Assembly: GCA_001819875.1 (NCBI GenBank)
Contig: MHNR01000023.1
Coordinates: forward strand, 1 to 41,225
Source: Candidatus Ryanbacteria bacterium RIFCSPHIGHO2_02_FULL_48_12
GTDB taxonomy: Bacteria; Patescibacteriota; Minisyncoccia; Ryanbacterales; 2-02-FULL-48-12
Length of the DNA stretch: 41,225 nucleotides
Reading direction: 5' to 3'
Shown: piece after piece, positions 1 to 41,225 of the stretch
Layout: every line of letters begins with the position of its first letter
How positions within the stretch are numbered: the stretch's first letter is position 1
The notes under the pieces: model-generated
Seen by the model: the letters and a program-made list of their open reading frames with translations, nothing else
What the model was told of the DNA's origin: nothing
Database searches by the model: none
Made by a program: the position numbers and the translations under genes

Positions 1-80
1 AATCCGCTTCGAGGAGTTTTGGCAAGCATCCCCATTTCGAATAAAAAGTCGGCGCTTGCGTTAAGTTCCTGCTCATTCAT
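1..80 (-). CDS. HD-domain hydrolase, YfbR-like (partial, N-terminus only)
   Basis: The first 26 or so codons of a minus-strand gene that leaves the window. The peptide begins MNEQELNASADFLFEMGML and continues to a KTPRSG motif. This is how YfbR-like HD-superfamily hydrolases (5'-deoxynucleotidase type) begin; there a basic-Pro-Arg-(S/T)-Gly stretch precedes the metal-binding HD core. The HD residues themselves are outside the window, so the family call is tentative. A perfect TATAAT lies at 89-94 and a TTGTGA at 112-117 with a 17-base spacer. The start codon is only 8 bases after the -10 box, so the transcript should be nearly leaderless. Confidence 0.55.
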   Translation of the reverse strand, partial: MNEQELNASADFLFEMGMLAKTPRSG

Positions 81-259
81 ATGTCTGTATTATAGGCAGA
101 TCTTCATCCCCTCACAAGCTCGCGTCGGCTGCTTCGGCGTTGTGCGTGAGCTTGGTGGCTTCGATGGAGCTTAGAGGTTTGAAGAGAAAAACATACAGAG
201 ACACCCTCCTAAATAAGGATGAAGAAAGGGGCCTATCGCAAGAATTTGAAATAAATATG

Positions 260-285
260 CCCCACGATGATTGAACATCGTGGGG
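260..285 (-). terminator. Hairpin, possible terminator
   Basis: A perfect 10-bp inverted repeat (CCCCACGATG / CATCGTGGGG) with a 6-base loop. It lies 30 bases after the stop of the dehydrogenase remnant. On the minus strand it is followed by an AT-rich stretch (CATATTTATTT) rather than a clean U-run, so termination is plausible but not certain. The rest of 81-314 holds no credible gene. Confidence 0.5.
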
Positions 286-314
286 ACTTTGGTTGGGTAA
301 TCTGTATGCTGGAC

Positions 315-735
315 TCACTGGTTCAAAGCGATTTTCAGAGACTCCAGTGCGAATTTGGAATCCACCTCACTATTCTTTTTCAAGCATCCTAGGAAATAAA
401 GCAACTCCTCCTTGAGTGGCTCTTTTCTCTCGGGGACAATCCTTGTCACTTGTGTTTCTGCAGCCTCACATCCCTGGTATATCTCAATCTCTTGGCTTAT
501 ATAATCACCCTCAAGATATGCCTTGTCTCCAGTAACGGTGAGTTTTCGGATCTTTACGGTCGTAGTCCAGTTTGCCTGGATGTACGAGGATACTCCGCTT
601 GGGTATCGCATGAAAAACTCCACCGAATCATCGCCTCGCTTGGACAGAGGGGATCTCGGAATAGACCCGCAGATGATTTCTGCCCATATTTCCCACTCCA
701 ATAACCCCTACACGAAGATTGCTCTCTGGCAACAT
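315..735 (-). pseudogene. Gfo/Idh/MocA-family oxidoreductase, internally deleted remnant
   Basis: Two ends of one gene survive in different frames. From an ATG at 735 the peptide reads NLRVGVIGVGNMGRNHLRVY, a Rossmann start with GxGxxG and the NHxR that follows it in Gfo/Idh/MocA dehydrogenases. After about 30 residues the frame ends. The other frame, to the stop at 315, carries the family's C-terminal pattern: a YPSG sheet strand, ANWTTTVKIRKLTVTGD, then EPLKEELLYFLGCL and a closing helix. The central ~200 residues, with the catalytic Lys-containing motif, are missing. It is very probably dead. It lies 37 bases downstream of a truncated sulfotransferase, suggesting the decayed end of a surface-sugar gene cluster. 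Confidence 0.7.
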
Positions 736-772
736 TGGTGGCCCTCCCTACGCTGTCGCCTACGAGTAAATT

Positions 773-1306
773 CTATGATAACCGAACCTCTTGGGCGATG
801 TCTCCGCAAATGTTTTCTACGACGCTGAAATCTGCTTCAGCAGATGCCATAGGGATTCCCTTCCTGGCAAGATAACTTACCAGGTCAAACCCGCTGACGG
901 CTGGAAGGTGCTCTTTGAGGGTAGATTTCACTCCAACATGTTCCGCAATCCTGAAAATGACGGTGTGCGGATTTTCAGTCAGATCTTCGTAGCACACGAC
1001 CAGAACGCCGAGACTCTGGGAAGATACGATTGCGCTTGTAATCGTATTCCAAGCGATGCATTGGTTCTCGGTGCTTTCCTTCAATGCATCGAATGTGGTC
1101 TTCCAAGAAAGCATAGTGAGCCTCGGATCCCTGACAATTACAAGCACGCTACCGCCCATGGTTTCACGCATCCATCTTACGAAGGATGGCCATTCTGCGA
1201 TAAATGTCCTGAAATAGTCCTTGTTGGAGAATGTCGGAAAGGACTTCTTGATGCCGATTGCCTCCATGCCCTCAAACGAACGACTAACCTTGCCCCACTT
1301 GATGCT
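773..1306 (-). pseudogene. Sulfotransferase-like gene, 5' truncated against tRNA-Ile
   Basis: The open frame ends at 773. It contains VLVIVRDPRLTMLSWKTTF, which resembles the 3'-phosphate-binding RDPxxxxxS region of PAPS-dependent sulfotransferases, followed by CYEDLTENPHTVI, the usual YEDL(x)xxP segment. The N-terminal P-loop-like PAPS site that should come about 70-100 residues earlier is absent. Read upstream, the frame runs straight into the tRNA-Ile gene, whose translation supplies spurious N-terminal residues. The remaining ~175 residues therefore look like a 5'-truncated gene. A start at the internal ATG (MEAIGIKK) is possible, but the product would lack cofactor binding. Confidence 0.6.
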
Positions 1307-1309
1307 TGA

Positions 1310-1386
1310 TGGTGGGTGTGGGAGGACTCGAACCTCCGACCTCTTCATTATCAGTGAAGTGCTCTAACCAGCTGAGCTACACACCC
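1310..1386 (-). tRNA. tRNA-Ile (anticodon GAT), CCA encoded
   Basis: A complete cloverleaf: 7-bp acceptor stem GGGTGTG/CACACCC, D arm with AGCTGGTTA, anticodon loop CTGATAA (GAT), T arm GGAGG-TTCGAGT-CCTCC, discriminator A, and an encoded CCA at 1310-1312. A plausible promoter on the minus strand is TTTACA-17-TTCAAT about 10-40 bases upstream. It lies downstream of 16S on the same strand, but a terminator separates them. It is therefore not obviously the classical spacer tRNA of an rrn operon. Confidence 0.95.
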
Positions 1387-1485
1387 ATAGTGAACATTGA
1401 AGCAAAAAAACACAGGCTTGTAAATCATGTGGTTGCTCCTAGAACCATAGGGGGTATATTTAAACTAGCATATAAAGGAGGATGT

Positions 1486-1614
1486 ATGGGCATGTACAAC
1501 ACAAGCGATATGGGCCCCAAAGATCCAAACCTAAAAAGTTTTTTGTTCTTTATCTTGCGATGGCCCATAGGAGGAGCCGCTCTAGCTCTCTTACTATTAT
1601 ATTTATTTGGTTAA
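1486..1614 (+). CDS. Small single-pass membrane protein (42 aa), unknown
   Basis: MGMYNTSDMGPKDPNLKS followed by one hydrophobic helix (FLFFILRWPIGGAALALLLL) and a short tail. A strong AAAGGAGG lies at 1474-1481, 4 bases before the first ATG (1486) and 10 before the second (1492), so either could initiate. TTGCTC-16-TATATT is a plausible promoter upstream, and a bidirectional terminator follows within 30 bases. Promoter, ribosome site, ORF and terminator line up as one compact unit, which makes the ORF credible despite its size. The function is unknown. The short soluble N-terminus with a C-terminal helix would suit a tail-anchored protein. Confidence 0.6.
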   Translation: MGMYNTSDMGPKDPNLKSFLFFILRWPIGGAALALLLLYLFG

Positions 1615-1642
1615 AATCCCCTGTAGGCAAGCACTCTAAAAT

Positions 1643-1675
1643 AAAACCCGCCCTCAATGCTGAAGGCGGGTTTTT
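1643..1675. terminator. Bidirectional intrinsic terminator
   Basis: AAAACCCGCC(CTC)...(GAAG)GGCGGGTTTTT: a GC-rich hairpin with A-run and T-run flanks, so it works on both strands. On plus it ends the 42-residue ORF. On minus it ends the 16S transcript just past the trailer arm of the processing stem, and so isolates 16S from tRNA-Ile. Confidence 0.85.
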
Positions 1676-1689
1676 ATCGCAAGTTAAGA

Positions 1690-1708
1690 AATTCTTTCTA
1701 TTGTCCCG
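1690..1708 (-). repeat. 3' arm of the pre-16S processing stem
   Basis: The 19 bases here are the reverse complement of 3367-3385 with one mismatch, which is a G-U pair in RNA. In the minus-strand transcript they would close a long stem around the whole 16S gene, the usual substrate of RNase III. The trailer between this arm and 16S also holds a UUCG-capped hairpin (about 1784-1811) and a 7-bp hairpin at 1743-1763. Confidence 0.8.
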
Positions 1709-1830
1709 GATCGACAGGAAAGTCTATCGATCAACCACTATTCTCCCGCTTGAGGCGGGAGACCGACCTACATGTCTTACCGTTCATCAATGCCGAAGCA
1801 TTTATAAACAGTGAGATAGTAGACTCCTTA

Positions 1831-3333
<1,503 letters not shown>

Positions 3334-3357
3334 ACAACAACCCGAAGGTCATCGTCT
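3334..3357 (-). other. Leader hairpin just 5' of 16S
   Basis: In the minus-strand RNA, GACGAUGACC and GGUUGUUGUC form a 10-bp stem (with G-U pairs) capped by a UUCG tetraloop, ending at the predicted 5' end of mature 16S. It probably folds co-transcriptionally and positions 5'-end processing. Confidence 0.6.
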
Positions 3358-3366
3358 ATAATAGTT

Positions 3367-3385
3367 CGGGACAATAGAAAAAATT
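3367..3385 (-). repeat. 5' arm of the pre-16S processing stem
   Basis: CGGGACAATAGAAAAAATT on the plus strand pairs with the arm at 1690-1708. It lies about 35 bases upstream of the mature 5' end. Confidence 0.8.
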
Positions 3386-3456
3386 CCCGTTTCTAGCTCT
3401 TAACAACTTGCATAGTGTGCTTATTTTTCAACGTCCTATCCAAAGCTACAAACTCT

Positions 3457-3485
3457 ATTCTACGCGCCCGTACCTCGCATGTCAA
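3457..3485 (-). promoter_or_regulatory. 16S rRNA promoter
   Basis: Read on the minus strand: TTGACA (3480-3485), a 17-base spacer, TAGAAT (3457-3462). It has a perfect -35 and a 5/6 -10 with optimal spacing, about 70 bases upstream of the processing arm. This is the best promoter match in the window, as expected for rRNA. Confidence 0.85.
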
Positions 3486-3516
3486 CACCTCCCGCCCACG
3501 ACTTCCACCAAACAAA

Positions 3517-3542
3517 AAATAGGCTCCAAATGCCTATTTTAC
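3517..3542. terminator. Terminator after the response regulator gene
   Basis: AAAATAGGC / GCCTATTTT around a 7-base loop with a T-run on the minus strand (TTTTTTG). It lies 25-50 bases after the response-regulator stop at 3566. Confidence 0.75.
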
Positions 3543-3565
3543 AACGACTTTTAAGGCATACGGTG

Positions 3566-3952
3566 CTACTTCTCTTCAGCCAGTATTTCCCTTGCCCGTT
3601 CCACTATCTCATCCGGCGTGTGCTGGGCCTTTATCATGTACTCTGCGGCCCCCAAATGCATGCAATTTTGCTTCTCTTCGGCACTATCAAGGTTGGAGGC
3701 GATAATGACCGGAATTCCCTGCCAGCGGGAATTCGCTTTGATTTTTTTGAGTATCTCCTGTCCGCTCATGCCGGGTAAAAGAAGGTCTAAGATAATGAGA
3801 TCGATTTTTTTGTCCTCAAGGATTTTAAACGCCGCCTCCGAGTCGATAGCACCCTCCACCGCATATCCACTCTTGAGGAGTTTTTGGCACAGGATGTCAC
3901 GCAAAAACAAATCATCCTCCACTACGAGCACCGTCTTGCCATTTGTCTCCAT
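3566..3952 (-). CDS. Single-domain response regulator (CheY-like)
   Basis: 128 residues, one receiver domain with no output domain. The acidic pocket is E12/D13/D14 (VVEDD), the phospho-acceptor is D56 (IILDLLLPG), the Thr/Ser switch is S86, and the conserved Lys is K108. The gene follows the histidine kinase by 12 bases, so the kinase is the probable phosphodonor. With no DNA-binding domain it must act through protein contacts. Besides read-through from the kinase it has its own promoter inside the kinase 3' end: TTGTAG-17-TATTAT with the -10 only 6 bases before ATG, giving a leaderless mRNA. Confidence 0.9.
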   Translation of the reverse strand: METNGKTVLVVEDDLFLRDILCQKLLKSGYAVEGAIDSEAAFKILEDKKIDLIILDLLLPGMSGQEILKKIKANSRWQGIPVIIASNLDSAEEKQNCMHLGAAEYMIKAQHTPDEIVERAREILAEEK

Positions 3953-3964
3953 ATAAGGATAATA

Positions 3965-6217
3965 CTACGTCTTTTTATCCGCTACAAGAAATGGCAACAC
4001 CACCGTAAACACGCTCCCTTTCTTTTCTTCTGACTCTACCCGTATCGTACCGTGATGCGCCTCTGCAATATGCATGGCAATGTAGAGCCCGAGACCCGTC
4101 CCCTCCTGGGCCTGGGTATGCGCATTGTTGGCACGGAAAAACTTCTGGAATAAAAGTGCCTGCTGATGCTCGGGAATACCGATGCCATTATCCGCAACTA
4201 CAATCTCACATTCTGTCTCCCCACGCGGCACTACCTTGAGGCGGATCTTGCCTCCCGAGGGTGTATAGCGCACTGCATTTTCAGCAATACTTTGAATGGC
4301 AAGAGCGATTTTTTCCCGATCGGCACGCACCAATGGCAATTTTTTACGGGTTCGCACAAACGCAATATCAAGATTCTTTTCTCTTCCTTTGGCGGCAATC
4401 TCCTCGGTAATACGCTCTACCACGTCTTCGATTTGCACCGGCTCAAACTTGTAAAACAGCTGTCCCGCCTCGATGCGCGCCACGTTCAAAAGATCTCCCA
4501 CAAGCACTACCATGCGATCCACCGACTCAAGTGCTCGATCAGACGCCATGCGCTGGTCCGCATTGAGATCACCAAAATCATTATTGGAAAGCATACTTAA
4601 TGTCCACTTGATAGCCGAGAGTGGCGTGCGTAGCTGGTGAGCGGCGATTGAGACAAATTGGCTTTTGGCCTCATCCATCTCCCGCAGTTTTTCGTTAGCT
4701 TTTTGCAATTCAAAGTCCCGCCGCACCAGACGTTTTGACGCTTCATCCAGCTCGAGGATTTGTCCCTCCTGCTCCTTGTTTATCTTTACAATTTCTTGAG
4801 TACGCAGTGCGACCTCCTCCTCCAGACGCTCATACGAATGCTTAAGCTGACGGCTCGCTTCATTGAGCGTATTACTTAAATCCTCTAACTCGTCGTTGGT
4901 ATACACCGCCATAGGCGTAGAAAAATCCCCCGTACCCATACGCACCGAGCCTTCTTGAATCCGGCGGATTGGCTCGGTAACCGAACGCGCAAATAACGTC
5001 CCGATAATAGCAACTACCGCAACGAGCATCACAAAAACCCAGATACAATAAAATACAAGACGGGTAAGCTCGGTGTCATAATCCCCCACAAACATTACCG
5101 CCACCAAGGCGTGTAGGTCGTCAACGGGTAAGACGCCAATTACTTTGGTCACATCTCTGCGATCCACTGTAATGCGCTCCGCAATACCTATATCAAACGC
5201 GCCGGAGCCGACCAAACGGCTTAGCGTATCGGGTACATGAAAAGCGTCGACTAACGATGGACGCGTCAACAAAAATACTCCTCCGGAACCACCGAATAAT
5301 GATTTCTCAAACTCCCGATCACCCAAGTCGCCCATCTGGAGAAGATTTGCCTTGGAAATAATCAGGCTTTGCCAAATCTGGCGCTTGAGCGCCTCCTCCA
5401 GGACTACTTGACTGCGTCCATAGGCGGTAGTACCAAAAAATCCTACACCCACAAGCGCAAGCACCCCCGATATCGCATATATTTTTTTAAATAAAGAAAT
5501 CCGCCGATGCCGCACCAACGATTCAGCCTCGAGCAGTGCGCCGCTTTGCTTGAGCGCCGGTGAGACAATGCGCTCCAAAAAGAAAAATACCACGAACGAC
5601 GAGAGTATGGCCGCCAATGTGCCATTCAAGACATTTTTGACTATCTCTGTCATCGGAAACTGGGCAAAATATAAAAGTTGGAGCGACCCAATCGCGTAGC
5701 CAAACACAACTACCAGCACATAAACGATACTGGCGCGTAATGGCGCAGAAGCAATCCGCGCATGCAAAAGCGCCGGATCACGCACTGCAGATTTATCAGC
5801 TGTGAATCTATCAATAAACCGCAGGGTGCACACCACGAGATAGGCGACCAGAGCCCCCACCAACACCACCTCCCAAATGTAGGCAAACTCCAGCCACCGA
5901 AGCTGGAGCGTATTGGTATGCAAAGACAAAAACGAATGGATTGTGGCAAACCCCCAGTAAAAAACAAACACCACTGCCATTACCAGCACCGCTGTCTGAT
6001 GCCGTACGGTCTTCTCTCCATGGCGATACCAAAGCACTAAAAGTGGTAGCACAAGTATGTCGAGCACAATCAAAAATCCCCAAAAGAGGGGCTGTTCATA
6101 GGCGTAGAGCGTTTGGCGTATGATTGCCAAGAGCGTATAGGCGGTAATCCCCAGCCAAACCAAAAGAAAGACTCCCAGATTGATGCGAAAAAGATTTTTT
6201 TGCGTTAAAAGTTTCAT
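3965..6217 (-). CDS. Membrane-bound sensor histidine kinase
   Basis: 750 residues. Six or so hydrophobic helices fill residues 10-215. A seventh at about 245-265 leads into an extracytoplasmic segment (about 270-385), then a helix at 387-410, a HAMP domain (about 410-460) and a coiled coil (460-515). The HisKA helix carries phospho-acceptor H527 (AAHQLRTPL). The ATPase domain has the N box ENAVRY (N647), G1 DNGIGIP (676) and G2 GTGLGLY (706). All catalytic motifs are intact, so it should autophosphorylate and pass phosphate to the receiver encoded next. The ATG at 6217 is 3 bases after the FIST gene stop, with AAGGA directly before it, so translation is probably coupled. The ligand cannot be read from the sequence. 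Confidence 0.92.
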   Translation of the reverse strand: MKLLTQKNLFRINLGVFLLVWLGITAYTLLAIIRQTLYAYEQPLFWGFLIVLDILVLPLLVLWYRHGEKTVRHQTAVLVMAVVFVFYWGFATIHSFLSLHTNTLQLRWLEFAYIWEVVLVGALVAYLVVCTLRFIDRFTADKSAVRDPALLHARIASAPLRASIVYVLVVVFGYAIGSLQLLYFAQFPMTEIVKNVLNGTLAAILSSFVVFFFLERIVSPALKQSGALLEAESLVRHRRISLFKKIYAISGVLALVGVGFFGTTAYGRSQVVLEEALKRQIWQSLIISKANLLQMGDLGDREFEKSLFGGSGGVFLLTRPSLVDAFHVPDTLSRLVGSGAFDIGIAERITVDRRDVTKVIGVLPVDDLHALVAVMFVGDYDTELTRLVFYCIWVFVMLVAVVAIIGTLFARSVTEPIRRIQEGSVRMGTGDFSTPMAVYTNDELEDLSNTLNEASRQLKHSYERLEEEVALRTQEIVKINKEQEGQILELDEASKRLVRRDFELQKANEKLREMDEAKSQFVSIAAHQLRTPLSAIKWTLSMLSNNDFGDLNADQRMASDRALESVDRMVVLVGDLLNVARIEAGQLFYKFEPVQIEDVVERITEEIAAKGREKNLDIAFVRTRKKLPLVRADREKIALAIQSIAENAVRYTPSGGKIRLKVVPRGETECEIVVADNGIGIPEHQQALLFQKFFRANNAHTQAQEGTGLGLYIAMHIAEAHHGTIRVESEEKKGSVFTVVLPFLVADKKT

Positions 6218-6220
6218 TCC

Positions 6221-7405
6221 TTAATCCCCAATTACCAGCAAAGTCATCGTCTCATTATGAAAATACGCCGGCGTATTTTTTTTGCCCAAGAGCGGCCCTT
6301 GCTCACCGTAAGTATAAAACCCGAACATTGGCACATCCCGCCCAATAACATTTTGTACAATTTGATTTTCTTCGTTGCAACGGATGCCCAAAAGTTTGTT
6401 GCGCGCCATGCAGTTAAATACAAATATGAGCCGGGGCGTGGCGCCTTCCAGCGCTTCGAGCGCCGTATGAGCAGCTATCTTGGTAGCCTCCAAAGCCCGC
6501 TCACGATCCCCAACCATGAGACGAATCGTAGCACCCTCGGGTATAGTAGCCGCCATAATGATCTCCCCTTTTTGATTGGCGAATAATGGATCCCGAATCA
6601 AAAGCTCATCTGACCCTTCTACCGCAAGCCCCAAGGGATAGGTATAGGTCATACGTGCCAGCGGCTCACGTATCAACTCCATCGCCTCCCGTCCAAAATA
6701 TTTTTGGTAGATCTCAAGTGCCGGGCGGTGATCCACCTCCTGGAGCAAGGTGCCTGCGGCGCGGGTAACCCGCATAGGAAGCCCTACCGGCTCCCAACCA
6801 TGACGGATACCGAACCCATAGGAAAATTTGCCCGAGATGCCAACTCCCACAATAGAATCTGTGAGCACTTTGCCATTGAAATATTCAAATGTTTTTTTAA
6901 ACTGGTAGTCGTCCCCTGAAGATCCGCCGATAATCGGGAAATTTGCACCGAGCACCGATTGAAATCCAGCTATAATCGCCGACCCATCCCCCGTGATGCC
7001 ATCCGGTATAGAGATGAGGAGCTTGGGGTCAGATGCGCTCTTTTTTTTGATAGATTCTGCGAGTGCGGCACCTGCGCCAAAACTGTCTTTAGCAACTCCC
7101 TTACTGCACGCGAGGGTAAACTGCACGCTATCCGAAGTAATGACAAGCACTACTACTGCATCAAACACCGTGGCCAGAGAGGTAATCTCCCCTGCCGAAG
7201 ATCCACCAATTACCAGGGTACCTACTGGGAGCATATTGGCGACTCCCGCGAGCACATCTTGCTGATTGTAAACGATAGAGGAACATACAAATGCGATATT
7301 GGGTTTTACTGCGGGAATACTCTCGAGTGCTTCACGCACCGCATCTTCTGCGGCAAGCCTATGGTTGGTCAAATTTTTCCCCAATCCAACTCCTGCGTGA
7401 ATCAT
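6221..7405 (-). CDS. FIST-domain sensory protein
   Basis: 394 residues from the ATG at 7405. A FIST N-terminal domain runs to about residue 200, with KPNIAFVCSSIVYNQQDVL and VIGGSSAGEIT typical of the family. The FIST_C domain follows, with ALEIYQKYFG, YPLGLA, the IFVFNCMAR strand and a closing FYTYGEQGP loop. FIST domains are thought to bind small ligands and feed signals to kinases and methyl-accepting proteins. Here the gene heads an operon with a histidine kinase and a receiver. An in-frame ATG 27 codons upstream (7486) would add a non-conserved leader. A TATACT box ending 6 bases before 7405, with TTTACC 18 bases further up, favours a leaderless start at 7405. Confidence 0.88.
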   Translation of the reverse strand: MIHAGVGLGKNLTNHRLAAEDAVREALESIPAVKPNIAFVCSSIVYNQQDVLAGVANMLPVGTLVIGGSSAGEITSLATVFDAVVVLVITSDSVQFTLACSKGVAKDSFGAGAALAESIKKKSASDPKLLISIPDGITGDGSAIIAGFQSVLGANFPIIGGSSGDDYQFKKTFEYFNGKVLTDSIVGVGISGKFSYGFGIRHGWEPVGLPMRVTRAAGTLLQEVDHRPALEIYQKYFGREAMELIREPLARMTYTYPLGLAVEGSDELLIRDPLFANQKGEIIMAATIPEGATIRLMVGDRERALEATKIAAHTALEALEGATPRLIFVFNCMARNKLLGIRCNEENQIVQNVIGRDVPMFGFYTYGEQGPLLGKKNTPAYFHNETMTLLVIGD

Positions 7406-7562
7406 GTGTCCAGTATACCGTGAGTAGTAGGAAGCGGTAAATGGGAAAATATATATACCAAAAGTATATGTTGAAAAAAAAATCAAGATGTAAAAACTAT
7501 CATATGAAAAATTTGCAAAAAAAAGACCACCCTATTGAGTAGCCAGCAAACAGAAGAGCCTA

Positions 7563-8807
7563 TTATTCAGTGACCGTACCAAGAAATCCAATCAGCTGAT
7601 TATTTATGTCCCAAGGTTTCCCTGAGTGCATAAAAATACTTACCGAAGGTCGTGGCGTGCCCGATGGCGTACCACTTACGTCTCCATCGATTGGTATACC
7701 TACGAATCTTGTTAGTATCTTCACTCCATCTTTATAATATACAAAGATGCCAGTGAGAGGATTGTAGGTTATTCGCTCGTGTATCCATACATTATCAGGA
7801 AATGATATAGAGGCACTGTCGCAGGGATTGCCATGCGGTATAGTATCGATGAATGAAGTTGCGCATCCGCTTCCATAGATCATGCCGAACGGAGGAACAC
7901 CTGTGTAGGTAATTGACCATTTTACGTGGTCTATTGTAGCTTCAACTGAAGCATCACGCTCTATTTCCACCAGAGCACCCTCGGGAACACGCATCCATTG
8001 GGATACGGCAAATGCGCCCTTATACATTACGAGAGCACCATCAGAAAGATATGGTCCGCCTTTTAACCGCTCCCAATTATTGGGATTAAAACTGCCATCA
8101 AATTCTTCTGAAAATGGCTCTATCGCCGTGGAGGGAACTTCCCTATCAATCGGGATGTCCTGCGGGAACCCATCATCTGATTCTACGAGTTCTATACTCA
8201 TGCCAAACGCTACATAAGAGGCATTTTTGTGATTCAGCCCAGCAATTGATACCGATATGTAACTCAAATCCCTATCCAATACAAATCGAAACAATTGAGA
8301 TCTCCATACCGTATTTCCTGCCCAGCTTGTGAAAATATCTCTCGATACTACACTTGGGTTACGACTCCAATCATCAGTACCCGGATTTATGACCGGTAAA
8401 GTTCCTATAGACCACCCCAAAAATGCAACTTGTATTTCTGATGGAGCAGAGTCGAACATATCTAATTTTGCACCCGCAAGGCGCCCACGATTGGCAACTA
8501 TGCTCAGTTTAAGCACCATGCTTTTTTTAAACGATCCCGCAACGATACTATGTACCAACTTCCCATTTGTGTCCTGATCCCTGGAATTTAAGACGCCGAA
8601 GAAATTTGCTCCTCCAGGCATTTCCAATTTGTCCACCTTACCTTTTGGTACAATGGTAGGATTAAAAACGGGCAAACCTTTTTTATAGTTTTTGTTTGGT
8701 CTCGTCGCCATCCACTCGTCATTCCATTGCTGCTGTGCCAAAGTATCTGACACTGTATTGCAAAAGAGCAAGAGTACAGCCCCTATCAACAATAAATTTC
8801 TTCGCAT
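7563..8807 (-). CDS. Secreted protein of unknown function with LamG/ConA-like C-terminal region
   Basis: 414 residues. A clear Sec signal peptide comes first (basic MRRN, hydrophobic LLLIGAVLLLFC, cleavage near TLAQQ). The mature protein is rich in beta strands, aromatic residues and Gly/Pro. The C-terminal ~190 residues (from about PFSEEFDGSFNPNNWERL) resemble concanavalin-like/LamG sheets: the EFDGSFNPNNW opening, a WIHERITYNPLTGIFVYYKDG strand pair and a late IDGDVSG stretch. No catalytic residues are recognised; it could bind carbohydrate. A good ribosome site (GAAAGGAG) lies 5 bases before ATG. The gene is flanked by ~75 and ~240 bases without genes. Confidence 0.6.
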   Translation of the reverse strand: MRRNLLLIGAVLLLFCNTVSDTLAQQQWNDEWMATRPNKNYKKGLPVFNPTIVPKGKVDKLEMPGGANFFGVLNSRDQDTNGKLVHSIVAGSFKKSMVLKLSIVANRGRLAGAKLDMFDSAPSEIQVAFLGWSIGTLPVINPGTDDWSRNPSVVSRDIFTSWAGNTVWRSQLFRFVLDRDLSYISVSIAGLNHKNASYVAFGMSIELVESDDGFPQDIPIDREVPSTAIEPFSEEFDGSFNPNNWERLKGGPYLSDGALVMYKGAFAVSQWMRVPEGALVEIERDASVEATIDHVKWSITYTGVPPFGMIYGSGCATSFIDTIPHGNPCDSASISFPDNVWIHERITYNPLTGIFVYYKDGVKILTRFVGIPIDGDVSGTPSGTPRPSVSIFMHSGKPWDINNQLIGFLGTVTE

Positions 8808-8824
8808 CTTTACTCCTTTCGGCT

Positions 8825-9046
8825 TGGGGGTTATTTCAAAAAACTCTTCTATCTCCGGTACATTTCTACCACATCCGCGCCGAAAAGTAAAGACATGTCA
8901 TTGCAAACACTCACAGTAATGTAAGCGAGAAATTTGGATTTGAGATTTAAAAAAACTCTACAAAAAATATATTTGTCAATGGCAAATTCTTTATTCCTAA
9001 ATGATTTTTAAACTTACTCCTTATACCTTAAAACTTATTCCAGAAT
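8825..9046. other. Intergenic region without recognised genes
   Basis: About 220 AT-rich bases between trmD and the secreted protein gene, both on minus. It should hold the promoter of the secreted protein: TTTACT-17-TAGAAA near 8870-8900 is one candidate. No hairpin terminator with a U-run was found after trmD. Confidence 0.4.
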
Positions 9047-9751
9047 TTACCGTTGCTTATTCCTCCAATCCACAATCTCTTTGTGGTTTCCGGAGAGAAG
9101 CACTTTGGGAACTTTATATTTTTTGCCTTTGTACTCGAGTATCTCCGGTCGCGTATAATGCGGATACTCAAGACCCGACTCCTCAGGAGCGATTTTTTCT
9201 TTTTTGAGCAAGAGATTCCAGTGCGACTCTTCCTGCAGTGATTCGAGCTTAATCACGCCCGGTACGAGCCGTGCTACCGCAGAGACTACAGTCATCGCCG
9301 CCACATCGCCATCAGTGAGCACATAGGGCCCGATGGAAATTTCTTCTGCTTTTAGAATTTTTTTGACGCGTTCGTCTATGCCCTCGTATCTGCCACTTAT
9401 CATCACTATACGGTCATACTTCTTTGCCCAGCCATACGCCATTTTTTGGGTAAACTGCTTACCCTTAGCAGAAAGAATAATTATATGGACATCAGATGTC
9501 CGTAGATACTTCCTCTTATTCTTAAGCAGTGTATCTACTGCTTTTAATATTGGTTCTGCTTTTAGGACCATCCCCGCTCCCCCACCGTAGGGTTTGGCAT
9601 CTACGGTCTTGTGCTTGTCATGCACGAAATCGCGCAGGTTGTGCGCCCGCACGATAATCTTTTTGTCTGCAATCGCGCGCTTCAAAATTGACTCCCCAAA
9701 GTAGGAATCAAATATCTGCGGGAATACGGTGATGATGTCGAAATGCATCAT
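9047..9751 (-). CDS. trmD: tRNA (guanine-N1)-methyltransferase
   Basis: 235 residues; methylates G37 of tRNAs with S-adenosylmethionine through a trefoil-knot SPOUT fold. Motifs are MHFDIITVFPQIFDSYF at the N-terminus, AKPYGGGAGMVLK, SGRYEGIDERV in the knot, and IGPYVLTDGD followed by a VARLVPGVI helix. The usual LTGGE is here LTDGD. Two ATGs in a row (9751, 9748) are possible starts. A TATAGT box at 9760-9765 with TTGCCA 16 bases up lies 8 bases before 9751, giving an almost leaderless mRNA. The promoter overlaps that of the divergent HD gene. Confidence 0.95.
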   Translation of the reverse strand: MMHFDIITVFPQIFDSYFGESILKRAIADKKIIVRAHNLRDFVHDKHKTVDAKPYGGGAGMVLKAEPILKAVDTLLKNKRKYLRTSDVHIIILSAKGKQFTQKMAYGWAKKYDRIVMISGRYEGIDERVKKILKAEEISIGPYVLTDGDVAAMTVVSAVARLVPGVIKLESLQEESHWNLLLKKEKIAPEESGLEYPHYTRPEILEYKGKKYKVPKVLLSGNHKEIVDWRNKQR

Positions 9752-9787
9752 TGACACCAACTATATAATACGTGTATAATTTGGCAA
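9751..9787. promoter_or_regulatory. Overlapping divergent promoters of trmD and the HD gene
   Basis: Plus strand: TTGACA (9751-9756), 18 bases, TATAAT (9775-9780), driving the HD gene; a second TATAAT is at 9764-9769. Minus strand: TTGCCA (9782-9787), 16 bases, TATAGT (9760-9765), driving trmD. The plus -35 overlaps the trmD start codon, so the two polymerase footprints exclude each other. Confidence 0.7.
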
Positions 9788-9808
9788 ATTCTTTGAAAGG
9801 AGTATCTT

Positions 9809-11221
9809 ATGATTCGTCATACAAGAATACGTGACCTTGTCCATGGAACCGTGTATCTTACTGAACTCGAAACAAAAATCGTGGATCACCCATTGTTTCA
9901 ACGCTTAAAACATATACGACAAAACGACATAGCTTACGCCGTATATCCGTCCATAAACACATCCCGCTTTGAGCATGTGCTCGGCGCATGCCATGTGGCA
10001 GGAATGATGGCAGAAAACATGAAAGAAAGCCCAAAGTGGCAAAAGTACGCACGAGAGCTAAAAAAGCTTACAGGTGTCAGTAAAGAAGAGTTTGTAGAGC
10101 TTGTGCGACTCTACGCACTCACCCATGATATAGGACATTTTCCGTTTAGCCACCTATTTGAAGAAGCTGTAAGAAATCTCGACGTGTATGCGCGTGCCGA
10201 TAGTAACCAAATTGTGACCGCGTGGTTTGGTCCCTCAAGGTTTACAAAACTGCATGAAGCGTTCAGTGCACTCATGATCCAACGCATTGCACAAGACGTG
10301 GCTATGCCGGAACACATCCATAAAGCGCTTCTGCGAATTATGACCACAAAAGTTTTGGAAGAAAGCGACATCCTGTATGTGGTAAAGTCTATTGTTGATT
10401 CACAGATTGATGCTGATCGCATAGACTTTGTTGCGCGAGACGCAAAACTAACTGGCGGAGAATACGGCAACCATGACATAAACCGCTTATGCACTTCTGT
10501 CTTCATAGACAAAGACCACCGTGGATGGCATGTTGCCTATTCAGAAAAAGCAATACCTTCCATGGAAGCATTGCTTCTGGACAGATATCGGGCATACGCA
10601 TGGATATTCTTCCACCAAAAAGTCGCTACAATGAAGATGTTTATGCAATTTCTCATCGGGGTTCTCTTTGAGCGCGGCATAATCACACCTTCCACATTTA
10701 CCAACGTAACCACAGATAATCTTTTACTCTTGGATGATATATGGCTGTGGGGGTTAATACGCTCGCTAGACGCTCAAGGTGACACCACGATAGAAATAGC
10801 AAAACGGGCGATACTTTTCCGTGAGAAGGCAAACTTCACTAACCTTTGGAAAAATAGACCGCAGTTTCATGAACGGAATGCACGAATCAAGAAAGCGCAG
10901 GGAGCAAGGGGGGAAGATAAATATGAGTATGTGCGCCACATCGAGGAAAAGATAGGCATACGGATATTTACATTTGAAACAGGAATAGAGGCAATAAAGG
11001 ACAAGCCGAAGATTCCACTTTACTCTGAAACAGGTAAAGGCGGGATAACAGGACAAACACTTGAAGACGTGTCTTGTCTTGTTGCATCTCTCAACAAGAT
11101 AGCTAGTGAGGAACCAGAATATTATCGTATTTTGGTCGCACCGGATATCGGCAAAGAAGCGAATAAGAAACGAGAGGAATATTTTCGGGGTATGGAAGAC
11201 TGGTATGCTAGAATACAGTAA
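9809..11221 (+). CDS. HD-domain phosphohydrolase (dNTPase/SAMHD1-like)
   Basis: 470 residues. Metal-binding residues follow the HD pattern: H56 in TSRFEHVLGACH, H106-D107 in ALTHDIGHFPFSH and D200 in SQIDADRIDFVARD. The FEHxLG, HDIGHxPFSH and IDADRxD(Y/F)xxRD series is typical of dGTPase/SAMHD1-type triphosphohydrolases. These hydrolyse dNTPs or related nucleotides, and some deplete dNTPs to limit phage. Substrate is not readable. A GAAAGGAG site lies 6 bases before ATG and a TTGACA-18-TATAAT promoter precedes it. The next gene follows by 20 bases with its own strong site, and a terminator closes the pair. Confidence 0.85.
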   Translation: MIRHTRIRDLVHGTVYLTELETKIVDHPLFQRLKHIRQNDIAYAVYPSINTSRFEHVLGACHVAGMMAENMKESPKWQKYARELKKLTGVSKEEFVELVRLYALTHDIGHFPFSHLFEEAVRNLDVYARADSNQIVTAWFGPSRFTKLHEAFSALMIQRIAQDVAMPEHIHKALLRIMTTKVLEESDILYVVKSIVDSQIDADRIDFVARDAKLTGGEYGNHDINRLCTSVFIDKDHRGWHVAYSEKAIPSMEALLLDRYRAYAWIFFHQKVATMKMFMQFLIGVLFERGIITPSTFTNVTTDNLLLLDDIWLWGLIRSLDAQGDTTIEIAKRAILFREKANFTNLWKNRPQFHERNARIKKAQGARGEDKYEYVRHIEEKIGIRIFTFETGIEAIKDKPKIPLYSETGKGGITGQTLEDVSCLVASLNKIASEEPEYYRILVAPDIGKEANKKREEYFRGMEDWYARIQ

Positions 11222-11241
11222 GAAAAAGAAGGAGGTTAGAA

Positions 11242-11610
11242 ATGGCAGAAGAAAAAAATCTTGAACCCTGTTTAGTCACTGAATACCTTGCCGAACCAAG
11301 CATGCTCGCCGGAGTAAAACTACGGCGTAAATACCCCGATATAGAAAACATGCTGGCGTATGGTGGTGAAGTAAAAAAACTTCCTGGTAGAGGTATAGGT
11401 GTCTATTATCCGGGTCACGCAAATCGGTGGAGAAACATCGACTCTCATGAGCGATATGCTTACCCAGATGAAATCGTTTTTGATGATGGATCTGCGCAAG
11501 CCAGAATACGCCGCATACGCAAGCAGTTTGATTTAACCCCGGAGGACGTCAAACTCTACAAACGACTGGGTTTAAGGGAAGAAACTATATGCTCTGACTG
11601 CCCAGTTTAA
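11242..11610 (+). CDS. Hypothetical protein paired with the HD phosphohydrolase (122 aa)
   Basis: 122 residues, no signal peptide or membrane segment, no family recognised. Features: charged N-terminus (MAEEKNLEPC), a GRGIGVYYPGHANRWRN stretch rich in Gly and aromatic residues, a DEIVFDDG acid stretch, a basic RIRRIRKQF helix and a C-terminal CSDC that could bind metal with C11. It follows the HD gene by 20 bases with a strong AAGGAGG site 7 bases before ATG, so both are co-transcribed. A partner or regulator role is inference from position only. Confidence 0.75.
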   Translation: MAEEKNLEPCLVTEYLAEPSMLAGVKLRRKYPDIENMLAYGGEVKKLPGRGIGVYYPGHANRWRNIDSHERYAYPDEIVFDDGSAQARIRRIRKQFDLTPEDVKLYKRLGLREETICSDCPV

Positions 11611-11642
11611 TACTTTGACCCCTTTCAAGTTCTTTCCCCATA

Positions 11643-11672
11643 AGACGCATTTCTGTGATGCGTCTTTTTTTT
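11643..11672 (+). terminator. Terminator of the HD gene pair
   Basis: AGACGCAT / ATGCGTCT (8 bp) with a 7-base loop, followed by a run of T. Confidence 0.9.
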
Positions 11673-11692
11673 ATGCACTCTTACTTGGAAAC

Positions 11693-11727
11693 CAAAAAAA
11701 CCGCCGGCCTTTCGGCAGACGGTTTTT
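11693..11727 (-). terminator. Terminator of the KH-domain gene
   Basis: In minus-strand RNA: CCGUCUGCC, a GAAA tetraloop, GGCCGGCGG (one mismatch) and then a U-run. It lies 22 bases after the stop at 11749. Confidence 0.85.
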
Positions 11728-11748
11728 GTGATTCAAAACTGAATCAAA

Positions 11749-12060
11749 TTACAATTTTAGGTCATCTACCACCTCGTCGACATTCTTCATTCTCGGCTCG
11801 GCCGAGCGCATACCACCCTCCGGCTCCTCAATCTTGAGGTTGACGCGGGCATTGTTTTTCATGCCTACGACGCGAAGCAGGGTGCGGATGGCTTTGGCGG
11901 TATTGCCGTTGCGACCGATAATCTGGCCCATATTGGCGGGATCCACGTGGAGCGTAAGAAGCACCCCCATCTCATCCACCTTACGGTCAACACGCACTGC
12001 CGAAGGATTGTCTACGAGCGACTTTACTACGTACTCGAGAAATTCCTGATCTGCGTTCAT
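11749..12060 (-). CDS. khpA: KH-domain RNA-binding protein (KhpA/YlqC-like)
   Basis: 103 residues. A single KH domain with the RNA-binding GxxG loop in GQIIGRNGNTAKAIRTLL. The N-terminal MNADQEFLEYVVKSLVDNP is the family opening. KhpA proteins bind RNA, often with KhpB, and affect cell division and ribosome or mRNA maturation. The C-terminal ~25 residues (after KIEEPEGG) are an acidic tail longer than usual. It lies about 160 bases downstream of rpsP, the usual neighbour, but the rpsP terminator separates them. No clear Shine-Dalgarno is seen. Confidence 0.88.
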   Translation of the reverse strand: MNADQEFLEYVVKSLVDNPSAVRVDRKVDEMGVLLTLHVDPANMGQIIGRNGNTAKAIRTLLRVVGMKNNARVNLKIEEPEGGMRSAEPRMKNVDEVVDDLKL

Positions 12061-12172
12061 GTATGATCTTCAGTATTAATCTTTTCGTAACGTACTCTCG
12101 ACCTTCCTCTGATCGGCGTCTATTCACTAAAAAGAATACGCCTCAGATACAAAGATTATATAATAATTACTC

Positions 12173-12202
12173 AAAAAAACAATCCCCTGCATACTTGGGG
12201 AT
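12173..12202 (-). terminator. Terminator of rpsP
   Basis: ATCCCC / GGGGAT with a 9-base loop, followed on the minus strand by TGTTTTTTT, about 25 bases after the rpsP stop. Confidence 0.8.
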
Positions 12203-12224
12203 AACACAAAATATAGGAGAAAAA

Positions 12225-12572
12225 CTATACCGCCGGCGCTGGTTCAGCTACAGAGGTCTCTGTGGGGGCAGTCGTGGGCTCTTCTACTACAACAGCCTTG
12301 GGCTTGGTAACCGGTGAGGCACCACGCTTGGGACCCGGGATAATCTTTTGTACTACCAAAAGGTTGTATACCGTGTCAGACAATTTTGCCCCTTGAGACA
12401 TCCAATATTTGATGCGGTCTTCCTTGAGCTCGGGCTTACCTTGGCGCGCATTGTAGTATCCGACAATCTCCAAAAAGCCACCACTTCGCGGAGCTCGGCG
12501 TGTGTCAGTCAAAACTACCCGAAAGCTCGGGTCATTGGTTCGTCCTACGCGCTGGAGACGGATAATTAACAT
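12225..12572 (-). CDS. rpsP: Ribosomal protein S16 (bS16)
   Basis: 115 residues. MLIIRLQRVGRTNDPSFRVV, then SGGFLEIVGYYN and RIKYWMSQGAKLSDTV are diagnostic of bS16. The core is ~80 residues; a ~35-residue low-complexity tail rich in Pro, Val, Thr and Glu extends it. The promoter is TTGATT (12603-12608), 17 bases, TAGTAT (12580-12585), 7 bases, ATG: a textbook promoter with no room for a leader. Confidence 0.96.
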   Translation of the reverse strand: MLIIRLQRVGRTNDPSFRVVLTDTRRAPRSGGFLEIVGYYNARQGKPELKEDRIKYWMSQGAKLSDTVYNLLVVQKIIPGPKRGASPVTKPKAVVVEEPTTAPTETSVAEPAPAV

Positions 12573-12613
12573 GCGGGTAATACTACAGGCTTTTGGCTAC
12601 AAAATCAACCCCC

Positions 12614-14815
12614 CTACCGGGAAGCCACCTCTCTAGCCTCCTCAAACTTAATAGAGAGAAGCTTTGAGACCCCATCAGCCCCCATAGTGACCCCATAAAG
12701 AACCCCCGCCTCTTTCATGGTCTGGCGATTATGGGTAATCACCACCAGCTGGGCTTTTTTGCTCAAATCTTTGAGCATCGCCCCATAGCGTTGGGAGTTG
12801 GCCTCATCCAGCGCGGCATCCGTCTCGTCAAGCACCAAAAACGGCGGTGGATTAACGGCGGACATAGCGAACAAAAGCGCAATCGAGGTGAGCGCCCGCT
12901 CGCCCCCCGAGAGCATGTCAAGGTTCTTGACCCGTTTACGCGGGAGATCCACCGCAATATCCACGCCCGACTCCACATCCTCCAGCTCCTCATCTTCATC
13001 GGACACCTCGGCGTCTTTTGCTTTGCGCTTTTGAGCCTCAACCATCTTGAGCCGCGCCTCCCCGCCCCCAAACATTGTGGTAAATAGTTTGGAGAATTCA
13101 TCATTGATGCGCTCCACTCCTTGCACAAACTCGCGCTCCAAATTTTGCTGAAGCTCCCCCATGAGTGCATGCAAACTCACCGCCGTACCCTCAAGGTCTT
13201 TGAGCTCACCCGCCAAAAACGCCTCACGTTCGGCGATTTCGTTGTATTCTTTGAGCACCGACTCATCGATACCGCCGATCTCTTCAAGTTTGATCTTTAA
13301 GCGGTCGATTTTGCGACGGAGTTCTTCCCGCTCACCTACCTCAAACGGATGCGCCGTATCCGGTACCGTCGTGTCTCCCAAAAATCGCACCGCATCCGTC
13401 TCCTGTGCACTAAGTTCAGCGGCACGGATCTTGATGCGCTCGGCATCCACGGCAAGCGCACGTATGGCGTCTTTGATACGGTTTTGCGCCTCTTCGGCAC
13501 TCCGCAATCGCTCACCGGAAACGCGATAGGTCCCTTGTGCCTCGCCATATGCCGCCTCCAACTCGGCGCGTTTTTGAGCCAAAGTTTTGCGCTCGGCCTC
13601 CAGCCCCTGAATGAGCGTTTTTATCTTTTGTTGTTCAGCCTCAAGCTCACCCATATTTTCATTAACCTCCTCATGAGCGTCAGCAGGCTCGGATATCTTA
13701 TGTAAATACTTTTGGGTATGTTGTTTGAGATCCAAGATTTGTGTACGAAATGCCTCAAATGAGCTTGAGTGGAGCGCCGTTTCTATGTAGGTCAAAATCT
13801 CTCCAAGGGCGTGCGCAACATCTGAAAGCGGTACCGTCGCATGCAAAGGTGCCGTGCCGTGCCGCTTGGAGGCGAAAAATGCAAGTTGCCCCTCAATACG
13901 CCCCAGCTCCCGCTCAAATGAGCGATGCTTGGCGTCTAGCTGGGTGAGCGCCACCTCCACCGCACGCATCTCAAGCATCGTCGCATTATCCGGGAGAAAT
14001 GCTGTCGAGAGATTTTTGCGAAGCTCCGCAATCTCTCCTGCCATACGCGCCTCTTCTTCCCGCAATGGGTCTTCTGCCGTATGCAGACGCTCCTGGTCGC
14101 GTCTTACGGTCTCGCGCTCTTTGGCAAGATACGTCACGAGATTATTTTTTAACTCCTCGCGAAATTTACTGGAGGCCTCTACCTTGTCCGCCTGGACTTT
14201 GAGAAACCGCATATGCGGCTGAATCTCACGGCGCACCACCTCCACCTCACGCATGTTGACTTCAGTTGCCTCGAGTTTACGCTCGGCCTCCATGCGCTTA
14301 ATTTCATAAATCTTGAGCCCCAGAGCATCCTCAAGCATGCGCTTGCGCTCCCGAGGACTAGAGTAGAGTATCCGGTCGGCCTCGCCTTGACTGATGATAT
14401 GATGCCCCGAGCCGCCAATGCCGACTTTAGAAAGTATCTCAATAATGTCTTTCAGGCGCACCAATGACCCGTTGACCTTGTACTCGTTAGCCCCATCACG
14501 ATACACCTCACGCGAGATTGCCACCTCCTCAAAATCCACCGGCAGTACTCGATCAGTATTATCAAGCGTGATGCGCACCATGGCTTTGCCGAGTTGAGAG
14601 GCCCCCCCCGATCCATGAAATATTAAATCCTCCCCGCGTTTGCCACGCAGAGATTTCATAGATTGCTCGCCCAAGACCCAACGCATCGCCTCGGAAACAT
14701 TGGATTTGCCCGAGCCATTAGGGCCAACAATAGCCACCACCGGAGTTGGGAACTCCAATGTCACATGACGCGCAAACGACTTAAAACCGGCAATTTCTAT
14801 TTTTTTGAGCCGCAC
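12614..14815 (-). CDS. smc: SMC-like chromosome ATPase, short form without a recognisable hinge
   Basis: 733 residues; classical SMC is about 1,150-1,200. The N-terminal ATPase half is intact: IVGPNGSGKSN Walker A (31-41), then LRGKRGEDLIFHGSG and a Q-loop region (ISQGEADRIL). The C-terminal half has the signature LSGGERALTS and Walker B FLVLDETDAALDEAN. Two coiled coils lie between, joined near residues 310-370 by a short segment lacking the Gly-rich SMC hinge. An acidic insert (DEDEELEDVES) precedes the signature motif. It may dimerise by its heads or by a different hinge. No scpA or scpB is in the window. The start is GTG at 14815. Confidence 0.85.
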   Translation of the reverse strand: MRLKKIEIAGFKSFARHVTLEFPTPVVAIVGPNGSGKSNVSEAMRWVLGEQSMKSLRGKRGEDLIFHGSGGASQLGKAMVRITLDNTDRVLPVDFEEVAISREVYRDGANEYKVNGSLVRLKDIIEILSKVGIGGSGHHIISQGEADRILYSSPRERKRMLEDALGLKIYEIKRMEAERKLEATEVNMREVEVVRREIQPHMRFLKVQADKVEASSKFREELKNNLVTYLAKERETVRRDQERLHTAEDPLREEEARMAGEIAELRKNLSTAFLPDNATMLEMRAVEVALTQLDAKHRSFERELGRIEGQLAFFASKRHGTAPLHATVPLSDVAHALGEILTYIETALHSSSFEAFRTQILDLKQHTQKYLHKISEPADAHEEVNENMGELEAEQQKIKTLIQGLEAERKTLAQKRAELEAAYGEAQGTYRVSGERLRSAEEAQNRIKDAIRALAVDAERIKIRAAELSAQETDAVRFLGDTTVPDTAHPFEVGEREELRRKIDRLKIKLEEIGGIDESVLKEYNEIAEREAFLAGELKDLEGTAVSLHALMGELQQNLEREFVQGVERINDEFSKLFTTMFGGGEARLKMVEAQKRKAKDAEVSDEDEELEDVESGVDIAVDLPRKRVKNLDMLSGGERALTSIALLFAMSAVNPPPFLVLDETDAALDEANSQRYGAMLKDLSKKAQLVVITHNRQTMKEAGVLYGVTMGADGVSKLLSIKFEEAREVASR

Positions 14816-14909
14816 AAAAGTAAGATTTAGGAAGCAAGAATTATGCTTTAAGAATAACTCATTTCAACATATGTGTAAAAATATCCTTATTTTACAAAGG
14901 GTTCTATAC

Positions 14910-14939
14910 TTGACAAACATAGTATTCATATGGTACAAT
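14910..14939 (+). promoter_or_regulatory. Promoter of the 71-residue ORF
   Basis: TTGACA (14910-14915), 18-base spacer, TACAAT (14934-14939). Confidence 0.8.
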
Positions 14940-14968
14940 GTTGGCAGAAAATTTGAAGGAGGAGAAAG

Positions 14969-15184
14969 ATGCCTAGCAAAGAAACGGAATTAGTAATAGA
15001 GGTATCCCAGCTGGCCAGGGACATCGGCTCTCTAGTAATCGAGATGAATAATGACATTGACACCATTGCTCATGGGCAATGGATCAGTGCCAAGGGCTCC
15101 TATGCTGGTCTGCCACGGAGACTCCGAGTGCTCGCAAGACGAGCAGATGATCTCCTAATAAAATTGACTACACTGACTACTTGA
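14969..15184 (+). CDS. Small hypothetical protein (71 aa)
   Basis: 71 residues, charged and helical with no membrane segment: an acidic N-terminal half (ELVIEVSQLARDIGSLVIEM) and a basic second half (GLPRRLRVLARRADDLL). It is a complete unit, with a perfect -35 promoter, AAGGAGGAG 6 bases before ATG and a strong terminator. It is the only plus-strand gene in a minus-strand stretch. The leaderless/SD contrast with its neighbours and its link to a repeated terminator element hint at recent arrival. The function is unknown. Confidence 0.75.
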   Translation: MPSKETELVIEVSQLARDIGSLVIEMNNDIDTIAHGQWISAKGSYAGLPRRLRVLARRADDLLIKLTTLTT

Positions 15185-15190
15185 GCACCG

Positions 15191-15330
15191 ACCCCGGATC
15201 GCGTAAGCGATACCGGGGCAAATCTTTTTTGGGGAGGAGTTTTTGTTTTAAATTTTAGGTTGTGGCTTTGCGTTTTTCATTTTGCATCTTGAGTTTATCG
15301 ATCATGGGGATTTGAGCCTTGGGATTTTTT
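15191..15330 (+). repeat. Terminator-bearing intergenic repeat, copy A
   Basis: About 140 bp. It opens with an intrinsic terminator (CCCCGGATCGC-GTAA-GCGATACCGGGG and a T-run ending at 15230), then about 95 AT-rich bases with phrases such as AATTTTAGGTTGTG and GGGATTTGAGCCTTGGGA. It matches the reverse complement of 17430-17565 at about 90% over its length. Here it lies just after the 71-residue ORF in sense orientation. Confidence 0.85.
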
Positions 15331-15368
15331 AACATGTACTGCTCATCACTGAAAATCTGCCACCAGCC

Positions 15369-16085
15369 TCACTCCCACCCCTTGGAATCGAGCCCATTTT
15401 CTGCCGCCGACTGCTGGGCAATTTGTTTGGAAGATCCCTCGCCCTCCGCTATCAGCTCCTCACCCAGATAGACACCAACAATAAAATGCTTGTCGTGATC
15501 CGGTCCCCATTCGCGGGTAACCTTGTAGGTTGGAGTAACGCCCTCAATCTCCTGCGCTTTTTCCTGAAAAAAACTTTTGGCATCGCGGTAGAGCTTTTTA
15601 TCAAGTACATCCTGCATGCGCGAGAGGATGACGCGTTCAATAAAGCCTGACGCTACGTCATAGCCTTGATCCAGATAAATCGCCCCGGTAATAGCCTCAA
15701 AGGCATTGGCCAAAATATACATCCGGGCCTTACCTATATCTTTAGCCTCACCCTTGGAGAGTAACAAAAAATCATTGACGCCGAGCTCACTAGAAACAGC
15801 GGAAAGCATCTGGGAGTTAACAAGGGCGGCGCGATAACTCGTGAGATCCCCTTCGGGATTTTCAAAATTGAGATACAAATATCGGGTAACCACGAGCTCC
15901 AATACCGCATCCCCCAAAAACTCGAGGCGCTCATAGTGCGGCAGACGCCAATCAGGATTTTCATTTACATAAGAGCGATGTGTGAGTGCCGTATGCAGTA
16001 AGTCTTTGTTAAGAAAAACTACGCCAAGGGCGCTCTCAAGAGATGATATTTCTTTCATGAGAAGATCAACGAATAGCGAATTCAT
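15369..16085 (-). CDS. rnc: Ribonuclease III
   Basis: 238 residues. RNase III domain with the signature YERLEFLGDAVL (E52, E55, D59), the HRSYVNE helix, and ILANAFEAITGAIYLD. In the latter E130 is the E. coli E117 equivalent, and the usual Asp (E. coli D114) is N127. A C-terminal dsRNA-binding domain begins near 165 (DAKSFFQEKAQE) and ends with GSSKQIAQQSAAENGL. It cuts double-stranded RNA; the long pre-16S stem in this window is a probable substrate. A start at the second Met (16058) is also possible. The upstream gap contains several ATTCG/CGAAT units that can fold. Confidence 0.95.
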   Translation of the reverse strand: MNSLFVDLLMKEISSLESALGVVFLNKDLLHTALTHRSYVNENPDWRLPHYERLEFLGDAVLELVVTRYLYLNFENPEGDLTSYRAALVNSQMLSAVSSELGVNDFLLLSKGEAKDIGKARMYILANAFEAITGAIYLDQGYDVASGFIERVILSRMQDVLDKKLYRDAKSFFQEKAQEIEGVTPTYKVTREWGPDHDKHFIVGVYLGEELIAEGEGSSKQIAQQSAAENGLDSKGWE

Positions 16086-16141
16086 TACGAATAAACGAAT
16101 GAGGACCCCGATTCGTAAATTCGAAATAGATTCGTTATTGG
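16086..16141 (-). other. Repetitive foldable leader upstream of rnc
   Basis: Within about 60 bases the motifs ACGAAT/CGAAT and ATTCGT/ATTCG occur repeatedly on either side of CGGGGTCCTC, so the RNA can form an imperfect hairpin just before, and running into, the rnc start. RNase III genes elsewhere are autoregulated by cleavage of a leader hairpin; whether that applies here is inference. Confidence 0.35.
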
Positions 16142-16152
16142 CTGATAGCTAG

Positions 16153-17076
16153 TTATTTAATAATTTCTAACGCCTTCTTAAAAAATCCGCGTACGTCATC
16201 ATACATAGTAAGCCCATCAAGCTCTTCGGCTGAAAACCACCGTACATCATCCAACCCCCCCGAGATCTTGAGTTTGAGCTCTGCATCCGGCGTGGATGCT
16301 AAAAAATACGTAACACGCCGCCGCACCTTGCCTCGCTCGGGATCCTGGGCGATATATTCATTCTCCCCTAATTTTTGCTCAGCAGTGACCGTACCCACCC
16401 CAATCTCTTCTTTGATTTTGCGCACCACCGCGGCCGTTATCTCCTCATCCGGCTCGGGACTACCTTTGGCAAGCGTCCAATAGCCAAACACATCATGCAC
16501 CAAGGCAAAATAGGTATCGTCGCTGTCTTTGCGATATACCACCGCGCCAACCTTTTGCTCAATCGGCAACTGGGCAAGCTCCTCGGGGGAGAGATCTTTG
16601 CGCGGACCGTCGTCCTTGCCCGGCTCGCCAATCTCCCGATATACCGTGCCCAAAACACCATTGATGAATTTGCCTGAATTTTCTCCGCCGAATGTTTTAG
16701 CAAGCTCGATCGCCTCGTTAATAGCAACCTTGGGCGGCACCTCTTTGTAGTTGCCATAGAGAAGCTCGTAGAGACCGATACGCAAAATATTTCTATCCAC
16801 CGCAGCGACCTGCTCGAGCGGCCACTCGGGAGCGGCTTTTTCTATAACAGTATCTATCTTGTCTCGATTTTCCAAAACCCCTTCCACGAGTGCGCCAACA
16901 AACGCCTTGTCTTCGAGACCCGGGCCAAACTCTTGGATATTGCGCGTAATAATAGTGCCCAAATCAGACGGAGCAAGCTCCAGCAGAGAGACCCCTTTGG
17001 CTTTTACATGCGCGTTAAAATCCCACTCATAGAGGGATTGCATTGCGATGGATCGAGCAAGATGCCGAGAAGCCAT
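16153..17076 (-). CDS. nusB: NusB antitermination factor fused to a Nudix hydrolase domain
   Basis: 307 residues. Residues 1-~150 are NusB: ASRHLARSIAMQSLYEWDFN at the N-terminus, VAAVDRNILRIGLYELLYG, and VAINEAIELAKTFGGENSGKFINGVLG, the family's most conserved stretch. After a linker (about 155-175) a Nudix domain runs to the end, with the box GSPEPDEEITAAVVRKIKEEIGV matching Gx5Ex7RExxEExGU except Lys for Glu after the Arg. NusB acts with NusE in rRNA antitermination; the Nudix half could hydrolyse a nucleoside diphosphate derivative. The gene has its own TATTAT box 6 bases before ATG. Confidence 0.92.
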   Translation of the reverse strand: MASRHLARSIAMQSLYEWDFNAHVKAKGVSLLELAPSDLGTIITRNIQEFGPGLEDKAFVGALVEGVLENRDKIDTVIEKAAPEWPLEQVAAVDRNILRIGLYELLYGNYKEVPPKVAINEAIELAKTFGGENSGKFINGVLGTVYREIGEPGKDDGPRKDLSPEELAQLPIEQKVGAVVYRKDSDDTYFALVHDVFGYWTLAKGSPEPDEEITAAVVRKIKEEIGVGTVTAEQKLGENEYIAQDPERGKVRRRVTYFLASTPDAELKLKISGGLDDVRWFSAEELDGLTMYDDVRGFFKKALEIIK

Positions 17077-17114
17077 AGCTCTATAATACTCTATTTAGGT
17101 CTTGGTAAAAGATC

Positions 17115-17366
17115 TTAGGAGACTGCGGGCTCGATAGCTTCTTGGGCTTTGAGCTCTTTTTCTTTCTGTTTCTTTTCTTTTTTGGTCAGTTTGGCAAGGA
17201 CATCAACAATCTCTTTGCCTTGGTAAGTCCCACAATTGGCACACATGCGATGCGGCAAAACCGCCTCATGGCACTTGGCGCACGAAGAAAGTTTGACCGG
17301 CTTTAACGCGTGATGCGACCGGCGATTGTGCGTATGGGATTTAGTATGACGCATCCGTACTGACAT
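17115..17366 (-). CDS. rpmF: Ribosomal protein L32 (bL32)
   Basis: 83 residues from the ATG at 17366. Basic N-terminus ([18 protein letters not shown]), a zinc ribbon CAKC...CANCG, then [11 protein letters not shown], and a C-terminal Lys/Glu-rich helix. The open frame continues upstream, but a promoter places the start: TTGCAT (17396-17401), 17 bases, TATATT (17373-17378), 6 bases, ATG. Transcription should begin at the start codon. Confidence 0.95.
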
Positions 17367-17429
17367 GAGAACAATATACAATAGTATGAGAGGATATGCA
17401 AGAACCAGACATACGGGACACCGAAATAC

Positions 17430-17565
17430 AAAAATCCCAAGGCTCAAATCCCAATGACCAATAAACTTAAAATGCAAAATGAAAAACGCAAAACTACAAC
17501 CTAAAATTCAAAACAAAAACTGCTCTAAAAAAGATTACCCCGGTATCGTTTACATGATGCGGGGT
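17430..17565 (-). repeat. Terminator-bearing intergenic repeat, copy B
   Basis: The reverse complement of copy A at about 90% identity, including the terminator (CCCCGCATC...GATACCGGGG then TCTTTTTT). On the minus strand it lies at the end of rnhB: the stop codon TAA and the preceding RIM codons fall inside the hairpin, so the repeat contributes the C-terminus of that protein. Confidence 0.85.
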
Positions 17566-18188
17566 TTTGGGTTTTCCCTATGAGCTATCCTGCCGCAAAA
17601 CGTTGCCCGATGATATGGCGAGAGCCCGCATAATCGTATCGCCTGCTGGTGTACGGCCGTCCCATATCCTTTGTGTCGATCGAAACCATACGCAGGCAGA
17701 CGCCTATGGAGTCGCCTCATATAGGCATCGCGATAGACTTTAGCGACAATGGATGCCGCGGCAATCAATGGTACGCGCTCATCCCCTTTTATAATAGTTT
17801 TTTGACCTTCATAGGCTTTTGGGGCGCGCAATCCCCCATCGAGGAGGACAACACAAGTGTCAGGTTCCAATTGATAGGTTGTGGCTAACTTTTTCAGACA
17901 GCGCTCTACCGCAATATGCGCCGCAGGGGAGATACCGCGAGCATCAATCATTTTTGGATGCACGGAGGTTATCGCATAGGCAAAGTTTCTTCGGATAAGC
18001 CTATCCCATACTTTCCTACGTGCCGGGCTTAATTTTTTTGAGTCACGGATACCCTCAAGACTTGGGGATTGATCAAAAATTGAGACTTGAGACTCGGGCA
18101 TTTTTGCCGCTACTGCCGCCAAAGTAATAGGTCCTGCGAGTGGCCCTCGCCCTACCTCATCTATGCCTATGTACCAAATATACCGCAT
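17550..18188 (-). CDS. rnhB: Ribonuclease HII
   Basis: 212 residues. RNase HII motifs: IGIDEVGRGPLAGPI (catalytic D and E), SKKLSPARRK, CVVLLDGGLRAP with the third Asp, KGDERVPLIAAASIVAKVYRD, and YGFDRHKGYGTAVH. It removes ribonucleotides and RNA from RNA-DNA hybrids. The start ATG at 18188 has CATACT 6 bases upstream. The C-terminus (NPKPRIM) runs into the repeat copy B hairpin, so the last residues come from the repeat. Confidence 0.95.
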   Translation of the reverse strand: MRYIWYIGIDEVGRGPLAGPITLAAVAAKMPESQVSIFDQSPSLEGIRDSKKLSPARRKVWDRLIRRNFAYAITSVHPKMIDARGISPAAHIAVERCLKKLATTYQLEPDTCVVLLDGGLRAPKAYEGQKTIIKGDERVPLIAAASIVAKVYRDAYMRRLHRRLPAYGFDRHKGYGTAVHQQAIRLCGLSPYHRATFCGRIAHRENPKPRIM

Positions 18189-18342
18189 GCGCCTAGTATG
18201 GCATGGCGTGCCAGACCAAGATATGTACCCCCAAGACTATCACTGTGGACAATATGATTGCGTTCTATATTGACCGGATCACTGGGGCATGGTATCCTAC
18301 CAAAATACTAATACTCCGTCCCAAAGTCTTTCCAACTTCCGC

Positions 18343-18573
18343 ATGAATATCCAACAAATCCTCACGTATAGCCATATCGTCGTCTCGGTACTCCTTGCGG
18401 CGGCGGTCCTTCTACAGCAAAAAGGTGCTGGTCTTTCTGCCGCGTTTGGCGGTAACTCGGGAGGTTTTTATCGCACTAAACGGGGATTTGAAAAAGCACT
18501 ATTTATAGGCACCATCGTCCTCGGAGCTTTGTTTATCATCATAGGCGGCGCCTCTATCTATTTCCACCGCTAA
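18343..18573 (+). CDS. secG: Protein-export membrane protein SecG
   Basis: 76 residues. Two membrane helices (ILTYSHIVVSVLLAAAVLLQ and ALFIGTIVLGALFIIIGGAS) joined by the conserved QQKGAGLSAAFGG loop. SecG is the small accessory subunit of the SecYEG channel. An upstream in-frame ATG (18289) would add 18 polar residues with no family support. TTGACC-17-TATCCT about 30-70 bases before 18343 is a plausible promoter. No Shine-Dalgarno is seen. Confidence 0.93.
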   Translation: MNIQQILTYSHIVVSVLLAAAVLLQQKGAGLSAAFGGNSGGFYRTKRGFEKALFIGTIVLGALFIIIGGASIYFHR

Positions 18574-18708
18574 CCGCTAGAAACTGGCTTGTCTGCAAAG
18601 CGCTACGGCGATAAGCAGGCTAGACAATCTGTATCGGAGTAGCTCACGATACCACACTCGATTTTAAGAACGGCTATTCTCTTCAAGAGTAGCATAGCAA
18701 TTATTACG

Positions 18709-20448
18709 GTGAATTTTTTTGAATCACTCCATACGATCACGAAAGAGCAGATCTCTGCCCTGCCACGACTACTCACACGCCGGGAAAAAACGCTTGCCCT
18801 TATTTGTGCATTGGTATTTATAGGCTCGCTAGCATCGATTTTGCTCACCCTTGGAGCACGCTACTCCACCGCACGTCCGGCATTCGGCGGAACGCTGCGT
18901 GAAGGAGTCATCGGCATCCCCCGTTTTATCAATCCGCTACTGGCCGTCTCCGATGTGGATCGCGATCTTACCAGTGTCGTCTACCGGGGGCTTATGAAAT
19001 TTGACGGGACAGGTAATATCGTACCGGCACTTGCCGAACACTATGAAATTTCTGAGGATGGTACGGAATACACCTTTACTCTTCGAGATGGCATCCGCTG
19101 GAGCGACGGCAAACCAATCAGCACAAATGATATCCTATTTACCATCAATCTTGCCAAAAATCCGCTATACCGCAGCCAGATACGCGCCAACTGGGAGGGA
19201 GTGGGCGTTGAAAAAACTGATGAGCGCACTATCCGATTTAAACTGCAAAAGCCGTACGCCCCGTTTCTTGAAAATACCATACTTGGCATCCTTCCCGAGC
19301 ATATCTGGAAAGATATAAGCCCGCAGGAGTTTGCCTTGAGCGAATACAACCTCAAGCCGGTGGGTGCCGGGCCCTACAAAGCAGTGTCCTTCCAAAAAAA
19401 TGCGACCGGGCGCATCATCTCCTACGCCTTTGAACAAAACCCCTACCTCTTACCACAAAAGGCCTACATCAAAAATCTCGAGTTTTATTTTTATCCGTCG
19501 GAGTCAGAGCTCGTGGATGCGTTTCATGCGGAAGAGTTTGATTCGGTAAGCTCCCTGCCGGCACATGGTATCCCTGAGACGGAGCAAAAAAGTGATGTAC
19601 GCATTATCCGGCTCAACCTCCCCCGCGTATTCGGTGTATTTTTCAACCAAAATGCCTCCAAGGCTCTGGCAGACGCGGCGGTACGCGAGTCGCTCGAGCT
19701 CGCCGCCAACAAAAAACTCCTCGTGGAGCAAGTGCTTGAAAACCAGGGCGTGGTCGTATATGCTCCTATCCCACCGGGGACTTTTGGCTCGATAGACCCG
19801 GTAGCCTATGAAGACCGTGCCTACGAACTGGAACGCGCCAAAACTGTCCTCAAAAATGCCGGCTGGGCAGACCATGATAGCGATGGCATTTTGGAAAAAA
19901 CCGATGCCAAGAAAGAGACGATCCTTCTAACGTTTACACTTTCTACCTCCAACTCACCGAGTCTGGTAGAAACTGCAAAACTCCTCCAAACTATGTGGCG
20001 CGAGGCAGGTATCGGCGTAGAGGTAAAAGTATTTGAGCTGGGAGACTTCGAGCAAAACGTCCTGCGTACTCGCAAGTATGATGCCTTACTCTTCGGAGAG
20101 GTCGTTGGCTATGATCCGGATCCATTTGCCTTTTGGCACTCCTCCCAACGCAACGACCCCGGTCTCAACATCGCCTTCTACACCAATCCGAAAGTTGATA
20201 CCCTGCTTGAAAAAGCGCGTAGCACCATAAACCCAGATGAGCGCAGAACAAAATACGAAGAGTTTCAGCAAGAAATTAAAAAAGATAATCCTGCCGTATT
20301 TCTCTACAGCCCACTGTACCTCTACGCAATCCCGACTACGCTTCATGGCGCGGATTTCACTCACATCACCATCCCCAGCGATCGCTTCAGCACCATAGAC
20401 TCCTGGTATATCAAAACAAAAAAGATTCCCAATATATTTTCGCGTTAG
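18709..20448 (+). CDS. Oligopeptide/nickel-type ABC transporter substrate-binding protein (SBP_bac_5), membrane-anchored
   Basis: 579 residues. A cytoplasmic N-terminus is followed by one helix (about 29-50, TLALICALVFIGSLASILLTL) and a family 5 solute-binding domain: GTLREGVIGIPRFINPLL, YRGLMKFD, EDGTEYTFTLRDGIRWSDG, LQKPYAPFLE, VGAGPYK, and late DALLFGEVVGYDPDPFAFWHSSQ. There is no lipobox; the helix would tether it to the membrane. No permease or ATPase gene is nearby. It may serve a distant transporter or act alone in peptide scavenging. The start is GTG at 18709, with no clear ribosome site. Confidence 0.9.
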   Translation: MNFFESLHTITKEQISALPRLLTRREKTLALICALVFIGSLASILLTLGARYSTARPAFGGTLREGVIGIPRFINPLLAVSDVDRDLTSVVYRGLMKFDGTGNIVPALAEHYEISEDGTEYTFTLRDGIRWSDGKPISTNDILFTINLAKNPLYRSQIRANWEGVGVEKTDERTIRFKLQKPYAPFLENTILGILPEHIWKDISPQEFALSEYNLKPVGAGPYKAVSFQKNATGRIISYAFEQNPYLLPQKAYIKNLEFYFYPSESELVDAFHAEEFDSVSSLPAHGIPETEQKSDVRIIRLNLPRVFGVFFNQNASKALADAAVRESLELAANKKLLVEQVLENQGVVVYAPIPPGTFGSIDPVAYEDRAYELERAKTVLKNAGWADHDSDGILEKTDAKKETILLTFTLSTSNSPSLVETAKLLQTMWREAGIGVEVKVFELGDFEQNVLRTRKYDALLFGEVVGYDPDPFAFWHSSQRNDPGLNIAFYTNPKVDTLLEKARSTINPDERRTKYEEFQQEIKKDNPAVFLYSPLYLYAIPTTLHGADFTHITIPSDRFSTIDSWYIKTKKIPNIFSR

Positions 20449-20503
20449 GAATGTACACGGGGGGCACGGAGCCGGAAGCTGGCAAAAAGATCAATCGTAT
20501 AGT

Positions 20504-20590
20504 GCTGGGATGGCGGAATTGGTATACGCGCTAGCTTCAGGAGCTAGTTCTCGCAAGAGATTGGGAGTTCAAATCTCCCTCCCAGCACCA
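20504..20590 (+). tRNA. tRNA-Leu (anticodon CAG), CCA encoded
   Basis: Acceptor GCTGGGA/TCCCAGC, D arm GCGGAATTGGTATACGC, anticodon arm CTAGC-TTCAGGA-GCTAG (CAG), a variable arm hairpin (TCTCGCAAGAGA), T arm GGGAG-TTCAAAT-CTCCC, A plus encoded CCA. The long variable arm confirms class II. The flanks TCAATCGTA and TACGATTGA are complementary and could extend the acceptor stem in the precursor. Confidence 0.96.
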
Positions 20591-20635
20591 TACGATTGAA
20601 TATATACGGAGCACGGAGTAACCCTTGAGGGCTCG

Positions 20636-20662
20636 GATAAAAGAAGCACCATTTCTTTTATC
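20636..20662 (+). other. Perfect hairpin between tRNA-Leu and rnj
   Basis: GATAAAAGAA / TTCTTTTATC, 10 bp with a 7-base loop. It has no T-run, so it is not a standard terminator. It could be part of a structured rnj leader or a processing site. The rest of 20591-20761 holds nothing recognised. Confidence 0.45.
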
Positions 20663-20761
20663 TTCCTTGCCCACCAAATACAGAAAATTGAGCTCGCGTT
20701 TGCAAAAATAAACGCCTCCTCATAGACCTTATTATTAGCACTAATTATTAACCTACATAAC

Positions 20762-22564
20762 ATGACACCCATACAGAAAAGACCGTTGCAAAGAGAGAGG
20801 ACCGCTCGACCTGAAAGGGCACAAAATCGCACCCACGAGCAAAACACATCCGCGGAGCCACACGAGACCACACACGCTGTCCCGGAAGCTGCCAAGAAAC
20901 TGCGCATCATCCCCGTCGGAGGATGCGAAGAGGTCGGCCGCAATATGACCGCACTCGAGTACGGTAATGACACTATCCTCATCGATATGGGACTGCAGTT
21001 CCCCGAGGAAAACATGCCCGGGATCGACTACATTATCCCCAACATGAGTTATTTCATTCCAAAGAAAAAAAATATTCGGGGCGTGGTTATCACCCACTCG
21101 CACTACGACCACATCGGTGGCATCCCGCATATTATGCCCGAGATCGGGAGCGCGATACCCATGTATGCCACCGACATCTCTGTCGCTATTATCCAAAAAC
21201 GGCAGGAGGATTACCGAGACACCTCACCAAAGCTCAATATCCACACCATCAATACTGACAGTAAACTCAAGCTTGGTGTATTTGAAATTGAGTTTTTTGG
21301 CGTATCACACAATATCCCCGGATCCATGGGCGTCGTCATACATACACCGGTCGGCATCGTAGTACACACGGGGGATTTCAAGATTGATCTGAAATCCGAT
21401 ATCGCCGGCAAGACCGAGGTAGATAAGATCAAAGCCTTGGGGAAAAAAAATGTCCTGGTACTCATGTCGGATAGTACCAATGCACGCGAACCCGGACATC
21501 AGTTTAGCGAAAAAGAGATTAAACTCGAGATCGACAAAATTTTTGAAAATATTCGGGGGCGGCTCATTATAGGGACATTTGCCTCGCTTCTGGGACGTCT
21601 CCAGCAGATTGTCCAGCTCGCCGAAAAACACAATAAAAAAGTAGTTATCGAGGGACGATCCATGCGCTCCAACATCGAGATAGCCCGCGAGCTCGGCTAC
21701 ATGAAGTTCAAAGCAGATACAATTATCCCCGTGCAAGAGATCAAAGACCATCCGCCGCACAAAGTAGTCATCCTGGCTACCGGTGCACAGGGAGAGTCCG
21801 GCGCGGTACTGATGCGCATCGTCAACAAAGAGCATAAATTTTTGCGGATACAACCCGGAGACACCGTAGTATTTTCCTCCTCGGTCATTCCCGGTAATGA
21901 GCGCAGTGTCCAAAGTCTCACCGACAAACTCTATCGAGATGGTGCGGACGTCATCAACTACAAAATGCTCGATATTCACGCAGGGGGGCATGCCAAACAG
22001 GAGGATCTCAAGCTCATGATTAATCTCGTAAAACCCAAGTATCTTGTTCCCATCGAGGGCAACCACTCTTTCCTGAAGATCCACAAAAAAATCGCCATAG
22101 AGGCCGGTATGCGCGAAGATCGGATCTTTGTCCCGGACAATGGTCAAATCCTTGAGGCGACCCCCGAGGGCGAGGTCAAGCTCACCGAGGAGCGGATCCC
22201 GGCAAGCTACATCATGGTAGACGGTCTTGGCGTAGGTGATGTGCAAGAGGTCGTGCTTCGTGATCGCCAGATGCTTGCAGGAGACGGCATGTTTGTCATC
22301 ATTGCTGTCGTCGACTCCACCAACGGCAAAGTACGCGGATCCCCTGATATTATCTCGCGCGGATTTGTCTATCTCAAAGAGTCCAAAGATCTCCTGCATG
22401 ATACCCGATCGCACACACGACGCATCATCGAGGAGACCACCTCAAAGATGCATCCCGTGAACCTCGCTTACGTCAAAGACAAGATTCGTGATCAGATCGG
22501 GCAGTTTCTGTTTACCAAGACTCAACGCCGTCCCATGGTATTGCCGGTGATTATCGAGGTCTAG
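20762..22564 (+). CDS. rnj: Ribonuclease J
   Basis: 600 residues. A ~45-residue charged N-terminal extension precedes a metallo-beta-lactamase/beta-CASP core: IIPVGGCEEVGRNM, the metal motif VVITHSHYDHIGG, HTGDFKID, SDSTNAREPG, a beta-CASP segment (GTFASLLGRLQQI, VIEGRSM), FSSSVIPGNE, the HAGGHAKQEDLKLM signature, and a C-terminal domain. RNase J has 5' exonuclease and endonuclease activity in mRNA turnover and 16S 5'-end maturation. The ATG at 20762 has no Shine-Dalgarno; a TATTAA box 10 bases upstream would give a very short leader. Confidence 0.96.
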   Translation: MTPIQKRPLQRERTARPERAQNRTHEQNTSAEPHETTHAVPEAAKKLRIIPVGGCEEVGRNMTALEYGNDTILIDMGLQFPEENMPGIDYIIPNMSYFIPKKKNIRGVVITHSHYDHIGGIPHIMPEIGSAIPMYATDISVAIIQKRQEDYRDTSPKLNIHTINTDSKLKLGVFEIEFFGVSHNIPGSMGVVIHTPVGIVVHTGDFKIDLKSDIAGKTEVDKIKALGKKNVLVLMSDSTNAREPGHQFSEKEIKLEIDKIFENIRGRLIIGTFASLLGRLQQIVQLAEKHNKKVVIEGRSMRSNIEIARELGYMKFKADTIIPVQEIKDHPPHKVVILATGAQGESGAVLMRIVNKEHKFLRIQPGDTVVFSSSVIPGNERSVQSLTDKLYRDGADVINYKMLDIHAGGHAKQEDLKLMINLVKPKYLVPIEGNHSFLKIHKKIAIEAGMREDRIFVPDNGQILEATPEGEVKLTEERIPASYIMVDGLGVGDVQEVVLRDRQMLAGDGMFVIIAVVDSTNGKVRGSPDIISRGFVYLKESKDLLHDTRSHTRRIIEETTSKMHPVNLAYVKDKIRDQIGQFLFTKTQRRPMVLPVIIEV

Positions 22565-22598
22565 TGACGTTCAGGCATTTCTAGGATAGAGTATCCCT

Positions 22599-23603
22599 AT
22601 GGAACAACATGTATCCAAACAAATCATGGTAAGTGGTCTCAAGCCCTCGGGCGAGATACATCTCGGCAATTATCTTGGTGCGGTCAAACAATGGGTTGAA
22701 CTCCAAGACATGCATCCCTCGTATTTTTTTGTAGCAGATTTGCATGCCATTACCGAGCCACAAAAACCCAAAGACCTTCACGCGCAGATCATTGAGACCG
22801 CGGCTACCTATCTCGCCCTTGGCATTGATCCTAAAAAATCCGTCTTCTTCATTCAATCGCACGTCCCCCAACACACCGAGCTCATGTGGATACTCAACAC
22901 CATCACCTCCATGGGGGATCTGGAACGCATGGTTGTCTATAAAGAAAAAATCTCCGAAGGCAAAGAAGCTCTTGCTGGATTATTTGCCTATCCCGTCCTT
23001 ATGGCCGCGGATATCATTCTCTACAAAGCCGCCCACGTCCCCGTAGGCGAGGACCAGCGTCAGCACGTGGAGCTTACCCGCGAACTCGCACGTAGATTTA
23101 ATACCAGATTCGGTAACGTCTTCCCACTCCCTAAACCACTACTTCCCAAAGTGGGCGCGCGCATCATGTCACTTCAAGACCCGAGCAAAAAAATGTCTAA
23201 GTCTCATGGCGCCGCGACCTACATCGGCCTTTTTGACGCACCGGATGTAATCCGCAAAAAAATAAAATCGGCAGTTACCGATTCGGGATCTGAAATCATC
23301 TACAGCCCGGAGAAAAAGCCGGCCGTTGCCAACCTTATGACCTTATACCATCTCTATTCCGGACTTACATTCTCCGAGATAGAAAAAGAGTTTGCCGGTA
23401 AGGGCTATGGCGATTTTAAAGTTGCTTTGGCAGAGCTACTTATAAGCAACCTCTCCCCCATCCAGGATGAGCGCGCCGCAATACTTGCAGATAAAAACCG
23501 ACTCCTCACGGTGCTTCGAGATGGCGGGGAGCGTGCAAGTGCCACAGCGGCAAAAACGCTCGATGAAGTATACGCAAAAGTCGGCCTCAAGATAGAGATA
23601 TAG
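22599..23603 (+). CDS. trpS: Tryptophanyl-tRNA synthetase
   Basis: 334 residues, full length. Class I aminoacyl-tRNA synthetase: SGLKPSGEIHLGNYLGAVK (HIGH equivalent), FVADLHAIT, MWILNTIT, PVLMAADIILY, VPVGEDQRQHVELTRELA, and KKMSKSHG (KMSKS). Charges tRNA-Trp. It follows rnj by 34 bases. TAGAGT (22587-22592) lies 6 bases before ATG with GTGACG 17 bases above, so it may also have its own leaderless promoter. Confidence 0.97.
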   Translation: MEQHVSKQIMVSGLKPSGEIHLGNYLGAVKQWVELQDMHPSYFFVADLHAITEPQKPKDLHAQIIETAATYLALGIDPKKSVFFIQSHVPQHTELMWILNTITSMGDLERMVVYKEKISEGKEALAGLFAYPVLMAADIILYKAAHVPVGEDQRQHVELTRELARRFNTRFGNVFPLPKPLLPKVGARIMSLQDPSKKMSKSHGAATYIGLFDAPDVIRKKIKSAVTDSGSEIIYSPEKKPAVANLMTLYHLYSGLTFSEIEKEFAGKGYGDFKVALAELLISNLSPIQDERAAILADKNRLLTVLRDGGERASATAAKTLDEVYAKVGLKIEI

Positions 23604-24972
23604 ATTTTTTAAGCAGAATGCGAAGCTCACCCAATTTTGTCGAGAGTATCTCGACATTTTTTGCTTCCATGATAACACGGAGTAATGGCTCGGTATTGGA
23701 GGCGCGCACATTAAACCAGAAACTTGGATACTCGATGCTAATTCCATCGAGATAGCTCACCCGCGTTGCATCGTGATACGCGGCGGCGATGGTATCAAAA
23801 ATACGCTCTGTGTCGGCCACCTTGATGTTTACCTCCCCGCTCGAGACATAGCGGTCAAGCGGCGCTACGAGCTCGTCCAGTGTCTTTTGTGTACTCGAGA
23901 GAAACACCAGTACCTCCAAAAATGCGATGAGTGCGGAGTCTGAATAAAAAAAGTCTTTGAAAAAATAATGCCCCGAAAGCTCACCACCTAAGAGCGCATC
24001 ATGGGTACGCATACTGTCTTTGATAAATGACCGCCCCACACGCGACTCGATACCTATCGCACCAATATTCTCCAAATACTCGCGCACTGATTTGCTAGTA
24101 CGCAGATCAAATACTATTTTCGGATGTGGATCTTCCCGTAGCTTTGCCTCGGCAAGAAGTGCCAAAATATAATCACTGGGCACGAGCCTTCCCTGCGCGG
24201 TGGTAAACGACACCCGATCGCCATCGCCGTCAAATGCCACCCCAAAATCAGCATGCTCGATTTCAATAGACTCCCGAAGCATCGCAAGCGTCTCGTCTTT
24301 GATGGGATTAGCCTCATGATTGGGGAATGTAAGATCCATCTCTTTGCAAAGGAGCACAGCATCAATCGGCAATTTTTCGAGGATATGCGGAAGTACAAGG
24401 GCGGTCATGCCATTACCCAAATCAAATACCACCCTAAAACGTTTTATGGCTCTACCTGAAACACGTCCCAGAAGATACGAAACATAGGCATCCAGATACT
24501 CGCCCGTTACCACTCGCCCGTGTATATCTTTGGTCTCAAATATCCCGCGGAGCGCCGTATTTTTGATCTCCTCCATACCAAGACCTGCGGCAATAGGTGC
24601 GGCACCCACACGCGATAGTTTGATGCCATTATACTCTTTGGGATTGTGTGAGGCGGTCACCATCGCTCCACCATCGGCATCCAGATGATTGATCAAAAAA
24701 TAATGCATCGGCGTCGTGGATAGCCCTGCGTCAATCACGGTGATATTGCCATCCTCATCGCACATACCTTTGATAAGTTCACGCTTGAGCTCGGGCGAGG
24801 AAACGCGTGCATCCGCAGTCACCACAATCTTGAGCGGTCCTGTGAGTACCGGATTGTTGCGCAAAAAATTGATGTAGGCCCTCCCAATACGATACGCGCC
24901 AAAGCCGTCTATCTCGTCTGGATAGATACCGCGCACATCATACGCTTTAAATACATTTGGATTGATATCCAT
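23587..24972 (-). CDS. manB: Phosphomannomutase/phosphoglucomutase
   Basis: 461 residues from the ATG at 24972 (an upstream in-frame start adds 19 non-conserved residues). Alpha-D-phosphohexomutase family: FKAYDVRGIYP, VVTADAR, the active-site TASHNP serine loop, metal-binding FDGDGDRV, the sugar-binding GGELSGHYFF, and a C-terminal RASNTEPLLRVIMEA phosphate loop. It converts hexose 6- and 1-phosphates for sugar-nucleotide synthesis. It converges with trpS (3' ends overlap by 17 bases) and diverges from ychF across about 60 bases. Confidence 0.93.
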   Translation of the reverse strand: MDINPNVFKAYDVRGIYPDEIDGFGAYRIGRAYINFLRNNPVLTGPLKIVVTADARVSSPELKRELIKGMCDEDGNITVIDAGLSTTPMHYFLINHLDADGGAMVTASHNPKEYNGIKLSRVGAAPIAAGLGMEEIKNTALRGIFETKDIHGRVVTGEYLDAYVSYLLGRVSGRAIKRFRVVFDLGNGMTALVLPHILEKLPIDAVLLCKEMDLTFPNHEANPIKDETLAMLRESIEIEHADFGVAFDGDGDRVSFTTAQGRLVPSDYILALLAEAKLREDPHPKIVFDLRTSKSVREYLENIGAIGIESRVGRSFIKDSMRTHDALLGGELSGHYFFKDFFYSDSALIAFLEVLVFLSSTQKTLDELVAPLDRYVSSGEVNIKVADTERIFDTIAAAYHDATRVSYLDGISIEYPSFWFNVRASNTEPLLRVIMEAKNVEILSTKLGELRILLKKSISLS

Positions 24973-24995
24973 ATTGTGTATGGTATTATCATGAG

Positions 24996-25014
24996 GCGTT
25001 TCTATGCGAAACGC
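24996..25014. promoter_or_regulatory. Palindrome between the phosphomannomutase gene and ychF
   Basis: GCGTTTC-TATGC-GAAACGC, a 7-bp inverted repeat with a 5-base centre. It lies 3 bases upstream of the TATAAT box of ychF and about 24 bases from the other start. The position suits an operator, but it could be chance or a short hairpin. Confidence 0.35.
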
Positions 25015-25032
25015 AACTATAATATACAACGT

Positions 25033-26088
25033 ATGGCACTCAAGATTGGTATCGTGGGACTCCCTAATGTCGGCAAGTCCACATTATTTCAAGCAATTAC
25101 CAAAAAACAGGTAGACACTTCCAACTACCCCTTTGCCACCATCGACCCCAATGTTGGGGTCGTTGCCGTGCCTGATCCACGCCTCCAAAAACTTACCGAG
25201 CTCTCCCACTCCAAAAAGACCATCCCCGCCTCTATCGAGTTTGTCGATATTGCGGGGCTCGTGGCAGGAGCGCATGAGGGCGAGGGTCTGGGTAACCAGT
25301 TTTTAAGTCATATCCGCGAGGTAGATGCGATTGTGGAGGTGGTGCGCGCATTTGAAAACAAAGACATTCATCATGTCTCGGGACGAATTGACCCCGAAGC
25401 AGATGCCTCTATTATCGAGACCGAGCTTGTGCTTGCCGATCTTGCTACTGCAGAAAAATCTGCATCTCGTGCCGAGAAAGATGCAAAATCCGGCAGTGCT
25501 AAAGAAAAAAAGAAAGCAGTATTTTACAAAATAATAGTAGACACACTCGCTAGTGGCAAGCTTGCGCTTACTATAGATCCAGCAGACGAAGACGAAAAAA
25601 TATTTTTGCGTGATCTCCAGCTCCTGACTGCAAAGCCGATCATATTTTTGATAAACTCCACCGAGCCAGATGAGGCGACAACTCAAAACCTAGTCAAGAA
25701 ATTTGGCGAAGATCATACACTTACGCTCAACATTAAACTCGAAGACGAGATAGCCCAGATGGGAGATGACGCTGGCGAGTTTGCCGCCATGTCTCGCATA
25801 GACACACTCATCACCAAAGCCTATGAGACGCTTGGACTCATTACGTTTCTTACCACTGGAGAGGATGAGACTCGTGCCTGGCCAATACCCAAAAACTCCA
25901 TCGCTCCTCGAGCAGGGCGCGCCATACACTCAGACTTTGAGGAAAAGTTTATCCGTGCCGAGATCGTGAGCTATGAGAATCTTATAAAAACCGGATCATA
26001 TGCCAAAGCCCGTGAGCTGGGACTTCTGCAGACCAAAGGCAAGGACTACATAGTGGAGGACGGCGATATTATTGAGTTTAAGATTTAG
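25033..26088 (+). CDS. ychF: Ribosome-binding GTPase/ATPase YchF
   Basis: 351 residues from the ATG at 25033; the longer frame from 24976 adds unconserved residues. G1 GIVGLPNVGKSTLFQAI, G3 VDIAGLVAGAHEGEGLGNQF, a coiled-coil insert rich in Lys and Ala (about 125-165), the ATP-preferring INSTEPD in place of NKxD, and a TGS domain at the end (AIHSDFEEKFIRAEI to VEDGDIIEFKI). YchF/OLA1 proteins bind ATP and ribosomes. TATAAT lies 9 bases before the ATG, leaving a leader of 2-3 bases. Confidence 0.96.
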   Translation: MALKIGIVGLPNVGKSTLFQAITKKQVDTSNYPFATIDPNVGVVAVPDPRLQKLTELSHSKKTIPASIEFVDIAGLVAGAHEGEGLGNQFLSHIREVDAIVEVVRAFENKDIHHVSGRIDPEADASIIETELVLADLATAEKSASRAEKDAKSGSAKEKKKAVFYKIIVDTLASGKLALTIDPADEDEKIFLRDLQLLTAKPIIFLINSTEPDEATTQNLVKKFGEDHTLTLNIKLEDEIAQMGDDAGEFAAMSRIDTLITKAYETLGLITFLTTGEDETRAWPIPKNSIAPRAGRAIHSDFEEKFIRAEIVSYENLIKTGSYAKARELGLLQTKGKDYIVEDGDIIEFKI

Positions 26089-26204
26089 CCTCATCTGAAC
26101 CTCCACCTTTCTAAAAACCCTTTATTCTAAAGGTTTCCTTGATCCTCACTGATATCCTGCTTAAACGACAAGACGAACACTACTAAACATCTATCCCATC
26201 ACCA

Positions 26205-26238
26205 AGCGACCGTACCCAACGGCCGCTTTCAATTTTTT
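26205..26238 (+). terminator. Terminator after ychF
   Basis: AGCG-A-CCGT / ACGG-C-CGCT stem (one internal mismatch), 5-base loop, then TTCAATTTTTT. The stretch from 26089 to 26204 holds nothing else recognised. Confidence 0.65.
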
Positions 26239-26275
26239 ATAACACAATATTATTATTAATATGTCAATATTGCCC

Positions 26276-26298
26276 CGGGAGCCATTTACCCGTACAAT
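26276..26298 (+). promoter_or_regulatory. rpsF operon promoter
   Basis: TTGCCC, a 17-base spacer, TACAAT (26293-26298). The start of transcription should be near 26305, at the first base of the structured leader. Confidence 0.7.
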
Positions 26299-26304
26299 AA
26301 TGCA

Positions 26305-26373
26305 AGTACCTCTGTCCCGTTTTGGCGGGACTCCAGGCCAATTATTGTTAACTGCGGAGGTACAAAAACATAT
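26305..26373 (+). promoter_or_regulatory. Structured rpsF leader that hides the ribosome site
   Basis: The first bases of the transcript, GUACCUCUG (26306-26314), pair with CGGAGGUAC (26355-26363), which contains the GGAGG ribosome site of rpsF. Inside is a second stem GUCCCG/CGGGAC (26314-26331). rpsF operons in many phyla have an autoregulatory leader that mimics the S18 site of 16S and binds an S6:S18 complex, with a CCG element. This leader has the right place, a CCG, and sequesters the ribosome site. Identity with that motif is inference. Confidence 0.55.
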
Positions 26374-26820
26374 ATGCATACAGATAAAAAACCCTATGAG
26401 GTGGGGTATCTTCTCTCCCCGCTCATCCCCGAGGATGGGGTCATAAAAGTCTTGGAGGAGGTGCGCGTCTCTATCGAGTCCAAAGGCGCACTCATAGACA
26501 ACACCCAAAACCCGAAGTATATCCGTCTTGCCTACCCTATCAAAAAAGAAACCCACGGATACTTCGGTGCTATTCAGCTTCATATCGCGCCGAGTTTGAT
26601 CCATGAAGTCAAAGAGGCACTCGACCAAAATGGGCAGATCCTCCGTCACTTGATTATCGAGTGGAAAAAAGAACCGCCACGCCAGCAACCGACCCTCAAA
26701 GCATTCCAGCCCAAAGAGCCAGCCGTAGCAGGCATCGTGGCTGAACCGGCAGGGCCCGTTGAAGAAAAGGCCTCCGAGCAAGAAATTGACAAAAAACTTG
26801 ATGAGATATTAGGAGATTAA
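26374..26820 (+). CDS. rpsF: Ribosomal protein S6 (bS6)
   Basis: 148 residues. YEVGYLLSPLIPEDG, then GALIDNTQNPKYIRLAYPI and GYFGAIQLHIAP match bS6. After the ~95-residue fold there is an extended low-complexity tail rich in Pro, Ala and Glu that ends in an acidic helix (DKKLDEILGD), longer than in most bacteria. First gene of an S6-SSB-S18 cluster, the classical order. GGAGG lies 13 bases before the ATG, a rather long spacing. Confidence 0.93.
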   Translation: MHTDKKPYEVGYLLSPLIPEDGVIKVLEEVRVSIESKGALIDNTQNPKYIRLAYPIKKETHGYFGAIQLHIAPSLIHEVKEALDQNGQILRHLIIEWKKEPPRQQPTLKAFQPKEPAVAGIVAEPAGPVEEKASEQEIDKKLDEILGD

Positions 26821-26861
26821 ATAGGAGGTAGTACATAGCTGTAGAAGGTATATAATAATAA

Positions 26862-27368
<507 letters not shown>

Positions 27369-27377
27369 CCTACCTAT

Positions 27378-27584
27378 ATGGAAAAGAAACAATGCCATTT
27401 TTGCACCAATAATATCCGCGTCATCGACTACAAAAATGCCGAGCTAATGCGTATGTTTGTAAACCCACAGGCACGCATCTTGCCGCGCAAACGCACGGGA
27501 GTATGCTCACTCTGTCAGCGCAAGCTGTCTCTTGCAGTCAAACATGCGCGTTTCATGGCGCTCATATCATTTGTGCATCACTAA
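27378..27584 (+). CDS. rpsR: Ribosomal protein S18 (bS18)
   Basis: 68 residues. CHFCTNNIRVIDYKNAELM, then a central ILPRKRTGVCSLCQRKLSLAVKHARFMAL; the family's RITG is RKRTGV here. The N-terminal CxxC and later CSLC give four Cys that could hold zinc, a feature of the C+ form. It binds S6 on the small subunit platform. It starts 9 bases after ssb and is followed by a strong terminator. Confidence 0.96.
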   Translation: MEKKQCHFCTNNIRVIDYKNAELMRMFVNPQARILPRKRTGVCSLCQRKLSLAVKHARFMALISFVHH

Positions 27585-27602
27585 ACTGATTTAGAGTTTA
27601 CA

Positions 27603-27640
27603 CAAAAATACCCGGGTGTAATCTCCGGGTATTTTTGTAT
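27603..27640. terminator. Strong bidirectional terminator between rpsR and recA
   Basis: A perfect 13-bp stem CAAAAATACCCGG / CCGGGTATTTTTG with a 9-base loop and flanking A and T runs; it serves the converging rpsR (+) and recA (-). Confidence 0.95.
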
Positions 27641-27657
27641 ATTTTTGAAACCATTGC

Positions 27658-28719
27658 TTAGGCCCCCTTCTCTATCTCGGCTTTGATTTTTTTGACAATC
27701 TCGTCTGTAATTTTTTTATTTTCTTTAAGGAAAGTCTTGGCATTATCCATACCATGTCCAAGCTTAGTATCTCCATATGAGAACGATGCGGTACCGACTT
27801 TTTTAATGATACCGTGCTTGAGGCCAAGGTTGATTACATCGCCCTCGTACGAGATGCCTTCGTTGTACATAATGTCAAACTCGGCGGTGCGGAAAGGGGC
27901 GGCAACTTTGTTTTTGACGACTTTGGCATTCACACGGTTACCAATAACCTCGTCCCCTTTTTGGATCTTGGCGGCACGGCGCACCTCGATGCGAACCGAC
28001 GCATAAAACTTTAAGGCTTTCCCACCCGGGGTCGTCTCGGGATTGCCAAACATGACACCAATCTGCATACGAATCTGGTTGATAAATATAATCGTCGTAT
28101 TGGTCTTGGAGAGAATCGCCGTGAGTTTGCGCAAAGCATGTGACATGAGCCGCGCCTGCAGACCCACATGCTGTTGGCCCATATCACCCTCAATCTCCGC
28201 CTTTGGCGTGAGTGCGGCCACCGAGTCTATCACGATAAGCCCAATACCCCCCGAACGCACTAGACTCTCGGTAATCTCAAGCGCCTGCTCGCCGGTGTCC
28301 GGCTGGGAGATGAGGAGATCATCTACTTTGACACCAATACGCCGCGCGTATTCAGGATCAAGCGCATGTTCGGCGTCAATAAACGCACAGAGCTCACCGC
28401 GCTTTTGGGCGTTGGCAACGGTGTGAAGCGCGAGCGTAGTTTTGCCGGAAGATTCCGGTCCATAGACTTCGACAATCCTCCCTTTGGGAAGCCCGCCTAC
28501 ACCAAGCGCATAATCAAGAGAGAGAGACCCTGTGGGGATGACCTCTACATCTACTTTTTTGACTCCACCGAGACGCATAATTGACCCCTCCCCAAACCGC
28601 TCTTTAATCTCACGCACTACATCATCCACTGCTTGCGCCTTTATGGGAGAGCGTACTATATCACTTTTTAGAATTTTTTGCTGTTTTTTTATCATATACA
28701 TTGCAGGCGCATCCCGCAT
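27658..28719 (-). CDS. recA: Recombinase RecA
   Basis: 353 residues from the first Met; later in-frame Met codons at 28701 and 28695 are also possible. [16 protein letters not shown] (Walker A), [18 protein letters not shown] (Walker B region), the L1/L2 loops [20 protein letters not shown] and [22 protein letters not shown], and the C-terminal domain. It forms ssDNA filaments in recombination and drives LexA-type self-cleavage; no LexA or SOS box was recognised. It is the third gene of an ftsK-Ig protein-recA run, 28 bases after the second. Recombination between RHS repeats in this window would depend on it. Confidence 0.97.
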
Positions 28720-28747
28720 CTCACCTGCATGGATTACCAGTAAATAA

Positions 28748-29125
28748 TTATTTGACTACAATTTGTCGCGTTACCTTTTTTTCGTTGCCAAACCGATCGC
28801 GTGCCATGATCTCCAACACATGCAGTCCACGCGCCAGAAGTAGCTCCTGGGAAAAATGCCCGTCTTGTGCGCTATACACCTTGGCGCCGTTGACGGTAAG
28901 CTCCACACCCGGCTCCGAGATGCCCTCTCCCCGTACCGACTCGGTCTCCACTAACACGCCGTCACCAGGGGCTATCACCTCAAGCTTTGGCCCTACAACC
29001 AAGTCTTGCGCCTGGTATGCAAAGTATCCTAGCATCCCTACAAAAAATATGCCAAATACCAAGAAGCGCGACCAAATGCGTACTTTGCGTGGGGCTATAT
29101 AGGTCAAAAATTGTCCTTCGTTCAT
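28748..29125 (-). CDS. Membrane-anchored protein with an Ig-like domain
   Basis: 125 residues. Short cytoplasmic N-terminus, one helix (about 20-40, [17 protein letters not shown]), then an extracytoplasmic ~80-residue beta domain with [21 protein letters not shown]...LTVNGAKV and [29 protein letters not shown]. This is the usual pattern of glucodextranase-type/bacterial Ig-like domains (xGxxxPGAxVxVNG...D..G.F...v.L..G.n.i.v.A.D..Gn). It begins 2 bases after ftsK, so it is coupled. A role in division or the cell wall is inference. Confidence 0.75.
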
Positions 29126-29127
29126 AG

Positions 29128-31272
29128 TTATGCCTCCTCTCCTTCTATAGCAAATGGGGTCTCTTTCACTAGTATATCACGCGGCTTGGCACCATTGCCC
29201 GGACCGATTACTCCCCGCTCTTCAAGTATATCCATGAGGCGTGCTGCGCGTGCGTATCCCACACTCAATTTGCGCTGGAGATAGGTCGTAGAAGCTTTTT
29301 GCGTCTCTATGACCAAGTGGCGCGCCTCCTCATAGAGGTCATCGTCTACATCATCACCACCTGCACCACCCAATATATCGGTTTGGTTTGCCGCAAATAT
29401 TGTTTCTTCGTATTCTGCATCTCCAATATTTTTGAGATACTCAACCGTCTTTTTTACCTCGCCATCAGAGACATATGCTCCCTGGATACGCCGGGGTTTC
29501 GCTACATCTCCCGCAAGGTAGAGCATGTCACCGTGTCCCAAGAGTTTTTCGGCACCCGACATATCAAGGATAGTGCGCGAATCAATCTGCGAGACCACAT
29601 GAAGCGCCATACGGCTCGTGATGTTGGCCTTGATGAGTCCGGTGATGACCTCCACCGAGGGACGTTGGGTAGATACTACGAGGTGAATACCAACCGCACG
29701 CGCCATCTGTGCCAAGCGCACGATCGAGGCCTCCACATCTCTGGGATAGGTTGTCATGAGATCAGCAAGCTCATCGATGACAATAACCATATACGGCATA
29801 ATCTCATCGGCATCCGCATTGTATGATTGAATATCACGAGCTCCCGCCGCAGAGAGTATCTGATAGCGCGCCTCCATTTGTTTGACCGCCCAGCGCAGAG
29901 ACTGGATGGCTTGCTTGGCCTCCACGATGACCGGAGTCAAAAGATGCGGGATATCGTTGTAGTAGGTAAGCTCCACACGTTTGGGATCTATAAGGAGCAA
30001 CCGCAAGGTCTCGGGAGAATTATTAAACAAAAGATTCAAAAGCAATGAATGGATAGACACGGACTTGCCAGATCCGGTACTTCCTGCAATCAAAAGGTGC
30101 GGCATACGCGCCAAATCCGCAAATGCCGCCTGGCCAGAGACATCTCTGCCTACTGCAAATGATAAAAGACCGCGGTCTTTGCGAGAAACAAGCTCGGTCA
30201 TGAGACTTCGCAATCCCACGAATGCGATTGATTTGTTGGGAACCTCGATGCCCACCAAGGATTTGCCCGGGATAGGCGCCTCAATACGAATAGGATGCGC
30301 CGAGAGCGCCAGGCCAAGGTCATTGGAAAGCGCCGTGATACGTGAGAGCTTGACGCCTTCGGCCGGGCGAAGCGTATACTGGGTGACTGCGGGTCCAATA
30401 CTAATCTCTCCCATATCGACATCTATGCCAAAGTTCTGAAGCGTACGCTGGATAATATTGGCATTGGCCTTGATATCACCCGATGAAGGCTTACCGCGGT
30501 CATCCTCAAGCAGAGAAAAAGGCGGGGTCTTGTAATTGGAGTTTTTAATATGCGTCATCATGCGCGTTGGCATGAGCTCCGGCTCTTTGGTCTCGGGGAC
30601 TTGGGGTACCTCGGGTCTTGGGTCTTCTTTTTTCTCAAATACTTTAGCTACACCCGAGACGCCACTTGCCAGAGCCGCTTTAGCTGTATCAAACATACCA
30701 GGCTCCTCTGTACCCTTTGGTTTTTGGGATGCCTCGAGTTCCATGCGCTTGAGATCCTCGGCCGTGGGAAGCGCCCGGCGCAGGCGCAGTGGGGTGTTGA
30801 GCATCACCAGAAGCGAGATGATAAATAGCGCACCAAACACCACGAGACTCGCCCAAAAGTCCATAAACCGCATGGGAAGATAGCTAATAGCGAGTCCTAC
30901 GTATCCTGCGGTTTTAGCCCCAAACAACGTATCAGTAAGTCCTAACGAGCTTACAAGAAACATCCCCGCACCAAAAAATGTCCCCGCAAACACCCGGTCG
31001 CGCAGACTAAATAATAGCGAGATACCTGCCGCGATAAGTGCAATCGGAACAATAAAAAACGCCTTGCCAAAAAGCAGATTAAACACCCAGTAGAGCTTGT
31101 CCCCTACCACCCCCGCCTTGCCGGACCAAGCAAGAAGGAGAAGCATCGCCACGCCAAACGAAAGCACCGCCCAGACGGATTGCTTGGTCTCGTGATGCAG
31201 ATCATCATGCCAACGGCGCTTGTCTTTCTTGCCGTTTTTTTGTTCTTTCTTTGGTTCCTTGTCCTTTGCCAC
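29128..31272 (-). CDS. ftsK: DNA translocase FtsK/SpoIIIE
   Basis: 714 residues, at the short end for the family. Four membrane helices (about 30-170), a short linker, then the motor: alpha-beta domains with Walker A AGSTGSGKSVSIHS, LLIDPKRVELTYYNDIPHL, Walker B YMVIVIDELADLM, VSTQRPSVEVITGLIKANI, and a C-terminal gamma winged helix (LQRKLSVGYARAARLMDILEERGVIG) that reads polar DNA motifs. It pumps DNA through the division septum. The GTG start has a perfect TATAAT (31279-31284) 6 bases upstream, so the mRNA should be leaderless. Confidence 0.96.
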   Translation of the reverse strand: MAKDKEPKKEQKNGKKDKRRWHDDLHHETKQSVWAVLSFGVAMLLLLAWSGKAGVVGDKLYWVFNLLFGKAFFIVPIALIAAGISLLFSLRDRVFAGTFFGAGMFLVSSLGLTDTLFGAKTAGYVGLAISYLPMRFMDFWASLVVFGALFIISLLVMLNTPLRLRRALPTAEDLKRMELEASQKPKGTEEPGMFDTAKAALASGVSGVAKVFEKKEDPRPEVPQVPETKEPELMPTRMMTHIKNSNYKTPPFSLLEDDRGKPSSGDIKANANIIQRTLQNFGIDVDMGEISIGPAVTQYTLRPAEGVKLSRITALSNDLGLALSAHPIRIEAPIPGKSLVGIEVPNKSIAFVGLRSLMTELVSRKDRGLLSFAVGRDVSGQAAFADLARMPHLLIAGSTGSGKSVSIHSLLLNLLFNNSPETLRLLLIDPKRVELTYYNDIPHLLTPVIVEAKQAIQSLRWAVKQMEARYQILSAAGARDIQSYNADADEIMPYMVIVIDELADLMTTYPRDVEASIVRLAQMARAVGIHLVVSTQRPSVEVITGLIKANITSRMALHVVSQIDSRTILDMSGAEKLLGHGDMLYLAGDVAKPRRIQGAYVSDGEVKKTVEYLKNIGDAEYEETIFAANQTDILGGAGGDDVDDDLYEEARHLVIETQKASTTYLQRKLSVGYARAARLMDILEERGVIGPGNGAKPRDILVKETPFAIEGEEA

Positions 31273-31408
31273 CTATCTATTATAGAAAATAAGGCGAAAA
31301 AGAAAAGCGGCGGCGTGTGAGCGAGCCTTGTATTACTAAATAATGCTTATAAGCAACAGGTGACTAGATAGTACGCAGGTAAGTTATATATAAAACAGCC
31401 TCCATTTT

Positions 31409-32740
31409 ATGCAAATTCAACTCGGCAACTCACAAAAAAATACCCTGCTTCCTAAACTAGTGGCCATAGGATTTATTACCGTGGTCTCTTGTGTCGCCTC
31501 ATTTCTCATACTGCCGCTTACCATAGAGCGTTCCAACAGAGCCAACGGGGCTGTAGATGCCATAGGTACACAATGGGCAAGAGAACAGACTCTGGGTGGT
31601 CCGATTATTACCATCCCGACAAAAAGCATACGCACCTATGGTGAGCAGCAAATCGTCGACGAAAGTTTTGTATTCCTTCTTCCGGATGAACTCAAATACG
31701 ACGTTTCTTTGGAAACAGAAGTACGATCACGCGGTATTTTTGATGCCGCGGTCTACACAGCCCACATAAAAGGTCATGGCACCATGAATACCGACATGGT
31801 AAGCGCCAGCAATGCTACGGGGGTAGCACAATGGGGGAATGCCCAATTCTCAATCAATATTTCCGATATGCGTGGTATGGAATCTTCGGGAGATCTTTCG
31901 TGGGATGGGCAAAAAATTGCCTTCGCCCCCAGCACAGCTTCGCCTAGCATCGGGACGAGTGGCATGAGCGCACCTATACATATTAGCCAAGACAAAAAAG
32001 ATTATACATTCAGTTTTGATATAGTACTCCGGGGCAGTAAAAGTATCAGCTTTATCCCACTCGGCAAAACGACGGATGTAAGCATCACTTCCAACTGGAC
32101 ATCCCCCAATTTCTCCGGCGAGTTTCTCCCCAAAGACCGCGCGGTGAGTAACACCGGCTTTACCGCAAACTGGATCGTCTCATCTTTTGGGCGACCCATC
32201 CCCCAATCATGGTCGGGAGCTACGACCGCCGATACAAACATGATCCAGGAGAACATGCAAAAATCGGCGTTTGGTGTCACCCTCCATCAAAATGTGGATT
32301 TTTATACACAAGTGAATAGGGCGGTAAAGTATTCCATTCTTTTTATCAGTCTGACATTCCTTACCTTTTTCCTCTTTGAGATACTCTCCAAACTACGTAT
32401 CCATCCTCTCAATTATCTATTGGTAGGTTTCGCCATCGCACTTTTTTATCTTCTCCTCTTGTCACTGTCCGAACACATTGGCTTTCTATCAGCGTATACC
32501 GTCTCTACCCTCGCCACCATCAGCCTGATTGCAGGTTATTGTAGGTCCGTGCTCAAAACAAAAAAACGAGCAGGCATTATTGTAGCTCTCCTTTTAGCGC
32601 TCTATGTGTACCTCTATATTTTGCTCCAGCTCGATGAGCTTTCTCTTGTCGTAGGATCTGTCGTACTATTCGCAATACTGACAAGTGTCATGTATCTTAC
32701 CCGAAACATCGACTGGTACGAGGTATCGAAGAGTGGGTAA
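31409..32740 (+). CDS. CreD-like inner membrane protein
   Basis: 443 residues. N-terminal helix (about 13-37), an extracytoplasmic domain beginning with ANGAVDAIGTQWAREQTLGGP and IITIPTK, typical of CreD, then six or so C-terminal helices (from about 310: YSILFISLTFLTFFLFEIL, NYLLVGFAIALFYLLLLSL and others). CreD proteins are of unclear function and are linked in enterobacteria to envelope stress and colicin tolerance. TATATA/TATAAA boxes lie about 20 bases before ATG; no Shine-Dalgarno. Its 3' end abuts an RHS fragment on the opposite strand. Confidence 0.85.
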   Translation: MQIQLGNSQKNTLLPKLVAIGFITVVSCVASFLILPLTIERSNRANGAVDAIGTQWAREQTLGGPIITIPTKSIRTYGEQQIVDESFVFLLPDELKYDVSLETEVRSRGIFDAAVYTAHIKGHGTMNTDMVSASNATGVAQWGNAQFSINISDMRGMESSGDLSWDGQKIAFAPSTASPSIGTSGMSAPIHISQDKKDYTFSFDIVLRGSKSISFIPLGKTTDVSITSNWTSPNFSGEFLPKDRAVSNTGFTANWIVSSFGRPIPQSWSGATTADTNMIQENMQKSAFGVTLHQNVDFYTQVNRAVKYSILFISLTFLTFFLFEILSKLRIHPLNYLLVGFAIALFYLLLLSLSEHIGFLSAYTVSTLATISLIAGYCRSVLKTKKRAGIIVALLLALYVYLYILLQLDELSLVVGSVVLFAILTSVMYLTRNIDWYEVSKSG

Positions 32741-33107
32741 CTTATCCTGCCCTAAGAACCTCCTCTCCGTTGGCTGTTGGTATCTCGCCCCTGCATAGTT
32801 CAGTCCGGTGCTTTGATCGAGCTCGTATCCCGTAAACTTCCTCCGCTCATTAAACTCTGCATATTGGCTATTCAATCTCAAACCGCCAAAAGGATAATAG
32901 TCTGCTACTTGGAGTAAGTCTCGGTGGTCATTCGTGATGGCACTAGTACCACCAAGATGGTCTGGGTGGATGTAGGCTATGGTGGTGGTTGCTCCTGCGG
33001 TCTCTACGGTAGCAATGAGCATACCATTGGCATAGATATGCTTGGTAGTGGTAGCAGAGCTGGTGCTGTAGAGCTTATTTGGCATAGTAGTCGTCCCTAC
33101 CCCACAA
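32741..33107 (-). pseudogene. RHS core fragment (left end of the array)
   Basis: About 120 residues of RHS core (from VGTTTMPNKLYSTSSATTTK through HPDHLGGTSAITNDHRDLL to FTGYELDQSTGLNYAGARYQ) with no toxin domain. The right breakpoint at about 33107 is where the sequence stops matching RHS1; the left end falls at the stop of the CreD gene, and the frame then continues as CreD antisense. The first Met is internal. It is probably not functional, but it can recombine with the other copies. Bases 33108-33246 hold only a possible minus-strand promoter, TTGCCC-17-TATAGT. Confidence 0.75.
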
Positions 33108-33246
33108 CCCAAAGCAAAATTGTCTCCATCTCACGAGCCCTAAACATAGGATCTGCTACAAAATATACTGTAGACTATAGCAAAATAATCTTCATGGGGC
33201 AACGATAGCTGTAGGAAAAATGTCGGGCTTGAGAATAAAGAGGGTC

Positions 33247-33711
33247 CTATATTCTCTCTGTCCCTGTTTTGGGCAACTGGGATTCAAGTACACGCTTTGC
33301 ATGGGCGATTGCTTCTTTGCCATAGATACTCTCTCCAATACTATACGCTTTACTTTTCCCACCACGCAGAGCTCGAAAATTAATACCTTTCCCATACCCG
33401 AGACCTCCACGGAAAAGATTCCCATACTCTAACACTTGGATGTCTGAAGCATGAATCTTTGGTGTGGTAGTAAGACCAAAAAGATAGGTCTTTATATAAT
33501 CCTCTCCAATTTCTAATCTAGCCCCAAATGGGATTACAGCTAACACTGTGGCTAATAGTGAAAGAATTCCATAACCAACCAACCTCCCGCTTTCTATTGG
33601 CATCCCTGCTTCAAATAGCGGGATCAAGAGCAGTAATGGAACTAAGAGTATAGGTAAGCTGTAAAATTTGTTAGCTCTATAAACTTTTACATTTTTATCC
33701 ATACCAACCAT
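33247..33711 (-). CDS. Two-helix membrane protein with a PH-like domain; candidate immunity protein for RHS2
   Basis: 154 residues from the ATG at 33711, one base after the RHS2 stop. A short basic N-terminus, two hydrophobic helices (SLPILLVPLLLLIPLFEAG and GYGILSLLATVLAVIPFGA), then a cytoplasmic domain (RLEIGEDYIKTYLFGLTTT... KIHASDIQVLEYG) like bacterial PH/YdbS-type domains. Its tight coupling to a toxin carrier argues for immunity. A membrane location would suit a toxin acting at the inner membrane. The longer frame from 33843 overlaps RHS2 and is unlikely. Confidence 0.65.
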   Translation of the reverse strand: MVGMDKNVKVYRANKFYSLPILLVPLLLLIPLFEAGMPIESGRLVGYGILSLLATVLAVIPFGARLEIGEDYIKTYLFGLTTTPKIHASDIQVLEYGNLFRGGLGYGKGINFRALRGGKSKAYSIGESIYGKEAIAHAKRVLESQLPKTGTERI

Positions 33712-33712
33712 T

Positions 33713-35242
33713 TTAGTTTCCACTTGGTCCAGAAATAACGTTACCACCCCAATCAACCACTGCTCCGCTTGGGGTTGTATAAGTTTTGGTGGTGTAATCT
33801 GATTGGGTATGTTGCACGTCCCTGACGTAAACAGTAGGCTCACTACGATAAGAAGCTACATCTGTAAGTGTAGAGCCTACATAACCAAATGCCGCATCTA
33901 TGCCAAGGTTAAGCACACTTTGTTGGGTGTGCCTACCCATATAGAACGCTTTTGTGCCAAATTCTGGCAATAATCCACGGACTCTAGGTGCTGACTGTAC
34001 TGCCCCATATGTTAACCCTCCGAGGATTGTATCAATGGCTACACTTTCTGGGGCGATAGGTTGACCTAGCAAGTAGTTACCTCCTGCTCCGATTAAACCT
34101 GACGCAACACCAACCGCTACCGCTTGACCCGCTATGCTTGTTGTTAATGCACCAGCAGCTCCACCTGTTAACGCTACAAGCGCGCCCTGTCCAGCTCGAG
34201 TGATATATGTTCCTGGACTAGAAAGATTGCTGTAAAAGGCACTAACACTAAATCCATTCGACTGGATATTATTGAAGACATCATAACCATATTGCCCAAC
34301 GATTCCTGCTCCCGCACCTATTAAACATTGCGAACACCTCCCACTCGGATCCTTCCTAAGGATTGGGTTATTTTCTGCGTAAGAATATGAGTTTAGACTC
34401 TGTGGATTTTCAAGATTCTGATTTTCCCAAAACACCGGATCCTGCGATAATAGTCTTCCTTGCGTCCCATTGTAATATCTCGCATTCAAGTAAGAGAGTG
34501 CGGTGTTATCATCATACTGCTCACCTATATACTTCCTCCGCTCATTAAACTCTGCATATTGAGAGTTAAACCGAAGTGAGCCAAAAGGATAATAGTCTGC
34601 TACTTGGAGTAAGTCTCGGTGATCATTCGTTATGGCACTTGTTCCTCCCAAGTGATCAGAGTGTATGTAGGCTATGGTGGTGGTTGCTCCTGCGGTCTCT
34701 ACGGTGGCTACCAGTTGGTTTCCTGCATAGATATGCTTGGTAGTGGTAGCACTGCTTGTGGAGTAGAGCTTGCTGGGGATGGTAGTGGTAGCAAGATTGG
34801 CTTCCTTGAGGAATACCCGTTGTCCGGTGTAGTCATAGCCAAAGCTGGAGAGGGCGGAGGAGGTAGTAGCTCGTTGGAGTTGGTTTCTATAATCCCACTG
34901 ATAGTTCCAGGTGCCATCGTCTCCGGAAGTCCGACTTCCGGAAAGTGGTGCATATGCCCAAATAAACAATGTCTCATCCGTATCTTCGACATGCGCAATG
35001 GGAGAGATAGCCAAGACACCAAGAAGCACATCATTTTGGTGGTGGAGGAAGAAATGGGTGGGAGTCGTAGTACCCTCAACGGGTAAGGTATTCTCAAGAG
35101 ATGCGGTGTCAACAACAGGTAGAGTATTTTCAGCAGAAGTAACACTCTCTATACTTTGAGGTGCATTAACAGACCCCGCAAAGACAATGAGGGGTTGGAG
35201 GAGGATACTGCAGGCAAGGATGAGGGAGAGGATTTTTTTCAT
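33713..35242 (-). CDS. Short RHS toxin carrier with signal peptide (RHS2)
   Basis: 509 residues. Sec signal peptide (MKKILSLILACSILLQPLIVFAG), a ~60-residue Thr/Pro-rich linker, then only the last part of an RHS core (from WNYQWDYRNQLQRATT through SDHLGGTSAITNDHRDL to LNARYYNGTQGRLLSQDP), the boundary ENNPILRKDPSGR, and a ~210-residue tip. The tip begins with Gly/Ala-rich sheets and helices (ALVALTGGAAGALTTSIAGQ) and ends TYTTPSGAVVDWGG. No catalytic motif is recognised; the hydrophobic part suggests a membrane-active or transported toxin. The core is about a third of the length in RHS1. Confidence 0.8.
   Translation of the reverse strand: MKKILSLILACSILLQPLIVFAGSVNAPQSIESVTSAENTLPVVDTASLENTLPVEGTTTPTHFFLHHQNDVLLGVLAISPIAHVEDTDETLFIWAYAPLSGSRTSGDDGTWNYQWDYRNQLQRATTSSALSSFGYDYTGQRVFLKEANLATTTIPSKLYSTSSATTTKHIYAGNQLVATVETAGATTTIAYIHSDHLGGTSAITNDHRDLLQVADYYPFGSLRFNSQYAEFNERRKYIGEQYDDNTALSYLNARYYNGTQGRLLSQDPVFWENQNLENPQSLNSYSYAENNPILRKDPSGRCSQCLIGAGAGIVGQYGYDVFNNIQSNGFSVSAFYSNLSSPGTYITRAGQGALVALTGGAAGALTTSIAGQAVAVGVASGLIGAGGNYLLGQPIAPESVAIDTILGGLTYGAVQSAPRVRGLLPEFGTKAFYMGRHTQQSVLNLGIDAAFGYVGSTLTDVASYRSEPTVYVRDVQHTQSDYTTKTYTTPSGAVVDWGGNVISGPSGN
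34542..34710 (-). repeat. RHS-core repeat, copy in RHS2
   Basis: 169 bp that differ from 37103-37271 at one base. The match ends at GTGGCTA, after which the two sequences are unrelated. More diverged copies lie in RHS1 (about 38580-38755) and in the left fragment (about 32830-33020). Confidence 0.9.
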
Positions 35243-35252
35243 TGCATGTGTT

Positions 35253-35286
35253 TGGTGGGTAAGCCTAAATTCCCAATGACCAAAAA
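35253..35286 (-). repeat. Short relative of the terminator-bearing repeat
   Basis: On the minus strand, TTTTTGGTCATTGGGAATTT resembles TTATTGGTCATTGGGATTTG of copy B. It lacks the hairpin. It may be a remnant or an unrelated AT-rich match. Confidence 0.4.
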
Positions 35287-35295
35287 CTCAAATCT

Positions 35296-35565
35296 TCACC
35301 CCGAAATAATTTTGAGATACTCCTGAACAACGGGCCGATATTTTTCTCTTATAACATCGTCACTGGGTAGGTTAAACATCTGCTGAAATACTCCATGCAT
35401 AACATCTAATAGTTCTTCTTCATTCATCGAGTCATTAATTCTGGAGAGAAACATTTTAACTTCTTCTTCGTATTCCCCGTCTATCCCAGCATGGAGGTGT
35501 TCGGGATCGGCATCCGCAATAATTTTCTCTAACTGCTTTTGGAGGTTTTGATTTTCTTTATCCAT
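35296..35565 (-). CDS. Candidate immunity protein C (DUF1871-like), 89 aa
   Basis: 89 residues, acidic, helical. The segment ADADPEHLHAGIDGEYEEEV followed by NEEELLDVMHGVFQQMF shares its pattern (DP..L..G...EY..E......eeL......F) with the 93-residue gene at 35991 and with DUF1871-type small proteins. It starts 2 bases after the stop of toxin fragment C, the usual toxin-immunity spacing. It appears intact although its toxin is truncated. Confidence 0.65.
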   Translation of the reverse strand: MDKENQNLQKQLEKIIADADPEHLHAGIDGEYEEEVKMFLSRINDSMNEEELLDVMHGVFQQMFNLPSDDVIREKYRPVVQEYLKIISG

Positions 35566-35567
35566 AA

Positions 35568-41225: not shown

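Follow-up and report, generated by a model that had tools for sequence, protein, structure and literature searches.

What joins the arm tips of an Smc protein that has no hinge? The question is raised by a gene in the stretch of Candidatus Ryanbacteria DNA analysed here (41,225 nucleotides, hereafter the window), whose product, P0001, an earlier note had described from the letters alone as an SMC-like ATPase of 733 residues without a recognisable hinge. It bears on a long debate: does the hinge take an active part in the SMC motor, as DNA entry gate and DNA-binding site, or is it a mere clip? We propose that P0001 is an ortholog of bacterial Smc, the only Smc of its genome, which works with ScpA and ScpB and in which the hinge has been exchanged for a hairpin clamp while a small ring is kept; we consider this explanation as a whole to be probable.

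On the minus strand, the reading frame runs open from position 14815 down to 12614, and the same register of the plus strand contains stops. An assembly or frameshift artefact can be set aside because the same form is common to the 30 proteins of alignment A1 (709-780 aa, P0001 included), which come from separate genomes. The canonical head motifs that the earlier note had recognised are all present, namely Walker A (GPNGSGKS), Q143, the signature LSGGER, a Walker B ending in LDE, and H695, each invariant or nearly so in A1. Furthermore, P0001 matches Pfam SMC_N and has an Smc-type ABC head, scoring 574.1 bits against NCBIfam SMC_prok_B (TIGR02168, cut-off 567.35) in two stretches, the best of which ends at residue 312. 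The closest solved chains come from Smc heads of Bacillus and Geobacillus; the best of these chains aligns gap-free with residues 3-210, and its C-terminal half with residues 505-730. A sequence search also found a homologue with 36% identity in Patescibacteria group bacterium UBA2193, and within its own genome (990,529 bases, rated 100% complete) P0001 is the sole Smc match.

The earlier note had placed the protein between SMC and RecN/Rad50-like forms, and its short arms, its missing SMC hinge and the Rad50-type zinc hook found in relatives of one genus (see below) could be taken to mark a RecN/Rad50-like repair ATPase, not a chromosome-organising Smc. However, the Rad50 model gives only 43 bits (cut-off 700) and the RecN model 47 bits (cut-off 408), so that P0001 has neither a Rad50-type head nor a RecN assignment, and both scores lie far under the 574 bits of the Smc model; the gene occupies an rnc-smc locus, ScpA and ScpB are encoded in the genome, and ScpA co-occurs with Smc phylum-wide. 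The intermediate placement therefore does not hold, and we consider a repair ATPase very improbable.

The apex of the protein is where it departs from a canonical Smc. Pfam SMC_hinge (PF06470) has no match in P0001, and a six-frame search with the same model found a hinge in none of 54 genomes (the genome itself and 53 relatives), with 10 of 14 controls positive. An AlphaFold2 model of the monomer, built on A1 (mean pLDDT 81), is strand-free from residue 142 to residue 586, and hence predicts no hinge fold in the segment of about 60 residues (310-370) that the earlier note had named as the replacement, an estimate correct to within about 15 residues given a hairpin at 331-371. The two hairpin helices are predicted with moderate confidence (pLDDT 72-76), and the linkers that flank them (318-325 and 375-382) fall under 50. 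At the stripe positions listed in Table 1, including both 347 and 348, residues are 81-100% hydrophobic across 29 aligned proteins, a set that contains P0001 and omits the hook protein L023. There is no CxxC motif in P0001 or in any of 98 fetched Smc proteins. A diverged canonical hinge is ruled out because hinges of the same phylum are readily detected (11 near-full-length matches, 95.9-111.8 bits) and strands are predicted nowhere at the apex; given the missing PF06470 match and the strand-free apex, P0001 is a hinge-replaced variant, outside the canonical Smc class.

The coiled coils are short, as the earlier note had said: the arms measure 150 and 173 residues, with a mean of about 162, values that are approximate since they depend on helix ends in the model and on a head boundary placed at 557. 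In the model, the returning arm (384-582) has several non-helical breaks, of which the one in Table 1 is the longest. The best Foldseek match of the model in the PDB is 5xei, the head of the Pyrococcus Smc together with its coiled coil and joint, which indicates that the head and probably the joint are retained and that the distal arm and hinge have been lost.

Table 1. Positions in the window of the smc gene, its parts and its upstream neighbour (residue numbers are those of P0001).
Feature	Position	Strand	Description or basis
smc (P0001)	12614..14815	minus	733 aa, GTG start; hinge-replaced Smc
N-terminal head half	14315..14815	minus	residues 1-167 (Walker A 31-38, Q143); alignment, AlphaFold2
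N-terminal arm helix	13865..14314	minus	residues 168-317, break 272-276; AlphaFold2
Apical module with linkers, replacing the hinge	13667..13864	minus	residues 318-383; hinge search, alignment, AlphaFold2, hydrophobic pattern
Hairpin helix 1	13772..13825	minus	residues 331-348; AlphaFold2; hydrophobic stripe 333, 337, 340, 344, 347/348
Hairpin helix 2	13703..13759	minus	residues 353-371; AlphaFold2; hydrophobic stripe 353, 356, 360, 363, 367, 370
C-terminal arm	13148..13666	minus	residues 384-556, non-helical break 480-494; AlphaFold2; end placed at head boundary
C-terminal head half	12617..13147	minus	residues 557-733 (signature 635-640, Walker B 662-664); alignment, AlphaFold2
rnc (RNase III)	15369..16085	minus	upstream neighbour of smc on the same strand; rnc-smc order recurs in relatives

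Beyond smc and rnc, some other genes on the minus strand of the window are of note. A frame of 1108 aa (37853-41179) combines an Ig-like domain with a C-terminal toxin domain of restriction-endonuclease fold (Tox-REase-7), and its product is possibly a secreted polymorphic toxin. A single frame of 307 aa (16153-17076) reads through a NusB and then a NUDIX domain, an apparent fusion, and at 3965-7486 a sensor kinase (HAMP, HisKA, HATPase) directly adjoins a FIST-domain protein.

Does this Smc have its usual partners? As the earlier note had remarked, the window itself contains no scpA or scpB (neither is among the listed Pfam hits, 20 larger frames having been scanned), but this absence from 41 kb carries no weight: scpA (256 aa) and scpB (190 aa) lie adjacent on another contig of the same genome, between flanks that by eye resemble aspartyl-tRNA synthetase and carboxypeptidase. 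The genes for both partners are thus present in the genome of P0001. The rnc-smc order of the locus recurs: of 86 distinct loci, counting that of the window, 73 have an RNase III gene upstream in the same orientation (77 of 91 when duplicates are counted). The order is shared with B. subtilis.

The earlier note had proposed a survey of related genomes for Smc length and for the presence of ScpAB. Of 54 genomes in the relatives set, 36 reach an Smc-grade match at E below 1e-60 (43 match at E 0.001, the excess being weak, partial-length matches), and the Smc is short throughout, with open frames of 705-855 residues except for cut or fragmented copies in two genomes (G001 and G012). No full-length Smc, which the earlier note had named as a refutation of its reading, was found in those members of the class that were sampled. 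ScpA occurs in 32 of the 54 genomes and ScpB in the same 32. Smc and ScpA are found together in 31 genomes, Smc alone in five, ScpA alone in one and neither in 17. The five Smc-bearing genomes in which ScpA and ScpB went undetected (G003, G004, G007, G034 and G046) include three, G004, G034 and G046, that are rated 97-100% complete, so that in these the partners may have been lost or be too diverged. ParB, present in 49 of the 54 genomes whether or not Smc is, gives little information on Smc.

The association extends across the phylum. In 379 genomes, most of them, like the others surveyed here, draft assemblies, we found Smc in 126 (E 1e-30) and ScpA in 130, both in 121, Smc alone in five, ScpA alone in nine and neither in 244, a co-occurrence with a Fisher p of about 1e-80 when kinship is ignored. 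As a separate observation, the 244 genomes in which these searches found neither Smc nor ScpA mean that about two-thirds of the sampled phylum may manage without Smc-ScpAB.

How far does the hinge-less form reach? The Pfam hinge scores above its cut-off in just 12 of the 379 genomes; 11 of these matches are nearly complete, lie in open frames of 960-1079 residues and come from three families, and one is a fragment. From the phylum we extracted 118 distinct Smc proteins, comprising 69 short, 31 intermediate and 8 long forms without a Pfam hinge and 10 with a canonical hinge, and their head-to-head spans fall at 351-421, 483-532 and 646-736 residues with the gaps between them empty, a separation to be read with the fact that the proteins were selected partly by open-frame length. 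The gaps are less clean in 116 of the 126 open frames from the phylum-wide Smc search, where 50 frames have 700-799 residues, 11 have 800-869, 30 have 870-905, two have 906-989 and 19 have at least 990; some of these frames start upstream of the gene. Taking 66 residues as apex, rough mean arm lengths of the hairpin forms are about 162, 224 and 320. The order in which hinge and hairpin forms branch along the backbone of a phylum tree is poorly supported, and for that reason we draw no direction of change between the two.

Two individual Smc proteins deserve mention in their own right. One protein with a canonical hinge (L136/L088, G107:C6) has a span of only 519 residues, compared with 646-659 in the nine others extracted, and the canonical hinge thus occurs on short arms as well. 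The other (L146, G349:C50:1200-5000) is an Smc frame of 1213 residues that has its Walker A motif split as GPNGSGK|S by about 460 residues; the insert starts with C-L-H-G-D, ends with V-H-N ahead of the S, and looks like an intein at the P-loop.

Is the hairpin of P0001 found in these other forms? When the A1 hairpin profile was compared by hhalign with the centre of 39 held-out short Smcs, the match was strong (93% probability, E 4.6e-7); it fell to 18% (E 1.4e-3) for 31 intermediate and to 4% (E 0.011) for 8 long Smcs, and there was no match to the 10 canonical-hinge Smcs (0.2%, E 0.27). With single sequences, the best hairpin match lies in the central fifth of 30 of the 39 short proteins (8 for reversed sequences), 12 of the 31 intermediate (7 reversed), 1 of the 8 long (5 reversed) and 0 of the 10 canonical-hinge proteins (0 reversed). 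Together these comparisons make a common origin of the hairpin likely for the short forms only. A second AlphaFold2 model, of an intermediate-length Smc with 30 relatives (alignment A2), also places two helices (381-409 and 413-439) at the tip of the arm, with a turn between them, and has no strand between 119 and 710, that is, in arms and apex. The turn is less set off there, with breaks of just one to three residues towards the arms, and the predicted hairpin of this form may also be read as a plain coiled-coil end.

A natural replacement of the hairpin is found in alignment A1 itself, where one protein of the same class (L023, from genome G050) carries CPMC at the hairpin position. A search across its family covered 147 genomes, of which 136 gave a match, and the matches to the hook protein are of two types, unbroken or broken in the middle; from part of both types we read 69 proteins, leaving out L167, which is of the unbroken type but contains a stop codon. 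The motif CPxCG is present in 37/37 unbroken-type proteins read, with C, P, C and G invariant, and all are from genus g47. The remaining 32 have no CxxC and, by eye, a hairpin; 29 of these are in g47 and three in other genera. The zinc hook occupies exactly the place of the hairpin of the 29 congeners, and head-to-head spans of 344-368 residues in hook proteins and 386-421 in the other type fit roughly equal arms with the apex alone differing. Of the 37 hook genomes, 34 have ScpA; each of the 37 has a single Smc match at E 1e-30, and none contains both apex forms together. An origin of the hook from a resident SbcC is unsupported: the SbcC model has some match in 67 of 80 g47 genomes, the listed places being mostly on Smc itself, and exceeds its cut-off in 0 of the 80, which is a weak test as only 1 of 14 controls passes.

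The distribution of the two apices within g47 suggests more than one exchange. In six pairs of opposite type, identity reaches 82-93% in the head halves but only 16-32% over the 25 residues that follow the apex motif; the arms of five pairs are 60-83% identical. In the sixth (L214/L205), the arms are 59% and 46% identical as against 92% and 86% for the heads, and these unlike arms suggest that the exchange is not always confined to the apex. A FastTree of head domains requires 10 hook/hairpin changes, 6 when support under 0.95 is collapsed and 3 when support under 0.99 is collapsed, compared with a mean of 23 on the full tree for shuffled labels. A quick IQ-TREE of the same domains gives 11 changes and rejects a single hook clade (AU p=1.4e-6), a test made after the FastTree had been inspected, on draft genomes and with kinship not fully corrected. 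From these sequence comparisons we conclude that two unrelated apices, hairpin and hook, have been exchanged several times in g47. The pattern could also arise if there were no repeated in-place swap of the hook, and two old gene forms were instead exchanged in larger pieces between related strains while recombination in the heads blurred the head tree. The mixed tree supports, with three changes left at the stricter collapse, agree with such a history, as do the arms of L214/L205 and the excess of shuffled over observed changes, by which the forms are partly inherited in blocks. It fits poorly, however, with five of six pairs in which the arms stay similar and the similarity collapses at the apex, and with hook genomes that have one Smc match each and never the two forms together; we regard it as rather doubtful.

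What, then, would the hairpin do? In the mechanism that we favour, the alpha/beta hinge and over half of each arm have been lost, leaving as apex a helical hairpin of about 55 residues with two linkers. Two hairpins would pair, perhaps as a four-helix bundle, and so join two Smc at their arm tips, while ATP-driven heads and the ScpA kleisin would close the other end to give a small tripartite ring, and this ring would handle DNA as Smc-ScpAB does elsewhere. The apex would then be a clamp only, exchangeable for another homodimerising clamp. The zinc hook is a homodimerising module in Rad50, and the simplest reading is therefore that the hairpin does the same job. Dimerisation of the hairpin, formation of the ring and a chromosome-organising function are what we infer here. 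The earlier note had argued that ring formation must differ from that of standard SMC; the junction does differ, but the natural hook replacement and the presence of ScpAB suggest that the protein still forms a dimer ring.

As a fold, a hairpin of two helices is weak, and it could bind something else. It may not be a dimerisation module at all, in which case Smc would work as two half-rings connected solely through heads and kleisin, with the hairpin serving as a binding site for protein or DNA or as a coiled-coil cap. The poorly predicted linkers would agree with this, as would the turn in the intermediate-length model, hardly distinct from the arms, and the marine actinobacterial 'hinge-less' SMCs, which are described in the available text without a replacement module (PMC12153180). 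Against it, a homodimerising CPxCG hook stands in the same place in all 37 hook-type proteins of one genus, and the hydrophobic stripe is kept on both helices across the 29 aligned proteins. We consider a non-dimerising hairpin unlikely.

Returning to the hairpin as clamp, we lean towards a wider view in which the apex of Smc serves as a clamp that stands by itself and can be exchanged, replaced from hinge to hairpin over much of the phylum and swapped between hairpin and hook many times in one genus, within a working Smc-ScpAB. If this is true, the hinge fold and the DNA handling by the hinge are dispensable in a natural SMC-kleisin machine. A laboratory hinge swap had suggested that the hinge is a clip, and evolution appears to repeat such a swap, with two unrelated modules and in very small genomes. 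Furthermore, structural and single-molecule studies could use the short forms as a minimal Smc-ScpAB (733 residues), and the natural series of arm lengths can be used for testing the arm-length rule.

Two parts of this picture were already known, a laboratory Smc/hook chimera (PMC5344682) and hinge-less actinobacterial SMCs (PMC12153180), going by the available text of both papers. A literature search that covered few subscription journals or preprints returned no recognisable hairpin-form Smc or natural zinc-hook Smc. The marine Actinobacteria 'hinge-less' SMC (Sussfeld et al., 2025; PMC12153180) resembles P0001 in having an SMC head without canonical hinge or CxxC and in not being found beside a regular SMC. 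It belongs to another phylum, however, and the accessible portions of that study describe no replacement module or kleisin partner, and no length classes, hook exchange or Patescibacteria case.

Rad50/SbcC shares with P0001 an ABC head, a coiled coil and an apex clamp, with a CPxC hook in the related genus, but P0001 has no CxxC, its head is of Smc type, and ScpAB genes are present in its genome. Among the closest known systems is also the bacterial Smc of Smc-ScpAB (TIGR02168), with which P0001 has in common both head halves with all motifs, a joint-like break in the head-proximal arm, scpA and scpB in the genome, a single smc copy and the rnc neighbour. It differs in lacking the alpha/beta hinge and in size, with 733 residues as against 1186 in B. 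subtilis Smc, and arms of about 162 residues as against the 344 given for B. subtilis in the text available (PMC5344682).

The same text gives arm-length modes of natural prokaryotic Smc at 238, 341 and 515 residues, and possibly at 163 and 423 (PMC5344682). The mean arm of P0001, about 162 and approximate, is near the minor mode of 163, and arm lengths of the hairpin forms as a whole are near, not on, the published 163, 238 and 341. Resized arms of B. subtilis Smc are reported there to be functional only in windows, the shortest at 253-267 residues (PMC5344682), and arms of the P0001 type are shorter than this. Finally, B. subtilis Smc with its hinge swapped for the Pyrococcus furiosus Rad50 zinc hook allowed cells to grow normally on rich medium, according to the accessible text (Burmann et al., 2017; PMC5344682). 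This engineered protein, like the forms described here, has an apex other than the hinge on the head and arms of an Smc; it was made in the laboratory, whereas in g47 the hook form occurs naturally, is conserved and interchanges with a hairpin.
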